Part shown: piece by piece, positions 1 to 64,000 of the stretch | Layout of the letters: each line of letters starts with the position of its first letter | How positions within the stretch are numbered: position 1 is the first letter of the stretch | Assembly: GCA_002082305.1 (NCBI GenBank) | Contig: LSNO01000116.1 | Coordinates: forward strand, 1 to 64,000 | Length of the DNA: 64,000 nt | Origin: SAR324 cluster bacterium SAR324-CTD7B | GTDB taxonomy: Bacteria; SAR324; NAC60-12 | Direction of reading: 5' to 3' | Program-made: the position numbers and the translations under genes | The notes under the pieces: model-generated | The model's database searches: none | What the model saw: the letters and a program-made list of their open reading frames with translations, nothing else | Told to the model about the DNA's origin: nothing

Positions 1-1194
1 ACAATCACAGTTAAGAACACTTTAGGAAATAGTGCCACATTGATTATTAGTACGTTTGTTGTAGATAGTCCAACAACAAGGACATATTATGATCTGAATG
101 GAATTACATTTGGTGATAATACTTTTGTTGCAGTTGGAAAAACAGGGGCTATCCGTACCTCCTCCGATAATGGATCGTCGTGGGATAATGGAACGTCCGG
201 AACAACATATTATTTTAACGAAGTTGCGTATGGAGACTCAACATTTATCGCCGTAGGTCAAAGTGGGAAAATCATTACCTCCTCCGATAATGGATCGTCG
301 TGGGATAATTCAACACAAGCTATAACTACTGCTCAATTAACCGGAGTGGCATATGGGGATGATGTAGGTATTGCTGTTGCCTCCACAAATATCATAAAAT
401 CAACAGACAATGGATCAAATTGGGTTCAAAGTAACTCAATGGACGATGTGTATGATGTGGTATTTGGTAATCGTACTGCAAGTGGTGAAGTAGCAACTTG
501 TGGTACTATTACGCATGGTGGAGATCATGATAATGGTACTTATACTTCAGTAGCTTTAAGTGGTGGTTCTGGATCAGGTGCTCAAGCTACTGTGATTGTT
601 TCTGGGGATAATGTAACTTCTGTCTCCATTACTGATGGTGGTACTGGTTTGTATCAAATAGGAGATGTATTAACAATAGATAATGCAACTATTGGAGGAG
701 ATGATAATGCTACTTGTAGAGTTGCAACTGTTACAGTTACTTCAAAAGTATTTGTAGGCGTTGGAAGCGATGGAAAGGTATGTTATTCTACGAATTACAA
801 AGATAATACTGAAACATGGTCGTGTCCTCAAGAAATCGTAGATGATAAACAACTGTATGGTATAACATATGGCAACAATAAGTTCATTGCTGTTGGGGAA
901 AGTGGAACAGTAATAAGATCAGATAACGGAACTAATTGGACAGAAGACTTAAGCGGAAATTCGAATACGTCAGCTAATTTATATTCGATAGCTTTTGGTA
1001 ATGATAGATTCGTAGCAGTTGGACACTATGCCGTTATTGTTTCTACCGACAATGGTACTAGTTTTACACGGACGGCCAGTTACGATTTTAATGACATTAG
1101 TTTCGGTAATGGGATTTTTGTTGCTGTCGGTGATGATGAAAACATCCACACTTCTACCGATGGAGATGATTGGATAAAAGTTTATGGTAAATGA
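1..1194 (+). CDS. Repeat-rich surface/secreted-type protein (BNR/Ycf48-like repeats), 5'-truncated
   Basis: The reading frame is open to the left edge, so the true start lies outside the window; TTG 40 is only the first start-like codon. The protein is a string of about 35-45 residue units of the form FVAVG..G.I.TS.DNG..W, as in BNR/Ycf48-like beta-propeller families. The first translated residues look like the end of an Ig-like domain. Between repeats, roughly residues 150-245 from codon 40, sits a Gly/Ser/Thr-rich unit (SGGSGSGAQATV followed by VTSVSITDGGTG and GDVLTI). This resembles a domain common in marine phage structural proteins. Composition is rich in Asn, Asp, Gly, Ser and Thr, with few Lys. 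The protein is probably extracellular or surface exposed, but no secretion signal can be judged without the N-terminus. The function is unknown; adhesion or a phage tail-fibre origin are both possible. Confidence 0.8.
   Translation, partial: TITVKNTLGNSATLIISTFVVDSPTTRTYYDLNGITFGDNTFVAVGKTGAIRTSSDNGSSWDNGTSGTTYYFNEVAYGDSTFIAVGQSGKIITSSDNGSSWDNSTQAITTAQLTGVAYGDDVGIAVASTNIIKSTDNGSNWVQSNSMDDVYDVVFGNRTASGEVATCGTITHGGDHDNGTYTSVALSGGSGSGAQATVIVSGDNVTSVSITDGGTGLYQIGDVLTIDNATIGGDDNATCRVATVTVTSKVFVGVGSDGKVCYSTNYKDNTETWSCPQEIVDDKQLYGITYGNNKFIAVGESGTVIRSDNGTNWTEDLSGNSNTSANLYSIAFGNDRFVAVGHYAVIVSTDNGTSFTRTASYDFNDISFGNGIFVAVGDDENIHTSTDGDDWIKVYGK
156..309 (+). repeat. Exact 34-bp direct repeat inside the BNR-repeat gene
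   Basis: Bases 156-189 and 276-309 are identical (34 bp, 120-bp period) and encode the TSSDNGSSWDN core of two neighbouring repeat units. The surrounding repeats have diverged in DNA sequence, so this pair is a recent duplication or has been kept alike by recombination. Confidence 0.85.
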
Positions 1195-1495
1195 AGACAA
1201 TCATAGGATATTGCGTATTTAAATAGATATTGAGAAAAAATAACAGATTGGACCGATTTTCATATAAACTCCACTAACTCAATCAAGCAGGTGGATGTGC
1301 CTCATCTGTAACGTTACTAACAGTCCAGTCCTATCTGAAATGGCAGTGAGGTTGTTTTATGTCAGGAGGAATGGTGAATCCCAAAATCCATCATGTAAGG
1401 TCAAGTGGATTTCTGGAACAAGAGCAGCTTCAAAAAGGGTTTGGCAGCAAATAATTAGCAGAAGCAATGTGTTTAATAGTTAAAATTGAAAGAGA
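1195..1495. other. Intergenic gap, no supported gene
   Basis: About 300 bases between the repeat protein and the 93-aa gene. A 62-codon frame (1295-1483) and a 31-codon frame (1359-1454) are open here, but neither resembles a family nor has a well-placed ribosome binding site. AGGAGG at 1364-1369 abuts an ATG too closely to serve it. Confidence 0.5.
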
Positions 1496-1777
1496 ATGGA
1501 AAAGAAAAGATCTAAAAAATATGAGTTAAGATTTGAAGTGGCGAGTGAGAGGAATAAGATTCCCGGTTACACTTTAATCCCCAAGCATGACCGTTCTGCG
1601 GAAGCACAACATATGACAGAACATGAAGCACTGCAGGTAATTCAGCGTTATGCACTGAGAGGTGATATAGAAGCAGTCAAAAGACAGTTATTAGAATTTC
1701 CAGAATATAAAAGAGGGGACCTTAAGAAAATGTTAAAAGCAAGTGTTGCTGCACATGGAAGAGTTCTGGAACTGTAA
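1496..1777 (+). CDS. Small hypothetical protein, 93 aa
   Basis: I do not recognise this family. The product is basic and charged, with a Lys/Arg-rich N-terminus (MEKKRSKKYELRFEV), a middle containing KHDRSAEAQHMTEHEAL, and a C-terminal part predicted as two amphipathic helices (VIQRYALRGDIEAVKRQLLE, then DLKKMLKASVAAHG). There is no signal peptide or membrane segment, so it is probably cytoplasmic. The start ATG is preceded by the purine-rich AAAGAGA, a weak ribosome binding site. Codon use and amphipathic pattern look protein-like, which is the main support for it being real. It stands alone between the repeat protein and the convergent TPR gene. Confidence 0.5.
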   Translation: MEKKRSKKYELRFEVASERNKIPGYTLIPKHDRSAEAQHMTEHEALQVIQRYALRGDIEAVKRQLLEFPEYKRGDLKKMLKASVAAHGRVLEL

Positions 1778-1895
1778 AAACCCTTCTCATCCATAAACCG
1801 ATCTCATAGATTCCTGCTTCTGAGGGAATGGCTGCGTTTTGTGTAAGTTGGACTAAATTGTTACCAACAATTTATTCTGTATGTATGATCAATAA

Positions 1896-4850
1896 TCATT
1901 CATTTAGATATTCATCGTAAGCCAATTTTCTGGATATTGAGCGGAAATTTTCTGCAGCAAGTTTTTTCCAAAGCTGGCCTTCACCATCTTTGTGATCCAC
2001 CAGTTCTTTGAATATTTTTAATGCCTGCTCATTGTTTTCCTGACGAGCATAAATACTTCCGATTTGATAACGGGCCCAAAACACACGCTCGTTTATTTCC
2101 TTGTTTTCGCTATCAGCATAGAGCGAAATTGCCTGTTGATAGCTCAGAAGCGCAATTGTATCGTTTTGAGCTTTGTTGTACATATCTGCCGCCAGAAAAT
2201 GGCTGTTGATAATATATTCTGGTGTATCCGGATGATCAAGCGGATGATTGTAACTTGAAACCGCTTCTTGAAAAGCCTCACCAGCATCTACAAAATTTCC
2301 TGTTTCTTCGTGGAGTTCTCCCAAATCATAGTAGAGTTCCGGAACAATTTCTGCTGAAAGCGGATCCTTGTTTTGATCATATTTCTGCAGAGTTTGATTG
2401 TAAACAAGCAGAGCATTTGGATATGATTTTTTCCTGCGGTAAATTTTTGCCAGCAATTGCCGTGCTTCTGCATCATAAGGACTTGCAGGGTATTTTTGTA
2501 GAAATCCTGCTGTGATATTACGGGCTTCAGTCAGATCTTCTTTTTCCAGCAGTGTCAGGGCTTTTTCCAACTGTACCAGTTCGCCAATTGTTCCTCCCGA
2601 GCGTGTTTCAAGAAAACGCAAAATATCCAGTGTCTCCTCGTAAAAGCCCAGTTTACGGTGAGCTACCGCAGTTTGAAAAAGGGTTGTGTCAAAGCGGAAA
2701 TTGAATAAATATTTAGCTTTATAATCACTATAAGCGCTTACGAGAGCAAGTGTGTCATCCTGGCGAAAATACTGGTCAATCAATCCTTTTAGATTCTCGT
2801 CAATGTTTTCCTGTATTACATTTCTGCGCACATAAACGTTTTGAGGATATTTCTCCATGAAACTTTCCAAAGTTTTAATTGCACGTGCGTAATATCCGTA
2901 AAGAGTAAGTGTCAACCCCTTCCGGAGCAGTGCTTCTTTCGCCTGTGGTGTCTCCGGATAGAGTCTGTGTATTTCATCATAAACCGTGATTGCCTCAAGA
3001 TGTTCATCAGAATAAGGGCGTTTTGCCTGAATGTTGGCAATTCGCAATTTGCCCAGTAGCGCAATCTCTCTGGTGTAACTGCTGATTGCGTTTTTGTAGG
3101 CTAGAATGGCATCATTTTCTTTGCCTTCATCCCGCAGAAAATCGCCTAATCGGAGTGCAACCAACTTGGAAAAATCTGCTTTGGGATATTTTTCCAGGAG
3201 TAATCTGAAAATTTCACGTGCAGTAACGTAATCGGCATTTTCATAATATGTCTCACCCATATGAAATAAAAGCGTTGGATCGTCTTTGGCATAGTCCTCT
3301 TCTGCATTCCGTGCTATATCAAAAAACTCCTTTGCAGTTATGTAACGCTTAAGCTGGTAATAGGCCTGGGCCATTTTATAATGGGTGACAGCAAAAAATT
3401 TCGGTTCAGGTGAAGTACGCAGATACTCTTTAAATTCGTTGATGGCCATTTCCCATTGCCGTTGCTCAATACGGCTCATTCCCTTCCAAAAACTGGCTTC
3501 CATTGCCTCAATTGAATTTTGAAAACGCTCCTGCAGAATTTTGTAATAAACTGCTGCCTCATGCTGAAATTTCATTTTTTGATAGGAGCGTCCTATACGG
3601 AAATTGGCATGTGGTAAAAGATAAGCTGTTTCAAATTCTTCTCCATTTTCTTTGGCAATTTTTTCCGCATCCTGAGTAATACGGATTGCTGTTTTGTAAG
3701 CCTCAATTGCCTGGTGATAATTATCACCAATCCTGCGCTCCAGCATGGTGTAGATTGTGTCTCCAATCCGGAAGAGAGCACGTGCAGACAAAGGGTGAAG
3801 CGGATCTTCAAATTCATCTCCTGTGTGTTCCTTCCCGAGCGCATAGGCTTCTTTGTAATGGGACACAGCTTCATCGTACAAATTTTTTCTGAAAGCATTT
3901 TCACCGCGCTGAAAAATAGGATTGATTTTAGAAGCCCTGATTCTGCGCTCTTTTTCCTCTTTTTCAAATGCAGCAGCATCTTCCGGACTCAACTTTTTCC
4001 CTTCCGTAAGATCTGCTGCAATTTTGCCCTTTAACGGAGTACCGTGAATGTCAAGTATCCACTGGACGGGCCTGGAAACAAAATGCCGTTCCACACTCAC
4101 GTCTGTTGCATTGAGTTTCAATTCAATAAAGGTTTGGTTTACTTCTGAAGTGAGTGCATGAAGCTCCAAACGGGCATCCTTGTAATCAAGGTTTAACAGC
4201 TGTTTTTCCGGTAAAGTGTTAGGCAGGCGAATAGTAAGTTGAGTTTGAAGGCTGTTTTCAAGTAAAAAAATCCGGGGCGGCTGCCTGTCTTCCGGAACAG
4301 AACCAGTTGCAGAAAATTTTGCAGGTTTTGTAAAACCGAAAGTCAAACGTGTAAAATCAGTATTGCCGGCATCAAATTTTATAGAAACCAGTTGATACGC
4401 AGCATCTTCCGGCGGATCAGGCAGGGGTTCAATTTGGAGTGCGGGACGGAAATCAATTTGGATTCCATTTTGTTCCGTGAGGGAACTGACAGAATAACTT
4501 AAATCTTTTTTCAGTAATTTGAACTGTGCCCAGCTGTCTCCATCAATTGCTGAAAAACGTATTCCTGCCAGCTGCGGATCATTGAAAAGACGCTCATTCC
4601 GGCCGTCTGAAAAACCGATACGGGCATTGTTGAACTTAATCACCAGTGTCCGGGAAGCAAGGTTTTCTGTGATTACGTAAACTGGTGGATTGTCTGTCAG
4701 CAGACGCACGCTGATTTGCCTGCCGTGACGCAGTAGCTCTACATTTTGAATTATGACTGGATCGGAAGTCTTGGAAGTTTGCGCCGGAATGCCTGCAGCA
4801 GTCGAACAGCTGATGATCAGCAGAATTAGAAAATTCCGGAACAACCTCAT
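1896..4850 (-). CDS. Periplasmic AMIN-domain and TPR-repeat protein, 984 aa
   Basis: The N-terminus is a clear signal peptide (MRLFRNFLILLIISCSTAAG). Two stretches follow, about residues 30-140 and 150-270, of beta-rich sequence with the look of AMIN domains (for example IQNVELLRHGRQISVRL and VQWILDIHG). AMIN domains place envelope proteins at peptidoglycan or secretion machinery. Residues about 300-960 are tandem TPR and YbgF/BamD-like helical repeats with recurring Y..A...Y/F and KYP motifs. The likely role is a scaffold in the periplasm or at the inner face of the outer membrane; the partner cannot be named from sequence. It lies downstream of rpoD on the same strand, separated by about 250 bp, so it is probably its own transcription unit. 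Confidence 0.85.
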   Translation of the reverse strand: MRLFRNFLILLIISCSTAAGIPAQTSKTSDPVIIQNVELLRHGRQISVRLLTDNPPVYVITENLASRTLVIKFNNARIGFSDGRNERLFNDPQLAGIRFSAIDGDSWAQFKLLKKDLSYSVSSLTEQNGIQIDFRPALQIEPLPDPPEDAAYQLVSIKFDAGNTDFTRLTFGFTKPAKFSATGSVPEDRQPPRIFLLENSLQTQLTIRLPNTLPEKQLLNLDYKDARLELHALTSEVNQTFIELKLNATDVSVERHFVSRPVQWILDIHGTPLKGKIAADLTEGKKLSPEDAAAFEKEEKERRIRASKINPIFQRGENAFRKNLYDEAVSHYKEAYALGKEHTGDEFEDPLHPLSARALFRIGDTIYTMLERRIGDNYHQAIEAYKTAIRITQDAEKIAKENGEEFETAYLLPHANFRIGRSYQKMKFQHEAAVYYKILQERFQNSIEAMEASFWKGMSRIEQRQWEMAINEFKEYLRTSPEPKFFAVTHYKMAQAYYQLKRYITAKEFFDIARNAEEDYAKDDPTLLFHMGETYYENADYVTAREIFRLLLEKYPKADFSKLVALRLGDFLRDEGKENDAILAYKNAISSYTREIALLGKLRIANIQAKRPYSDEHLEAITVYDEIHRLYPETPQAKEALLRKGLTLTLYGYYARAIKTLESFMEKYPQNVYVRRNVIQENIDENLKGLIDQYFRQDDTLALVSAYSDYKAKYLFNFRFDTTLFQTAVAHRKLGFYEETLDILRFLETRSGGTIGELVQLEKALTLLEKEDLTEARNITAGFLQKYPASPYDAEARQLLAKIYRRKKSYPNALLVYNQTLQKYDQNKDPLSAEIVPELYYDLGELHEETGNFVDAGEAFQEAVSSYNHPLDHPDTPEYIINSHFLAADMYNKAQNDTIALLSYQQAISLYADSENKEINERVFWARYQIGSIYARQENNEQALKIFKELVDHKDGEGQLWKKLAAENFRSISRKLAYDEYLNE

Positions 4851-5101
4851 ACAGGAAAGATCAGTATCAAGTGGTATGGTTCAAGGTTCAAGCAACAAGG
4901 ATTAGTATTTTCTACACAGTTTTGAAGCTTAAACCTGATTATGATGTAATCTTGAAAAGTCTAAATACTCCTGGAACTCATTCCTGAAAAGAATATCATG
5001 GACCTGATTGAGAGCATGAAACAGTCATTTCAGTTGATGAAAATTTCCGCTTTCCAGCATTTTAGAAATGATACCTGAATTCCAAGGGCCCCGTTTATTC
5101 A

Positions 5102-6892
5102 TTATTCGTAAAATGATTTGAGTAATTTTGAACGGGTTGGATGACGCAATTTTCGCAGTGCTTTTGCTTCAATCTGACGAATACGTTCCCTGGTTACATC
5201 AAAATCCTGACCAACTTCTTCCAGGGTGTGATCTTTGATTGAATCAATGCCAAAACGTAGACGTAACACATTCTCTTCACGCTTAGTGAGAGTTTTTAAT
5301 GCTTCACGTGTTCTTTCACCCATGTTTGAAGAAACAGTAGCTTCACCTGGATCCCTTATGTGTTCATCTGCAATAAAATCTTTGAGTTGCGAATCCTCAT
5401 CATCACCAATTGGTGTATCAAGTGAGATTGGTTCCTTGGCAATTTTTAGTACTTTACGAACTTTGTACAAAGGCATTCCAAGATCTTCAGATAACTCATC
5501 TGCAGTAGGTTCACGTCCAAGTTCCTGTACCTTGGCTCGTGATATCCTCGAAAGTTTATTGATTGTTTCAATCATGTGAACAGGAATCCGGATTGTCCGT
5601 GCCTGATCTGCAATGGCACGTGTGATTGATTGACGAATCCACCAGGTTGCATAAGTTGAAAACTTGTATCCTCGACGATACTCAAACTTGTCTACAGCTT
5701 TCATTAAACCAATATTGCCCTCCTGAATAAGATCCAAAAATTGCAGTCCGCGGTTTGTGTATTTTTTTGCAATGCTGATCACCAACCGTAAATTTGCCTC
5801 CACTAGCTGGCTTTTTGCAGACTTAACCTTTCTCTCTACTTGTTTAAGACTTTTTACTTCAAGGTTAAAATCATCCAAGGAGAGGGTTGTCAGTTCGATC
5901 ATTGTGCTGATACGCTTCCGGTTCAGTTCTATTTTTTCAAAGTAACGGTTTGCTATACTGAACCGATGTCCTGTTTTAGCAGAAATGTCTTTTGCGGTTT
6001 TCTCTTTAGCTTTTTTACTGGTTGCAGAACTCAATTGTTCAAACAATTGATCCATTTTTTCAACGGGCAAGTCTAAACTTTTTATATTGGAGTTCATCTT
6101 GCGGAAAGTCAGGTTGATCTTTTCCTTGTGATTTAATATCTCATCGCACATTAATTCAATTTGGCGTGAGTTAAAACTAATGTTACGAATTGCATCTTTG
6201 AATAATGATTCGCTTTCTTCCAGACGTTTCTTTTCAGCAGGTTGGAGCTTTCGTTTGGCCTGATGTTTTTGGAATTTATTCACAGAACGATGGTGCTTCC
6301 AAAGTACATCGAATTGAGCAATTAGTTTGACGGTAGCCTTGTCTTCGTCTTCAATCACATTGTCATCTTCATCCAATCCTGAAATAACATGCCGTGTCTT
6401 TATTTTCTTGTTTTTGAGGTGCTTGGTAAGGTTCTGCAGATAAAGCAAAATCAATTTTGAATCAGAGAATATATCTATTAAGTCTGCGTTTCCTTTTTCT
6501 ATTCTTTTGGCAACTTCAACTTCTCCGTCACGTGACAACAATTGGATACTTCCCATCTCACGTAAATACATGCGAACAGGATCGTCTGTAGAATTATCTA
6601 TTCCAGGGTCAAGGTTGAGTTCACCAGTCTCATTATCCAGTTCAGTAGCAGAATCTGTTTGATCACTTACAATATCCATTTTTTTCTCCGAATCAATTAC
6701 TTCAATGTCCATTTCAGCAAATATATTAAATATTTTTTCCAGTTGTTCTGGAGATGGAGTTTCATCGCCAAGACTTTCATTGATTTCGTCAATTGTGACA
6801 AACCCTTTTTCACGTCCATCCGAAACCAGCTCTTTGATAAGTTTTTTCTCTACTGATGAAAATTCGTTATCACTTTTATTTGCTGTGTTCAT
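5102..6892 (-). CDS. rpoD: RNA polymerase primary sigma factor (sigma-70)
   Basis: This is the housekeeping sigma factor that directs core RNA polymerase to vegetative promoters. Region 1.1 is visible at residues ~10-60 and region 1.2 at ~100-135 ([21 protein letters not shown]). A charged non-conserved segment follows, then regions 2.1-2.4 ([45 protein letters not shown]), region 3 ([13 protein letters not shown]), and region 4.2 at the C-terminus ([20 protein letters not shown]). At 596 aa it has the normal length for a group 1 sigma with a non-conserved insert. The start codon is 16 bases downstream of the dnaG stop, so the two are very probably cotranscribed. Confidence 0.97.
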
Positions 6893-6908
6893 GTGCTGTA
6901 TACAGAGA

Positions 6909-8678
6909 TTATTGAGTCAATATATTGTCGATAATTTGCTTTATTTCTTTCAAATTCTTTTCTTCGAGTCTTCTTTTTAGAGCAGCCTGTGCCCGCTCCT
7001 CGTTACTTTTACTGTGAAGTAGCCACTCCTGATATTCAATCTCCAAGTTTCGTTCTTTCATGCGCAAGAGTGAAAGCCCAAAGTCGTGACTTGGAATTTC
7101 CTCAGAAAGCAGCAACATCAATGATTGAAACAGGTCAGGATCAGATTTCTCCAGAGTAAAAGGATCGAAAGCTTGAAATACCGCATCAGGTAGCTGCAAT
7201 AATTTTTCGTAAAGCCGGCGTAAATTTGGTGTCTGGAATTCTTCCGGTTTTAGATGCTCCCGGACACGGGGCCATAATTTGCCTTTGCGCAACAATGACT
7301 GTAACAGCCACTGTTCATCTTGGGAATCTTTATTATTCTCAGATAAACAACTGACTTTATCATTATTTTTATTTTTATGCAAGCTTTTGTTTTCTTTTCT
7401 TTTTAACTCTTTCGACAATAATTCCGGAGGAATCTTCATTCTTTCACCAATTGTCATCAGAGTGAGTTGTCGACGTTTAGGATCCTGGATTTCGTACAAT
7501 GCCGGCAACAGTTCATCCAGACCCTGCATTCTGCCCTGGATACTGTCTGGATATTTTTTTATGGTCTGTTGAACCAGGTAATCCAGAGCCGGAACTTTCT
7601 GATTCAGGAATGCATCAAAATTTTCTTTTCCGTTATTCAATAAAAATGTGTCAGGATCTTCTCCTTCAGGAAGAGTAAGGATGTAGGACTCAAGGGCGAC
7701 AGGAAGCAAAAGATGAGCATGCCTGAGTGCGGCATTATTTCCTGCAGAATCACCGTCAAAAAGCAAAATTACTGTATCTGCGTAGCGCAGGGCTATTTTA
7801 AAATGTTCCTGAGTCAGGGCTGTACCACATGGGGCTACTGCTTCAGTAAAACCGTTTTCGTGAAGGCGGATGACATCAAGGTAGCCCTCAACAAAAATCA
7901 GTCGACGTTTTTTACGAATGGAGGTAAGTCCTTCATGTAGGCCGTAAAGTACCTGGCTTTTACGGTAGTATGAAGTTTCAGGACTGTTGAGGTATTTAGG
8001 CTTATCTTCCGGTTTCATCGCACGTGCCCCAAATCCGATGCAGCGTCCGCGGACATCCTTAACAGGAAACATCAAGCGTCCCCGGAAAGTATCATAGTGT
8101 CTTGCTGATTTTTCACTGACCTTGATCAAACCCGTTCTGGACATTTCTGCCAGAGAAATATTTATTTTCTGTAGATAGTTCAAAGTACCCTGCCATTCGT
8201 CCGGAGACATGCCGATTTGAAATTGTTTCCACATGCTTTCCGGAACCTGCCGCTGCTGTAGATATTTGACAGCATTTTCTCCTTCCGGGATAGAAAGTTT
8301 TTCACTGTAAAAAGCCGCTGCCTCCTTGAGACAATGTAATCCGCGGTCTTCTTCCGGATTGGAACTCCGTGGTCCTCCGGACTGAATTTCCAGAGGGATA
8401 CCGGCGCGTTTAGCAAGCTCTTCTACTGCTTCCGAAAAAGAAAGACGATCATATTGCATCAGAAACTTTATACCATCTCCACTGACGCTGCAGCCAAAAC
8501 AATGAAAAAAACCACGCTCCGGATTTACATTGAATGAGGGCGTTTTTTCTGAATGGAAAGGACAAAGTCCCTTGTAGCTGGAACCTGCTCTTTTAAGCGT
8601 GACGCCATGATCAGAAATCAAGTCAACAAGGTCCGTTGCATCTGCAACTTGGCGGATAAAGCTTTTACTAAATTGCAT
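6909..8678 (-). CDS. dnaG: DNA primase
   Basis: DnaG synthesises RNA primers at the replication fork. The N-terminal CHC2 zinc finger is intact ([11 protein letters not shown] then FFHCFGC, residues ~40-65). The catalytic core carries the TOPRIM acidic residues ([10 protein letters not shown] about residue 260 and [13 protein letters not shown] about 310). The C-terminal DnaB-binding part is divergent, as is usual. The length of 589 aa is typical. It is the first gene of a dnaG-rpoD pair, the core of the macromolecular synthesis operon. rpsU, often upstream in other proteobacteria, is absent here, and the upstream gene is an ABC-ATPase-like protein on the same strand about 100 bp away. Confidence 0.97.
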
Positions 8679-8782
8679 TTCTTAGTATTTCGAGAATTTT
8701 GAGCTAAAGAAATTTTATAAATATTCGGACCTTAACCTTGAAGTAGCTAACTGACGCTTACTGCTTTTGAGTTAACAGTCCA

Positions 8783-9475
8783 TCAAAAATGTTTTGCAAG
8801 TCCGTCTGCAGAAAAACTGATGTTAGTGCTGAAAAAAGATTTCAATGTGTCCTGTTGTTCTACTTTTCTTGAATTAACTGCCTTGAAATATTCAGGATGT
8901 TCTCCGAATATTACTGTAATTCCAGAAAAACTTTCCTGCCATTCCTGAATAAAAGGCAAACTTATTTCGTCCAATTGTGAAAGTAAGCGGTTTATCAAAA
9001 CTACTTTTGTGTTTGCCGCAACCAGCATCAAAGCCCAAAATCGTGCTGCATACTCAGGCATAAGTTCATTAACGGGGAGATTAATAATTCGTCCGGTCAA
9101 TCCTAAACGGTCCTTCAAAATATCCATATTTTTTCTTTGTCCTCCAAACCACGGACGAGTCGAAAAAAGTTTAGATTCCATATTTTCCAGTAGTGACGCT
9201 TTCTTGTCTGTACCTTCCCATAAGCTGTCGTCAGTGTGAAGGTGAGTATTGGCTGAAATCTGTAAAGAACCAGTTTTGGGCTTGAGCTTTTGCTGAAACA
9301 TACGCCACAATACTTGTTTCTGCTCCTCATTTTGAAAATGGAAACAAGCTTTCTCTCCAGCATGTAATTCCAAATTCAGCTTCCGTATGTCCCACTTTTC
9401 TACAGTAGATATTCCGGTTCCGGAAGGTGCAGCATAGCCTAAATTATGACAACTAATGAGCACTCTTGGATTCAT
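8783..9475 (-). CDS. Degenerate ABC-ATPase-like protein without Walker A
   Basis: The 230-aa product follows the outline of an ABC nucleotide-binding domain. ELHAGEKACFHFQNEEQKQV sits where the Walker A strand and loop (LxxGExxxLxGxNGAGKST) would be, and KPKTGSLQIS matches the post-Walker strand. LPVNELMPEYAARFWALMLV lies in the signature-helix position, and TKVVLINRLLSQLDE in the Walker B/D-loop position. The GxxGxGKS/T, LSGGQ and Walker B DE residues are all gone, so it should not hydrolyse ATP by the normal mechanism. There is no membrane segment. It starts only 9 bp from the divergent tsaE start. An alternative is that the resemblance is superficial and this is an unrelated family; I favour a pseudo-ATPase. 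Confidence 0.5.
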   Translation of the reverse strand: MNPRVLISCHNLGYAAPSGTGISTVEKWDIRKLNLELHAGEKACFHFQNEEQKQVLWRMFQQKLKPKTGSLQISANTHLHTDDSLWEGTDKKASLLENMESKLFSTRPWFGGQRKNMDILKDRLGLTGRIINLPVNELMPEYAARFWALMLVAANTKVVLINRLLSQLDEISLPFIQEWQESFSGITVIFGEHPEYFKAVNSRKVEQQDTLKSFFSTNISFSADGLAKHF

Positions 9476-9484
9476 GACAGTTTG

Positions 9485-9946
9485 ATGAGTAAACTAATAC
9501 TTGAGCTAAATTCACTGGAAATAACTGATGTTGTTGCCAGAAAAACTGCAGCACATTTGTTTCCAGGTGCTGTTCTCTTGTTTTGGGGAAACATGGGTGC
9601 CGGAAAAACTACTTTTGCAAAAAGTCTTTGTGCCGGTCTGGGCATCCCTCATGAAACAGTTATTTCTCCAACCTATACTATGGTCAACATTTATTCAGGC
9701 AAATGGACAATTCTTCATGTTGACCTCTTCCGCTTGACTGCACCGGAGCAACTCGATGATTTTGATAGAGAAGATCTGTTTGCCGATGATGGAATTACTT
9801 TGGTTGAGTGGCCGGAATTTATTACAGATCATTTGACGGATGAACCCGTACTAAACTTGTATTTCAAAACCGTTTCAGAATATCAAAGACAATTAATCAT
9901 TAAAAGTGAATTTGATGATTTTGACACACTTTTAAAAACTTTGTAA
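9485..9946 (+). CDS. tsaE: tRNA N6-threonylcarbamoyladenosine biosynthesis ATPase TsaE
   Basis: TsaE is the small P-loop ATPase that, with TsaB and TsaD, makes t6A at position 37 of ANN-decoding tRNAs. The Walker A motif is GNMGAGKTTFAK, followed by the family motifs SPTYTMVNIY, LHVDLFRL and LVEWPEF. I chose ATG 9485 (153 aa, MSKLILELNS), because the longer frame from ATG 9446 adds 13 residues outside the family and would overlap the divergent gene. tsaB follows after 53 bases, so the two probably form one unit. Confidence 0.93.
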   Translation: MSKLILELNSLEITDVVARKTAAHLFPGAVLLFWGNMGAGKTTFAKSLCAGLGIPHETVISPTYTMVNIYSGKWTILHVDLFRLTAPEQLDDFDREDLFADDGITLVEWPEFITDHLTDEPVLNLYFKTVSEYQRQLIIKSEFDDFDTLLKTL

Positions 9947-9999
9947 CAATCGATTTAATCTTTACAAAAAACAACAGCCCCTTTGAATCAGGATAGTAC

Positions 10000-10668
10000 A
10001 TGATTAGACTCTCAGTGGATACTTCATTTGAACATTTGGGTTTGTGTTTGACCCGAAATGGAGTGCCTTTGGCAAATTACTATTCTCTGTGTCATCGGAG
10101 GAATGCAACAATTATTTTTGAAGTTATTGATGATTTGCTGAAAAGCGCAGAGTTAAGCTTAGCGGAAGTTGATGCCTATGTTGTAAACTGCGGTCCCGGC
10201 TCTTACACAGGAGTCAGAATTGGAATGAGCGTGGCCAAAACTTTCGCCCAGGTTCACGATAAACCGGTAATTCCAGTCAATTCACTTGAATTACTTGCAG
10301 GACAAATCAGGCACCTGAAAAATGATTTTCCTGTATTGCTTAACTGTACCCGTAGAGAAATCTTTCACTCAGTTTTTCGCATAGTAGATGATCATCCGGT
10401 AGCACAGACTGCAATTCAACTCACCAGTCTAGAAAAATTCATTGAAATCTCAGGCGGTGTTCCGGTTGTCCATTATCGCGTCAACCCTGAGCGGCGAAAA
10501 CATGAGCCACTGTTTGAACAACTGGTTCTGCTGCCCTTGGATTATCCAGTTCCGGATGCTCAGCTTTTAGATCGCCTGGGTGCATATAAATTAGCTTCAT
10601 CTGCATTTGATCCGGATCTTCCAGTGCAACCGTTATATATAAAACGTGATGTAGAAAAACCTTTATAA
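10000..10668 (+). CDS. tsaB: tRNA threonylcarbamoyladenosine biosynthesis protein TsaB
   Basis: TsaB is the ASKHA-fold, enzymatically inactive partner of TsaD in t6A synthesis. The N-terminus begins with the typical LSVDTSFEHLGLCL strand-turn, followed by the family hallmark VVNCGPGSYTGVRIGMS and then AKTFAQ and PVIPVNSLELLA. At 222 aa it is normal size. An AGGA-type ribosome binding site lies about 7 bases before the ATG. It follows tsaE directly; the TsaD and TsaC functions are not in this window. Confidence 0.93.
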   Translation: MIRLSVDTSFEHLGLCLTRNGVPLANYYSLCHRRNATIIFEVIDDLLKSAELSLAEVDAYVVNCGPGSYTGVRIGMSVAKTFAQVHDKPVIPVNSLELLAGQIRHLKNDFPVLLNCTRREIFHSVFRIVDDHPVAQTAIQLTSLEKFIEISGGVPVVHYRVNPERRKHEPLFEQLVLLPLDYPVPDAQLLDRLGAYKLASSAFDPDLPVQPLYIKRDVEKPL

Positions 10669-10725
10669 ATGTTTTGGATCTGAGGATTTGGACTGAGAAA
10701 AAATCGCAGAAAGACTGACTTTAAA

Positions 10726-11577
10726 ATGCTATACCACACCTTTTCAACACAAGAAGAAATAGACCAGGAATACAATCCGCGCTTTATTGTAGAGAATACA
10801 GATGAGTTGATTCAAAGCTATTTTACCGAAAGCCAAAGAGTCCTCAGAGAATATTCAAACCGTTCCGCAGTGGCTTATGGTCCAACACCGTCGGAAACCC
10901 TTGACATTTTTCCTGCTGAAAAACTCTGTAGTCCTATTCACATTTTTTTTCATGGAGGTTACTGGCATTCGTTGACGAGCAGGGATTTTGCGTTTGTGGC
11001 AGAAGGGTTGGTACGAAACGGAATTACGGCGGTGCTGGTTAACTATGCTCTTTGTCCTTCAGTTAACATCGATGAGATTGTACGTCAATCGCGTGCCGCG
11101 GCAGCCTGGACTTATCGCAATGCAGAGGACTTTGGCGGAAATCCGGAGCGGATCTCGGTTTCCGGACATTCTGCCGGTGGTCATTTGACAGGAATGTTAC
11201 TGAGCACAGATTGGGAAAAAAACTATGGTTTACCTCCAAATTTGATCAAGGGATTTTTGCCTGTCAGCGGACTTTTTGACCTTAAACCATTTCCGTTTTC
11301 CTGGCTCCAGCCAAAATTGCTGCTGACTTCAGAACAAGTTCTCCGCAACAGTCCTGTATTCCTTAAACCTGTGTACACTCCACATGTTATGGTCGCAGTG
11401 GGCGCAGATGAATCGCATGAATTTCAGCGGCAATCGAAAAATTATACTATTTTTCTGCAAAAACACGGAGTTCCTGCAGAATATCTATCTATGCCCGGAA
11501 AAAACCATTTCAATATCATTCATGATTTTCTTGGTGACGGGGGACCGTTGTGTAAAAAAATTATTGAATGGAAATAA
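10726..11577 (+). CDS. Alpha/beta hydrolase, kynurenine formamidase/HSL-esterase-like
   Basis: This cytoplasmic serine hydrolase has the oxyanion-hole motif FFHGGYW (HGG-W as in arylformamidases and HSL-type esterases). Its nucleophile elbow is GHSAGGH with Ser149. The acid is probably in GADESHEF and the catalytic His in GKNHFNI near the C-terminus. The length of 283 aa is normal for the family. The exact substrate cannot be given; N-formylkynurenine or a small ester or amide are the usual ones for HGGYW proteins. It lies 58 bases after tsaB with only a weak ribosome binding site. No tryptophan catabolism genes are nearby. Confidence 0.85.
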   Translation: MLYHTFSTQEEIDQEYNPRFIVENTDELIQSYFTESQRVLREYSNRSAVAYGPTPSETLDIFPAEKLCSPIHIFFHGGYWHSLTSRDFAFVAEGLVRNGITAVLVNYALCPSVNIDEIVRQSRAAAAWTYRNAEDFGGNPERISVSGHSAGGHLTGMLLSTDWEKNYGLPPNLIKGFLPVSGLFDLKPFPFSWLQPKLLLTSEQVLRNSPVFLKPVYTPHVMVAVGADESHEFQRQSKNYTIFLQKHGVPAEYLSMPGKNHFNIIHDFLGDGGPLCKKIIEWK

Positions 11578-11692
11578 AAATTTTCAGAAATTAAAGAAAA
11601 GTAAAACAGGAAATGATGAGACATTCAGGATTGACACTTTATGGATCGGAACTGATAATAAAAACGCAAACTTAAACCAAAACAAAAAAACT

Positions 11693-12964
11693 ATGAATCT
11701 TGAAAATGCAACCAAAGAAGAACTGCAAACTTTGGAACAAAAACTTGCAGAAAAGTATCAGAAATATAAAGATGCCGCTTTAAATCTGGACCTTACCAGG
11801 GGAAAACCAGGAACTGCACAGCTGGAGCTTGCTGATGAAATGGAAGGCTTGCTCAAAGACAAACTGATTTTGGAGGATGGAACTGATCTCAGGAATTATG
11901 GGGGACTCGATGGGATTCCTGCAGCACGTAAACTGGGTGGCGAAATGCTTGACCTTCCGGAAACCGAAGTCATTTGTGGGGATCACAGCAGTTTGTCACT
12001 GATGTATCTTTACATGCTTCATGCTTTTTATCATGGCTCTCAAGGACCTAATACAGCCTGGGCCAGAGAAGGTGAAGTAAAATATCTGGCAGTTGTTCCA
12101 GGATACGATCGTCATTTTTCCATCTGTGAGGAACTGGGACTGCGGATGATTAGTGTAGACATGCTGGATGACGGACCTGATATGGACGCAGTAGAAGATT
12201 TGGTGCGCAATGATCACATGATCAAAGGGATGTGGTGCGTTCCTAAATATTCCAATCCCACAGGAAATGTATATTCTGAAGAAGTGGTGGAAAGAATCGC
12301 TGCACTTGGTAAAATTTCAGGCTCAAATTTTCGCGTGATGTGGGACAATGCATACGGAGTACATGACCTCTTTGAAAATCCGCAGCAGTTGGCAAATGTG
12401 ATGGATTTCTGCCGAAAATATGGAACTGTTGACAATTTAATTTTAACTGCATCTACTTCAAAGATAACTTATGCAGGAGGCGGGATTTCATTTTTGGGTG
12501 CATCTGAGAAAAACCTGGAACATTTTCGTAAACGCCTTGCCGTCATGAGCATTGGTCCAAACAAACTCAATCAGCAGAGGCAAGTTCTCTTTCTAAAAAA
12601 TTTAGCAGGTGTACTGGCACATATGAGAAAACATGCTGAAATTCTGCGGCCCAAGTTTGCAATGGTACAAAAACATCTTGAAAGCGAGTTGGCTGGAAAA
12701 GGTGTGGGAACCTGGTCTAATCCGAAAGGCGGATATTTTGTCTCGTTTGACGCATTGCCCGGACTGGCGCAGGAAATAATCCGTCTTGCCGGTGAGGCTG
12801 GAGTTAAACTGACTCCGGCTGGAGCAACATACCCCTATTCTCATGATCCCAATGATAAAACTATAAGACTGGCCCCCACGTTTCCAAGTGTTGAAGATTT
12901 GGATCAGGCAATGCAGATTTTTGTAATCTGTGTCCAGTTGGCTTCCATTCGGCAACGGCTATAA
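11693..12964 (+). CDS. PLP-dependent aminotransferase (aspartate aminotransferase-like subgroup)
   Basis: This is a fold-type I aminotransferase. LDLTRGKPGTAQLELADEM and LRNYGGLDGIPAARKL are typical of the atypical aspartate aminotransferase family found in actinobacteria and some proteobacteria. CVPKYSNPTGNVYS carries the substrate-site Asn, and STSKITYAGGGISF the Schiff-base Lys. I start at ATG 11693 (423 aa). The open frame upstream overlaps the hydrolase gene out of frame and has no family sequence. The likely reaction is aspartate or another amino acid plus 2-oxoglutarate. The run of A-rich sequence just before the start could act as a weak binding site. Confidence 0.88.
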   Translation: MNLENATKEELQTLEQKLAEKYQKYKDAALNLDLTRGKPGTAQLELADEMEGLLKDKLILEDGTDLRNYGGLDGIPAARKLGGEMLDLPETEVICGDHSSLSLMYLYMLHAFYHGSQGPNTAWAREGEVKYLAVVPGYDRHFSICEELGLRMISVDMLDDGPDMDAVEDLVRNDHMIKGMWCVPKYSNPTGNVYSEEVVERIAALGKISGSNFRVMWDNAYGVHDLFENPQQLANVMDFCRKYGTVDNLILTASTSKITYAGGGISFLGASEKNLEHFRKRLAVMSIGPNKLNQQRQVLFLKNLAGVLAHMRKHAEILRPKFAMVQKHLESELAGKGVGTWSNPKGGYFVSFDALPGLAQEIIRLAGEAGVKLTPAGATYPYSHDPNDKTIRLAPTFPSVEDLDQAMQIFVICVQLASIRQRL

Positions 12965-13085
12965 ATCTTTGTCCATTTCTATTCTGTAATAAACTTGAAA
13001 AACCTGACTGGTTGCATTGTCGTTCAGAAACTATTTAAACTCATCGGTATCGTAAATAAAAACCTGAAACCTGAAACCTCGTATA

Positions 13086-14903
13086 TTGAATAAAGAAGTC
13101 AACGACTGGGAATTATTTCAGCGGTTTCTCGTTTACGTGCGTCCGTACTGGAAAAGCGTGGTACTGGGAGTTGCTACAGTTCCGTTCTCAATTGCGGCAA
13201 CTTTGCTCCTGCCATGGCTATTAATTCAAATTATTGATGAACATGTAATTCCCGGTGATCTGGACGGATTGTTTCGGATAGTGGTTCTCATGGCTGGAGC
13301 AGTTGCTGTCGGTTATTTTTCAGATTCAATTTATACATTTTACCTCCAAAAAACCGGCCAGTTAGCTATTAGTGCGATGCGCAGTGATCTCTATGCGCAC
13401 ATCCTTTCTATGCCCCGCTCTTTCTTTGACCAGCGTCCAATTGGTGTGATTTTGACACGTCTCACAAGTGACATGGAAGCACTCAATGATTCTCTAGCCA
13501 TTGGTGTACTTTCTATTTTTACCGACTTTCTTAAGACAATTGCGTTGCTAATATTGTTGATAATCCTGAGTTGGAAGCTCACGCTGGTAGTGCTGCTGAT
13601 TTTACCTCCAATATATTTTGTCAGCAATTTTCTGCGGTCGAGATTGCGGCATTATTACAATCTGACTCGGGAGGCGCTTGCGGACGCTACTGGTTACCTG
13701 CAGGAATGTTTGAATGGTGTAAAAACAATCCAGTTGTATGCAGCAGAAGCCAAAGTTCGAAAACAATTTGAAGCAAAAACCAGGCATTTTTTTAAGGCAC
13801 AGACCCACTCAAATTTTTATGATGCAGCTCTTTTTTCTGTGATTGAAGGTATTACCTCAATTGCACTGGCCTTGATGCTTTGGTATGGAGCCCAGCAAAT
13901 TCTTACAGGACTTGTCTCAATTGGAGTTTTGGTTGGATTCATAAATACGTTGAACCGCATTTTTGTTCCAATTCGAGAATTTACTCAACAAATTTCCGTT
14001 TTCCAGCGCTCGCTTTCTGCACTGGAAAATATTGACAAACTATTTCGTGAAATTCCGGAAGATCAAGATACGGCAGACATGCCTTCCTATGCGACCAATT
14101 CCAGAAAATATACTCCAGAAGAAATTATGAAACGTTTTCAGGAATTTGAAGAATTACGTTTTGAAAATGTTCACTTCCGCTACACAGAGGATGGACCATG
14201 GGTCCTGCAGGGAGTCTCGTTTATAGTCCGTAAAGGCGATCGCCTGGCTATCGTTGGAGCAACTGGTTCAGGAAAATCTACAATTGTCCGTATTCTTACT
14301 AGAACTTATACACGTTATCAGGGTTCTATCAAAATAAATGGTGTGGAGCTTTACGAAATATCACGGGATCATTTGCAGTTGATGATAGCAATGATGCAGC
14401 AGGATTCGCATTTGTTTGAGGAAAGTATCGGCTTCAATATTGCTCTGAACCGTCCGGAAGTTTCTCCTGAAAAAGTCAAAGAAGCTGCAAAATATGTCTA
14501 TGCTCATACATTTATTGAACTCCTGCCTGAGAAATATGATTTCAAAATTCTCGAAGGTGGAAAAAATCTTTCTGAGGGAGAAGGACGCTTGATCGTTTTT
14601 GCCCGTGCATTGGCAGGTGAAAGCGATTTAATAGTATTGGACGAGGCCACCAGTTCCGTTGATTCTGTTACAGAAAATCTTATTCAGAAAGCTATTGAAC
14701 GCATTTTTCATGATAAAACGGTGATTGCCATTGCACATAGACTGAGTACAATTCGAAATTCTGATTTGATACTTGTTATTGATGCCGGTAAAATAGTTGA
14801 ACGTGGATCACATGCTGAGCTAATGCAACTTAGCGGAGTTTACGCCAGTCTGCTAGAAACACTTGAGAAGGAAACTGAGCTGGTCTCTGTGCCTGCGAAA
14901 TAA
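13086..14903 (+). CDS. ABC exporter, fused permease and ATPase (MsbA/MdlB-like)
   Basis: A half-transporter with six predicted membrane helices in the first ~310 residues and an ATPase domain after ~350. Walker A is GATGSGKST, the Q-loop is MMQQDSHLFEES, Walker B is LIVLDEATSSVD and the H-loop is IAHRLST. The signature motif reads NLSEGEGRL rather than LSGGQ, so the last two consensus residues differ. It works as a homodimer or with a second half-transporter. The substrate is unknown (lipid, drug or peptide). The start is a TTG with no clear ribosome binding site; no in-frame ATG occurs nearby, and the N-terminal DWELFQRFLVYVRPYW fits the family. Confidence 0.93.
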   Translation: MNKEVNDWELFQRFLVYVRPYWKSVVLGVATVPFSIAATLLLPWLLIQIIDEHVIPGDLDGLFRIVVLMAGAVAVGYFSDSIYTFYLQKTGQLAISAMRSDLYAHILSMPRSFFDQRPIGVILTRLTSDMEALNDSLAIGVLSIFTDFLKTIALLILLIILSWKLTLVVLLILPPIYFVSNFLRSRLRHYYNLTREALADATGYLQECLNGVKTIQLYAAEAKVRKQFEAKTRHFFKAQTHSNFYDAALFSVIEGITSIALALMLWYGAQQILTGLVSIGVLVGFINTLNRIFVPIREFTQQISVFQRSLSALENIDKLFREIPEDQDTADMPSYATNSRKYTPEEIMKRFQEFEELRFENVHFRYTEDGPWVLQGVSFIVRKGDRLAIVGATGSGKSTIVRILTRTYTRYQGSIKINGVELYEISRDHLQLMIAMMQQDSHLFEESIGFNIALNRPEVSPEKVKEAAKYVYAHTFIELLPEKYDFKILEGGKNLSEGEGRLIVFARALAGESDLIVLDEATSSVDSVTENLIQKAIERIFHDKTVIAIAHRLSTIRNSDLILVIDAGKIVERGSHAELMQLSGVYASLLETLEKETELVSVPAK

Positions 14904-14942
14904 ATAATTTTGACAAAGTGGAAAGTGAAATGCATTTTTTTC

Positions 14943-14970
14943 TTGCATTTATTATTTTCCCTGTCATAAT
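14943..14970 (+). promoter_or_regulatory. Possible vegetative promoter for csp
   Basis: TTGCAT (14943-14948) and CATAAT (14965-14970) are separated by 16 bases, giving a fair -10 and a poor -35 match. It would yield a 5' leader of about 50 bases for the cold-shock gene. The call rests on spacing and position only. Confidence 0.3.
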
Positions 14971-14981
14971 TATGGTTTCTT

Positions 14982-15006
14982 CTCTTCATTTAGAAGAGTA
15001 TTTTTA
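14982..15006 (+). terminator. Hairpin followed by T-rich tract, end of ABC gene or csp leader
   Basis: CTCTTC (14982-14987), loop ATTTA, then GAAGAG (14993-14998), followed by TATTTTTAATT. It could be a weak intrinsic terminator for the ABC exporter gene. If the promoter at 14943 is used, it is instead a leader hairpin in the cold-shock mRNA. Confidence 0.4.
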
Positions 15007-15025
15007 ATTAAAATATAAGGTCAAA

Positions 15026-15220
15026 ATGGCAACAGGCAAAGTAAAATGGTTCAACGAACGTAAAGGATACGGGTTCATCGAGCAGGAGTCCGGAAAAGAC
15101 TTGTTCGTTCATCATTCTGAGGTCCGCGGGGGATATCTCAGAGAAGGAGAAAATGTGGAATTCGAAATTGGAGAAGGGCAAAAAGGCCCTTGTGCGGTTA
15201 GTGTTCAAACTGCTTCATAA
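15026..15220 (+). CDS. Cold-shock domain protein (CspA family)
   Basis: A 64-aa single-stranded nucleic-acid-binding protein and RNA chaperone with an OB fold. Both RNP motifs are present: KGYGFIEQ (RNP1, consensus KGFGFI) and DLFVHHSEV (RNP2, consensus VFVHFS). The N-terminus [16 protein letters not shown] is classic. AAGGT lies about 6 bases before the ATG. It is monocistronic, between a leader hairpin and a strong downstream terminator. Confidence 0.96.
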
Positions 15221-15246
15221 TTCATTTTAGGAAAAAAGCGATTAAG

Positions 15247-15284
15247 ACGGGATGGTTGCACGAGCGGTCATCCCGTTTTTTTTT
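15247..15284 (+). terminator. Rho-independent terminator of csp
   Basis: A perfect 8-bp stem, ACGGGATG (15247-15254) with CATCCCGT (15269-15276), has a 14-base loop and runs straight into nine T residues (15276-15284). It lies 26 bases after the csp stop codon. Confidence 0.92.
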
Positions 15285-15324
15285 GTCCTTATTCTGCAAA
15301 TACAACAAAACTACTTTAAATCAA

Positions 15325-16245
15325 ATGAATTATCTTAAGGAAGATTTTCAAGAATTTACAAATGCATTACGTACTTTGAAGTTTTGGTACATGCTACTAA
15401 CGCTGACACTTGGTTGCTTTATCTTCAGTTTTGTCGTAAACGGAATTCTTTTGCCTCACAATTTTTTTGCCGGAGGACTGACTGGACTGGCATTATTGTT
15501 TTATGATTCTATAAAGGAATATATCTCTTTCAGCTTACTCTATGCTCTTCTCAATATACCAATATTTATAATTGGCTTTCGAGAATTTTCTCTGAAATTC
15601 ATCATCACTTCACTGATTGGTATGGGGATTTATTCTTTGAGTCTTCAATTAACACAAGGAGTTGAAATTTCAATAAATGATCCCATGTTGGCAGCCATTT
15701 TTGGAGGAGTGTTGGCTGGTTTTGGTACCGGTTTTTATTTGCGTTTGGGTGGCTCGGTTGGTGGTCTGGATATCGTGGGAACTGTGATAAAAAAACGCTT
15801 TGCAATTCCTATTGGTACAGTTTTTAACCTGGTAAACATTGTGGTTATTTTCAGTAACGCATACCTTTATCACTTGGAAACGGCTCTCTTTACTGGAGTC
15901 TTCATGTATGTTTTCAGTTGGAGTATGCAAAAAGGGCAGGTTGGGTTGTCTCAGCGAAAATCAATTTTCATCATTTCCTCCAAGCCTGATGAAGTTGCAG
16001 AAAAGGTGTTGAAAAAACTGGATCGTGGATTTACTTATTTCCATGCCTCCGGTGGATTTGCAGGTGAAGAAAAGCAGGTGATTTATACAGTAATTAATAT
16101 GCTGGAACTGGGACGGCTCAAAGAATATTTGTTTGATACTGATCCAGAGGCTTTTATCTCTGTTCAAGACACAGGAGATGTCATTGGCAAACGCTTTTTG
16201 ACCTGGGAAGATGAGGGATTCAGGAAACGAAAAAAGGATAACTAA
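15325..16245 (+). CDS. YitT-family inner-membrane protein (DUF161 + DUF2179)
   Basis: Five or six predicted membrane helices occupy residues ~25-205, including LGCFIFSFVVNGILL and the Gly-rich segment GFGTGFYLRLGGSVGGLDI that is diagnostic for YitT proteins. A soluble C-terminal domain of ~80 residues (KSIFIISSKPDEVAEKVLKK and following) matches the DUF2179 part. The molecular function of the family is unsettled. I start at ATG 15325 (306 aa); the upstream frame runs back through the csp terminator and cannot be coding. Confidence 0.88.
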   Translation: MNYLKEDFQEFTNALRTLKFWYMLLTLTLGCFIFSFVVNGILLPHNFFAGGLTGLALLFYDSIKEYISFSLLYALLNIPIFIIGFREFSLKFIITSLIGMGIYSLSLQLTQGVEISINDPMLAAIFGGVLAGFGTGFYLRLGGSVGGLDIVGTVIKKRFAIPIGTVFNLVNIVVIFSNAYLYHLETALFTGVFMYVFSWSMQKGQVGLSQRKSIFIISSKPDEVAEKVLKKLDRGFTYFHASGGFAGEEKQVIYTVINMLELGRLKEYLFDTDPEAFISVQDTGDVIGKRFLTWEDEGFRKRKKDN

Positions 16246-16295
16246 GGTATTAAGCAGTAAATTAGCTCAAGGAAAGATTTAACTTTGCAGACAAC

Positions 16296-16736
16296 TCAGG
16301 TCGAATCAGGTTTACCGGCTGCTTTAAGAATTATTTTTCTTGTTTTATCTAACAAAGAAATCGAGCCGAGTTTGTTTAAGTTGAACCACTGTACATCCTG
16401 TGCATCATCTCCGGGACTGCATTCTCCTGACAGCCAATGTGTTCGATAATCTGCCACGATGTAATGGTAGAGTATTTTCCCTTCTTCGTCGGGAACTATA
16501 ATATCTATGACGTCAATTAAAGTTAATTCATTAACTTCAACTCCTGTCTCTTCCATTAATTCTCGGCGAGCTGCTTGAGTTACAGTTTCACCAAGCCGCT
16601 GTTTACCTCCGGGGATGCTCCACTGTCCTTTATATGGAGCTTTTTTACGTTTAACCAGTAAGACTTCTTCATTACGGAAAACAACAACTCCCACTCCTGC
16701 AATGGGGCGCTCCGGATATTCAATGTTTTTTCTCAT
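16296..16736 (-). CDS. Nudix hydrolase (MutT/ADP-ribose pyrophosphatase-like)
   Basis: The Nudix box is complete: GGKQRLGETVTQAARRELME followed by ETGV, fitting GX5EX7REUXEEXGU. The product is a 146-aa cytoplasmic pyrophosphohydrolase of a nucleoside diphosphate derivative; the substrate is not predictable. Its ATG overlaps the TGA of the upstream deaminase gene (ATGA), so the two are translationally coupled and probably act in the same nucleotide or flavin-related process or housecleaning step. Confidence 0.92.
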   Translation of the reverse strand: MRKNIEYPERPIAGVGVVVFRNEEVLLVKRKKAPYKGQWSIPGGKQRLGETVTQAARRELMEETGVEVNELTLIDVIDIIVPDEEGKILYHYIVADYRTHWLSGECSPGDDAQDVQWFNLNKLGSISLLDKTRKIILKAAGKPDST

Positions 16737-17179
16737 TCGTATTTAAGTAACCAGTCTTTCAAAGACTTCCGTGCATCCTGCTCCTCTATTCCCTCAGTTA
16801 CCAGTACTCCGCTTTCCCTGAGCATTCGTACACCTTCAGCATTAACTTTTGGATGTGGATCTCTGATAGCGATTACAACGTGTGAAATTTGTTTTTCAAC
16901 AATGGTTTCTGCACAGGATGGAGTTCTGCCGTGGAAAGAACACGGTTCCAAGGTACAGTAAAGCGTTGATCCGGTGAGAGAGTGGCCCTGTTTTTCAGCA
17001 TTAAGAATTGCATCTGCTTCAGCATGTGCTTCTCCTGGTGGATGTGTATGACCTTCTCCCAGCACTTTCTCACCCCTTACAATCACACATCCAACCCAAG
17101 GATTATCTCCAGTTTTATTACGAACCTGTTCACCCAGTTCTAAAGCGCGCTTCATGAATCGCAGTTTAATTTCGGACAT
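16733..17179 (-). CDS. RibD-like pyrimidine deaminase, stand-alone domain
   Basis: The zinc-binding cytidine-deaminase-fold motifs are present: HAEADAI (catalytic HAE) and LEPCSFHGRTPSC (PCxxxxxxPxC with the extra His/Gly/Thr of RibD-type riboflavin deaminases). NPWVGCVIV and GHTHPPGEAHAE are also RibD-like. At 148 aa it has only the deaminase half; the C-terminal reductase domain of bifunctional RibD is missing. I start at the second Met (17179), where the family sequence begins; the eight upstream residues are a Leu run without family support. Riboflavin synthesis is the obvious role if a separate reductase exists elsewhere. Confidence 0.85.
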   Translation of the reverse strand: MSEIKLRFMKRALELGEQVRNKTGDNPWVGCVIVRGEKVLGEGHTHPPGEAHAEADAILNAEKQGHSLTGSTLYCTLEPCSFHGRTPSCAETIVEKQISHVVIAIRDPHPKVNAEGVRMLRESGVLVTEGIEEQDARKSLKDWLLKYE

Positions 17180-17285
17180 GTAAAGTAATAATAAAAGCAG
17201 CATAAATTAAACACAGATAATGATACTGTGTCATTAAGCCAGGTTGTTATTCAATAAGTTGAAGAATAAAAATATAGAATTATTT

Positions 17286-17864
17286 TCAAAAAATAAATCC
17301 TATTCCGACACTTACCTGGCTCGAAAGTAATTTTACAGGATCAGCAAGTGTTACTGTTTTTCCTGAAATTTGGCTTTGATAATTCTTATATTCTATATTA
17401 TTTTGCCGGTAACCCAATAATAACTCTCCCCCAATAAAAGGAATACCTAAATTAAAAAAGACTGCTCCTCCAGTACTGTTTTCAGTCGCATAGCTAACTC
17501 CATTCAGACTTAGTTCGCCCCGTCCATTAATTAAACGACCTGCTCCAAAAGTAAAACTGAGCGAGTTCCCAATTGTGTATGATAAATCCAGGCTGTCGTT
17601 CCTGAATATGTAGGAAACTCCTTCGAGACTTACGTTTGAACGTAACGTGCTGTAACCGACTCCGATTCCATTTGCAAATACCAAATTTCCACTGTGTCCG
17701 GATGTATTGAGTTTTTCAGCAGCCTTGCTTGAGCCAAATGTGATTTCACTTTCTGCAGAAGTTGGCACAAAATAGCGCAGGCGCCAAAGTTCTGCTGCTT
17801 CTGCAGAAAATGCTGTCAACATTAAAAACGCAACAAATAAGAAAATTTTTGCTAACTTTGGCAC
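17286..17864 (-). CDS. Small outer-membrane beta-barrel candidate, 192 aa
   Basis: A signal peptide (MPKLAKIFLFVAFLMLTAFS, cleaving near AEAAE) is followed by alternating polar and hydrophobic strands with many Gly and Asn and no Cys, ending in GIGFIF. The C-terminal aromatic residue is what BamA-recognised barrels carry. About eight strands can be drawn. I do not recognise the family. It is transcribed alone, divergently from the EI24-like gene. Confidence 0.65.
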   Translation of the reverse strand: MPKLAKIFLFVAFLMLTAFSAEAAELWRLRYFVPTSAESEITFGSSKAAEKLNTSGHSGNLVFANGIGVGYSTLRSNVSLEGVSYIFRNDSLDLSYTIGNSLSFTFGAGRLINGRGELSLNGVSYATENSTGGAVFFNLGIPFIGGELLLGYRQNNIEYKNYQSQISGKTVTLADPVKLLSSQVSVGIGFIF

Positions 17865-18061
17865 TGTAAATTGTTGTAGGTTGATTTGAGATGTAAAATT
17901 GTCCCCTCAATTCATGCAAATTAAGTGCTTTTTACAGTGTTTACTTCAAAATCAAAAACCGCAAAGATCATTCATTATTCATACGCTGGCAGAATTTGCA
18001 TAAGTCGTTTAAACTGGGAAATAAAATTCTACTCAAATAACAGATGTGAAAGAATAAAAAA

Positions 18062-18805
18062 ATGCAGAAAAAAGTTAAGCTGCAAAAAACAAATGCCATC
18101 ACAGTATTTGGTGCCGGGCATCAGGCTTTAGCTGAAATTGAAGGCCTGCGAGGCATGGCTGTTCGAGGAATGTTTTTTAATTATCTCATCTTTTTTGCAG
18201 TTTCACTGGCGTTGAACGGTTTGTTTTATTTTCAACTTCTCGGTCCGTTTATCAACTGGCTTTTTGGTGGAGACGGGTTTTGGGCTGCTGTCGGTACAAT
18301 AGTTTTGTGGAGTATTCAACTTACTGTCGCAGCTGTTATTGCCATGGTATCCTTACGATTTTCTGTTGAACTGCTTAGTCTCTGGCACCAAAGTTTAGTA
18401 CAGCGGATTATAACACATTTCAGACAAATTGAAGAACCTGTGTTTTCTTTTAAAGCTTGGTTAGCTGAAATAAATCATATTTTGAAAGAAGCACTTAAAG
18501 CCTGTCTGTTCCCAGTATTGCTAATTTTTGTCGGTTTGATTCCGGTTATAGGTCTCCCAATTGTTTTTATGCTTGAATCTCATCTGATGGGACGGGAAGG
18601 TGTCATCGTTTATTTAGATAGTTTGACAAATCAGGAGGAAGCCGTAGAACTCCGGAAGATGTGGCGCTGGATGCCGATTAGAATAGGCTGGCTGCCGGCG
18701 TTTCTCGCTTTTATTCCGTTTGTTGGTTGGTTGTTTTTGCCGCTGTCATTGACTTATGAAGTGGTTGGTTTTGCCTATTTAGTCGAAAAATCCCGGAATA
18801 ATTGA
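18062..18805 (+). CDS. EI24/CysZ-like inner-membrane protein
   Basis: A 247-aa polytopic membrane protein with helices at ~40-60, ~75-100, ~150-180 and ~215-240. The pattern RGMFFNYLIFFAVSLAL, the long amphipathic stretch SFKAWLAEINHILKEALKAC, and FVGLIPVIGLPIVFMLES fit the EI24 family that includes CysZ sulfate permease. No sulfate-assimilation genes are adjacent, so the substrate is open. Its stop codon abuts the stop of the convergent ROK gene with no base between, leaving no room for a shared terminator outside coding sequence. Confidence 0.6.
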   Translation: MQKKVKLQKTNAITVFGAGHQALAEIEGLRGMAVRGMFFNYLIFFAVSLALNGLFYFQLLGPFINWLFGGDGFWAAVGTIVLWSIQLTVAAVIAMVSLRFSVELLSLWHQSLVQRIITHFRQIEEPVFSFKAWLAEINHILKEALKACLFPVLLIFVGLIPVIGLPIVFMLESHLMGREGVIVYLDSLTNQEEAVELRKMWRWMPIRIGWLPAFLAFIPFVGWLFLPLSLTYEVVGFAYLVEKSRNN

Positions 18806-19696
18806 TTACCAAAGCCAAGCTGCACCACGAACTCCACTTGAATCTCCATGTTTTGCAGGAAGGATCGGTGTGGAAAATTCTCCTCCAAAAGTCCATTGAT
18901 GTACTAATTGCGGAACGGTTTTATATATCCGTGAAATATTTGAAATTCCTCCGCCGAGCACTAGAACATCCGGATCTAAACAATTTACTGCTGTTGCAAT
19001 TGCTCGGGCAAGTCTGTTTTCATAAATCTGCATAACTTTTTCAGCAGCAGCGTCACCATGTTCCAGCATTTCAACGATTTCACGACCATTTTTGTTTATT
19101 CCAGTTTGCAGCTCGTATTCATTTTCAAATCCAGTTCCGGAAATAAATGTTTCCAGACACCCACGCTGACCACAATAACAGTCAGTGCCAGGATATTCTT
19201 CCGGTCTCATCCAGCCCAAAGATATGTGTCCCCACTCACCTGCAATTGCTTGATGTCCGGTATGAACCTCCTGATCAATTGCTATTCCCCCGCCGCAGCC
19301 AGTACCAAGTATGATAGCGAAAACGACTTTTGAACCTGCACCTGCACCGTCTACTGCTTCAGAAACAGCGAGACAATTTGCATCATTTGCGAGGCGTACT
19401 TCACGCTTAAGTGCGGACTCCAAATCCAGGTCGAAATGCTTTCCGATTAACCAGGTGGAATTTGCGTTTTTAACTAGTCCGGTTTGCGGAGAAATTGCTC
19501 CGGGAATACCGACACCAACTGTACCTTTTTGTTTAGTTTCTGATTCCAGGTTAAGGACAATTCCAGCAATAGCGTTAACAGTTTCATCGTAGTCATGTCT
19601 TGGGGTGTCAATTCGTTTACGGATCAACTCTTCTCCTGTATCAGCAAGCGCGATACCCTCAATTTTAGTTCCACCCATGTCAATGCCGATTCGCAT
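18806..19696 (-). CDS. ROK-family sugar kinase (fructokinase or N-acetylhexosamine kinase-like)
   Basis: The N-terminal phosphate-binding motif is [17 protein letters not shown]. The catalytic region is LANDANCLA, and the second phosphate loop is [13 protein letters not shown]. The ROK zinc motif is [15 protein letters not shown], preceded by [10 protein letters not shown]. At 296 aa it is a kinase rather than a ROK repressor, since there is no N-terminal HTH. The GEWGH variant of the usual GExGH motif is found in Mak-type fructokinases. ATP-dependent phosphorylation of fructose or a related hexose is likely. Confidence 0.9.
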
Positions 19697-19787
19697 TTTA
19701 TTCCTTTTTATTATTTCTAGTATTTGGACTTGAGATAATGAATTTATTCCTGCCTAGTGAATTTTATATAGTTGATGATCAGTTTTC

Positions 19788-20804
19788 TTATGATTCAGAG
19801 TTCAAATGCAATTCCAGATTATTAAGAGATCTGAAAATGCTCCATTTTTTTGACAGGCTAAATTGCCAGTTATTGTTGTCTGTATGAATTAATTCAAAAA
19901 TATTCTGGAGTTTGGCGTAACTCAATTTCAGTTCTGTTTGAGAATTGATAAAATTATGCATGATTTCCTGCTGAAGTAAATCATTTGCTTTCTCTAAATC
20001 AGTTAAAGACAAGACTTCCGGAGCCTCGCTTTTGTTATTTTGGCAGTGAAGTCTCCATTTTTCATACTGTGAATCCAGCCACTCTCGAAGAAGTTTGCTT
20101 TGTCCACTCATATCACTAATCCGGGATTGAAGCCCCTGCCGGCTTAATTCCTCCAAAAGCGGGACTAACTCCAGACGTACCCGGTTACGTAAGTATGCAT
20201 TACTTTGATTGGAAGAATCTTCCATCCAAGTCAGATTATTATTTTTTAAAAATACCTGCAGTTCCAATTTGCTGCAGTTGAGCAGAGGTCGGATGAAAGG
20301 AGTATTTTTCCAGCGCATTCCCTGCAAATTGGAAATATGTGATCCCCGGAGCCATTTTAGTAGAAAAGTTTCAGTTTGGTCATCGGCATGATGTCCTGTA
20401 GCAATACAGCCACCCCCTAAAGATTCAAGCAAAAGACAGGATTCTTCAATCCTCCAGTTTCTTGCCGACTCCTGTAGCCCAGGCTGTCCATGCTTCAGGT
20501 GTTTTGCTGTTTTATAATGAAAGGGTATTTTATGCAGTTTGGCAAGTGACTCGACGAAATCTTGTTCCTGTTGTGCTTCCGGACGCAACTGGTGGTTGAA
20601 GTGCAGAACATGTAATTTCAATCGAAGAAGTGTGCTGAGGCGCTGGAGCAAATTGAACAGAGCAACAGAGTCGCTTCCTCCACTAACACAGACGATAACC
20701 TCAAGGGGGCCTTTTTGAGAGTTTCTGTTTTTCTGTTTGTTTTCTGGAACTGCCAGTTGGTAAGTTTCCCAGTTTTTTTGAATTTTTTGAAGAAGACTCT
20801 CCAC
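19788..20804 (-). CDS. tilS: tRNA(Ile)-lysidine synthase
   Basis: TilS modifies C34 of the CAU-anticodon tRNA(Ile) so that it reads AUA. The PP-loop is VCVSGGSDSVALF. Further family motifs are LHVLHFNHQLR, GCIATGHHADDQTETFLLKWLRG and RNRVRLELVPLLE. The length of 338 aa indicates the N-terminal catalytic and linker domains with a shortened C-terminal part. It lies 36 bases after the unknown 411-aa gene on the same strand. Essential in most bacteria that use AUA codons. Confidence 0.94.
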   Translation of the reverse strand: MESLLQKIQKNWETYQLAVPENKQKNRNSQKGPLEVIVCVSGGSDSVALFNLLQRLSTLLRLKLHVLHFNHQLRPEAQQEQDFVESLAKLHKIPFHYKTAKHLKHGQPGLQESARNWRIEESCLLLESLGGGCIATGHHADDQTETFLLKWLRGSHISNLQGMRWKNTPFIRPLLNCSKLELQVFLKNNNLTWMEDSSNQSNAYLRNRVRLELVPLLEELSRQGLQSRISDMSGQSKLLREWLDSQYEKWRLHCQNNKSEAPEVLSLTDLEKANDLLQQEIMHNFINSQTELKLSYAKLQNIFELIHTDNNNWQFSLSKKWSIFRSLNNLELHLNSES

Positions 20805-20840
20805 ATGAAGTTTCAGGTCAAGCTTATTTAAAGCGAACTT

Positions 20841-22076
20841 TTAAGTGTGTTCACCCTCGACTTTATTCAACTGAGCCAGCAAGCTCTCTAAACGTTTTTG
20901 GAGTGGGACAAAACTTTCATCAACAGTCACAGCAGCATCCACGGAATCTTTTCCTAATTTTACCAAATTCATTACACCATCTTCGGTAAAGCGCATTAAA
21001 TCCCTGTGTATAAAACCATAATGGGTTAAATTCCCAAACTCTGTAAGAACAGGAAGATCTGATTTTTTTGGAGTAGTTTTCGATGTAAGTTTCAGCGCTT
21101 TGCGGTAAGCGACAACTGCAAGATTGTATACCGGAGCCATGTTTTCTCGGGCTCTTCGGTCACCGCATTCAATCCTCAACAATTGATATTTTAGAGCTTG
21201 CATTTGAATTCGGCCCTCCATCACCAGAGGATATGTCAACTTGTTGTCAATTCGGCCCAGTAGTTGTGCCAAGTCAAGTCCTGCTCCATGCAGTAGAGGG
21301 ACCTGCTTTAGCATTTCAATTGCCTGTACTGCTTTGCTGATGATCATATTCTGCTTATTTGGATTTTCTTTTTCTGATTCGCCACTAAAAAATGAAGAGG
21401 ACGCTTTTTCTTTTGATGTCAGCTCTTCAATTTCTTCGTGTGAAAGCGTTGAAGTCATCTTGGTTTTTACTCTTTGAATTATCGTTTCACAATTATCTAT
21501 CAAGGCCTCTGCAATTTGGATTTCGGTTTTCATAGATTCAGTATCTTTCACATGGGAATCTTCCGTATCTTCGTCATCTACATCTATACCACTCATATTC
21601 ACATTTTTCAGAACTTCTGACCTGATGGCCATCATGTTGTGTTTGTGAAGATTTGCCAGACGCTCCAGATAAGCACGATAAGTATGCATAACCAACTGCA
21701 GAAAGGTTGTAGTTATATCACTAAGATATATTGGTATTGAAGCCTGAAGCATCATGTTCAAATGAGTTTGAAGGTGATGAACTTTTCTGTCTGCCATCAT
21801 AGCATTGACCAGGCGCAAACGAACCAGAGGGTCGGTAGGGTCACTATCTAATTGTTTGATTAGCTTTGAGACCTCTTTGTTATTTGGCGCATCATTCCCC
21901 AGAATCCTTCCATCAACATGCGGGTTTACCTGTTTTTTGCCACCGAATATTTTATTTAGCCCAGTTTTTTTATTAGATTGTTTAATATCTTTGATAATTT
22001 CACGAAGTTGTTTTTGAAAGCCGATGAAATTAACATTTGGTGTATTTGGATTTTCTATTGGTTCTTTTGAGGCCAT
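20841..22076 (-). CDS. Unknown 411-aa helical protein next to the adenylate cyclase-like gene
   Basis: I do not recognise the family. The sequence is almost entirely helical. Residues ~75-160 look TPR-like (DPTDPLVRLRLVNAMMADRK, YLSDITTTFLQLVMHTYRAY). An acidic spacer (GIDVDDEDTEDSHVKDTESM) and a second helical block follow, with a Ser/Glu/Lys-rich loop at ~220-245. There is no signal peptide or membrane segment, so it is cytoplasmic. It follows the class I adenylate cyclase-like gene by 128 bases on the same strand and precedes tilS by 36. A role as partner or regulator of the cyclase-like protein is inference from position only. Confidence 0.75.
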   Translation of the reverse strand: MASKEPIENPNTPNVNFIGFQKQLREIIKDIKQSNKKTGLNKIFGGKKQVNPHVDGRILGNDAPNNKEVSKLIKQLDSDPTDPLVRLRLVNAMMADRKVHHLQTHLNMMLQASIPIYLSDITTTFLQLVMHTYRAYLERLANLHKHNMMAIRSEVLKNVNMSGIDVDDEDTEDSHVKDTESMKTEIQIAEALIDNCETIIQRVKTKMTSTLSHEEIEELTSKEKASSSFFSGESEKENPNKQNMIISKAVQAIEMLKQVPLLHGAGLDLAQLLGRIDNKLTYPLVMEGRIQMQALKYQLLRIECGDRRARENMAPVYNLAVVAYRKALKLTSKTTPKKSDLPVLTEFGNLTHYGFIHRDLMRFTEDGVMNLVKLGKDSVDAAVTVDESFVPLQKRLESLLAQLNKVEGEHT

Positions 22077-22204
22077 GATTTAGCTAAGGAACTTGGTTAT
22101 AAAGATATCAAACCATCTGACAATGTCATTATACGAATACAGGTTAAATAAGGGAACTTATTTCTCTGTTCTTTTTCTTGCCACCCGCATCAGGTAAAAT
22201 GAAA

Positions 22205-25200
22205 TTAGCCGTGGAGCGATGCTCTGCCGATCTGATCAAATGTTCTTGTCAGTGGAGGTGGCAGCAGATGTTCTCTTGTACCAATTGAATCATTAGGCCA
22301 GAGTGTGTTGGCAATCCCGTTGAGATAGTTCTGTTGAAATTTTGGAGTAATAGGAAGTTTATAATTTGCTCCATTGACCCAAATCCGCAAACGAGGCAGG
22401 TGTGATGCTCGTATTGGAATTTTTAGAGCAGATAAATGGCGCATGAATAAAATCCGGCACTCCCGACTATTGAGACGCATAAAAAATTCAGCCAAGGCAG
22501 AATCTCCACCAATTCTTAACTTAGGTGGAACCTTTTTGATTACAATTTGTCTAATATCAAAAGCGATAACAAATTGCTCTCCAAGATTGTCTCGTACGAT
22601 TAGTGAAATAATATTGAGCTTGTTGACATTACACACCATCAAAACATCTCGTATGTAATGAATGTTTTCCATCAGTTCCCGTGATGAAACAGAAAAATGC
22701 GAGAAAAATGATATTATTTCAGTAGCCAATGTGAACAATGCACCACCCGAAACTGGATTCATTGCAACATCACTATGAACCTGTGCGGCAGGTTTTTCAA
22801 AAGTAGAAAGATATTTGCCTCCAAAGCCAACGTAACCGCTAAAAGTACAACGTGCAATACCTTCCACCAGATTTTCTTCAAACATCGGAATAACTGTTTC
22901 TGCACCACTTTTTCCTCCACCTGCTTCTTTACGACTCAACATGGAACTGAATTGCCATTTTCCACTTTTTCGTACAAACTCAACCTTTATTCTTGATCGA
23001 GGAATACTCAAACTTTTTGAAATAGGTAACAGTACCTGAAATGGTTTTCTTTCAAAGTTTCTTTCAAAATGGAATTTAAAAATCACATTTTCCAGTGGGT
23101 CGCCTGCAACACTTACCTTAGCATTTGTGATGGTTTTTCTGACCCAGCTTTCCTTCATTATTAAGTCATACTGTTTAAAATAATCAACAATGTTGCCTTG
23201 TACGCTTTTTAGTTTTTGTAATTCCTCATAAACAATCTTAGCCTGCATTTGTTCAAGTTTGTTGAGTGGGATTTTCTTTTTAAGTTTTACCAGTACCTTC
23301 CTGTCCTCAATTGAAACACGTTGATTTACAACATCGAGCAAAGGGCTGAGAATGTTGGCTGCTTTTTCTTTCTCAAATCCTTTCTCACTCAGACGTGCCA
23401 GTTGATTGGATATTTGAGTCAGAGCGCGTGTATGTCCAATTTTACAAAGTTTATTCTCAACTCGAGTCATTGACTCAAGAAAAAGCTTCTTCAGTATTTT
23501 TTCCATTTTGTTTCCTGCGTCATCCCGCCCTTCTGAAAATCGAATTAATTCACGACGGTCTTCGGGAATGGAGAAGAAAATTTTATAAAAATCAACTAAT
23601 GCTCTGCTGCGCCAGGTTGAATTTTCGTCTAACCATACAGGGTTTCCGTCATCTCCAAAATTAATAACATCAGAAATTCGCATGTGCTGTGCAAAGCAAA
23701 AAACAATATTTTTTTGAGTTTCAGACAGCGTGTTGAGTTCAAAATCCGGTTCTTCTTCCTCCTCTTGTTCATAGCTTTCAAAACGTACCAGCATTTCAGT
23801 AAATTTAAGCCACCACGGGTCAAGCTGTAAAGCAGGGTAGTCGTCTTCCATCCTAACAATTGCATCAATCAGAGGCCCTTTTCGATTTTCTCGAATAAAG
23901 TAACGTCCCTCCGGATTCCATAACAATCTGGTCAAACTTGTAGGCAGTTCATCTTCTTCATCAATACAGACAATCATTTCCAGCCACCAGCAATTGAGAA
24001 GAGCTTTGGGAAGGTTACGGTGACTTATTTTCTCACTTTCCCTCAAAAATATGGGAATTGCGTGCCCCAAAAACATTTCTCGCGGAATGATTATTTCACC
24101 CCAGTTTGGTAGCTTTCCCAAGATGAATGATTCTGTCTCTTCCTCCAATATTTGGTTCTTTTCAGTAACATTCTTATTAATCTGTACTTCACCTGTATCA
24201 TTTTCAGTAACTTTATTATTTTTTCTATATTCAGCAGCAAGGTTTTGTTTCAGGGTCCATTCTGCTTCAGGAAAAACTCCAATTGAGGAGAGAATTTTAA
24301 AATTTTTCGGCAGGTCAAAAGGCATTGGTGTAATACCACAGATCATAGCAGCAGGGTTGAGAAGAAAATCGTTAAGCATCAGTGCATAGGCCATACTTCC
24401 ATCTGGAGAAACCAAAAATGGTGTGTGCTGACCGGCGCGCTGCTTCCGCAAAATATTAGTAAAAAAATGAATTTTGGTAGTCGGATATTTTTTAGTCAGG
24501 TATGCTTCTGCCTGCTGGATTTTGAGATGTAACGGATATTCAATTTCAGCTTCGAGATCTTTGGCTTGTCCGTTTGAAAAAGTTTCAATCATCCTAACAG
24601 TCCTGGAACTGTAATTTATTTCCAGTTTTGACAATACCTGCTGTTCCAGTCCATCCTTAAATACAACATTATGAGAACTGAAGTGTTGTTTGAGTGTTTG
24701 CATTGCTTCTGAAAGTTTGTTCATAGAAGCATATGCAACATGAGAAGAAAGATATTCAAAAAACTCAGTCAAGAGTGTTGAAAGCTGAGAATTATTTGTT
24801 AAGCTGTTCAAAAAACATTCGTTCTTTTTTTCCTCCGGAAGAGATTCAGGTGCAAGATTGTTATTGACTCCATAACGCCACAAAATTTGACGGGCACCAG
24901 CCACATCCAGAAAAGTTGTACGGTAATAATTTGTCAAACAATTTAAAACCTTTTCTTTACTCAATTGCTTTAAGGAATAGGGGAAGGCTTTTTGCTGTAA
25001 ATCTCCTCCTCCTATTTTCAAAAATGAGAAAAACTTTTTAAGCGGCTCCAGAAAATTTTCACAATCAGGATATTTATTTAAAGTTGAAATCACTGATTTT
25101 TGGAAGAATTGTTTTTGCTCTTCTGCGGGTCGTTTTTGTATATGTTCTTGAATCAGTTTCCTTAACTCTTTGCGGTAGCTGCTGGCAAATATAAATTCTA

Positions 25201-26065
25201 TCACTTGTTGCTCTTCTTCGCTTAACCCTGCACTGTACTGCTCTCTTAAAGTTCCGGCAGCCGCTTTTTTTGTTACCAGTCGTTCTTGAGTAGTGAGGCC
25301 ATTAATGTAATAGTCGTCATAAAAAGACTCCATTACATTTGCAATTAGTGCGACAAGAAAATCTGCATCATTCCAGCTGAATTTGAATTCCGGATTGGAA
25401 TTAATAATGATTTGTGCATCCATATCAGAATCAGGTTTGTGTCCGATTCCACCCAAACTCCCTATGGTAGTCAGTGACTTGATCAACTGCCCGGATTCCT
25501 GTTTGAAATTGCTCATGAGGTCTGTTCCGGAAAATTCCTCCTCAAGATGTGCATCCATTCCTGCTTCTCCCTTAATTGAGGCAGAAGGTAAAAATCTTTC
25601 TAGTCCTTCAATTCCATGAATTGCCCCCTTCTGAAAAACATCGAAGGTCATAGTACTCATTACTGGTTTTCCTTCTTCATCGAACTCACCAGTCTTTTCC
25701 TGTAACTCTAACGGGGCAACGTTTTCGGGATTGATGTCAAAAAGGAGAATCCCTTCGAAAATTGTCTGGTGCATTTCTTGATCAGAAAGCTGCATTAGAC
25801 TTTCTAAACGTAAGCGGTTTATTCGACCCATCTCATTAAATTCCCTTTGTGCGTATTCTTTCCATTTCTTTAAATGCACATCGTGGTAGGATCCACGCAA
25901 GGAATCACAGATTTGATTTGTATTGAGTGATTGCAACAGTGTTTTAAAGCTGCTTGCAGCAAATTCTCCTTGGGGATTACAAGGAATCTGTACATTAAAC
26001 GAGCACAGAAGTTCCAGTTGTTGGTCTAGTTGGGAGGGCGCATCGGTGTTTGTAACTGTTGTCAT
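22205..26065 (-). CDS. Class I adenylate cyclase-like protein, 1286 aa
   Basis: The nucleotidyltransferase motif of class I (enterobacterial-type) cyclases is recognisable near residues 205-225: TIGSLGGIGHKPDSDMDAQI, compared with GS..S.GQ...SDLDIW. Further on, KIHFFTNILRKQRAG, SMAYALMLNDFLLNPAAMIC and FLRESEKISHRNLPKALLNC match, loosely, the FFxxDxxRFR, LLLDEFYRT and SPYKAxLKxLLLE blocks. About 250-300 helical residues are inserted between the first and second blocks, and the C-terminal half (~900-1286) is long. Enterobacterial CyaA is about 850 aa. By eye the third acidic position (FFLID in E. coli) reads FFTN, so activity is doubtful. It would make cAMP from ATP if active. It lies downstream of flgH, on the same strand. 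Confidence 0.65.
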   Translation of the reverse strand: MTTVTNTDAPSQLDQQLELLCSFNVQIPCNPQGEFAASSFKTLLQSLNTNQICDSLRGSYHDVHLKKWKEYAQREFNEMGRINRLRLESLMQLSDQEMHQTIFEGILLFDINPENVAPLELQEKTGEFDEEGKPVMSTMTFDVFQKGAIHGIEGLERFLPSASIKGEAGMDAHLEEEFSGTDLMSNFKQESGQLIKSLTTIGSLGGIGHKPDSDMDAQIIINSNPEFKFSWNDADFLVALIANVMESFYDDYYINGLTTQERLVTKKAAAGTLREQYSAGLSEEEQQVIEFIFASSYRKELRKLIQEHIQKRPAEEQKQFFQKSVISTLNKYPDCENFLEPLKKFFSFLKIGGGDLQQKAFPYSLKQLSKEKVLNCLTNYYRTTFLDVAGARQILWRYGVNNNLAPESLPEEKKNECFLNSLTNNSQLSTLLTEFFEYLSSHVAYASMNKLSEAMQTLKQHFSSHNVVFKDGLEQQVLSKLEINYSSRTVRMIETFSNGQAKDLEAEIEYPLHLKIQQAEAYLTKKYPTTKIHFFTNILRKQRAGQHTPFLVSPDGSMAYALMLNDFLLNPAAMICGITPMPFDLPKNFKILSSIGVFPEAEWTLKQNLAAEYRKNNKVTENDTGEVQINKNVTEKNQILEEETESFILGKLPNWGEIIIPREMFLGHAIPIFLRESEKISHRNLPKALLNCWWLEMIVCIDEEDELPTSLTRLLWNPEGRYFIRENRKGPLIDAIVRMEDDYPALQLDPWWLKFTEMLVRFESYEQEEEEEPDFELNTLSETQKNIVFCFAQHMRISDVINFGDDGNPVWLDENSTWRSRALVDFYKIFFSIPEDRRELIRFSEGRDDAGNKMEKILKKLFLESMTRVENKLCKIGHTRALTQISNQLARLSEKGFEKEKAANILSPLLDVVNQRVSIEDRKVLVKLKKKIPLNKLEQMQAKIVYEELQKLKSVQGNIVDYFKQYDLIMKESWVRKTITNAKVSVAGDPLENVIFKFHFERNFERKPFQVLLPISKSLSIPRSRIKVEFVRKSGKWQFSSMLSRKEAGGGKSGAETVIPMFEENLVEGIARCTFSGYVGFGGKYLSTFEKPAAQVHSDVAMNPVSGGALFTLATEIISFFSHFSVSSRELMENIHYIRDVLMVCNVNKLNIISLIVRDNLGEQFVIAFDIRQIVIKKVPPKLRIGGDSALAEFFMRLNSRECRILFMRHLSALKIPIRASHLPRLRIWVNGANYKLPITPKFQQNYLNGIANTLWPNDSIGTREHLLPPPLTRTFDQIGRASLHG

Positions 26066-26405
26066 ATAATCAGTTAAGCAATGTGATCTGAATAATAAAG
26101 TGAATTGTCACCTACTTGTATAACAAAGCCATTGAAAAATCTGAATGCAAATTTCAAGTAATAACAGTTTCACATTGGGGCAGACAATAATGAAAAAGGT
26201 TAAGAAAAGTATAGGGTTTCAAGCATTCAAAAACCCCCATTCCCTTGACATGGAGTCAAGAGGAAAATTTCTTTGAGTATATATTTGTTATTCCGTATGG
26301 GAATGACTTGAGAAATTATTGAGGTGTTTTGGGAGTAGATCGGCTTTGGACAAACCTGTGGATGCTGAAAAGACTGCGGAGAATATCAGAGAAATTCCTT
26401 CCTCT
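26066..26405. other. Intergenic region with two hairpins and a short palindrome
   Basis: No gene is supported here. Bases 26214-26219 and 26231-26236 (GGGTTT/AAACCC) and 26244-26249 and 26255-26260 (CTTGAC/GTCAAG) form two adjacent hairpins between flgH and the cyclase-like gene. A run of T lies between them on the minus strand, but no classic terminator is formed. GTGAATTGTCAC (26100-26111) is a palindrome 35 bases upstream of the cyclase-like start. Confidence 0.5.
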
Positions 26406-27176
26406 TTACTGTGCACCGCCTTTAGCCATATCACCTAGGCGACCTAAGAATCCGGCTTTTTGCTTGCCCAGCAATGGTGCAAGTTTTTGGAGGCGCTCGC
26501 GGACGAGGCTTCCGCTTTGCTGACGCTTGATTTTAACGTTTGGATTTGCAAGTTTACTGGCAGAAACAACGTTTGAATCATTTACGTCTGCAGGACGTAA
26601 AATCCCGGTAACAGTCGTAATATAACGGACTTGATTACGCTGGCGATAATCGATTTTTTGACCTTTGATAAGCATGTTTCCATCGGGAAGTACACGAATG
26701 ACACGTGCAGAAATGCCATCCAGATTTCGCAAAATTTGATTTTGTTCTTCTTCAATTGAATCTCTGAGAGTCAGAGCTTCAAGAGCAACGTTCGCTGTTT
26801 CTGCACCTCCGGCAGGTTGTCCCTCTGCCGGTGTTTTGGGTGGAGGCACATTCACTATTAAACTCATTTCGTTGATACTCAACAAATCTCCGCGGAAACG
26901 TGCACGATGATCCCTTAGCAAATTACCAAATGAGGATTCATATCGCCAGAGGGAACCTTCATAGCGGTTTCTGCTTGTAGAAATACGCTTACGCCGTAAG
27001 CGCTTTGCAGTCCGTTTTAAATTGTCATTCATTTTTTTTACTTCATAAGCGGCCAAAACCTCAGCAGGAGGTTTCGGTTGTGGTCTTGACGGAACGCAAC
27101 CTATGAGGCTCAGAACCAGAAATGTGGCCAGAAACCAATGAAATAAACCTGAAAATGGAATTAATAATTTATACAC
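26406..27176 (-). CDS. flgH: Flagellar L-ring lipoprotein FlgH
   Basis: FlgH forms the outer-membrane L-ring bushing around the flagellar rod. A lipoprotein signal with lipobox LIGC (Cys about residue 27) is present. The conserved family sequence follows: SLWRYESSFGNLLRDHRARF, GDLLSINEMSLIVN, and the C-terminal half ARVIRVLPDGNMLIKGQKID, with VRYITTVTGILRPADV and NVVSASKLANPNVKI. At 256 aa it is slightly longer than typical because of a basic insert (RTAKRLRRKRIS). The gene belongs to the flgF-flgG-flgA-flgH cluster; flgI, the usual next gene, is not here. Confidence 0.94.
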   Translation of the reverse strand: MYKLLIPFSGLFHWFLATFLVLSLIGCVPSRPQPKPPAEVLAAYEVKKMNDNLKRTAKRLRRKRISTSRNRYEGSLWRYESSFGNLLRDHRARFRGDLLSINEMSLIVNVPPPKTPAEGQPAGGAETANVALEALTLRDSIEEEQNQILRNLDGISARVIRVLPDGNMLIKGQKIDYRQRNQVRYITTVTGILRPADVNDSNVVSASKLANPNVKIKRQQSGSLVRERLQKLAPLLGKQKAGFLGRLGDMAKGGAQ

Positions 27177-27218
27177 TGATTAAAATTGTGAAAATTCTAG
27201 TTTAGAAACCATATCAAT

Positions 27219-28208
27219 TTAATTTACCAACACCATATTTCTGGTTTTGACAGTCGCAAAAACCACGATTTTACTGACTGTGTTTTTCACCGGAATTCGT
27301 TCACCTTTTCGGCCTTTGGCCAATGAAATTCCAGGTGCAGAAAGACGTATAAACGGTGTTTCGAAGACAATTTGCAAACGATCTCCGGATTTCACCAGCG
27401 GCGGATCTGAAAGTGTGTTTCCCTGAATCGCTTCGCTTGGAGTGATTGTACGTGTTGATATTTTGCCAATTAGCTGTTCTTTGTCTGTTACATATTCACG
27501 CGGCATGCGGTCCACATTTTTGCGAATTTTCAACAAATCCGATTCTTCAATTATATGGTTACGTTTGATAGTATTGCGTGCAACATACACTTCCTTGTAA
27601 ATTTTTAAATATGTCCGTACTGAGACTTTCCTGATAGCTTTGCCATCAACACTAAACTCGACCTCATAATTACGGTAACCGCCTTCTTTTTTGTAATTTC
27701 CTTTTGAGGAAATTACATAGCTTACCTGTCCGCGTGGTAGAAAAATATCCCTTATCTTTGCCAGCAGACGAGGTTTCAAGTCAGAAAAACCTTTTGTTTC
27801 TTTAATGTGATTCAATACTACCTGCTCTATATCATTGCCAGATATTTTGAGTGCTGCCCGCTGAATGCTTGTTGAGTCTGATCCAGGAAAAACGAATTTC
27901 TTAATGTTGACTTTGTGGGAGCGCAAGCGGGAGAGAATCAGAGAACGGGTAACGGTTAATTTCCTTCCTGGCAAAGGTGCACGTCCTATGACGACTTTGG
28001 CCAGTCTGTCCAACAGTATGAAATCTTCCCCTTCTAGCTGGGCAATTTCACCAAGTCGATATTCATCGCTGTTAATCACTGAAGATTGTGGCAGGAAAAT
28101 TTTGATTTGCTGTGCTTCAGGGGCAGTATTCCCGTTGGAAAATACTGTTCCGGAATATAATAAAAATAACAGCAACAATAGTCCGTAACGATACGGATAA
28201 GGTCTCAT
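27219..28208 (-). CDS. flgA: Flagellar P-ring assembly chaperone FlgA
   Basis: FlgA is the periplasmic chaperone for FlgI polymerisation into the P-ring. The SAF domain is clear (VYVARNTIKRNHIIEESDLL, then EQLIGKISTRTITPSEAIQ). The C-terminal domain reads VKSGDRLQIVFETPFIRLSA. I start at ATG 28208, which gives a normal signal peptide (MRPYPYRYGLLLLLFLLYSG). A longer frame from 28253 adds 15 residues before it; neither start has a convincing ribosome binding site. It lies 42 bases before flgH. Confidence 0.9.
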   Translation of the reverse strand: MRPYPYRYGLLLLLFLLYSGTVFSNGNTAPEAQQIKIFLPQSSVINSDEYRLGEIAQLEGEDFILLDRLAKVVIGRAPLPGRKLTVTRSLILSRLRSHKVNIKKFVFPGSDSTSIQRAALKISGNDIEQVVLNHIKETKGFSDLKPRLLAKIRDIFLPRGQVSYVISSKGNYKKEGGYRNYEVEFSVDGKAIRKVSVRTYLKIYKEVYVARNTIKRNHIIEESDLLKIRKNVDRMPREYVTDKEQLIGKISTRTITPSEAIQGNTLSDPPLVKSGDRLQIVFETPFIRLSAPGISLAKGRKGERIPVKNTVSKIVVFATVKTRNMVLVN

Positions 28209-28339
28209 TGCTATAGCTTTTGTTTTAATAATTAAGTGCGCTAATGACGGCATTATATTTATGCGAATCCTTAAGTACGTAGAGGGAAAAACTATTGTTA
28301 TACTTTTGCTTTATCCAAATTTGCCTGGCAGTTAATTAA

Positions 28340-29128
28340 TTACCTGACCAGATTGTTAGTATTTTTAAGCATTTCATCAGCAGACTGGATAGCCTTGGAG
28401 TTCACCTCATAAGCCCGCTGGGCAGTAATCATATTCACCATTTCTTCAACAAGGGACACATTTGAACGTTCTAAAAATCCCTGTGTGAGAGATCCCATGT
28501 TACTTGATCCAGGAGCATCAACGATTGCATTTCCTGATGCCGGAGTTGAAAGAAAGAGATTTTTACCAATTGGGGTCAGGCCTGCTGGGTTTTGAAAGCG
28601 TGCTAACTGAATGCTGCCAAGTGCCTCAGGCAAGTTTTCATCTCGCAAAAATATTGATACAGTCCCATCTAAACCGATTTGAACTTTTCTGGTATCTGCA
28701 GGAATATTAATTTCTGGATCCATCAGCATTCCGTCATTTGTCACCAAGCGCCCCATTCCGTCTATATTGAAATGGCCGTCTCTGGAATATGCGATGATTC
28801 CATTTGGTTGGAGAATTTGAAAAAATCCCATTCCGTCAATACTCAAATCCAGGTCATTACCGGTGTTTTCCATGTTGCCCTGTGTATGTACCTTATCAAT
28901 GCTGACGTACTTAACACCATGTCCTACATGTATTCCTACCGGAACTTGGGTGGAAACTGAAGATGGAACCCCGGCGCTGCGTTCATTGTAATACAGTAAA
29001 TCCTGAAACTGGACCTTACTCTTTTTAAAACCTGTGGTGTTGACGTTTGCCAGGTTGTTGGCAGTTGTATCGATGTTTCTCTGTTGGGCCTGCATTCCGG
29101 TTGCAGCTGTATAAAGTGCACGCATCAT
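28340..29128 (-). CDS. flgG: Flagellar distal rod protein FlgG
   Basis: FlgG builds the distal rod of the flagellar basal body. The N-terminal rod signature is MRALYTAATGMQAQQRNIDT followed by ANNLANVNTTGFKKSKVQFQ. The C-terminal signature ends SNVSLVEEMVNMITAQRAYE with VNSKAIQSADEMLKNTNNL. The length of 262 aa is standard. It follows flgF by 62 bases. Confidence 0.97.
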   Translation of the reverse strand: MMRALYTAATGMQAQQRNIDTTANNLANVNTTGFKKSKVQFQDLLYYNERSAGVPSSVSTQVPVGIHVGHGVKYVSIDKVHTQGNMENTGNDLDLSIDGMGFFQILQPNGIIAYSRDGHFNIDGMGRLVTNDGMLMDPEINIPADTRKVQIGLDGTVSIFLRDENLPEALGSIQLARFQNPAGLTPIGKNLFLSTPASGNAIVDAPGSSNMGSLTQGFLERSNVSLVEEMVNMITAQRAYEVNSKAIQSADEMLKNTNNLVR

Positions 29129-29190
29129 AAGCGAAAAACTCCTGTATCAGTATATTAAATAATTAGGTTTATATTTTCGTAAATGTCAAA

Positions 29191-29961
29191 TTATGACTGA
29201 ACCAGGCTGATTGCTTTCTCATCTAATCTGTCGATTCTTGAAAGCGCCTTGTGTACCGATTCATAGGCTCGTGTTGCAGTTATCATACGGGTCATTTCGA
29301 GCATGCTGTTCACATTTGAATCTTCAAGCATACCCTGTCTGAGTTTGATTTCATCTGAAGCAACCGGCAAATCATTGCTGTTGACAGGGGCAAAAAATCC
29401 CTGTCCCAGTTTCTGCAATTGGTCCTGATTACGGAAACGTACCAGACGGAAACTGTCAGCAATTATTCCATCGACGCTAAGTAGCCCGCTTTCGCTGACA
29501 TCAATTGAACCTTCTTTAATGGTGATTACGCCATTTTCCCCCAAAACCGGATAACCGTCATTTGTGACAATACGACCTGTCGAATCGAGTTGAAAATTGC
29601 CGGCCCGGGTAAAACGCTCACCCTGAGGAGTAGAAATTGTGAAAAAACCTTCGTTTGAAATTGCAAAATCAAGATTGTTTCCTGTAGAACGCATTCGTCC
29701 GGGTTCAAAATTCTTCCCTACCTCATCTACAACGACTGCGGATTTGTCCATTCCTACATAGTCATCAAGATATTCATGAGACAAGAAACGCTCTTCCAGT
29801 GATTCCGGAGCAATGCGTTGGACGTTGGAAAGAACCTCCCTGAAAGACGGCTGATCTTCCTTGAAACCGACTGTGTTGACGTTTGCCAGATTGTTTGAAA
29901 CAGTTTCCATTTTATGTTCGATAACACCTGCCGCCTGAACAAGGCTGGTAATGCCACTCAT
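29191..29961 (-). CDS. flgF: Flagellar proximal rod protein FlgF
   Basis: A rod-family paralog of FlgG with the same termini: VIEHKMETVSNNLANVNTVG at the N-terminus and MLEMTRMITATRAYESVHKA at the C-terminus. Position directly upstream of flgG and length (256 aa) identify it as FlgF. It is the first gene of the cluster and is divergent from glnA, with about 340 bases between the two starts. Confidence 0.94.
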   Translation of the reverse strand: MSGITSLVQAAGVIEHKMETVSNNLANVNTVGFKEDQPSFREVLSNVQRIAPESLEERFLSHEYLDDYVGMDKSAVVVDEVGKNFEPGRMRSTGNNLDFAISNEGFFTISTPQGERFTRAGNFQLDSTGRIVTNDGYPVLGENGVITIKEGSIDVSESGLLSVDGIIADSFRLVRFRNQDQLQKLGQGFFAPVNSNDLPVASDEIKLRQGMLEDSNVNSMLEMTRMITATRAYESVHKALSRIDRLDEKAISLVQS

Positions 29962-30149
29962 AAGGTATCCGAATATTGTAGATTTTGGTTTTTAATGAAC
30001 TTTTAGCTGCTTTGATCAAAGCAAGCAATATACCAGAACGGCTGCTGATTTTTGCTTTAGAGTTGATGGAACTTTATATTCTAACCGAATGCTCAGCTCA
30101 CAATTGATAATACTATTTGATTAAATTTTATGCAGTTGCCTAAAATTAA

Positions 30150-30165
30150 TGCAAATCTAATTGCA
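30150..30165 (+). promoter_or_regulatory. TGCAA-N6-TTGCA dyad upstream of the glnA promoter
   Basis: An inverted repeat, TGCAA (30150-30154) and TTGCA (30161-30165), lies 42 bases upstream of the sigma-54-like element. Size and arms recall an NtrC enhancer site (TGCAC...GTGCA), although the core differs. Confidence 0.4.
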
Positions 30166-30206
30166 ATAATATATTAAAAAATGTACAATATCAGTGAGAT
30201 GATTTG

Positions 30207-30221
30207 TGGCTTGGTATTTGC
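30207..30221 (+). promoter_or_regulatory. Sigma-54 (RpoN) promoter candidate for glnA
   Basis: The element TGGCTTGGTATTTGC has GG at -24 and GC at -12 in exact register with the consensus TGGCACG-N4-TTGC. Ten of the eleven or so conserved positions that matter most (TGGC, G, TTGC) are present and only the AC of GGCAC is changed. It predicts a start near 30233 and a leader of about 70 bases for glnA. Confidence 0.65.
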
Positions 30222-30301
30222 CTCTAGTGACAGGTTATATTATTTTTAAACCGTATGATTGCGGTTAATTTTTTTAATTTATAGAAAGGAAGGATTGGGT
30301 T

Positions 30302-31711
30302 ATGACTACGCCGAAAGAGATTGTTGAATTTGCAAAACAAAATGATGTTGAAATGGTGGATTTGAAATTCATCGATTTTCTGGGAACATGGCAGCATTTT
30401 ACAGTACCAGTTTCAGAACTCAATGAAGAGATGCTGGATGAAGGTCGAATGTTCGATGGCTCCAGTATTCGTTGTTGGCAGACCATTGACAATAGCGACA
30501 TGAAAGTTGTGCCGGATTTGGATACTGTAAAAATGGATCCATTCTATGAAGTTGCGACAATGTCTATCATTTGTGATATTAAAGATCCTGTTACCGGTGA
30601 AGGTTACACTCGGGATCCACGAAGTGTAACTAAAAAGGCAGAAAATTATCTGATTTCAACTGGAATTGGTGACACAATTTTCGTAGGTCCGGAAGCAGAA
30701 TTTTTTATGTTTGATGACGTAAGATATGCACAAGGTCCGGAAGGCGGATTCTATTCAATTGATTCTCCGGAATGTCCCTGGAACACAGGTGTTGAAGAAG
30801 TTGGTGGAAACAAAGCTTACAAAATTGGACACAAGTCAGGTTATTTCCCGGCGGCTCCTTTTGATCAGGACCGTGACATAAGAGCGGAGATGGTTTTGGC
30901 GATGCAGGAACTGGGTCTGACAATAGAAGCGCAACACCATGAGGTAGCTCCTGCACAACATGAAATTGATTTTAAATTTGACACTATGCTGAAGACAGCT
31001 GACATGCTGCAGCATTTCAAATACGTAGTGCGTAATGTTGCTCAAGAATATGGCAAAACCGCCACTTTCATGCCGAAACCTATGTTTGCGGATAACGGGA
31101 GTGGAATGCATACGCATCAGTCGATTTGGAAGGATGGACAACCCTTGTTTGCAGGAGATCAGTATGCAGGGTTGAGTGAAATGGCTTTATACTACATCGG
31201 AGGTATTCTCAAACATGCTCCTGCTTTAGCTGCGTTCACAAACCCATTAACAAACTCTTACAAACGTCTCGTACCCGGTTTTGAAGCACCAATAAATCTG
31301 GCATATTCTAACCGTAACCGCTCGGCAACTATCAGGATTCCAGTTGCAGATTCACCAAAAGGCCGACGGATTGAGTACCGTTGTCCGGATTCAGGAGCCA
31401 ATGCCTATTTTGCCTTTCCTGCAATAATGATGGCCGGACTGGATGGAGTTCAAAATAAAATTGATCCGGGAGAGCCGATGGATGTAAATATTTATGATCT
31501 TCCACCGGAAAAACTGAACAAAATTGGTAAGATGCCGAGTTCGCTCAATGAAGCTCTGGATGCTTTGAAGAATGACCATGAATTCTTACTCAAAGGTGAA
31601 GTTTTTACGAAAGATGTGATTGAATACTGGTTGGACTGGAAAATGGAAGAAGTCAGGGCCATTGACTCACGTCCACATCCACATGAGTTCGAGTTGTATT
31701 ACCACTATTAA
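30302..31711 (+). CDS. glnA: Glutamine synthetase type I
   Basis: Ligates ammonium to glutamate with ATP hydrolysis, the entry point of nitrogen assimilation; cytoplasmic dodecamer. Family motifs are MFDGSSIRCWQ, VGPEAEFFMFD, the ATP loop FMPKPMFADNGSGMHTHQSI, and NRSATIRIP. Tyr398 in NIYDLPPEK is the conserved adenylylation site of the GSI-beta type. The length of 469 aa matches E. coli. AGGAAGGA lies just upstream of the ATG as ribosome binding site. The sigma-54-like promoter upstream and glnE downstream fit nitrogen-status control at both transcription and activity level. Confidence 0.98.
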   Translation: MTTPKEIVEFAKQNDVEMVDLKFIDFLGTWQHFTVPVSELNEEMLDEGRMFDGSSIRCWQTIDNSDMKVVPDLDTVKMDPFYEVATMSIICDIKDPVTGEGYTRDPRSVTKKAENYLISTGIGDTIFVGPEAEFFMFDDVRYAQGPEGGFYSIDSPECPWNTGVEEVGGNKAYKIGHKSGYFPAAPFDQDRDIRAEMVLAMQELGLTIEAQHHEVAPAQHEIDFKFDTMLKTADMLQHFKYVVRNVAQEYGKTATFMPKPMFADNGSGMHTHQSIWKDGQPLFAGDQYAGLSEMALYYIGGILKHAPALAAFTNPLTNSYKRLVPGFEAPINLAYSNRNRSATIRIPVADSPKGRRIEYRCPDSGANAYFAFPAIMMAGLDGVQNKIDPGEPMDVNIYDLPPEKLNKIGKMPSSLNEALDALKNDHEFLLKGEVFTKDVIEYWLDWKMEEVRAIDSRPHPHEFELYYHY

Positions 31712-31723
31712 TCTGTTTATTTT

Positions 31724-31747
31724 GTGGGAGTTTTCTTTCGCTCCCAC
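31724..31747 (+). other. Hairpin downstream of glnA
   Basis: GTGGGAG (31724-31730) and CTCCCAC (31741-31747) form a perfect 7-bp stem with a 10-base T/C-rich loop, 12 bases after the glnA stop. No T-run follows on the plus strand, so it is more likely an mRNA-stabilising or Rho-assisted 3' hairpin than a full intrinsic terminator. Confidence 0.5.
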
Positions 31748-31984
31748 GAACCTCAATATTATTGCCATTCATTTTTCCTCCCAATAAGACCTTGTTCTGA
31801 ATCTCGAATTCGGATCAAAGGCAAATGACAAAATAGAAAATTTGCTTGAGTACAGGTAGCACCGCCAACTTAATACGGATGCAGATCCTTGAAGCGAGCG
31901 TCTCTAAGTTTTGTTTCTATCGGACATTAGCTTGTACCAAAGAGGTGTTTTTTATTTCTGACGAGTACCTGATTATGCTAAACT

Positions 31985-34900
31985 GTGCTCACACATAAAA
32001 CCAAAAATAAATTTAACGTGACACTCAACGACTGGGTTACAAATCTCTTTCCATTGTCAAAGGACAAGGACTGGAAAGCCATTTTGCAGGAATCTTCTGC
32101 GCCATTCACTTCCGAATCTGCAAAACGTCTTGTGGGCCTGTTGGAAGGAAGCTTAGCTATTTTCGAAAATGAAACTCAGCTTGCTCAGTACCTCCCTATT
32201 TTGCTTTCCTCCGGAACACCTGAAGCAGCTTTGACCCAGCTGCATGATTTTGCAGATGCTTTCCGGAACAAGTTCTCAAGTAATTTTGATTGGAGCCGCC
32301 CTGACACAGGAGCTTTGCTGTACATATTCGGGCGCAGTAATTTTCTCGCAAATCGCTTAAAACGAAATCCTCAACTTGCTGTAGGATTATTGGAGTCCCC
32401 TTTTCTTTTACGAAAAAAGGATTTAAAAGTGATGGAAAATGAACTCCGGACGCGTCTGAATTTGCAGACCGAGTATTCTTTGCTTGAGTTTAAAAATATT
32501 TTACGACGTTACAAATATGAAGAATTTCTACGGATAACAGTTCGTGATTTGGCACAACTATGTCCATTTAAAGAAACTTTGGAGGAACTCTCAGCGATCG
32601 CAATTTGTTGTTTGCGGGTAGCAATATCAGGAATTACGAATCACGAATTGGAAATTTCTAACTATTCAATTTCCAGTTCAATTCCGGATTCATCTGTAGC
32701 AACAAATCGAGAATCTTCTCAATCTTCAAAGGAGTCTCCTCAACAGCTGTTCCCATTTATGATTTTGGGTATGGGTAAATTGGGCGGAAACGAACTAAAT
32801 TACTCATCTGATCTTGATTTGATTTTCATACATGACAACGAACCTCTCACTGGAGATACGGAACGTGATTATAAACTACGGATGAAAGCAGCAAGAATAT
32901 TGATAGAGGTAATGTCAGAGGTCACTGACGAAGGGTTTCTCGCTCGCATGGATATGCGATTGCGCCCAGGAGGAGAGCGTGCACCTTTGGTTCAGTCCTT
33001 AGATGAGATGGAATATTATTATACTGTAAGTGGGGAGTTATGGGAGCGCCAATCTCTAATCAAAGCAGTACCAGTAGCAGGAACAAAACAGTTAGGAAAA
33101 GATGTAATGAATATGATCACCCCTTTCGTTTTTCGTAGTTTGCTGGACGAAGGAGTATTGCGTGATGTGGAAAAAGTGAAGAAGCGTATCGAAGAGGAAC
33201 ATCTGCGTGAAAGTTTTTTGAATGTAAAATTAGGTATAGGAGGAATTCGTGAAATTGAATTTTTTGTGCAGACTTTTCAACTTTTGTATGGTGGCGGAAA
33301 CAAACAACTTCGCCTAGCAGGAACATTGCAGGTTTTGCAACAATTGCGTCAATCAGAGTTAATACCGAAACAGGATGCAGATACTCTGGAAAAAGCATAT
33401 TTCTTCTTGCGTAGAGTGGAGCATCATCTTCAACTGCGTGAGGAACAACAAACTCACACTTTAGCTTCAGACATTGTACAACAACATGCAATTGCAAGAA
33501 ATTTAGGTTACAACGAATTTGACATAGAAAAAGCCCATCAACACTTTCTGAGTGATTTGAAAGATGTAATGGGTGGAGTTCGTGCTATTTTTAGTGGATT
33601 ATTCAGCAGTAAACACCTGGAAATTGAAGCTGCTATCCACAACTGTGCACGTATTCAAAACTTTACTGAAGAGGAGCAGCGGTTTATTGAATCTTTCTCA
33701 CAGCAACTGGCCCCGCTTATGAGTGAGAGTACAAAAAATCGCTTTCAGCGTTTGTTTGAATCCATCAAGGGGAAAATTGGTTGCTATCGCAAATTGTCTG
33801 TGCATCCTTCTGCGCTTTCACGCTTGACTAGAATTGCTGAAACCAGCGAAATGCTTTGGAATTATTTGCTTAATCACCTGGAATTATTAGAACAACTGGA
33901 CAATTCTACAATGGAAATATCAGTAGAAAAATGGACAGATCAACTCGAAGAAAATATCCAAAGCTGCGCTGAAAATGAAGAAGAAGAAATTGATCAGTTA
34001 AGACAATTCAAGCACACTACTACGTTTCTGCTTGGAAGTGCGGAAATGGAAGGCGTCCTTTCCTACGAACGAACCAGAATAGCCCTGACTTTACTAGCGG
34101 AAGTTATTGTGCAAGCCGCTTTTCGTTTGTCACAAAAATGGTTAACTCAACGTTATGGCAAGGTCCTGAATTCCATGGATGAATCCGGACAGTTTGCAAT
34201 TATAGGTTTAGGTAAACTGGGAGGAAGAGAATTAACCTATCACTCAGATCTCGACTTGATTTTTATTTATTCCGGCGAGGGAACTACAAGTGGTCCACGA
34301 GTCATTGGAGCACAGGAATATTGGGTAAAATTGATTCAACGCTTAATTTCCTGCCTTTCTACTATTACTAGTTCCGGTTATGCCTATAAACTTGATGCAC
34401 GCCTTCGTCCATCCGGGAAAGCTGGTGTTTTGGTGACACATTTAAATCAGTATCTCAAATACCATGAAACATCACAACCCTGGGAACATCAGGTGCTGAT
34501 CAAAGGGCGGGTTATTGGAGGGAGTGGTGAAGTAGAATGGTATCAAAAAGTGGAAGAAGGAATACGCAGTGCTGTATATGATTGGATTCCTCCGTCTGAT
34601 ATGAATGCACAAATAAATTATTTACGGCGGCGCAAAGAACTGGAACTGTCAGGAGAAAAAGATAATCGTCGTAACATCAAAGAAGGTAAAGGAGGATTAT
34701 TGGATATTGAATATCTGACGCAGGCACTTCAGTTGAAATTTGGCAGCAGTTTTCCTCAATTGCAGAACCCTAAAACCATGGAAGTGCTGCCTGAGCTTGG
34801 AAAACTGGCTTTGCTAAAAAAAGAAGAAGCCAAAAGTTTGCAATATAATTACAAAATGTTGAGACTAATAGAAAATGGACTGCGGTTGATCTATGACGAA

Positions 34901-35047
34901 TCAACGGATTTGCTTGATTTTGAAAAAGTTCAGGAAGACACTATACTCAAACTACTGAAACATCATGGCTACGAAGTCTCAAATTTGCGTGACACAGTGG
35001 AAACATCTACACAAAATGTTAGAGAAATTTATCTAAAATATTTTTGA
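31985..35047 (+). CDS. glnE: Glutamine synthetase adenylyltransferase/deadenylase
   Basis: A bifunctional enzyme that attaches and removes AMP at GlnA Tyr398 in response to PII and glutamine. Two nucleotidyltransferase cores are present: GMGKLGGNELNYSSDLDLIF near residue 262 (deadenylase half) and GLGKLGGRELTYHSDLDLIF near residue 740 (adenylyltransferase half). Both keep GS/GG...DxD. Also visible are MRLRPGGERAPLV and LDARLRPSGKAGVLV. At 1020 aa it is a little longer than E. coli GlnE, with a Ser/Glu-rich insert at ~222-255. The start is a GTG; a second GTG at 32020 is possible. About 270 bases separate it from glnA. Confidence 0.96.
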   Translation: MLTHKTKNKFNVTLNDWVTNLFPLSKDKDWKAILQESSAPFTSESAKRLVGLLEGSLAIFENETQLAQYLPILLSSGTPEAALTQLHDFADAFRNKFSSNFDWSRPDTGALLYIFGRSNFLANRLKRNPQLAVGLLESPFLLRKKDLKVMENELRTRLNLQTEYSLLEFKNILRRYKYEEFLRITVRDLAQLCPFKETLEELSAIAICCLRVAISGITNHELEISNYSISSSIPDSSVATNRESSQSSKESPQQLFPFMILGMGKLGGNELNYSSDLDLIFIHDNEPLTGDTERDYKLRMKAARILIEVMSEVTDEGFLARMDMRLRPGGERAPLVQSLDEMEYYYTVSGELWERQSLIKAVPVAGTKQLGKDVMNMITPFVFRSLLDEGVLRDVEKVKKRIEEEHLRESFLNVKLGIGGIREIEFFVQTFQLLYGGGNKQLRLAGTLQVLQQLRQSELIPKQDADTLEKAYFFLRRVEHHLQLREEQQTHTLASDIVQQHAIARNLGYNEFDIEKAHQHFLSDLKDVMGGVRAIFSGLFSSKHLEIEAAIHNCARIQNFTEEEQRFIESFSQQLAPLMSESTKNRFQRLFESIKGKIGCYRKLSVHPSALSRLTRIAETSEMLWNYLLNHLELLEQLDNSTMEISVEKWTDQLEENIQSCAENEEEEIDQLRQFKHTTTFLLGSAEMEGVLSYERTRIALTLLAEVIVQAAFRLSQKWLTQRYGKVLNSMDESGQFAIIGLGKLGGRELTYHSDLDLIFIYSGEGTTSGPRVIGAQEYWVKLIQRLISCLSTITSSGYAYKLDARLRPSGKAGVLVTHLNQYLKYHETSQPWEHQVLIKGRVIGGSGEVEWYQKVEEGIRSAVYDWIPPSDMNAQINYLRRRKELELSGEKDNRRNIKEGKGGLLDIEYLTQALQLKFGSSFPQLQNPKTMEVLPELGKLALLKKEEAKSLQYNYKMLRLIENGLRLIYDESTDLLDFEKVQEDTILKLLKHHGYEVSNLRDTVETSTQNVREIYLKYF

Positions 35048-35425
35048 TATTGTAACTGGCATTTTTGATAGTTAAATATGCAAAAAAGATAGCCTCTTTT
35101 AAAGTGGTGATAATACTGCTCTGTAGTTTTATAGTTTGCCTTGCGGAAAAACTTTTTGCATCGATTATTAATTGTTGTAATTTCAGCAGATAGAATTTGA
35201 TTAACTTATAATTTAATATATTTGGTTTTTTACGATTCATTATTAGAATAACTATATAATTAATCGAACTAATATCTTCAAAAAGATTATTATGAATAAC
35301 TATATAATTAATCAATTACAAAAGCAGCCGATACGGAGGCTTTTAGAAATGATATATAATTAATCAAACTAAATATATTAACTATATATTTAATCAAAAT
35401 ATCACTATTACAAAATATTTACTAT
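35048..35425. repeat. A+T-rich region with repeated ACTATATAATTAATCRA motif upstream of recN
   Basis: The 378-base gap between glnE and recN holds no supported gene. It contains four close copies of a 17-base motif: 35251-35267, 35299-35315, 35351-35367 and 35381-35397, all in direct orientation with intervals of 48, 52 and 30 bases. A looser copy begins at 35204. ACTATATG at 35421 abuts the recN start. Such arrays can be operators for a DNA-damage or other regulator, iteron-like elements, or curved DNA. Confidence 0.7.
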
Positions 35426-37135
35426 ATGTTGTTACAGCTGAGAATAGAAAATTTCGCAACGATCAGTGAACTGGAAGTAGAGTTTACAAGAGGTTTTTCC
35501 ATCCTCACAGGTGAAACCGGAGCAGGTAAGTCAATTATGATTGATGCTATTTTGCTTGTACTTGGTCATCGAGGTGATCCAGGCATGATCCGAACAGGTA
35601 AGGAACTGGCTGAAGTTGAAGGGATATTTTCTGTACCAGAAAATCCAGTTAATGGTGAGCAGTTCAATATTCGGAAAGAACTGGAACTGACTGGTATTAA
35701 TCTGGATGATGAATTAATTGTTCGTTGTATTGTTTCTCGTAAAGGTCGTCAAAAAAGATATATAAACGGAGTATCAGTAACTGCGGATTTCCTAAAAAGT
35801 ATAGGCCGTAAATTAATCAATATTCATGGACAGCACGATAATCAATCTTTGCTGCAGGTTTCATCCCACTTGGATTTTCTTGATGGTTTTGGTCAATTGA
35901 TCCCTTTACGTCAACAAGTGACGGAAGCTTTTCAGGCTTTGCAATCAGCAAAAAAAGAACAGCTATCACTGCAAAAGCGATTTGCTGATCGTGCAGTTCG
36001 TATTGATGAGCTAAAGGAAATTATTGCAGACTTGAACGAATTAAATTTCCAGCCTACAGAAGAAAATGAACTTAGAAAAGAAGAGAACCGGCTAACACAT
36101 GTAGAAAAACTATTAGTGCTTTTGGGACAGGTTCGGTCTCGACTCAATGAAGCGGACGGATCAGTAATAGAGCAATTGGAATTGTCACGAAAACTTTTGG
36201 GTGAAGCAGAACAGATAGATTCTGAATGCTCGAAAATACTTTCTGGAATTGAAACAGCTCTTTTTCAGATTGAAGACAGTTACCAAGAACTGGTTCAATA
36301 CAGCGACAAAGTAGAAGATGATCCTGAACGTCTGGCATGGATAAATGAGAGACTCAGTCGAATACAGCATTATACTCGTAAATATAGGTTGGACAATGCT
36401 GATGAACTGTTGACACTGTTTGAAGATTCAAAGCAGGAATTGGATTCACTCGAACACCTTGATGAGAATGAGCAGGAGATTTGCGAAAAGATAGAGCAGT
36501 TGAGGAATCAAACGCAAAAGTTTGCTGAACTTCTCTCCAGGAAGCGGCATAATGCGGCAAAAAAAATGGACAAGGCAATTGTTGATGAATTACGTCAATT
36601 GGGGATGGAAAAGGCACGTTTTGAAACTCATATTGTTTCAGCTTCATTTGCGGAAAACCGTGAGGCATGCACAACTAAGGGGATTGATCAGGTTGAATTT
36701 CTGCTGACTGTCAATCCAGGACAGGATATGCGCAGTCTTGTAAAAGTTGCTTCCGGAGGAGAATTATCACGTATAATGCTGGCACTTAAAACAGTTCTTA
36801 CATCACTGGACTCAGTTGAAATATTGATTTTTGATGAAGTTGATACTGGAATCAGCGGAGGGATTGCAGAAATTGTGGGACAAAAATTACATTCACTTGG
36901 AGAGAGGCACCAGACTTTGTGCGTAACACATCTTCCGCAGATTGCAGCTTTTGCAGAGCATCATTATTTTGTCAGCAAGCATCTGACTGATAATGAGACT
37001 TATACAAAAATAAAACTTCTCAACACTGAGAATGAAAGGATCCGGGCTCTTGCCGATTTAATTGGCGGGCAGGAAATCACAGAGCAAACCTTGGAACTGG
37101 CACAGGAAATGTTGCAAAGTTTTCAAATAAAATAA
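35426..37135 (+). CDS. recN: DNA repair ATPase RecN
   Basis: An SMC-like ATPase that acts early at double-strand breaks. The N-terminal half-site is LRIENFATISELEVEF, with Walker A LTGETGAGKSIMIDAI and the RecN motif INIHGQHDNQSLL. A coiled coil spans ~155-370. The C-terminal half carries the ABC signature VASGGELSRIMLAL and Walker B EILIFDEVDTGISGG. The length of 569 aa is standard. Its start lies at the end of the 17-base repeat array, which may control it; recN is SOS-induced in many bacteria. Confidence 0.97.
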   Translation: MLLQLRIENFATISELEVEFTRGFSILTGETGAGKSIMIDAILLVLGHRGDPGMIRTGKELAEVEGIFSVPENPVNGEQFNIRKELELTGINLDDELIVRCIVSRKGRQKRYINGVSVTADFLKSIGRKLINIHGQHDNQSLLQVSSHLDFLDGFGQLIPLRQQVTEAFQALQSAKKEQLSLQKRFADRAVRIDELKEIIADLNELNFQPTEENELRKEENRLTHVEKLLVLLGQVRSRLNEADGSVIEQLELSRKLLGEAEQIDSECSKILSGIETALFQIEDSYQELVQYSDKVEDDPERLAWINERLSRIQHYTRKYRLDNADELLTLFEDSKQELDSLEHLDENEQEICEKIEQLRNQTQKFAELLSRKRHNAAKKMDKAIVDELRQLGMEKARFETHIVSASFAENREACTTKGIDQVEFLLTVNPGQDMRSLVKVASGGELSRIMLALKTVLTSLDSVEILIFDEVDTGISGGIAEIVGQKLHSLGERHQTLCVTHLPQIAAFAEHHYFVSKHLTDNETYTKIKLLNTENERIRALADLIGGQEITEQTLELAQEMLQSFQIK

Positions 37136-37342
37136 TTTTTTGCAGACAAATAATGGAACCTTTAGCGAAGTTAACAATTGGAATAAAACCATAGCTGCAT
37201 TTCAGGGAGCAGAAAAATAAATAATTTAAAAACAATACTATATGTGTCAGTTTTTGGTGATATTGCAGTTATTATCTTGCAGTTCATGTTTTTCAAAAGG
37301 GCAGCTTATATTTGCTTTTCTAATAGATAATTCAACAAAAAA

Positions 37343-37370
37343 CTTGCACACGCTTTTCCCCTCCCATAAT
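37343..37370 (+). promoter_or_regulatory. Heat-shock (sigma-32-like) promoter candidate for clpP
   Basis: CTTGCA (37343-37348), 13 bases, then TCCCATAAT (37362-37370). This matches the E. coli sigma-32 consensus CTTGAA-N13-CCCCATnT apart from one base in each box. It lies about 60 bases before the clpP start, and clpP is a classic heat-shock gene. Confidence 0.5.
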
Positions 37371-37428
37371 TTGGTAGAAGAGCTAATTAATAGATAAAAA
37401 CTCAAGTATGACTTCACAGGAACAATAA

Positions 37429-38007
37429 ATGAGCAAAGAAAGTAACGAAGAAAATGAGGAATTGGAGGGCATGGCGAGCAAGTTGCTCAAGTCCAGAACA
37501 GTTGTGATCTCCCAGCAAGTTGATGCGAAATTGACCGCAAAAGTTTTGAGTCAATTGGTTTTACTCGAACAGGAAGGTCCGGAAGAGCCAATTACTGTTT
37601 TCATAAATTCTCCAGGAGGAGAAATATTTTCCGGATTTGCCATTTTTGATATGCTCAATTTTATTGCATGTCCGGTAACAACAATTGTAACAGGATTTGC
37701 CGCAAGCATGGGGTCAATCTTGAGTTTGGCTGCAGACAAGGGGCGACGCTTTTCCATGCCCCAAGCTAAAATAATGATTCACCAACCCCTGTTAATGGGT
37801 TACCAGGGGAGGGCTTCTGAGTGTGAAATTCAGGCACGTGAAATTTTGAAAACTCGAGATCATTTAGTTAAGCTATATGCCGAACATACGGGAAAAAGCC
37901 AAAAAGAAATAAAAAAAGCGCTTGATCGGGATAATTGGTTTTCTGCCGAAGAAGCGCTTGAATACGGGCTGATTGACAAAGTAATACATTCTCGGTCAGA
38001 ATTATAA
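37429..38007 (+). CDS. clpP: ATP-dependent Clp protease proteolytic subunit
   Basis: The serine peptidase core of Clp proteases. The catalytic Ser93 is in GFAASMGS, His118 in MIHQP, and the Asp in ALDRDNWFSAEEA. INSPGGEIFSG and GLIDKVI complete the family pattern. The N-terminus is acidic and somewhat unlike canonical ClpP (SNEENEELEGMASKLLKSRT). No clpX or lon follows, so this may be an accessory ClpP paralog rather than the tig-clpP-clpX copy. AGGA precedes the ATG at about 8 bases. Confidence 0.93.
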   Translation: MSKESNEENEELEGMASKLLKSRTVVISQQVDAKLTAKVLSQLVLLEQEGPEEPITVFINSPGGEIFSGFAIFDMLNFIACPVTTIVTGFAASMGSILSLAADKGRRFSMPQAKIMIHQPLLMGYQGRASECEIQAREILKTRDHLVKLYAEHTGKSQKEIKKALDRDNWFSAEEALEYGLIDKVIHSRSEL

Positions 38008-38257
38008 AAATAGGTATTTCAGCAATCTTGAATTACGTATCAATTTCTCATACCAGTTTTCACTGGAATAACAAAATTAGTGTTTCTATTTTTTCCAGTG
38101 AGTCAATCTTGGTAGACAGTTGAAAAGGTCACAGAAAATAAAATTACAAAAATGTCTATCGCCTCTGTTGTTGATTTTACTTTTTTTTAATCCTCCTCAT
38201 TTTATGAAAACAATTTTATAGAATACATTTCAGCATTTGCTGAATGAAAAAATAATT

Positions 38258-40561
38258 ATGGCAAAAAATTTAATAATTGTTGAATCACCGGCAAAAGCCC
38301 GGACTATCAGTAAGTTTTTGGGAGAAGATTACTTCGTCACCGCCTCAATGGGGCATGTGAGAGATCTGCCCTCAAGTGTGCTTGGCTTTGATCCTGAAAA
38401 TGACTTTGCTCCTCAGTATGAAATTCCAAAGGACAAGAAAAAAACAGTTGCTGAACTGAAAAAACAAATCAACAGTAAAACGGAAGTCTATCTTGCAACA
38501 GACGAAGACCGTGAAGGAGAAGCAATTTCATGGCACCTTCTTGAAGCACTTGGTTTGGAAAAACGTCCGGTGAAGCGGATTGTATTTCATGAAATCACAA
38601 AGTCTGCGATTCTAAATGCACTGGAAAAACCGAGGGAGGTAGATCAGCAATTGGTTGACGCACAGCAGGCACGCAGAATTTTGGACCGAGCCGTTGGTTA
38701 TGAACTGTCTCCATTATTATGGAAAAAAATCAAACCCGGGCTTTCTGCTGGAAGAGTGCAGAGTGTGTCTGTTCATATTTTGGTTGAGCGTGAAAAAGAA
38801 ATCAGAAAATTTGAACCAGAAGAATATTGGAAAATTCGTGCAGAATTTGCAGAATTTACTGCAGAATTGAAGAAACTCGATGGCAAACCTGCAAAAGTTG
38901 TTAATGAAACTGAGGCAAAATCGATTGAGGACAGTTTGAAGCAGGGTAATTTTTCTGTAAGTGTTATAGATGAGCGTATGGCAAAACGCAATCCTGGTGC
39001 ACCATTTACAACTTCAACAATTCAGCAGGAAGCATCAGTCAAACTGGGATTTTCGGTTAAAAGAACAATGGTAGTCGCACAGCAGCTTTATGAAGGTAAT
39101 TTTAATATTCCTGATTACAGCGGTGGCTTAATTACCTATATGCGTACCGATTCAGTAGTGCTAGCAAACCAGGCGCTTATGCAGGCACAAGAGGTTATTG
39201 GCTCAGAATATGGTTCAAAATTTGGTTTGAAGCAACCTCGGTTTTTTAAGAACCGCTCCACAAATGCGCAGGAAGCTCACGAAGCAATTAGGCCAGTGGA
39301 CTTTTCACTGAAACCAAGTGCAGTCAAAGAGAGTTTGAGTTCCGACCAGTTCCGACTATATAGCCTGGTCTGGAAGCGTGCCCTTGCATCTCAAATGTCT
39401 GCGGCAGAAATAGCACGTACCACTCTGAAAATTGAGGCTGGGGTAAAAAGAGAGTGCTTATTTGAGGCACAAGGGCAAAGAGTTGTTTTTCCAGGATTTT
39501 TGCAGGCCTACTCCGAAGGTAAAAATGATGTGGATGAGGCTGTAAGTGAAAAAGACGTAATCTTGCCAAAAGTAGAAAAAGATCAAATACTTCCACTAAA
39601 AAAATTGAATTTGGAACAATTGTTTACTAAACCTCCGCCACGTTACACCGAAGCATCTTTGGTGAAAAAAATGGAATCTGAAGGCATTGGACGTCCCTCG
39701 ACTTATGCGCCAACTATATCTACTATCCAAGATCGTGGCTATGTTGAAGTAACTCCAGAAAAACGGCTTAAGCCAACGTCAATTGGAGAAGTTGTTACAG
39801 ATTTTCTCACCAATCATTTTTCTGAAATTGTGAATTTGGGATTTACCGCAAAAATTGAGCGTAACTTTGACCGGATAGCAAATGGAGAAGAAAACTGGGT
39901 TGAAATGATAGCTAATTTCTATCAACCCTTTCACCAAAGGGTTGGTGAAAAAGATGAATCTGTAACACGTGCTGAAGTACTTAAACGACGGGAACTCGGA
40001 ACTGACCCTGAAAGCGGGAAACCTGTTAGTGTGAGCATTGGTAAATTTGGTCCAATGGTCCAAATAGGTACTCGTGAGGATGAGGAAAAACCGCGTTTTG
40101 CTTCTTTGCCAAGTAATCTCAATCTCAATGAAGTAACATTCGAAGAGGCTATGGAATGTTTTGCTTTACCTCTTACTTTGGGAACTCACGAAAGCGGTGA
40201 GGAAATTATCGTCAACAATGGTCGTTATGGTCCTTATGTAAGATTGGGGAAAGATTTTTTCTCTTTGCCTAAAGGAGAAGATCCGTTAAAAACAAACATA
40301 GAGACTGCACTGGAAATTATCAGGGAGGGCTTGGAGAAAAAGGCAAAAAGTACAATTCATGATTTTGGTGAAATTCGTGTTATTGATGGTCGCTTCGGGC
40401 CTTATATAAAATCAGGAAAGAGTAATTACAAAATACCTAAAGGTGTTGAACCAGAAACATTGGATGAAGCTGCTTGTCTGAAAATAATTGCGGAAACACC
40501 TCCTTCAAAAGGAAGGAAAGGCGGAAAAAGGAAGTTCACAAAAAAAGAAGCTTCTGCATGA
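38258..40561 (+). CDS. topA: DNA topoisomerase I
   Basis: A type IA topoisomerase that relaxes negative supercoils. TOPRIM residues are in LIIVESPAKARTISKFLG and LATDEDREGEAISWHL. The active-site Tyr is in GLITYMRTDSV. ARRILDRAVGYELSPLLW and IGRPSTYAPTISTIQDRGYV are conserved family blocks. I start at ATG 38258 (767 aa), the usual MAKNLIIVESP start; seven extra codons lie upstream. The C-terminus has two or three Topo-C repeat units (NNGRYGPYVRLG, IDGRFGPYIKSG) and a basic tail, with no CxxC zinc fingers. The last codons overlap the next gene (ATGA). Confidence 0.97.
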   Translation: MAKNLIIVESPAKARTISKFLGEDYFVTASMGHVRDLPSSVLGFDPENDFAPQYEIPKDKKKTVAELKKQINSKTEVYLATDEDREGEAISWHLLEALGLEKRPVKRIVFHEITKSAILNALEKPREVDQQLVDAQQARRILDRAVGYELSPLLWKKIKPGLSAGRVQSVSVHILVEREKEIRKFEPEEYWKIRAEFAEFTAELKKLDGKPAKVVNETEAKSIEDSLKQGNFSVSVIDERMAKRNPGAPFTTSTIQQEASVKLGFSVKRTMVVAQQLYEGNFNIPDYSGGLITYMRTDSVVLANQALMQAQEVIGSEYGSKFGLKQPRFFKNRSTNAQEAHEAIRPVDFSLKPSAVKESLSSDQFRLYSLVWKRALASQMSAAEIARTTLKIEAGVKRECLFEAQGQRVVFPGFLQAYSEGKNDVDEAVSEKDVILPKVEKDQILPLKKLNLEQLFTKPPPRYTEASLVKKMESEGIGRPSTYAPTISTIQDRGYVEVTPEKRLKPTSIGEVVTDFLTNHFSEIVNLGFTAKIERNFDRIANGEENWVEMIANFYQPFHQRVGEKDESVTRAEVLKRRELGTDPESGKPVSVSIGKFGPMVQIGTREDEEKPRFASLPSNLNLNEVTFEEAMECFALPLTLGTHESGEEIIVNNGRYGPYVRLGKDFFSLPKGEDPLKTNIETALEIIREGLEKKAKSTIHDFGEIRVIDGRFGPYIKSGKSNYKIPKGVEPETLDEAACLKIIAETPPSKGRKGGKRKFTKKEASA

Positions 40562-41202
40562 ATGATGCTGATATCATTGTAGAAACTATTCCAGTTGGCC
40601 CACTGCAGTGTAATTGCACCATTTTAGGCGATCTGGTAAGTCGGAAAGCAATTGTGGTTGATCCCGGAGGAGATGCTGAAATACTGCTTGAGCGTCTTGT
40701 TGAACTGAATCTTCAAGTGGAAAGGATTATTCACACCCATGCGCACCTGGATCATTTTCTTGCTTCCGGAAAAATGAAAGAGGCAACCGGAGCAAAATTG
40801 GCTTTACACCGTGAAGATTTATTTCTCTGGGATATGTTGGAGGATCAATGTCGAATGTTTGGTATTCCTTTTGAGCCTCCTCCGCCTCCAGATCAATGGT
40901 TGGAAAACGAGGAAGAGATTGACCTGAATGATTTACAGGGCAAGGCACTGCACACTCCAGGACATACTCCTGGTTCAATGTGTTTTTTGTTTGAAAGCCA
41001 AAAATTACTGATTGCCGGAGATACTCTGTTCCAGGGATCTATCGGAAGAACAGATTTGTGGGGAGGTGATTTTAAGAAAATAGAAAAATCGATTCAGGAG
41101 AAACTTTACACGCTTGATGAAGAAACTTCTGTAATTACCGGCCACGGAGAGTCAACAAGTATCGGTCATGAAATGCGTGCTAATTCTTTTGTTCGAGCCT
41201 GA
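40558..41202 (+). CDS. MBL-fold metallo-hydrolase, glyoxalase II-like
   Basis: A 214-aa cytoplasmic metallo-beta-lactamase-fold hydrolase. The metal motif is IIHTHAHLDHFLASG (HxHxDH). Further ligands are in HTPGHTPGSMCFL, IAGDTLFQGSIGRTDL and ITGHGEST. NCTILGDL at the N-terminus fits the YcbL/GloB-like subgroup of thioester hydrolases. The start ATG lies within the topA stop (ATGA overlap), so translation is coupled to topA; the biological reason is unclear. Confidence 0.9.
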   Translation: MNDADIIVETIPVGPLQCNCTILGDLVSRKAIVVDPGGDAEILLERLVELNLQVERIIHTHAHLDHFLASGKMKEATGAKLALHREDLFLWDMLEDQCRMFGIPFEPPPPPDQWLENEEEIDLNDLQGKALHTPGHTPGSMCFLFESQKLLIAGDTLFQGSIGRTDLWGGDFKKIEKSIQEKLYTLDEETSVITGHGESTSIGHEMRANSFVRA

Positions 41203-41392
41203 AAAGACCTTCCAGTTCCAGTATCTGTGCCTCCCGATCAAAGCCTCCGGAAGATCTTCAACGTAACTAAGTGTGTGACAAGAGTTTTGTTAAAATTCAG
41301 TCTTATGAATTATCCAGTTGAAGAGGAGTAACAACGGTAAACATAAGAAGTGCATACGTTCAAACTTAAATTTGAGAGGCAGAAACAGTTTG

Positions 41393-41806
41393 CTACAGGT
41401 TGAATTTTTCAATCAGGAAATCATCGTATTCATCGGCAATGACTGCAATACTGGCAATAATCCATTCAAGTTCTTCTGGGTCCAACCCTTGAACAGGACG
41501 GATAGAGCTTAATATCAGGTGCTTGTTTCGTATACCAAAACACACCCCTTTTAGTTTTAGAGTACCGTTAAGTTTCAGTATATATTCGTTAATATCTGCG
41601 TTTTGCACCTGATACTGAAACAGATTTGATGCAACTATCAATTCGGCATTGTCCTCCAAGCTCGTAAGGAAAATCTGGACCTTTACAGATCCACTCAATA
41701 TCCACCACTCCTGACTGCTGATGAACCCTTTTTCCGCTTCTCCACAGTTATGCAGAAAATCGGTAATCATTGCACTATACTGGTTCAACTCTTCTCCATA
41801 CTCCAA
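41393..41806 (-). CDS. YbjN / type III chaperone-like domain protein, 137 aa
   Basis: The C-terminal half has the pattern of YbjN/CesT-like proteins: YILKLNGTLKLKGVCFGIRN followed by HLILSSIRPVQGLDPEELEW. This is an alpha-beta fold used as chaperone or regulator. There is no signal peptide, so it is cytoplasmic. I see no type III secretion genes beyond the flagellar rod cluster 11 kb away, so a secretion role is only a possibility. It lies convergent to the MBL hydrolase. Confidence 0.65.
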   Translation of the reverse strand: MEYGEELNQYSAMITDFLHNCGEAEKGFISSQEWWILSGSVKVQIFLTSLEDNAELIVASNLFQYQVQNADINEYILKLNGTLKLKGVCFGIRNKHLILSSIRPVQGLDPEELEWIIASIAVIADEYDDFLIEKFNL

Positions 41807-42009
41807 AGATTGATTGGTAAAAATCGTAAAACAACTGGTAAAAATCCACTTTAATTCATGAGAGAAATTGGCCTTGACTTGGAGGACACTTCAGAGGGTT
41901 TAACCAACAACAGAAAAACCAGAGGACAAAGAGACTTGTTATTATTGTTTTTTTTAGTGTTATTAGTATTGAATTTTATCCAGTTTGGACTTATTAAAAT
42001 TGCATTAAT

Positions 42010-42153
42010 TTAATCTCCATTTTTTCCCGGGAGATAGTTCAGCAATTGTCCCGCAATGCCTGCAAAGAGGAATGTCATTACAACACCTGGAATAATTGCT
42101 AGAAAAAGGAACCAGGGAAATAAAAAGAGATAAAATACTTGTTCAGAAAGCAT
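42010..42153 (-). CDS. Candidate small membrane protein, 47 aa
   Basis: Translating the minus strand gives MLSEQVFYLFLFPWFLFLAI and then about 20 more hydrophobic residues, ending GQLLNYLPGKNGD. It is a single long or re-entrant hydrophobic helix pair with a charged C-terminal tail. The composition is far from random for A+T-rich DNA, with Trp, Pro and Gly placed as in real membrane peptides. No ribosome binding site is visible upstream, which lowers confidence. It lies in an otherwise empty 575-base gap before ftsZ. I do not recognise the family. Confidence 0.4.
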   Translation of the reverse strand: MLSEQVFYLFLFPWFLFLAIIPGVVMTFLFAGIAGQLLNYLPGKNGD

Positions 42154-42381
42154 AATAGTTTTTTTCAATGAAGCGAATCAAAGCGGTTTTTTAACCATCT
42201 CCAATTCTTTGGTTTGCAAATTCAATTATACAGCTATATCATCATTATTGAATCAATGCAAGGTTTAGTCAACAATTATTACATTTTATGTGTTAATATC
42301 TAAGCTAGAATCTGAAAATATTCTTTCTTCATTGGTAACTAATTTAACTTTAATCCCCAATTTATTTTTGAGTTGAAATCC

Positions 42382-43353
42382 ATGACAGAAAAACAAACTA
42401 CGCAATTTTCTCCTGTTCAGGAAGCATTCATCCCAAACATAAAAATAATTGGTGTCGGCGGTGCTGGAGGGAATGTGGTAACGCAAATGGCAGAAGAAAA
42501 TCTTGATCAGGTTGAGACCATTATTTGCAACACTGATGTAAAAGCCTTAAAGCGTAACAAATCACATAAAAAGATAGAGCTAGGCAAAAAACTTACACGT
42601 GGGATGGGGGCAGGAGCACGTCCTGAAGTTGGTGAAGGTGCTGCGGAAGAGAGTCTTGCAGAATTAAGTGAAGCTGTTGAAGGTGCTAATATGGTTTTCA
42701 TTGCTGCCGGAATGGGCGGTGGAACTGGAACCGGCGCTGCTCCGACAATAGCTCGACTGGCAAGAGATAAGCAAATTCTTACAGTTGGTATTGTTACAAT
42801 TCCTTTTTCCTTTGAAGGTACAAAACGCCTGGACTCAGGGCTTGCCGGAGTTGAGCGTCTGCGTGAATACACTGATACTTTACTGGTCATACCAAACGAC
42901 AAACTTCTCGATGCCAGTACTCAAAGTACAAGCTTCCTGGAAGCTTTTCACATGGTTGATATGGTGCTGATCAATGCTATCAGAGGGATTACTCTTCTGC
43001 TCAGCGGAGTCGGTGACATTAATGTCGATTTTGCTGATGTGGAAACCATAATGAAAGGGATGGGTAAGGCAGTCATTGGTCGAGGAGTGGCAAAAGGTAA
43101 GGACAGAGCATTGAATGCTGTAGAGGATGCATTACATGGTTCTCTAATGGAAGATACAGACATCCGTGGAGCGAAAGGGATTTTGGTTCATGTGAGTGGC
43201 CCAAAAGATACCAGTGCTTATGAAATTCAGGAAGCAATGTCACTCATTGAGGATATGGCTGATGAAGACGTTGAGTTAATCTGGGGGGCATCCTTCTCTG
43301 ATGAAGCAGGAGATGAAGTTGCCATGACAGTGATTGCCACAGGATTGTCCTGA
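42382..43353 (+). CDS. ftsZ: Cell division GTPase FtsZ without C-terminal tail
   Basis: A tubulin homologue that forms the Z ring at midcell. The N-terminal motif KIIGVGGAGGNVVTQM, the tubulin signature GMGGGTGTGAAPTIARL and the T7 synergy loop NVDFADVETIMKG are intact. I start at ATG 42382 (323 aa); the TTG three codons earlier is less likely. The protein ends with MTVIATGLS, at the last strand of the C-terminal core domain. The usual disordered linker and the conserved FtsA/ZipA-binding peptide are absent, and only 43 bases separate it from the next gene. It is outside any dcw cluster (no ftsA or ftsQ), so it may be a second FtsZ. Confidence 0.95.
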   Translation: MTEKQTTQFSPVQEAFIPNIKIIGVGGAGGNVVTQMAEENLDQVETIICNTDVKALKRNKSHKKIELGKKLTRGMGAGARPEVGEGAAEESLAELSEAVEGANMVFIAAGMGGGTGTGAAPTIARLARDKQILTVGIVTIPFSFEGTKRLDSGLAGVERLREYTDTLLVIPNDKLLDASTQSTSFLEAFHMVDMVLINAIRGITLLLSGVGDINVDFADVETIMKGMGKAVIGRGVAKGKDRALNAVEDALHGSLMEDTDIRGAKGILVHVSGPKDTSAYEIQEAMSLIEDMADEDVELIWGASFSDEAGDEVAMTVIATGLS

Positions 43354-43396
43354 TTTGAGTCCTTTGCGCCTTTTTCCTCATTACTGAAGATTGAAA

Positions 43397-44098
43397 ATGA
43401 GCGGAAGCCAGATAAAGCTTTATCAGACAGACAACGGTCCTTGTCCTTATCGAGATAATTATACTTGGCACAATATCTCTTTCCAGACCAGTGAGATTCC
43501 TGCAGACGGTTACACTTCGCTGTTGAATCAGGGGTTTCGCCGGAGCGGTCTTTCCATTTATCATCCCGTTTGTTCCGGTTGCCAGGCCTGCATACCGATT
43601 CGGATCGATGTACAGAAATTTTCTCAAGGAAAAGGGCAACGCCGCACGTGGCGAAAAAACAAGGATGTTCGTGTTGAGCATCATCCAGTTGGATTTAACC
43701 AGGAAGATTTTAATCTTTACCAGCGTTATCAGATAGATTGGCACGAGATCAAGTATCCGGTTGAGGAAAGTGAGTACTTTGATTTTTTGATTGAAACTCC
43801 TGTACCAACCGAAATCCTGCGTTATTATTTAGGAACCAAGCTCATCGGTGTGGGGTGGCTGGATTGTTTACCGGAATTAATAAGTTCAGTTTATTTTGTT
43901 TTTGATCCGGAATTTGAATCAAGGAGGTTGGGAATATTTTCTCTCCTGTATGAAATTGAATATGCCCGCTTTCTTGATATTCGCTGGTTATATTTGGGAT
44001 ATTGGGTAGAAAGTTCTCACAAAATGAATTACAAGGCAGATTTTCAGCCAGCCCAAATTTTGAAGGATTCCCGCTGGATACCTTTTAAAAATCAGTAA
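43397..44098 (+). CDS. bpt: Aspartate/glutamate leucyltransferase (N-end rule, ATE-like)
   Basis: Transfers Leu from Leu-tRNA to N-terminal Asp or Glu of proteins, marking them for ClpAP-type degradation. The N-terminal block (ADGYTSLLNQGFRRSGLSIY) is followed by HPVCSGCQACIPIRID, with the Cys residues of the ATE N-domain, and RTWRKNKDV. The C-terminal acyltransferase part contains SSVYFVFDPEFESRRLGIFS and YLGYWVESSHKMNYKADF. The length of 233 aa fits Bpt. The start at ATG 43397 has a TTG two codons upstream as alternative. Confidence 0.93.
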   Translation: MSGSQIKLYQTDNGPCPYRDNYTWHNISFQTSEIPADGYTSLLNQGFRRSGLSIYHPVCSGCQACIPIRIDVQKFSQGKGQRRTWRKNKDVRVEHHPVGFNQEDFNLYQRYQIDWHEIKYPVEESEYFDFLIETPVPTEILRYYLGTKLIGVGWLDCLPELISSVYFVFDPEFESRRLGIFSLLYEIEYARFLDIRWLYLGYWVESSHKMNYKADFQPAQILKDSRWIPFKNQ

Positions 44099-44128
44099 AA
44101 ATAAAACTCTCCTGTTCCAGTGAAAACC

Positions 44129-44617
44129 ATGCCTGATTCCAAGAATGAATTTACACACCTATCCGTAAATGATCAACCAAGGATGGTCGATATTTCCGAA
44201 AAATCTGTGACTGAACGTAAAGCCGTTGCAGTAGCACGCGTGCATTTAGGAGCAGAACTCGCGGCACTTCTTAAAGATACCGGAAGTACAAAAAAAGGTC
44301 CGGTTCTGCAAACAGCTGTCATTGGAGGAATACAGGGAGCAAAGCGGACCTCAGAACTGATTCCAATGTGTCACCCTTTGCCGCTTTCCGGAGTAAATGT
44401 GGACATTGAACTGAAGGGTGAGTATGCTTTTATTCAGGCCACTGCCAAAACTACAGGACGTACCGGAGTGGAAATGGAAGCCCTGACAGGGGCTTCCATT
44501 GCAGCTTTGACCTTATACGATATGTGTAAATCAGTTACCAAAAGTATGGAGATTGAGTCTGTTTATTTAGTAGAAAAAACAGGGGGAAAGTCCGGGAATT
44601 ACCGAAAAAAGGATTAA
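44129..44617 (+). CDS. moaC: Cyclic pyranopterin monophosphate synthase MoaC
   Basis: The second step of molybdenum cofactor synthesis, converting the MoaA product into cPMP. Family motifs are MVDISEKSVTERKAVAVARV, GAKRTSELIPMCHPLPLSGV (active-site Cys-His region), and GRTGVEMEALTGASIAALTL. I list ATG 44129 (162 aa); GTG 44120 is an alternative start with three more residues. It lies about 30 bases after bpt, and no other moa gene is adjacent. Confidence 0.95.
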   Translation: MPDSKNEFTHLSVNDQPRMVDISEKSVTERKAVAVARVHLGAELAALLKDTGSTKKGPVLQTAVIGGIQGAKRTSELIPMCHPLPLSGVNVDIELKGEYAFIQATAKTTGRTGVEMEALTGASIAALTLYDMCKSVTKSMEIESVYLVEKTGGKSGNYRKKD

Positions 44618-44649
44618 ATGTTTATAGAAAAAGCTTTCACTTTTTCGTA

Positions 44650-44973
44650 CTATTCAAAAGAAACTGATGTCCCCAGGTTTTCTGATAATAATTTAGCTAA
44701 ACATTGGTAGAATTCTTCTTGTTCTGCATTAGCAAACCAGATATCTTTTTCTTGCAGAAACTGAAAATGCCAGCCTCTTGAATTCCCGGCCAGCCAGATT
44801 TCCTTGATTGCACGCTGGGTATTGATCACAATTTTTTCACTGTTATTTTCAAATGTGACCATTAGCTTATCCGGTGTTGGGTCATAGTCAATTTCGTCCT
44901 CAAATTCGTCAAGCTTCTCCTCGACCCTCACGAACAATTCAGAAACTCGCACAAAATATTCTTTATTTTCCAT
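44650..44973 (-). CDS. cyaY: Frataxin-like iron-binding protein CyaY
   Basis: An iron and Fe-S cluster assembly regulator. At 107 aa it matches CyaY length. The acidic first helix (VRVEEKLDEFEDEIDYDPTP) and the following strands KLMVTFENNSEKIVINTQ, the motif IWLAGNSRGWHFQF, and the C-terminal helix EFYQCLAKLLSENLG are all frataxin features. It is convergent with moaC. No isc genes are in the window. Confidence 0.93.
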   Translation of the reverse strand: MENKEYFVRVSELFVRVEEKLDEFEDEIDYDPTPDKLMVTFENNSEKIVINTQRAIKEIWLAGNSRGWHFQFLQEKDIWFANAEQEEFYQCLAKLLSENLGTSVSFE

Positions 44974-45124
44974 GGATTACTATTAGTAGTTGGTTGATGT
45001 TGTTTTAAAACAGCTGGTTGATGTTAAGTTTAAATCAAAGCTAAATTAAGAGAGATAGTATTCATATATTTTTCCTTCGTTTTTTTAAAATGCCCGCAAA
45101 GGATCTCATATTTCAGAAGAAACA

Positions 45125-45292
45125 ATGTCAGCACCTGAAGATAAGGTCCATGAAAGTCCTATTGTAAGCGGTTCTGAGACCTTCATTTCCGATTTTGCAA
45201 AATGTCACGTCAACGGTCAAATTCAGACACTTATAATTTGGGTTACACCTTCAGTTGATTTAACAAAAAATAATGAGTATAAAGTATCGTAA
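45125..45292 (+). CDS. Doubtful small ORF, 55 aa
   Basis: The frame starts MSAPEDKVHESPIVSGSETF and ends DLTKNNEYKVS, with one hydrophobic strand (TLIIWVTPSV). The family is unrecognised. The upstream sequence AGAAGAAAC is a poor ribosome binding site. A hairpin with a T-run begins 25 bases after its stop, which is the main reason for listing it. Confidence 0.25.
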   Translation: MSAPEDKVHESPIVSGSETFISDFAKCHVNGQIQTLIIWVTPSVDLTKNNEYKVS

Positions 45293-45316
45293 TAGGAGTG
45301 CCTTGATAGTCAATAC

Positions 45317-45347
45317 AAAAACGCCTTCTTTCCAATTGCGTTTTTTT
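45317..45347 (+). terminator. Weak intrinsic terminator upstream of the M16 protease gene
   Basis: AAAAACGC (45317-45324) pairs with GCGTTTTT (45338-45345) over a 13-base loop and continues as T to 45347. The stem has only three G:C pairs. It could end a short upstream transcript or attenuate the protease gene. Confidence 0.45.
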
Positions 45348-45417
45348 GTAAATATTCTCAAAATGAAATGTATTAAGGGTGAAAACCTTCAACTGTAACC
45401 ACCAGGAGAAATTAATA

Positions 45418-48400
45418 ATGCGTAAAATTCTGACTCTATTTTTGGCAATTTGTTTTTTAGCTGGAGCCTCTATTTCAGTTTGGGGCGGAGGACTGAACAA
45501 TACTGACCCTCGTTATCCTCAACGTCAATACCGGCGCTTTCTGCTTCCCAATCAAATGAAAGTAATGTTGATATCTGATCCTACCCTGCAGCGAGGTGCG
45601 GCTTCTTTGACTGTAGCAGTAGGTTCGATGAGCGATCCAAGTGGACGTTCTGGACTGGCACATTTTCTGGAACACATGCTTTTTTTAGGAACTGAGAAAT
45701 ATCCTGATGAGGGAAGCTATCAGGAATTTGTTTCAACACATGATGGTTTCAGTAATGCCTATACTGCAAATGACCGTACAAACTATCACTTTGAGGTGGA
45801 TCCGGATTATTTTGAAGAAGGCCTGGATCGTTTCTCACAATTTTTTCTGGCCCCGCTGTTTAATCCCGGATTAGTGGAACGTGAAATGAAAGCGATTGAT
45901 TCTGAACACTCCAAAAACATCCCAAATGACTTTCGCAGAATATTTCAGGTAAAACGTAAAGCCTTTGAAAAAGGTCACCCTGCCAGGCATTTTGCTACCG
46001 GAACACTGAAAACACTGGCAGGCGTAAGCAGAAAAGAGTTGCTGTATTTTTACCAAAAGCATTATTCAAGTAATCAAATGATGCTGGCCGTGGCAGGTCC
46101 CCAGGATTTAGACACTTTACAGTCATGGGTCGTTCCACGTTTTGTTTCGGTGAAAAACCGTAACTTGCAGGAAATTCGGGTTTCTGCAAAATATATGAAG
46201 CGCGACCCCCGTTTTCGTTTGATGCGTATTAAAACCATCAAAGATTCACGCTCGCTGACATTGATGTTTCCATTGTCACGTACACTTCATTACTACAAAA
46301 GTCAGCCCCTCGGTATGCTGGGTTTTCTGCTGGGACATGAAGGCAAAGGCAGTTTGCTTTCGCTGTTAAAACGGGAAAACCTGGCGGCCGGATTGTCTGC
46401 CGGAGGAGGAGATTCCAATAAATCATTTTCGAGTTTTGATGTTAAAATTCAGCTTACACCAAAAGGTCTCCGGAACTACACAAAAGTCATCCGGCGTGTT
46501 TTTCAGTATTTGCGCCTGTTGCGGGAAACGGGATTGCCACGTTACATTTATGAAGAGGTGAAACTGATGTCCGAGATAGATTACAAGTTTGCCGAAAAGC
46601 CTGAGGGGACCTCCCTTGTCAATGTATTTTCCACGCTGATGATGTATTACCCTATGCGTAAGTTAGAAGTTGATCCTTACATTATTACTGAATTCAAACC
46701 ACGCATTTTTGACAGTATGCTTTACAGTTTGACTCCGGAAAATATGCTGGCCATTTTGGCTGCGAGGGATGTCAAGACAACTGAAAAAGAAGAGTATTAC
46801 GGTGTTGAGTACTCACTGACATACAGTAATCCAAAATGGGTTAAAAATTGGCGTAACTCAAAAAAACTTTCTGCATTGAAGCTTCCGGAACCAAATCCGT
46901 TCTTGCCGGAAAACCTGGGAGTATTACCTTTTGAGGGCACCGTACAGCTTACTCACCAATCACTTGTGGGACTGCAGCAGGATGGACTTAGTTCCGAAGT
47001 GCTGAACCGTTTAAAACCCCTGCAGGGAAAGCTGTGGAAGTCGTTGGATGAATTGTTGACTTCAGCAGAATTTAAGCCGGAAACAGATTTAGCGGCTTTA
47101 CGTGAACTTTTGCGTAAACACGCATTGGGGAACCCGGAAACAATACAGGATGATGAGTTTGGAAAAATTTGGTTTCAGCAGGATTTTCGTTTCGAAACTC
47201 CAAAAGCACATTTGATGTTCCGGATTCATTCTCCGCATGTTTATTCATCACCGCGAAATGCAGTTTTGTCACAACTTTATACGGATGCCGTACGTGAAGG
47301 GCTTAATGAATTTGGTTATCCTGTAAGTCTGGCAGGCTTAGAATATGGAATCAATGTAGACAAAAAGGGAATAAATCTCACTTTCAGCGGTTATTCAGAC
47401 AGGATTCAGGAATTGGTCAAAAAAGTTGCAGGCCGTTTGAAAACAATCACAATAGATAAAAAAACGTTTAACACTCTCAAGGAGGCTCGTCTGCGCCGCT
47501 ACCGGAATTTCCATTTTCAGCAGCCTTATCAACAAGCTTTTTATTTTCGGAGTTTACTGCTGGAAGGCAAAAAGTTTTCGATTATGGATTATGAAAAAGA
47601 AATAAAAAAAATACGTCTGCATGATGTAAATAAATTTGCAAAAAAAATATATGACCGCCTTTTTATAGAAGGCTTCGCTTATGGGAATCTACGTGCAGAA
47701 ACTGTGCGTGAAGCTGCTAAAGTTCTTCGTGAAAAACTGGGCGGAAAAATTTTACCGGAAGTTAATCGATTTCTGGGAAGTGTCCGTCAATTGCCTCAAG
47801 GAAAATCCCATACCTTCACTCGTAAAATGCAGGTCGAAAATTCAGCTTTGGTGACAGATGTTCAGGTTGGACAGCGTAGTCCAAAACTACAGGCGGCATT
47901 GATGGTGATTGACAATTTAATGCAGCCGCAGTTTTATAATGAATTACGTACCAGTCAGCAGTTGGGTTACATAGTCAATTCTGGAATGACTGTTCTTAAA
48001 AAAACATTGGGGTTGATCTTTATCATACAGTCAGGAGAATACAATACTGAAACGTTGGAGCAAAGGATGGAGGCTTTCCTTGAAAAGTTCTATAGTTCAT
48101 TAAAAAATCTCACCGATCAAGAACTAAACAAAATTAAAAAATCTGTTCTCCACAGTAAATTACAAAAGAGCACATCTGTAACAGGTGAAGCTGGTCGACT
48201 CTTTACGATTGCCTTTGAACGAAATGCAGAATTTGATAAAAACAGCAAGGGCATTAAAGCCTTGGAAAAACTCACGCCGGAAGACATTCAAAATGTTGTG
48301 AGCAGTTATTTGCTGCCGTCAAAACAGCGTAAGCTGATTCTGAGAATGTCCGGAAAAGACCATGAATCCGGTGAATCTTCCGGTGAAATGATTTCGTCAA

Positions 48401-48450
48401 TTGCTAAATTTAAAGATCAATATGCATGTCCGCAAAGTTGCCTGCCTTGA
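45418..48450 (+). CDS. M16 (insulinase/pitrilysin) family zinc metalloprotease
   Basis: An exported peptidase. The signal peptide is MRKILTLFLAICFLAGASIS with cleavage near VWG. The inverted zinc motif HFLEHMLFLGTEKY has His82, Glu85 and His86 in the mature frame, and the third ligand Glu is in MKAIDSEHSKN. Four M16 domains over 1010 aa, including RTSQQLGYIVNSGM in the last, match the pitrilysin/insulin-degrading-enzyme type that closes around peptides. I start at ATG 45418, which has AGGAGA about 8 bases upstream and gives a normal signal peptide; the longer frame adds 13 unsupported residues. Confidence 0.95.
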   Translation: MRKILTLFLAICFLAGASISVWGGGLNNTDPRYPQRQYRRFLLPNQMKVMLISDPTLQRGAASLTVAVGSMSDPSGRSGLAHFLEHMLFLGTEKYPDEGSYQEFVSTHDGFSNAYTANDRTNYHFEVDPDYFEEGLDRFSQFFLAPLFNPGLVEREMKAIDSEHSKNIPNDFRRIFQVKRKAFEKGHPARHFATGTLKTLAGVSRKELLYFYQKHYSSNQMMLAVAGPQDLDTLQSWVVPRFVSVKNRNLQEIRVSAKYMKRDPRFRLMRIKTIKDSRSLTLMFPLSRTLHYYKSQPLGMLGFLLGHEGKGSLLSLLKRENLAAGLSAGGGDSNKSFSSFDVKIQLTPKGLRNYTKVIRRVFQYLRLLRETGLPRYIYEEVKLMSEIDYKFAEKPEGTSLVNVFSTLMMYYPMRKLEVDPYIITEFKPRIFDSMLYSLTPENMLAILAARDVKTTEKEEYYGVEYSLTYSNPKWVKNWRNSKKLSALKLPEPNPFLPENLGVLPFEGTVQLTHQSLVGLQQDGLSSEVLNRLKPLQGKLWKSLDELLTSAEFKPETDLAALRELLRKHALGNPETIQDDEFGKIWFQQDFRFETPKAHLMFRIHSPHVYSSPRNAVLSQLYTDAVREGLNEFGYPVSLAGLEYGINVDKKGINLTFSGYSDRIQELVKKVAGRLKTITIDKKTFNTLKEARLRRYRNFHFQQPYQQAFYFRSLLLEGKKFSIMDYEKEIKKIRLHDVNKFAKKIYDRLFIEGFAYGNLRAETVREAAKVLREKLGGKILPEVNRFLGSVRQLPQGKSHTFTRKMQVENSALVTDVQVGQRSPKLQAALMVIDNLMQPQFYNELRTSQQLGYIVNSGMTVLKKTLGLIFIIQSGEYNTETLEQRMEAFLEKFYSSLKNLTDQELNKIKKSVLHSKLQKSTSVTGEAGRLFTIAFERNAEFDKNSKGIKALEKLTPEDIQNVVSSYLLPSKQRKLILRMSGKDHESGESSGEMISSIAKFKDQYACPQSCLP

Positions 48451-48655
48451 TTTCAGTCTTTTGAACGAAGAGGAAAAATAGAAATTCTCGGAAATCAAAA
48501 ACTGAATTAGAAGTACGAATTTGACCAAACCGGATTAGCTTAACTTTTGTCGAGAAGGAGGAATAGAAAAATAGAGCAAGAATTGTGGTATGAACTTTGC
48601 GAGTGATAATTAGGCAGGAGACGTGTTATTGTCACAACAATTACAAAACTGAGAA

Positions 48656-48973
48656 ATGAGTACTGAAAACGGAGTTCGCCTTCAAGTAGATCAGCAGAAG
48701 CGTATAGGTGTTTCTGACGTTATTACTATGCTGAAAGGTTTACGCAGTGAAGCGGTTATCAAAATCGTCCGTACTTCTGATGCAAAAGGGAAAGCTGATA
48801 CTCTAAACTTCGGAAATGATGATGGAAAAGATGGCAGTGAAAATTCCACACATTCATTTAATCAGTCGTCTGCAGTTAAAGGTAAAACAGAATTGCCTCA
48901 AATTCGTGAACTTAACGAAATTGCAGCTCTCCTGAGGAGCATGGACGACCAGCAAAACCAGCTTGGTTCCTAA
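48656..48973 (+). CDS. Hypothetical protein, 105 aa
   Basis: An unknown family. The first ~45 residues (VRLQVDQQKRIGVSDVITML and KGLRSEAVIKIVR) look folded. The middle is low-complexity Asp/Ser/Asn/Gly, and the end is a short helix (ELNEIAALLRSMDDQQNQLG). It is soluble with no signal. Its stop codon overlaps the stop of the convergent HTH protein (TAA against TAG on the other strand). Confidence 0.6.
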   Translation: MSTENGVRLQVDQQKRIGVSDVITMLKGLRSEAVIKIVRTSDAKGKADTLNFGNDDGKDGSENSTHSFNQSSAVKGKTELPQIRELNEIAALLRSMDDQQNQLGS

Positions 48974-49593
48974 ATAATGTTTAATGATTTAAGCCGTTTC
49001 CTGTAAGAACTCACAGCATTTTCAGGGATATCCAAACCGGCTTCCTTCGCAATCCCACAAAGTTTTTTAGAAGCAGCAGCAGGTTGTTCTCGAAGCAGTT
49101 CAAACAAATAACTTAGAGTTTCTGTATCGAGTTGTCGATGCGCAGGTTCTTTCAGTTCTTCAATTGCATCACGGCTAACGTTATAAGCTTGAGCAATATC
49201 CTGCCAAACCTGTTCTTCCAGCAATTCCCTAATTTCACGCTGTTCAGCAATACTGATTTGTTCAAGTATTCTGGGAGGTGTTATTCCACGCAGTTTACAC
49301 CAACGGCGCAATGTATTTTCAGTAACTCCAGCTTCCGCCCCTATATCTTCTACAGTTTCACCTGCTTCAATTCTTCCAACCAGAACTTCCCGTTCTGCTT
49401 CAGAAAAACGTCTGCTCTTAACGGTTTTTGTTTGCGGCTGATCAGCCCCAATTATTTTTGCTATGGCTTTTACAACCAATAATTTGATTCCAAATTTTTC
49501 GGCCACTTCATTAGTGCTTTTTCCCTGATCCAACTCGACTGCAATTTCGATATGCAGGAGTTCTTCTTTAATTTGATCAGGGGATGAGGACAT
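48970..49593 (-). CDS. Multi-helix-turn-helix DNA-binding protein, 207 aa
   Basis: Nearly the whole chain is built of homeodomain-like HTH units. They lie at about 17-45 (KSTNEVAEKFGIKLLVVKAI), 60-95 (AGETVEDIGAEAGVTENTLR), 105-140 (EQVWQDIAQAYNVSRDAIEE), and a more divergent one at 150-205 (KKLCGIAKEAGLDIPENAVS). There is no catalytic or ligand domain. It resembles the N-terminal parts of transposases or resolvases and phage-type regulators, but no transposase core is present. Probably a DNA-binding regulator or nucleoid protein. Confidence 0.7.
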   Translation of the reverse strand: MSSSPDQIKEELLHIEIAVELDQGKSTNEVAEKFGIKLLVVKAIAKIIGADQPQTKTVKSRRFSEAEREVLVGRIEAGETVEDIGAEAGVTENTLRRWCKLRGITPPRILEQISIAEQREIRELLEEQVWQDIAQAYNVSRDAIEELKEPAHRQLDTETLSYLFELLREQPAAASKKLCGIAKEAGLDIPENAVSSYRKRLKSLNII

Positions 49594-49833
49594 GGTAAAT
49601 ACTGCTGAGAGTTTTACTAAAATTAATCATTGTTTAATTTATTCAATTTAAAAGGCTCCTTTTTGCTAACAGGGTCAAGACATTCTTGACAAGATGCTTG
49701 GCCTTTGCGATGCTGAGTAACAGCATTTAAGTCTAGTTTTTGGGCCGTTAATGTTTTTTGGAAGGTGTAAATTACGTGGATTCAAGATGAACAACATTCT
49801 TGATAAACTAATCTGTTTCATGGAGATGTGACT

Positions 49834-50322
49834 ATGGAGGGAAGAATTAAATCAATCGCAGAATTTCGGTTAATTCCGGAATATTTAACAAATATCAGTG
49901 ATGAAGGAAAAAATTGGCTGGCTCGGGCAATTGTAAATATTTTGATTGTGGACAAGCAGCTAGCCCCAGAGGAAAAAGGTTTTTTCAAAGATGCGATAAT
50001 GATGGTCGAGAGCGAAAAGGTTCGAAGCGAACTGATCGAGTCAATCAAAACCCGTGAAACTGTGGAATTAGGCGAATTACTTAGTGATCGAGATTATGCG
50101 GGACATTTTTTCTTCTTTCTGGGAATGGTAATTGCCGCGGATGGAAAGATAAAAACATCCGAAGTAAAAATGCTCACTTCCATTTGCGGAAAACTAGGCT
50201 TTCCGTCTGAGACAGCAAAAACGGTCTTAAGTTGGGTTTCCAACATGATAAAACTCAACAATGAGAAGAATAAGCTGACTGTAGTTATGAGTGAAATAAA
50301 ACCTGTATTTGTTTTAAAGTAA
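49834..50322 (+). CDS. TerB-like helical protein, 162 aa
   Basis: Two TerB-like segments are visible: AIVNILIVDKQLAPEEKGFF and GMVIAADGKIKTSEVKMLTS. The ADG motif plus E at +6 is the TerB acidic metal-binding pattern. It is soluble. I start at ATG 49834, because GGAG at 49822-49825 is 8 bases away, whereas the upstream GTG at 49828 would be too close. No tellurite operon (terC, terD) is nearby, so the role is unknown. Confidence 0.65.
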   Translation: MEGRIKSIAEFRLIPEYLTNISDEGKNWLARAIVNILIVDKQLAPEEKGFFKDAIMMVESEKVRSELIESIKTRETVELGELLSDRDYAGHFFFFLGMVIAADGKIKTSEVKMLTSICGKLGFPSETAKTVLSWVSNMIKLNNEKNKLTVVMSEIKPVFVLK

Positions 50323-50368
50323 GTATCTCTGAAAATATTTTGAATTATTACTTTAACCTTAGTGTTGA

Positions 50369-51304
50369 ATGTCTTTGCTAATTTGTATACCGGACTCAAT
50401 GCAGCCTCAATCTTTGTGTTCTGCACTGCAGTCACTTGATTCCGGATTGAAAATAGAAATTGGTTCTGAGAATGTACATAATCAGGATGAGGTTGAGTTT
50501 GCAGTAGTCTGGAAACATCCGGAAGGTCTGTTGAGAAATTACCCAAACTTGAAAGCTATCTCATCATATGGACATGGTGCCGATGCACTGCTGGCAGACA
50601 AGCAACTGCCTGCAGGAGTCCCTCTTGTACGTTTGATGGATACAACGATGGCTAAGTGGATGAGCGAGTATTTACTGACAGTAGTACTTCTTCAGCGGCG
50701 TCAGTTACTGGAATATGCGAAAAACCCAGAATTCAGTGCATGGGGCACCGCAGTATGTCATTCACATCCGGGTAATCAAATTGGCATTCTTGGTTTGGGA
50801 TACCTGGGACTGGCTGCAGCAAAAGTATTTTTACTCATGGACTTTAAAGTTTCAGGGTGGAGTAGAAGAAAAAAACAGGTTAAAGAAGTTGAGTCTTTTT
50901 CTGGGAAAAAAGGTTTTTCTGCAATGTTAAAACAGACGGATTATCTGATTAATTTGCTCCCTCACACAACAGAAACTCGGGATTTATTAAATATAGGAAC
51001 ATTATCACAACTCAAACGCGGGGCATACTTGATCAATGTGGGACGGGGGCAAACACTCGTAGATGAAGACCTGATTGCATTACTGGATGGAGGACAGCTT
51101 TCTGGAGCTTGTCTTGATGTGTTCCGGACAGAACCTCTTCCTAAAGAGCATCCTTTCCGTAAGCATAAGAATATTTTAATCACACCTCACAACTCAAGCG
51201 CCACGCCCGCTGAGTCAGTTGCACCGCAAATACTTGAAAATTACAGACGGGCTGTTTCCGGTCGTCAACTGCTGAACACAGTTGATTTAGAACATGGCTA
51301 TTGA
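50369..51304 (+). CDS. D-2-hydroxyacid dehydrogenase, glyoxylate/hydroxypyruvate reductase A-like
   Basis: An NAD(P)-dependent reductase of 2-oxoacids. The Rossmann loop is GILGLGYLGLAAAKV. The catalytic triad appears as Arg in LINVGRGQTLV, Glu in FRTEPLPKEHPF and His in ITPHNSSATP. LLPHTTETRDLL is a further family block. At 311 aa it matches GhrA, and it lacks the ACT domain of SerA. The lipoprotein gene starts 3 bases after its stop, so it heads a probable five-gene unit. Confidence 0.92.
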   Translation: MSLLICIPDSMQPQSLCSALQSLDSGLKIEIGSENVHNQDEVEFAVVWKHPEGLLRNYPNLKAISSYGHGADALLADKQLPAGVPLVRLMDTTMAKWMSEYLLTVVLLQRRQLLEYAKNPEFSAWGTAVCHSHPGNQIGILGLGYLGLAAAKVFLLMDFKVSGWSRRKKQVKEVESFSGKKGFSAMLKQTDYLINLLPHTTETRDLLNIGTLSQLKRGAYLINVGRGQTLVDEDLIALLDGGQLSGACLDVFRTEPLPKEHPFRKHKNILITPHNSSATPAESVAPQILENYRRAVSGRQLLNTVDLEHGY

Positions 51305-51307
51305 TCC

Positions 51308-52444
51308 ATGAATTATTTCTTCACTTTTAATTTAGGGAAATTTTATTTCTTTTCCTTTTTGTTTTGCTGCGGATGGCTGGTCTCATGCGGTTTACGGACT
51401 TCTCCTCACAATCTTCCGGAAGTAATTCCAAAATCAACATTTACTAACTTTAAAGTCCAGCAAAGAGATCAGCGAATTCGCCTGTCTCTGACAATCAATG
51501 AAACTGAAAGAAAAAATGCCTTAATGAAGTTGGATGATGATCTTGATCAGCAAGATTATTTTCTGATTCAGGAGCAAAAACTTAAAATTGGCTGCCGGGA
51601 TTGTGAAATAGAAAAAATGCCGGCTTTGCGCATTTTATTTTCAAGTGATTCATTTATTCGTCAAGGGGATAATTTGTACTATTATTTAGAACTTCCTCAA
51701 AGTGATTTAAAAATACATCAATTTCAGGTAAGTCACTTTGGACCTGGAGATGAAATATTGTCACCAGTAAAAACTGTGAAATTTAGACAAAGTAATCGAT
51801 TCCCAAATGTTCCTGTTCCCAACTTGCATATTGTACAAATTGAGGATGAAAAAAAAATTATTCGATTTTCTTTTGGAAAAGTCTTTTTAAAAAAAATAAC
51901 TGTGGTCGATGATGAGCCTGAGAAATTACTGGAACAAAAAAAAGATAAAGCAGAAAATCCCGAAACTATTATACAAAACAAACAGCAGCAGATTGAATCC
52001 AGGACATTTGTTTTGAAGCTGTCCTGGCCCATACTATCCTATAAAGGCTCGAAACGTCTTAAAGGAAAAGGTGATTATTTTGAGGGACAGGAGTTTTTTA
52101 AAGTTCATCTTTACCGTACCCTCAGTGGAGAAGCTTGGCCGGAGACTCCAATAAACGTCAAAACTATCCCAAATAACCACTACCTGGACAGACTCAAATA
52201 TTTTATACCTCCAGCAACCTACCCACATATGGCGGATACACATCCGGATATTTCACCTCCAAAACTCTCGTTTTATATTGATTTGCACGGTCAAAAAAGA
52301 GATACTTGGTTATACAATCTGCGGTTGGTTGATCGTTTCGGAAATGAAAGTGCTGCATCTGAGACTATCAAATTTCAATCACCGGAAACTATGATTCTTG
52401 GACAAAACTTTGGTCAAAAGATATTTGTCCCTCTTTCTGATTGA
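51308..52444 (+). CDS. Lipoprotein of unknown function, 378 aa
   Basis: A long N-terminal signal ends in the lipobox LVSCG (Cys about residue 27), so the mature protein is lipid anchored. The rest is beta-rich with Lys-rich loops (LEQKKDKAENPETIIQNKQQ), and the end (YNLRLVDRFGNESAASETIK) resembles a fibronectin type III strand set. The family is not recognised. It is packed between the dehydrogenase and the TPR lipoprotein with gaps of 3 bases on each side. Confidence 0.75.
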   Translation: MNYFFTFNLGKFYFFSFLFCCGWLVSCGLRTSPHNLPEVIPKSTFTNFKVQQRDQRIRLSLTINETERKNALMKLDDDLDQQDYFLIQEQKLKIGCRDCEIEKMPALRILFSSDSFIRQGDNLYYYLELPQSDLKIHQFQVSHFGPGDEILSPVKTVKFRQSNRFPNVPVPNLHIVQIEDEKKIIRFSFGKVFLKKITVVDDEPEKLLEQKKDKAENPETIIQNKQQQIESRTFVLKLSWPILSYKGSKRLKGKGDYFEGQEFFKVHLYRTLSGEAWPETPINVKTIPNNHYLDRLKYFIPPATYPHMADTHPDISPPKLSFYIDLHGQKRDTWLYNLRLVDRFGNESAASETIKFQSPETMILGQNFGQKIFVPLSD

Positions 52445-52447
52445 CCT

Positions 52448-54355
52448 GTGAAACTGATTAATCTCTTACTATTTTTTCTGCTGAGTATCCTCCTTTTATC
52501 CGGATGTTCAGAAAACGCAAAGAATATTCAGAAATTTCTGTTAACCAAAGAAAATGTACATGTTTACATTGAGAAGCAGAAGCTAATCGTTGGTAATGAT
52601 GAAGAAAATGCAGCTGCACATTTCAATTTAGCCAGATCCTATTTCTTTATAAAAGAATACGATTCTGCAGAAAACCATGCACGTCGAGCCACACGTTTTG
52701 ATCCGTTAAATGCGGCCTACTATGAATTGCTTGGAAGTTTAGCTTTTGTACTTGAACGTTATGGTGATGCAGTCACAGAGTTTGCGACTGCAGTCCGGAT
52801 TTCTCCGGAACGAGTTTCGTCTTATCTTAAATTAGCAGCAACGTATGAGAAAATTGACGATGACGGGCGGGCGATTTCGTCCTTGGAGCAAGCACTGCAG
52901 GTAGATCGATATTATGTAGAAGCACTTTACCATTTGTCCCGGATTTATTTGCGCCAACGGGAATTTGAAGGTTCATTGCGGACAATTGAAACTTTGCTGA
53001 AACTGGAACCGCAAAATAAAGAAGCGCTGTTAATGAGGGTTCAGACATACTCACTTCAGGGCAGTTATTATTATGCTCAAACACTGGCAGATGAAATGCT
53101 AGTTCGGTTTCCGGATTATTTACCTGTCAGACGCGAGTTACTTCGGATTCAATTTGCTCAACAGCAGTGGCCAGAAGCACAAGCATTGCTGATTCAACTA
53201 AGAACTAAAAACTCACTTTCACCAGAAGATCAACTGATAGAAGCATATTTGCTTTTACATCAGGAACAGGGAAAAGAAGCCCGTAAGCGTTTTAAAGCTA
53301 TTCTTGAAAAGCAGCCAAAAAACGTGGATGCAATTATGGGCCTGGCTGTACAGTTGTTACGCAGGGGATTTCTGGATGATTCTCTTACCTGGTTAACACG
53401 CGGTCTGGAGATCAATCCAAGTCTGGCAAGAGCACATTATCTGCGCTCCTCCATTCTATTTCGGCAAGGTGATTATCTGCAGGGAGATCTGGCCATCGGT
53501 CGAGCATTGGAAATAGATTCGGCAAATCCGTCATATCAACTTCTTTTTTTACGAAGACAATTGATGAAAGGAAAATTGGCAGTTGTTGAAAAGCAGTTAA
53601 GGCGTATACAGGAAAAACATCCACTGAATCCGGAAGCTCTGCAACTACAGGCAGATTTGTACAAAAGTCGCGGCAATTCTGCCCAGGCAGAAAAACTGCT
53701 GCGGCAGGCAATTTTGGTGAATGATTCTCCTTCATTACATTTTTCATTGGCAAGGGTACTTTATCAGCAGAGTAAGTACCGTTCTGTTTTGGAAGTGACA
53801 ACCCCGCTTATGGAAGTACTTACAGGAAACTGGGAAGTTATTTATTTGCATGCTTTGACTTTAAGCCGTGTTGGAAATTATGAAGAAGCATTGGAAATAA
53901 GTCGGCCCTATCTGAAACGTAGGGAAAGTCAGGGCTATGCGCATCGATTGGTCGGAGATTTACTGAGGTATAAAGGGGAAGAGAAGGAAGCCCAGAAAAT
54001 ACTACGCAATGGGCTGGTACAGTTTCCCGGTCATCTGTATTTGGTAGATGGATTGAGCTCATCATTAGTAATGACTGAAGACTGGGCAGAAGTTCAGGAG
54101 TTGCTGGAAACAACTTTAGAGCAAAGTCAGCGGCTGGAAGGAAATCCGCCAATGCAACTTTTGTTTCTGGACAGGTTGGCAGTAGCCTATCAGCGTCTGA
54201 AAAATACTGTAAAAAAACTACAGATTTTGAGAAAATTTCATCAGAAAAACGATCCACTGACAGCCGCACAACTGCACTCGCTGGAAGAGCAGCTCTTATT
54301 CCCAATTTCGTTACCATCTCTTGATAAGGCACTGTCACCTTTATTACTTCCGTAA
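52448..54355 (+). CDS. TPR-repeat lipoprotein, 635 aa
   Basis: A signal peptide with lipobox LLSGC (Cys about residue 20) is followed by about 15 TPR units, such as AHFNLARSYFFIKEYDSAEN and YLKLAATYEKIDDDGRAISS. This layout resembles PEP-CTERM/EPS TPR lipoproteins and outer-membrane assembly scaffolds. The start is GTG 52448, 3 bases after the previous stop. Paired with the preceding lipoprotein, it probably acts in an envelope complex of unknown purpose. Confidence 0.85.
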   Translation: MKLINLLLFFLLSILLLSGCSENAKNIQKFLLTKENVHVYIEKQKLIVGNDEENAAAHFNLARSYFFIKEYDSAENHARRATRFDPLNAAYYELLGSLAFVLERYGDAVTEFATAVRISPERVSSYLKLAATYEKIDDDGRAISSLEQALQVDRYYVEALYHLSRIYLRQREFEGSLRTIETLLKLEPQNKEALLMRVQTYSLQGSYYYAQTLADEMLVRFPDYLPVRRELLRIQFAQQQWPEAQALLIQLRTKNSLSPEDQLIEAYLLLHQEQGKEARKRFKAILEKQPKNVDAIMGLAVQLLRRGFLDDSLTWLTRGLEINPSLARAHYLRSSILFRQGDYLQGDLAIGRALEIDSANPSYQLLFLRRQLMKGKLAVVEKQLRRIQEKHPLNPEALQLQADLYKSRGNSAQAEKLLRQAILVNDSPSLHFSLARVLYQQSKYRSVLEVTTPLMEVLTGNWEVIYLHALTLSRVGNYEEALEISRPYLKRRESQGYAHRLVGDLLRYKGEEKEAQKILRNGLVQFPGHLYLVDGLSSSLVMTEDWAEVQELLETTLEQSQRLEGNPPMQLLFLDRLAVAYQRLKNTVKKLQILRKFHQKNDPLTAAQLHSLEEQLLFPISLPSLDKALSPLLLP

Positions 54356-54393
54356 AAATACCGCAAATACACGACAAAAGATAAAATAATTAA

Positions 54394-57300
54394 ATGGGAT
54401 CAAACAAGAAAAAAACATACAAACACCATTCAGCGTTTCATGCCGCTGAAGTGATGTCACACGATCTTTCTCTTCTGCGGGGTAAGAAGAATTCTGTGTA
54501 TTTTGATGACTCAGAATTGCTGGGGTTGCTCTCTGCGGAGGAAGTTGAGAAAGAAGTACAACAACTAAAGAAAGTTGATGTTGATTCCTATATTCAACGG
54601 GTGGTAAGTCCATCTGAATCCAAAAATCGTCAGAGTGCTCCGGAAGTAATCCAGCAATTAGGTGGAAAAATGATTGCGGAAGAAACGGAGGGGCCACTAT
54701 ATTCTGCAGAAATTGAGATATCTATTTCAGGGCATATTCGCAGACTTGGTTTTATTGCTCAAAATCACAAAATACAAAATGGCGCCTGGTCTCCAAATCA
54801 CCACCGCAAAGCAGCAGAAAAGGTGCGGTTTTTTGCATCACACAGTATCCCCCTGGTGACATTTATTGATACTCCAGGTGCTGTTGCAGATGCTGAAGCA
54901 AATTTGGACAATCAGTCGCACAGCATTTCTTTTTTGATAAGCGAAATGGCCAATTTGCAATTGCCGGTAATCGGGATCGTTTTTGGCGGTGGTTACAGTG
55001 GCGGGGCTATTCCCCTGGCTACTGCCAATATACTGCTTTCGGTTCGAGAAGGTGTCTTTAATACTATCCACCCTAAAGGCTTAAGCAACATTGCTCGCAA
55101 GTATAATCTTTCATGGCAGGAGTCGGCCAAACACATTGGTGTTTCTGCATATGAATTACAGTCTCAGGGATATTTTGACGGCATCATCGATTATACTTAC
55201 GATCAGCAACATAAAGTGAAAAATATAAAAGATGCAATTATAAGTGCAGTTGAAGTTACTGAGAAAAATTCATGTAATTTTTTAACTGAAAATGAATTTT
55301 TCTTCGACCACTACCGTGACAGCATCAACCACTATCTCAACCCCTCAAAGCTTTTGATTGAAAGCAACAGGATAACAGATCGTTCTACCACAGGAACACT
55401 GAACATTTTTGGTGATGTTTTCCGTTTTATGCGTTACCTGAAAATACGCCAGCGCATAGTCAGTCGCTCTATTGACAGTTATGCCAGATTGAGTTCCCGT
55501 TTCACTCCAGTTGGCAAATTGCAGGAACGGTTGAAAAATGAACGACAGGAAAAATTTAAGAATTGGTATAAAACACCACTGGAAATTCGCTTTCACGAAA
55601 AGCTTAACAAACGTTTTGAACAGTTTGTCAGTGCCCGGGAAGACCGTGAGAAACAACGAGGCAAATTTGTAGCCTTTTTCATCGGCGATCCCCAGGAAAA
55701 TTATAAAAAAACGACAGATGACTTAACTTTGGAAATATTACTTTTTCTGTACAATTACTGGAAGGACAGTTCAGCAGAAAACCTGATAGAACTCTACGAA
55801 CAACTTGACAAATCCACACTGCATGACCTTCCTCCGGGCAATCCAAATTTACTCGATCTACTTAGAACTATTGATATAAATCAGAGTTTTAAGGAAAATT
55901 TTCAGAACATTCTTCTTTTTGACTTGCTCTACGATCAGGTAATTGAAGCACTACCAACGATTGCCGACGAACTGAAAGGCTCAAATCAAATTTCTCAAAA
56001 ATCTGTAGAACAGCTTTTCGAGCAAACTGTGGAAGGAGCAATGAAGGAATTTGAGAAAAACTCTTTGCAACTGAAAAGCAAATCAGTAAGAACCCAATTT
56101 TTTAAGTGGCTTGCCAGTTTTATAGACCGCAAAGATTGTGACGATGTATTGGGAACCATCAGTGAATGGAAAAGGGTCGTTTTTCCCCGAATGAGTCCTC
56201 CGCTGTTTGGAGTAGTACGCTACTATTTTTCCGGATTGCTGCCTTCACTTTATGCATCTCAGCAAGGCAAAGGTAAATTCCAGGGGAAAATCACTCCACG
56301 TAATATTGGCATAAAAGACTTTTGGAATCGTCTCGATCAATCATACAAGGATTTGTTGATCAAAAACTTGTTGCGGGAATACAAAAGTACAGTCATCACC
56401 TCCAATAAAGTTATTGAAAATTATTTCAAAGACTTTAAGGAACTTTATGCTGATAGAATAACTTCGAATCCAGTTAAATTCCCAGGTTTTAGAGATGCTA
56501 TTGAACAGGCACTTGAAAATGGTGTTACTCCATGCGGTGTTGTGACTGGACTTGCAACATTCACAGGTGAAGAAAATTCTGAAAATGGTAGTGCTAAGAA
56601 ACAGAAAACTAAAAAACAGAAAGCGACTTACCGTGTTGGATTGGTGGTCAGTAATGTAGAGTTTCAAGCTGGTGCTTTTGATATGGCAAGCTGTGAAAAA
56701 GTTTGCCGCCTGCTTGATGATTGTGCTCGTCTGAAATTGCCGGTGATCTTTTTTATTTCTTCTGCAGGAATGCAGACCAAAGAAGGTGTGGGTTCGTTAT
56801 TCTCAATGTCCATTATTAATGAACGTATTACCCGTTTTGTAAAAGATTTGGATCTTCCGGTCTTGTGCTTTGGTTTCCGAGATTGTACTGGCGGTGCACA
56901 AGCGAGTTTTGTGACTCATTTGCTTGCTCGTACTTATTATTTATCTGGATCACAAATTCCATTTGCAGGACAACTGGTTGTTGAAAGCCACTTGCCTGTA
57001 CACTCCACTTTATCCAATTACCTCTCCACCAATCCTGGAACAATGGATGGTCTTGTAAAAAATCCATTTGATACAGATATTGATGAAAAATTACTGGAGA
57101 TCGATCCACAAATTCCTGTTGCAAAATTTTCAGTAGAGGAGATCATTTCACGTGTATTATCAGGGGAATATCAGCTGTCAATAGAAGATGAAGTACAGGC
57201 CTATTCCACTCAGGAAAATCTGCATGTTGGTGAAATTCAACGTGTGCTGATTCATGCACGAGGTTGCACGGCTGCGCGACTGATACTTGGTGCACAGGAT

Positions 57301-58977
57301 GCTGGAATGGAGGTGGTTCTGGTGGCTTCAGATCCGGACATGGAAAGCTATCCGGCTACACTGCTTAAGAAAGAAGACCGTTTGGTCTGTATTGGAGGGA
57401 ACACTCCGCAGGAGAGTTATTTAAATGGAATGAGTGTGATCAGGATTGCTGAGCAGGAGGAAGTGGATGCAATCCATCCAGGGATTGGATTTTTGTCAGA
57501 ATCTCCTCATTATGCCCGAATTTGCCGGGAACATGGTTTCAATTTTATTGGTCCTCGTGTGGCTAATATGGATAGAATGGGCAACAAATCAAATGCTATT
57601 ACGACCGCAAAGAATCTAAAAATCCCGGTTGTTCCAGGTAGTGACGGTGCTTTAATGGACCCAGCACAAGCCGTGGTAGTTGCATCAGAAATTGGCTTTC
57701 CAGTACTGATTAAAGCAGCACATGGTGGTGGAGGAAAAGGGATTGAGGTAGTCCATGAAGTGACGAAGTTCCAGTCCATTTTCTCCCGTATGTTTCAAGA
57801 AGCTCTAAGTGCATTTGGTAATGGAGATTTGTATTTGGAAAAATATATCGGCTCAATGCGTCATCTTGAAGTTCAAATCATCCGTGACATGCATGGAAAT
57901 TCAAAATTGCTGGGAATTCGTGATTGCTCGGTTCAGCGTAACTACCAAAAACTGATTGAAGAAACTGCTTCTGGAATTCCGAAAAAAATCAGAGAACAGG
58001 TTTATAACTATGCAGAAAAATTGATTGAGGAAATTGATTACATAGGCGCCGGAACTGTTGAATTTATTTACGATCTTACAGAAAAGAAGATCTATTTTAT
58101 GGAAATGAATACACGGCTTCAAGTTGAACATCCGGTATCTGAAATGGTTTACGGGGTTGATTTGGTTCGCTTACAGTTTGAAGTGACACAAGGTTACAAC
58201 ATTGGAGAGTTGGATTATAAGCTGAAGGGCCATGCCATTGAATTACGTGTGATTGCAGAAAAAATTGAATTGGATGATGAAAATGAGCTGCGATTTGTTC
58301 CTGATCCGGGACATGTTTCTGAAGTCTTTTTTCCTAAAAAAGCCAATGTGCGTGTTATTCAATCCGTTGATTCAGGTTCTGTTGTCTCACCTTATTATGA
58401 CAGCCTGATCGCACAGATTATCTGCTGGGGAAAATCACGCAGGGAAGCAATTAACGGTTTACTTAAATATTTAAAAGGAGTGAAAATTCACGGTGTTTCA
58501 ACTAACCTGGCCTTGAATCGTGCTATTTTACAAGATGCATCTTTCCAAAAGGGAGGTTTCAGTACCAAATATCTTGTAGATTTTTTTGAGGAGGTTGATT
58601 CGAAGACTCTATTGAAAGAAGCCCAGAGAGACTCCGGCAGTACAAAAAGTTCTGTGGACCAGAAAGCTATTATGCTGGAAGATTCTGATGAGTTGAAGGT
58701 CCTTTCTCCACAGATGGGAGGTTTCTATCGTGCAACATCTCCAGATGATGAACCATTTGTCAGTGAAGAACAAATCATTGACGTCAATCATACCCTTTGT
58801 TTACTTGAATCGATGAAGGTTTTCAATAGTTTGACTTTGGCTGATTATAAAAGCCCGGATGGAGAAGTATTATACCCGGAGGGGTCAAAATACAAAGTTA
58901 TACGAGTAATTGCAGAGGACCAAAACACTGTCAACAAAGGTGATTTACTGTTTGTGATACAGCCTGTGGATGCCTGA
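54394..58977 (+). CDS. Single-chain acyl-CoA carboxylase: CT-alpha, CT-beta, biotin carboxylase, BCCP
   Basis: A biotin-dependent carboxylase with all functions on 1527 residues. Residues ~105-285 are AccA-like (PLVTFIDTPGAVADAE, IGIVFGGGYSGGAIPLAT, FNTIHPKGLSNIA). Residues ~300-690 are a helical linker with no family match. Residues ~700-930 are AccD-like (FISSAGMQTKEGVGS, FRDCTGGAQASFVTH), lack the AccD zinc finger and contain a KKQKTKKQK insert. Residues ~945-1390 are biotin carboxylase (KAAHGGGGKGIEVV, IRDCSVQRNYQKLIEE, MEMNTRLQVEHPVSE). Residues ~1430-1527 are a BCCP domain with biotinyl Lys1475 in LLESMKVFN. The acceptor could be acetyl-CoA or a longer acyl-CoA. It overlaps the polyprenyl synthase gene by 8 bases. 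Confidence 0.92.
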   Translation: MGSNKKKTYKHHSAFHAAEVMSHDLSLLRGKKNSVYFDDSELLGLLSAEEVEKEVQQLKKVDVDSYIQRVVSPSESKNRQSAPEVIQQLGGKMIAEETEGPLYSAEIEISISGHIRRLGFIAQNHKIQNGAWSPNHHRKAAEKVRFFASHSIPLVTFIDTPGAVADAEANLDNQSHSISFLISEMANLQLPVIGIVFGGGYSGGAIPLATANILLSVREGVFNTIHPKGLSNIARKYNLSWQESAKHIGVSAYELQSQGYFDGIIDYTYDQQHKVKNIKDAIISAVEVTEKNSCNFLTENEFFFDHYRDSINHYLNPSKLLIESNRITDRSTTGTLNIFGDVFRFMRYLKIRQRIVSRSIDSYARLSSRFTPVGKLQERLKNERQEKFKNWYKTPLEIRFHEKLNKRFEQFVSAREDREKQRGKFVAFFIGDPQENYKKTTDDLTLEILLFLYNYWKDSSAENLIELYEQLDKSTLHDLPPGNPNLLDLLRTIDINQSFKENFQNILLFDLLYDQVIEALPTIADELKGSNQISQKSVEQLFEQTVEGAMKEFEKNSLQLKSKSVRTQFFKWLASFIDRKDCDDVLGTISEWKRVVFPRMSPPLFGVVRYYFSGLLPSLYASQQGKGKFQGKITPRNIGIKDFWNRLDQSYKDLLIKNLLREYKSTVITSNKVIENYFKDFKELYADRITSNPVKFPGFRDAIEQALENGVTPCGVVTGLATFTGEENSENGSAKKQKTKKQKATYRVGLVVSNVEFQAGAFDMASCEKVCRLLDDCARLKLPVIFFISSAGMQTKEGVGSLFSMSIINERITRFVKDLDLPVLCFGFRDCTGGAQASFVTHLLARTYYLSGSQIPFAGQLVVESHLPVHSTLSNYLSTNPGTMDGLVKNPFDTDIDEKLLEIDPQIPVAKFSVEEIISRVLSGEYQLSIEDEVQAYSTQENLHVGEIQRVLIHARGCTAARLILGAQDAGMEVVLVASDPDMESYPATLLKKEDRLVCIGGNTPQESYLNGMSVIRIAEQEEVDAIHPGIGFLSESPHYARICREHGFNFIGPRVANMDRMGNKSNAITTAKNLKIPVVPGSDGALMDPAQAVVVASEIGFPVLIKAAHGGGGKGIEVVHEVTKFQSIFSRMFQEALSAFGNGDLYLEKYIGSMRHLEVQIIRDMHGNSKLLGIRDCSVQRNYQKLIEETASGIPKKIREQVYNYAEKLIEEIDYIGAGTVEFIYDLTEKKIYFMEMNTRLQVEHPVSEMVYGVDLVRLQFEVTQGYNIGELDYKLKGHAIELRVIAEKIELDDENELRFVPDPGHVSEVFFPKKANVRVIQSVDSGSVVSPYYDSLIAQIICWGKSRREAINGLLKYLKGVKIHGVSTNLALNRAILQDASFQKGGFSTKYLVDFFEEVDSKTLLKEAQRDSGSTKSSVDQKAIMLEDSDELKVLSPQMGGFYRATSPDDEPFVSEEQIIDVNHTLCLLESMKVFNSLTLADYKSPDGEVLYPEGSKYKVIRVIAEDQNTVNKGDLLFVIQPVDA

Positions 58978-60010
58978 TCACAAATCACTTGTCATGAAAC
59001 AACAAAATAAAGCAGGAATTGTCCAAAAAACCTCCCCTCCGCAAAGTTTAACGCAAATTCTCAAAGTAGTCTCTTCTAAAATCGAACTGCTGGAATCACA
59101 AATTTTACGTGATGTACGGACCGATATTCCGTTACTTAACAATGTTGCTGAGCATATTCTAAGTTCAGGAGGAAAACGTTTGCGCCCCGCACTTGTACTT
59201 TTAGGTGCGGAGATGTTTGGAGGCATTGATGAACGAGTTATGCAGGCAGCTCAAGTTATTGAATATTTACACACCGCAACATTGTTGCACGATGACGTTG
59301 TTGATGGGGCGGAAACTAGAAGGGCCAGGCAGGCGGCTTGCAGAGTATGGGGAAATGAAGTGAGTGTCCTTTCCGGAGATTATCTGTTGGCCATGGCATT
59401 TCACCGCCTTACAAAATTGCGTTATCCGGAAGTTCTGGAACTGATGTCTGAAACTACAACAAGGATGGCACGGGGTGAATTATTGCAGTTGACACGTTCA
59501 TACAAGACGGCCAACGAAGATGATTATTTTGAAATCATTATCAACAAAACAGCCTGTCTTTTTGCAACAGCAATCAAAACGGGGGCTTTACTGGCTGGAG
59601 CTTCAGGAAAATCTGCTGATCTGATGTACGATTACGGAATGGCAATTGGAATCTCTTTTCAAATTGTGGATGATGCTCTTGATTATTCGGATGAGAAAAA
59701 AACGGGAAAGCCGGTGGGTGGAGATTTACAGGAACGAAAAATAACCCTTCCTTTGAGTCATTTGCTGGAACAGGCAAATGTTAGGGACAGAAAGCGTCTG
59801 GATTTGATTCTTGCTCAAGCGATTATCGAAAAACCGCAGATAGAGGAGGTAACATGTTTGATGAAACGCTACGGTTCCATCGACTATACATTGGCACACT
59901 CCAGGGAATATGCAGCAAAGGCTATGCAGTACATAGAAAATTTTCCTGATACAGAGCTTAGACAATCACTTGCAGGCATTGCTGATTATATCGTTTCTCG
60001 TCAAGATTGA
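58970..60010 (+). CDS. ispB: Polyprenyl (octaprenyl-type) diphosphate synthase
   Basis: A trans-isoprenyl chain elongase that makes the quinone side chain. Both Asp-rich motifs are intact: LLHDDVVDGAETRR (FARM) and QIVDDALDYSDEKKTGKPVG (SARM). SGGKRLRPALVLLGAE is also typical. At 346 aa it is slightly long at the N-terminus; a second ATG at codon 9 (MKQQNKAG) is possible and would avoid the 8-base overlap with the carboxylase gene. It is the last gene of the plus-strand run and is convergent with the response regulator. Confidence 0.93.
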   Translation: MPDHKSLVMKQQNKAGIVQKTSPPQSLTQILKVVSSKIELLESQILRDVRTDIPLLNNVAEHILSSGGKRLRPALVLLGAEMFGGIDERVMQAAQVIEYLHTATLLHDDVVDGAETRRARQAACRVWGNEVSVLSGDYLLAMAFHRLTKLRYPEVLELMSETTTRMARGELLQLTRSYKTANEDDYFEIIINKTACLFATAIKTGALLAGASGKSADLMYDYGMAIGISFQIVDDALDYSDEKKTGKPVGGDLQERKITLPLSHLLEQANVRDRKRLDLILAQAIIEKPQIEEVTCLMKRYGSIDYTLAHSREYAAKAMQYIENFPDTELRQSLAGIADYIVSRQD

Positions 60011-60028
60011 AATACCTGTTATAATATC

Positions 60029-60463
60029 CTATTTCCCTTTTGCAGACAAAGAATGGCTACTGTAAAGTGAACTCCAGCGGGTTGCACGGCGGGCTGCTTC
60101 TCCAAGTGAAATTAAAATGTCTTCGATTTTCAGCGGTTTTTCAAAAAAATCATAGGCACCACCCTGCATGCATTGTATGACATGCGGTAATGTGCCGTGT
60201 GATGTCATCACATAAATCTGCATCAATGAATTCATTTCTTTGATTTGAAGTAATAATTCTACGCCGTTCATTTCACCCATCATAATATCTGTTATTACAA
60301 CGTGGAAGAAACTGCGCTGCAAAGTGTTCAGTGCCTCCTCTGAACTATTGGCGGTGCTGACGTGATAACCTTCCTTTTCCAAAGATTGGCGGAGCACCAT
60401 CCGGATGTTTTCGTCATCATCCACCACCAAAATACTTAATTTAGAATTAGCTGTTGTTTTCAT
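60029..60463 (-). CDS. Response regulator receiver-domain protein, 144 aa
   Basis: A single receiver domain with no output domain. The acid pocket is VVDDDEN (Asp15-17), the phospho-acceptor Asp59 is in VVITDIMMGEMNG, Thr is in VMTSHGT and Lys in FEKPLKIEDI. The C-terminal ~25 residues are a short Ser-rich tail. It may act by protein contact, as CheY and Spo0F do. No histidine kinase is adjacent; it is downstream of trpC on the same strand by 25 bases. Confidence 0.92.
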   Translation of the reverse strand: MKTTANSKLSILVVDDDENIRMVLRQSLEKEGYHVSTANSSEEALNTLQRSFFHVVITDIMMGEMNGVELLLQIKEMNSLMQIYVMTSHGTLPHVIQCMQGGAYDFFEKPLKIEDILISLGEAARRATRWSSLYSSHSLSAKGK

Positions 60464-60488
60464 GACGTTCTTCTTATGACATTAAATA

Positions 60489-61331
60489 TTAATTTTCTGT
60501 TTTGACTAGCGATCGTAAAAATTCTATACGATCAGGTGCAGCCATAGCGGCATTTCCGATCAGGGCAGCATCGCATGGTATTTTCAGTAAACTTTGGATA
60601 TCTACTACAGAATGTACACAGCTTGCGCTGATCAATAGTTTATCGTTCTGTTCCTTCCATGTTCTTAAATCAGGATTGCGTTCCCACCACTGTGAAATTA
60701 CGTCTATACTGCCAAGATCATATGTTTCAACAGGTTCTTCCGGAATAGCAGCAATGGCTCGATTGTTTATCATTAAAATGTCCGGATTAACTGCAAGTGC
60801 CCGAGGCAATTCATCTTCCAGAGAACATTCTACTACTGCCTCCAGACCAATCTTTTTTGCTTCATCTATTATTTGGCGTAATTCTGTTTCCTGAAAATAA
60901 TAAGCTAATATCAAAGCTGCACTTGCACCGCGGATTCGTCCTTCCAGCAGTTGGTAGGAAGTTACAATAAACTCTTTGTGCAGCAAGGGTAAAGTGGTTG
61001 CCGCACTCACTTTTTCGAGTGTTTCAAGAGAGCCTCCAAACCAGCTTTCATCAGTAAGAACAGAAATGGCTTTTGCACCTCCTTTTTCGAAATCACAGAC
61101 CACAGTTTCCGGATCAAGACGTTCAACATTTTTGCGTCCGGGAGCCCTCGATTTCACTTCAGCAATCAGTGATATTGGATCGTTTCCTTTCCGAAGCAGA
61201 CAATTACGAAAATCTGGGCCTGGTCCTAGTGTTTCTACTTTTACACGTAAGTTATTTTCAGAAATTTCATTTTTTCTTAGTGCTACCTCATTTAATTTAA
61301 GATCGTGTAATCTGTCTAAAAATGTTCTCAT
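60489..61331 (-). CDS. trpC: Indole-3-glycerol phosphate synthase-like protein
   Basis: A TIM-barrel enzyme of tryptophan synthesis. The conserved Glu-Lys pair is in SLIAEVKSRAPGRKNV, followed by ISVLTDESWFGGSLE, the general-acid Lys in LHKEFIVTSYQ, Glu in AVVECSLEDELP, and Asn in MINNRAIAAIP. The phosphate-site strand that usually reads ESGI reads ISASCVHS, so Glu is replaced by Ala while Ser is kept. The other catalytic residues are present. At 280 aa it is normal for a monofunctional TrpC. No other trp gene is nearby, so it may be the genuine TrpC or a diverged paralog. Confidence 0.85.
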   Translation of the reverse strand: MRTFLDRLHDLKLNEVALRKNEISENNLRVKVETLGPGPDFRNCLLRKGNDPISLIAEVKSRAPGRKNVERLDPETVVCDFEKGGAKAISVLTDESWFGGSLETLEKVSAATTLPLLHKEFIVTSYQLLEGRIRGASAALILAYYFQETELRQIIDEAKKIGLEAVVECSLEDELPRALAVNPDILMINNRAIAAIPEEPVETYDLGSIDVISQWWERNPDLRTWKEQNDKLLISASCVHSVVDIQSLLKIPCDAALIGNAAMAAPDRIEFLRSLVKTEN

Positions 61332-61474
61332 TGATTTTAAATTTCAAAAAAATAAATGCTGATCAGCAGAACTTGTTCTGCGATCAACAAATGGTAATAC
61401 AATCAATATGCCGTTAAATAGCATTTCATTCAAATTGTCGAGAGACTGTTCCATTTACTTTTTATAGATATATT

Positions 61475-62314
61475 ATGACATTTATTGTTTTATCTTTGGT
61501 TCTTTTTTCAGCTCTCATGCATGCATGCTGGAATCTGTTTTTAAAACAAAGTGAAGATCGCCTGGTGACGATGGCAACAATACATCTTGTTTCCGGAGCA
61601 GTTGGAATGGCAGCAGTACCGTTTCTACCATTGCCCTGCGTCGAAAGCTGGCCGTATATTTTTGCATCAGTGGTGCTGCATTTAGGTTACCAGTTATTTT
61701 TAGTCAAAGCCTATGTATATGGTGATTTAGGTCTGGTTTATCCAATAGCGAGAGGTATTTCGCCACTTTTACTGGGGTTTATTACTGTGTTCTGGATTGG
61801 AGAAGAGCTTACTTTGCAAATGATGTCAGCAATAGGTTTAATTTCTCTGGGCATATTCAGCCTCATGTTTCCAGGGAAAATGTCGATAAAGTATAGATTC
61901 CGTCCAATTATTTATGCATTGGCCACAGGAAGTTTCATTGCAGCATATACTCTCGCAGATGGAGTGGGTGTTCGCGCCTCGGGAAATGCTGCTTCATACG
62001 TTCTATGGCTGATGGCATTAGAGTGTTTGCCTTTGCTGGGAATAACGTTGATTCTACGCAAACGTGCAGTTTTTAGTTCTATTCACAAAAATTGGAAATA
62101 TGCTGTACCCGGTGGATTTTTGTCACTGTCTGCATATTGGATTGTCATTTGGGCCATGCAGCATGCACCGATTGCCCTGGTGTCTGCAATAAGGGAAAGC
62201 AGCGTGGTAATTGCGGCCCTGATGAGTATTTGGGTTCTTAAAGAGGAAACGACAGTAAAGCATCTTTTGTCTGCTGTAATGGTTGCAGCCGGAGTGATAT
62301 TGACTCGATTATGA
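61475..62314 (+). CDS. EamA/DMT-family transporter
   Basis: Ten predicted membrane helices in two EamA repeats over 279 aa. The first repeat contains HACWNLFLKQ and YGDLGLVYPIARGISPLLLG; the second contains SAIRESSVVIAALMSIWVLK before the EE motif. It is an inner-membrane drug/metabolite exporter of unknown substrate. It precedes the two small paralogous genes, with a possible hairpin between. Confidence 0.9.
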   Translation: MTFIVLSLVLFSALMHACWNLFLKQSEDRLVTMATIHLVSGAVGMAAVPFLPLPCVESWPYIFASVVLHLGYQLFLVKAYVYGDLGLVYPIARGISPLLLGFITVFWIGEELTLQMMSAIGLISLGIFSLMFPGKMSIKYRFRPIIYALATGSFIAAYTLADGVGVRASGNAASYVLWLMALECLPLLGITLILRKRAVFSSIHKNWKYAVPGGFLSLSAYWIVIWAMQHAPIALVSAIRESSVVIAALMSIWVLKEETTVKHLLSAVMVAAGVILTRL

Positions 62315-62385
62315 GATGCTTCAATTTCCTCTTAATAATCAACAATAGATTTTTCTGGTCTGTATATTGCAAATTTATAGATAAC

Positions 62386-62414
62386 CACCATTAAATAATT
62401 TTTCATTAATGGTG
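62386..62414 (+). promoter_or_regulatory. Inverted repeat CACCATTAA/TTAATGGTG
   Basis: A perfect 9-bp inverted repeat with an 11-base A/T loop, between the EamA gene and the first small gene. What follows is ATAATTATTATT rather than a pure T-run, so an operator or leader hairpin is as likely as a terminator. Confidence 0.45.
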
Positions 62415-62453
62415 ATAATTATTATTATATCAATTACTTAACGAGGTAGCAAA

Positions 62454-62627
62454 ATGAGTATTACACGAGATCAAATCAATACAGCAATGACTCGATTTCT
62501 TGATCGGGGAGGTTCAATACGTCGCTATGAGCGGGTTGTCGGCGAACCAATTTTGGGAAGTGATATCTGGCTGACAGAGGATACATTAGAGTTAATTGAA
62601 ACACAAGACTCAGATTTTCTGGGATAG
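62454..62627 (+). CDS. Small protein of unknown family, first of a tandem pair, 57 aa
   Basis: The protein runs MSITRDQINTAMTRFLDRGG, then RRYERVVGEPILGSDIWLTE and a C-terminus LIETQDSDFLG. GAGGT lies 7 bases before the ATG, a proper ribosome binding site. The product is acidic, with no signal and no membrane segment. The next gene encodes a protein that is, by eye, identical at 33 of 52 aligned positions; the difference includes a 5-residue insert (DRGGS) here. That conservation supports real coding. I do not recognise the family. Confidence 0.75.
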   Translation: MSITRDQINTAMTRFLDRGGSIRRYERVVGEPILGSDIWLTEDTLELIETQDSDFLG

Positions 62628-62714
62628 TCGTTCCGACGTCAGAAATTATTTTTATTAATTATTAACCCATACAGCAAATTTATAGTTATATACTATGAAT
62701 TACAGGAGAAAAAA

Positions 62715-62873
62715 ATGAGTGTTACAAGCGAACAAAGCAATGAGGCAATGGCCCGATTTTTGGTAAGCCGCTACGAGCGAGTTATCGGCGAGCCAATTTT
62801 GGCAAGCGAAACTTGGCTGACTGGAGATATGTTTGAGTGGATTGAAATGCACGACTCGGATTTTTTTGGTTAG
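62715..62873 (+). CDS. Small protein of unknown family, second of a tandem pair, 52 aa
   Basis: Starts MSVTSEQSNEAMARFLVSRY, continues ERVIGEPILASETWLTGDMF and ends EMHDSDFFG. AGGAG is 6 bases before the ATG, a strong ribosome binding site. It shares the RYERV.GEPIL.S..WLT core and the DSDF.G end with the preceding gene, while several codons differ at third positions, so both copies have been under protein-level selection since duplication. It precedes the MTA phosphorylase gene by 55 bases. Confidence 0.75.
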   Translation: MSVTSEQSNEAMARFLVSRYERVIGEPILASETWLTGDMFEWIEMHDSDFFG

Positions 62874-62928
62874 ATTATTACTTGCAAAGTATTTGTTATA
62901 AAGTCCCGTCGCCCTACATTAAAATTTC

Positions 62929-63708
62929 ATGAAACCCTTCCAATATGCCATTATAGGTGGCACTGGAGTTTATGACAGTGGCGTCTCTTCATTCCAGAAA
63001 ACCGTGGAAACGGAATATGGAGAGGTTGAAGTTGATATTGCTGAAGTTAAAAAAAATTCTATAGTTTTCCTTGCTCGACATGGTAAAGAGCATGGAACCC
63101 TCCCCCACCGCATCAATTACCGAGCAAATTTGAAAGCACTGCAGAAGCTTGGAGTTAAACAGATTTTTGCTACTGCTGCAGTAGGCTCTTTAAATCCGGA
63201 TTACCCTACCGGTTCGCTGGTGGTTCTTTCTGATTTCCTGGATATGACTAAACAACGACCACTTACATTTTTTGAGGGTGGATCAGAAGGAGCAAAGCAC
63301 GTTAATATGGATGATCCTTATTGCGCCAATCTGAGGAAACATCTACTTGAAGTAGCGAAGAGACATGATGTTCAGTTTAAAGGGAATGCTGTTTATATCT
63401 GCACCGAAGGACCGCGTTTTGAAACTGAGGCTGAAATCAAAATGATGAGGGAATGGGGAGCGGATGTAGTCGGAATGACAAGTGTTCCGGAAGTGGTTTT
63501 GGCGAAAGAACTGGGGTTGTGCTATGCTTCAGTAGGGTTTGTGGTTAATATGGCAACTGGAATGGAAAGTGGGCCAATTCAATTGGAGTCAATTGGGGAA
63601 ATGCTGGCCCGGAACAAAGAAAAAGTAAATCTAATGTTTCTGGATATCTTTACAAAAACACTGGATCAGCAAAATTGCGGATGCTTAGACTCAATTGTGA
63701 ATTTGTAG
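62929..63708 (+). CDS. mtnP: S-methyl-5'-thioadenosine (or thioinosine) phosphorylase
   Basis: Phosphorolysis of MTA in the methionine salvage and polyamine route. Motifs are YAIIGGTGVYD, FLARHGKEHGTLPHRINYRA, ATAAVGSLNPDYPTGSLVVL, CTEGPRFETEAEIKMM (base-binding) and GMTSVPEVVLAKELGLCYA. A C-terminal CGC motif, seen in some archaeal-type MTA phosphorylases, is present near the end. The length of 259 aa is typical. No other mtn gene follows. Confidence 0.92.
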   Translation: MKPFQYAIIGGTGVYDSGVSSFQKTVETEYGEVEVDIAEVKKNSIVFLARHGKEHGTLPHRINYRANLKALQKLGVKQIFATAAVGSLNPDYPTGSLVVLSDFLDMTKQRPLTFFEGGSEGAKHVNMDDPYCANLRKHLLEVAKRHDVQFKGNAVYICTEGPRFETEAEIKMMREWGADVVGMTSVPEVVLAKELGLCYASVGFVVNMATGMESGPIQLESIGEMLARNKEKVNLMFLDIFTKTLDQQNCGCLDSIVNL

Positions 63709-63728
63709 AATTATTTGGTTAAGACTTT

Positions 63729-64000
63729 TTATGCACGTTTATGTGCCTGCTCCAGCAATTTCCAGCGCACAATCGGTATCTGCTCCAGGATTTCAGTTTC
63801 TGCGATACTGTAGATGAATGAAGACGCAAGAGCTATTGCGTTTGAGTTTAAGGCTTTATTTAAGATCATCTGCTCACAACCCCAAAAATCCCCTTTTTCC
63901 ACAACTTCATTCCGGCTGTTCTGCATTTCCGTTCCACTGTCCGATAATTCCACTTTACCATCTTTAACCAGCATAAGCCCCTCGCAAGTTATTGAGGCGC
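63729..64000 (-). CDS. Cyclic-nucleotide-binding domain protein (5'-truncated by window edge)
   Basis: The minus-strand frame is open to the right edge; bases before Met at 63974 still encode in-frame residues (ASITCEGL), so the start is outside. LMLVKDGKVELSD and EVVEKGDFWGCEQMI, with AIALASSFIYSIAETEILEQ, follow the cNMP-binding beta-roll pattern (hydrophobic-G.V, the G.F.G turn, the final A...L..I strand). The usual RT/S cyclic-phosphate contact is not obvious, so ligand binding is uncertain. It could be a Crp-like regulator, a channel or a stand-alone sensor. Confidence 0.7.
   Translation of the reverse strand, partial: ASITCEGLMLVKDGKVELSDSGTEMQNSRNEVVEKGDFWGCEQMILNKALNSNAIALASSFIYSIAETEILEQIPIVRWKLLEQAHKRA

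Follow-up and report, generated by a model that had tools for sequence, protein, structure and literature searches.

A SAR324 orthologue of the single-chain acetyl-CoA carboxylase AccS of Shewanella very probably replaces the four separate acc genes in its order

In Shewanella oneidensis, AccS (SO_0840; 1517 amino acids [aa]) (PMC4793157) is a multidomain acetyl-CoA carboxylase (ACC) whose domain order is unlike that of the eukaryotic enzymes (PMC4793157, PMC11602165). The protein is biotinylated in vivo, and low levels of AccS cause a growth defect that is rescued by E. coli accABCD (PMC11602165). The LysR regulator AccR, whose divergent gene lies beside accS in Shewanella, activates AccS, and the growth defect of an accR mutant is likewise rescued by E. 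coli accA, accD and accBC together (PMC4793157, PMC11602165). The published range of AccS, from which its gamma-proteobacterial distribution is taken here, comprises Shewanella and a few gamma-proteobacterial genera (PMC11602165).

The stretch analyzed here (the window) is a 64,000-nucleotide segment of contig LSNO01000116.1 of SAR324 cluster bacterium SAR324-CTD7B. On its forward strand, positions 54394 to 58977 form a single frame of 1527 aa with an ATG start, a TGA stop and no internal stops, designated accADCB/accS. The initial annotation had read this frame as a one-polypeptide acyl-CoA carboxylase with the order CT-alpha, CT-beta, BC, BCCP, and the Pfam and NCBIfam domains agree. CT-alpha (AccA-like; approximately residues 90 to 300; 54661 to 55293) was recognized by Pfam (ACCA, 123 to 293; 5e-29), NCBIfam (accA, 130 to 302) and alignment with E. 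coli AccA; thus, the segment-wise HMM search assigned the N-terminal part to ACCA and not to another crotonase-fold family. CT-beta (AccD-like; approximately residues 691 to 935; 56464 to 57198) was delimited by TIGR00515 (accD, 745 to 889; 32 bits) and alignment with E. coli AccD, and Pfam Carboxyl_trans matched the protein in two stretches (3e-17). The biotin carboxylase (BC; approximately residues 945 to 1402; 57226 to 58599) comprises Biotin_carb_N (948 to 1059), CPSase_L_D2 (1065 to 1271) and Biotin_carb_C (1283 to 1394), matches NCBIfam accC (948 to 1396) and retains the E. coli AccC positions detailed below. The BCCP (approximately residues 1425 to 1526; 58666 to 58971) was identified by TIGR00531 (1414 to 1486), alignment with E. 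coli AccB and the lysine K1475; the Pfam Biotin_lipoyl match (1436 to 1481) is weak and under its cut-off. All four NCBIfam matches (accA, accD, accC and BCCP) fall below the equivalog cut-offs. The frame is free of stops in relatives down to ∼52% identity and is not a product of chance, because it is kept across the entire range of 52 to 93% identity.

A search of PDB sequences returned one end-to-end match, 9kkm/9w4a (1447 bits; accADCB residues 15 to 1526), a protein of 1517 aa titled "Acetyl-CoA carboxylase multifunctional enzyme AccADCB." Because its length equals that of the S. oneidensis protein and because it differs little, in the stretches compared, from a plasmid copy of Shewanella type, 9kkm is taken to be S. 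oneidensis AccS. Aligned over 1475 residues with a composite from Shewanella, whose CT half is from a Shewanella-derived plasmid copy and whose BC-BCCP half is from 9kkm, accADCB shows ∼46% identity. It is highly likely that accADCB is the SAR324 orthologue of Shewanella AccS, a single-chain acetyl-CoA carboxylase that has replaced the separate accA, accB, accC and accD in its order. The initial annotation had proposed either an alternative ACC design or a different acyl-CoA carboxylase. Of the two, the evidence clearly favors an acetyl-CoA carboxylase, but the design is not new, because Shewanella AccS/AccADCB has the same domain order; the earlier comparison was made with eukaryotic ACCs only and missed this bacterial protein (PDB 9kkm, 9w4a; PMC11602165, PMC4793157).

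The homology extends to the segment between the two CT halves. The linker of ∼390 residues noted earlier (residues 301 to 690; 55294 to 56463) does have that length and has its homologue in the equivalent segment of 9kkm. No Pfam family recognizes these residues, and when the linker alone was compared with the PDB, 9kkm was retrieved at E 5e-65 and was the only match below E 0.1, with nothing else convincing. The segment is a family-specific linker, with 34% identity to the Shewanella protein. The linker may also be helical, as first described: helices are predicted there in a low-confidence AlphaFold2 model of residues 1 to 940 built with six close sequences (mean pLDDT, 37.5). The reported loss of the AccD zinc finger was borne out as well. 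The cysteine motif of E. coli AccD is without a counterpart in accADCB, and across residues 640 to 745 only two columns (663 and 714) ever hold a Cys among 19 homologues.

Catalytic motifs are retained in all four parts. In the alignment of the BC domain with E. coli AccC, identity holds at 16 of the 17 active-site positions that were checked. In E. coli numbering these are K116, K159, E201, H209, E211, Q233, Q237 and K238 (K1065, K1107, E1149, H1157, E1159, Q1181, Q1185 and K1186 in accADCB), together with E276, E288, N290, R292, Q294, V295, E296 and R338 (E1223, E1237, N1239, R1241, Q1243, V1244, E1245 and R1285); the sole change is at AccC H236, which is Tyr in accADCB and Asn in Shewanella. 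CT-alpha carries the motif G198xGYSGGA205, whose glycines are invariant in 19 homologues, and CT-beta carries SSAGMQTKE and CTGGAQASF (around S789-K796 and C831-A835), which are conserved in the family. Within the first of these, position 791 (codon 56764 to 56766) is Ala in the genus of the window and its near relatives and Gly in Shewanella and other SAR324. The BCCP domain has a thumb-like TSPDDEPFV and a biotinyl lysine, K1475 in ESMKV, that is invariant in 19 homologues, and a BirA homologue is encoded in the SAR324-CTD7B genome. The protein is predicted to be biotinylated and catalytically active; it would carry biotin and carboxylate acetyl-CoA in place of the four-gene ACC. Acetyl-CoA as the main substrate, an assembly like that of 9kkm and an essential role would likewise be expected.

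To place the gene within the phylum, 52 SAR324 genomes were sampled. Fused accADCB is present in 39 of the 41 genomes of the window's order, which comprises two families, and in none of the 11 genomes from other SAR324 families. Conversely, canonical accA or accD reached the family cut-offs in 0 of the 41 genomes, and both are present above the cut-offs in 7 of the 11. Thus, the fused gene and canonical accA plus accD are mutually exclusive within SAR324; two genomes of the window's order (G027 and G002) have neither. The initial annotation had called for a survey of separate acc genes in the same genome. In the SAR324-CTD7B draft, neither accA nor accD turned up as a separate gene, nor did the set of separate AccA, AccB, AccC and AccD chains above family cut-offs that would mark a heteromeric ACC. 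By itself, the absence of accA and accD from SAR324-CTD7B would carry little weight because the genome is a draft (87.7% complete; 148 contigs). On these counts, the order most likely has accADCB as its only acetyl-CoA carboxylase, serving as the housekeeping ACC.

Four large genomes of another SAR324 family (G044, G045, G046 and G047; 6.7 to 7.8 Mb) contain no fused gene and no accA or accD above the cut-off; only PccB-like carboxyltransferases were found, and these bacteria may use an ACC of the acyl-CoA carboxylase type. Outside SAR324, none of 331 sampled genomes matched accADCB at E 1e-130 or better, in a sample that may hold few or no Shewanella relatives. Relatives of 80 to 93% identity belong to records that bear the titles SAR324 cluster, Deltaproteobacteria or Proteobacteria. 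Among the papers retrieved that mention both SAR324 and acetyl-CoA carboxylase, no title or opening part of an abstract was about accADCB.

Among mobile elements, the search of a phage collection gave only weak partial CT matches, all in unannotated records, and no plasmid with full-length accADCB was found in the plasmid search. The Enterobacter asburiae plasmid pOXA436 (L047:15001-17742) carries the CT part of a Shewanella-type accADCB, interrupted by in-frame stops. Upstream of this fragment are blaOXA-436 and a lysR gene, and the gene table of the plasmid gives no CDS for it. Partial matches to the fragment occur in some 680 plasmid records; in those listed, the match covers just the first 74 bases.

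A tree built from 34 BC domains was used to examine the descent of the family. The AccADCB BC domains, including that of Shewanella, all group in a single clade (100/100), set off by a long branch from the BC domains of SAR324 accC, E. coli AccC, acyl-CoA carboxylase and pyruvate carboxylase, which fits a single fusion origin with transfer between phyla. In this tree, Shewanella is placed beside the second SAR324 family, inside the SAR324 diversity (86/77), but a topology in which SAR324 is monophyletic cannot be rejected (AU p 0.133). As a tentative scenario, AccADCB may be old and fixed in one SAR324 order, and horizontal transfer may link this order to gamma-proteobacteria such as Shewanella, possibly out of SAR324.

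Other explanations of the locus were weighed against this evidence. The source is a draft assembly, and one relative (G025/L022, a 5-contig assembly) has a copy with several in-frame stops and frame changes, as might be expected if the frame were a misassembly or a non-functional relic. Yet ∼30 other SAR324 genomes carry the frame unbroken, at full or nearly full length and with the motifs kept, at 52 to 87% identity, and this recurrence in independent assemblies rules out the misassembly and pseudogene readings, to which virtually no probability attaches. In the interrupted copy itself (L022:10001-14565; G025:C1:431071-435635), the stops and frame changes occur at 79 to 93% identity and probably reflect long-read sequencing error rather than decay. 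No more credible is the reading that this ACC design arose anew and has no relation to AccS: the domain order does differ from that of eukaryotic ACC, and the protein does score below the NCBIfam equivalog cut-offs, but homology with 9kkm spans the full length, and the two BC domains share a clade apart from those of AccC, acyl-CoA carboxylase and pyruvate carboxylase. That both proteins have this linker, and that their BC domains fall in one clade, rules out an independent design.

The choice of substrate calls for a comparison with the other biotin-dependent proteins of the genome. Contig C29 (L024:1578-4355) encodes a 925-aa protein in which a divergent, insert-containing biotin carboxylase is joined to a biotinyl domain at the C terminus (EVMKMFNQI). 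Its gene is flanked by tgt-like and phosphoglycerate mutase-like genes, and frames of this BC-BCCP kind (∼820 to 990 aa) were matched in many genomes of the order. Two PccB-like carboxyltransferases are encoded on C117 and C50, and a further biotinyl domain on C35 is cut by the contig end. Because the genome encodes these proteins as well, the substrate of accADCB is assigned by homology. In related actinobacterial and archaeal acyl-CoA carboxylases, PccB-like CT subunits serve acetyl-CoA. The C29 protein and the C117 or C50 carboxyltransferase could, by the same token, handle acetyl-CoA, leaving propionyl-CoA or longer acyl-CoA to accADCB. This division of labor is improbable, given that the CT halves of accADCB match AccA and AccD, not PccB; that E. 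coli acetyl-CoA carboxylase genes functionally replace the characterized homologue AccS (PMC11602165); and that no SAR324 family combines the fused gene with canonical accA/accD. Furthermore, PccA-like proteins are present in many genomes of the order, suggesting that the PccB-like subunits have partners of their own. An orthologue of AccS acting on acetyl-CoA thus remains the preferred reading.

In the genus of the window, the gene has a conserved setting, with the order lipoprotein-like gene, TPR protein, accADCB and polyprenyl synthetase. The TPR protein gene (52448 to 54355, forward strand) ends ∼38 bases upstream and is not part of the enzyme. The first ATG of the polyprenyl synthetase (IspB-like) gene (58970 to 60010, forward strand) overlaps the end of accADCB, stop included, by 8 bases; the two genes also adjoin in L017-L022 and are probably cotranscribed. 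In the other family, the neighbors of accADCB, as read by eye in L078, are purN-, cdsA-, dxr- and rseP-like genes. A divergent accR of the LysR type was not seen among the SAR324 neighbors examined (the window and, by reading, the L078 ORF list); therefore, regulation probably differs from that in Shewanella.

The architecture of accADCB is already known; what is new is its distribution across an entire SAR324 order. The published range of AccS, Shewanella plus a few genera of gamma-proteobacteria, thereby gains an order of marine bacteria in which the fused gene seems to have taken the place of the standard four-gene ACC. SAR324 lineages with fused and with separate ACC offer a natural comparison for how and why the fusion arose, and the SAR324 sequences, at ∼52 to 93% identity, form a deep set for interpreting AccADCB structures. 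Furthermore, no NCBIfam model reaches its cut-off on accADCB, so automatic annotation may miss the ACC and call such genomes ACC-less.

Among known carboxylases, Shewanella AccS/AccADCB is the closest: the two proteins have in common their approximate length, domain order, linker, lack of a zinc finger, catalytic motifs and biotinyl lysine. The SAR324 protein differs in its host phylum, SAR324 rather than gamma-proteobacteria; in its surroundings, with a polyprenyl synthetase gene downstream and no adjoining divergent accR; in residue 791, Ala in the window and near relatives and Gly in Shewanella and the sister family; and in the BCCP motif, which in SAR324-CTD7B is ESMKV, not EAMKM. With E. 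coli AccA, AccB, AccC and AccD it shares four homologous parts, a nearly identical BC active site and an AccB-like thumb, whereas the E. coli ACC consists of four chains, has the AccD zinc finger and has no such linker. Eukaryotic ACC1/ACC2 and yeast Acc1 similarly carry BC, BCCP and CT on one polypeptide, but in the order BC, BCCP, central domain, CT, with the beta-like half first, and their large noncatalytic region is different from that of accADCB. The multidomain carboxylase of Saccharopolyspora and the mycobacterial LCC are set apart by their description, with BC first and a CT of the PccB kind rather than AccA plus AccD. Like accADCB, both are single-chain prokaryotic biotin-dependent acyl-CoA carboxylases (PMC6491548 for Saccharopolyspora).
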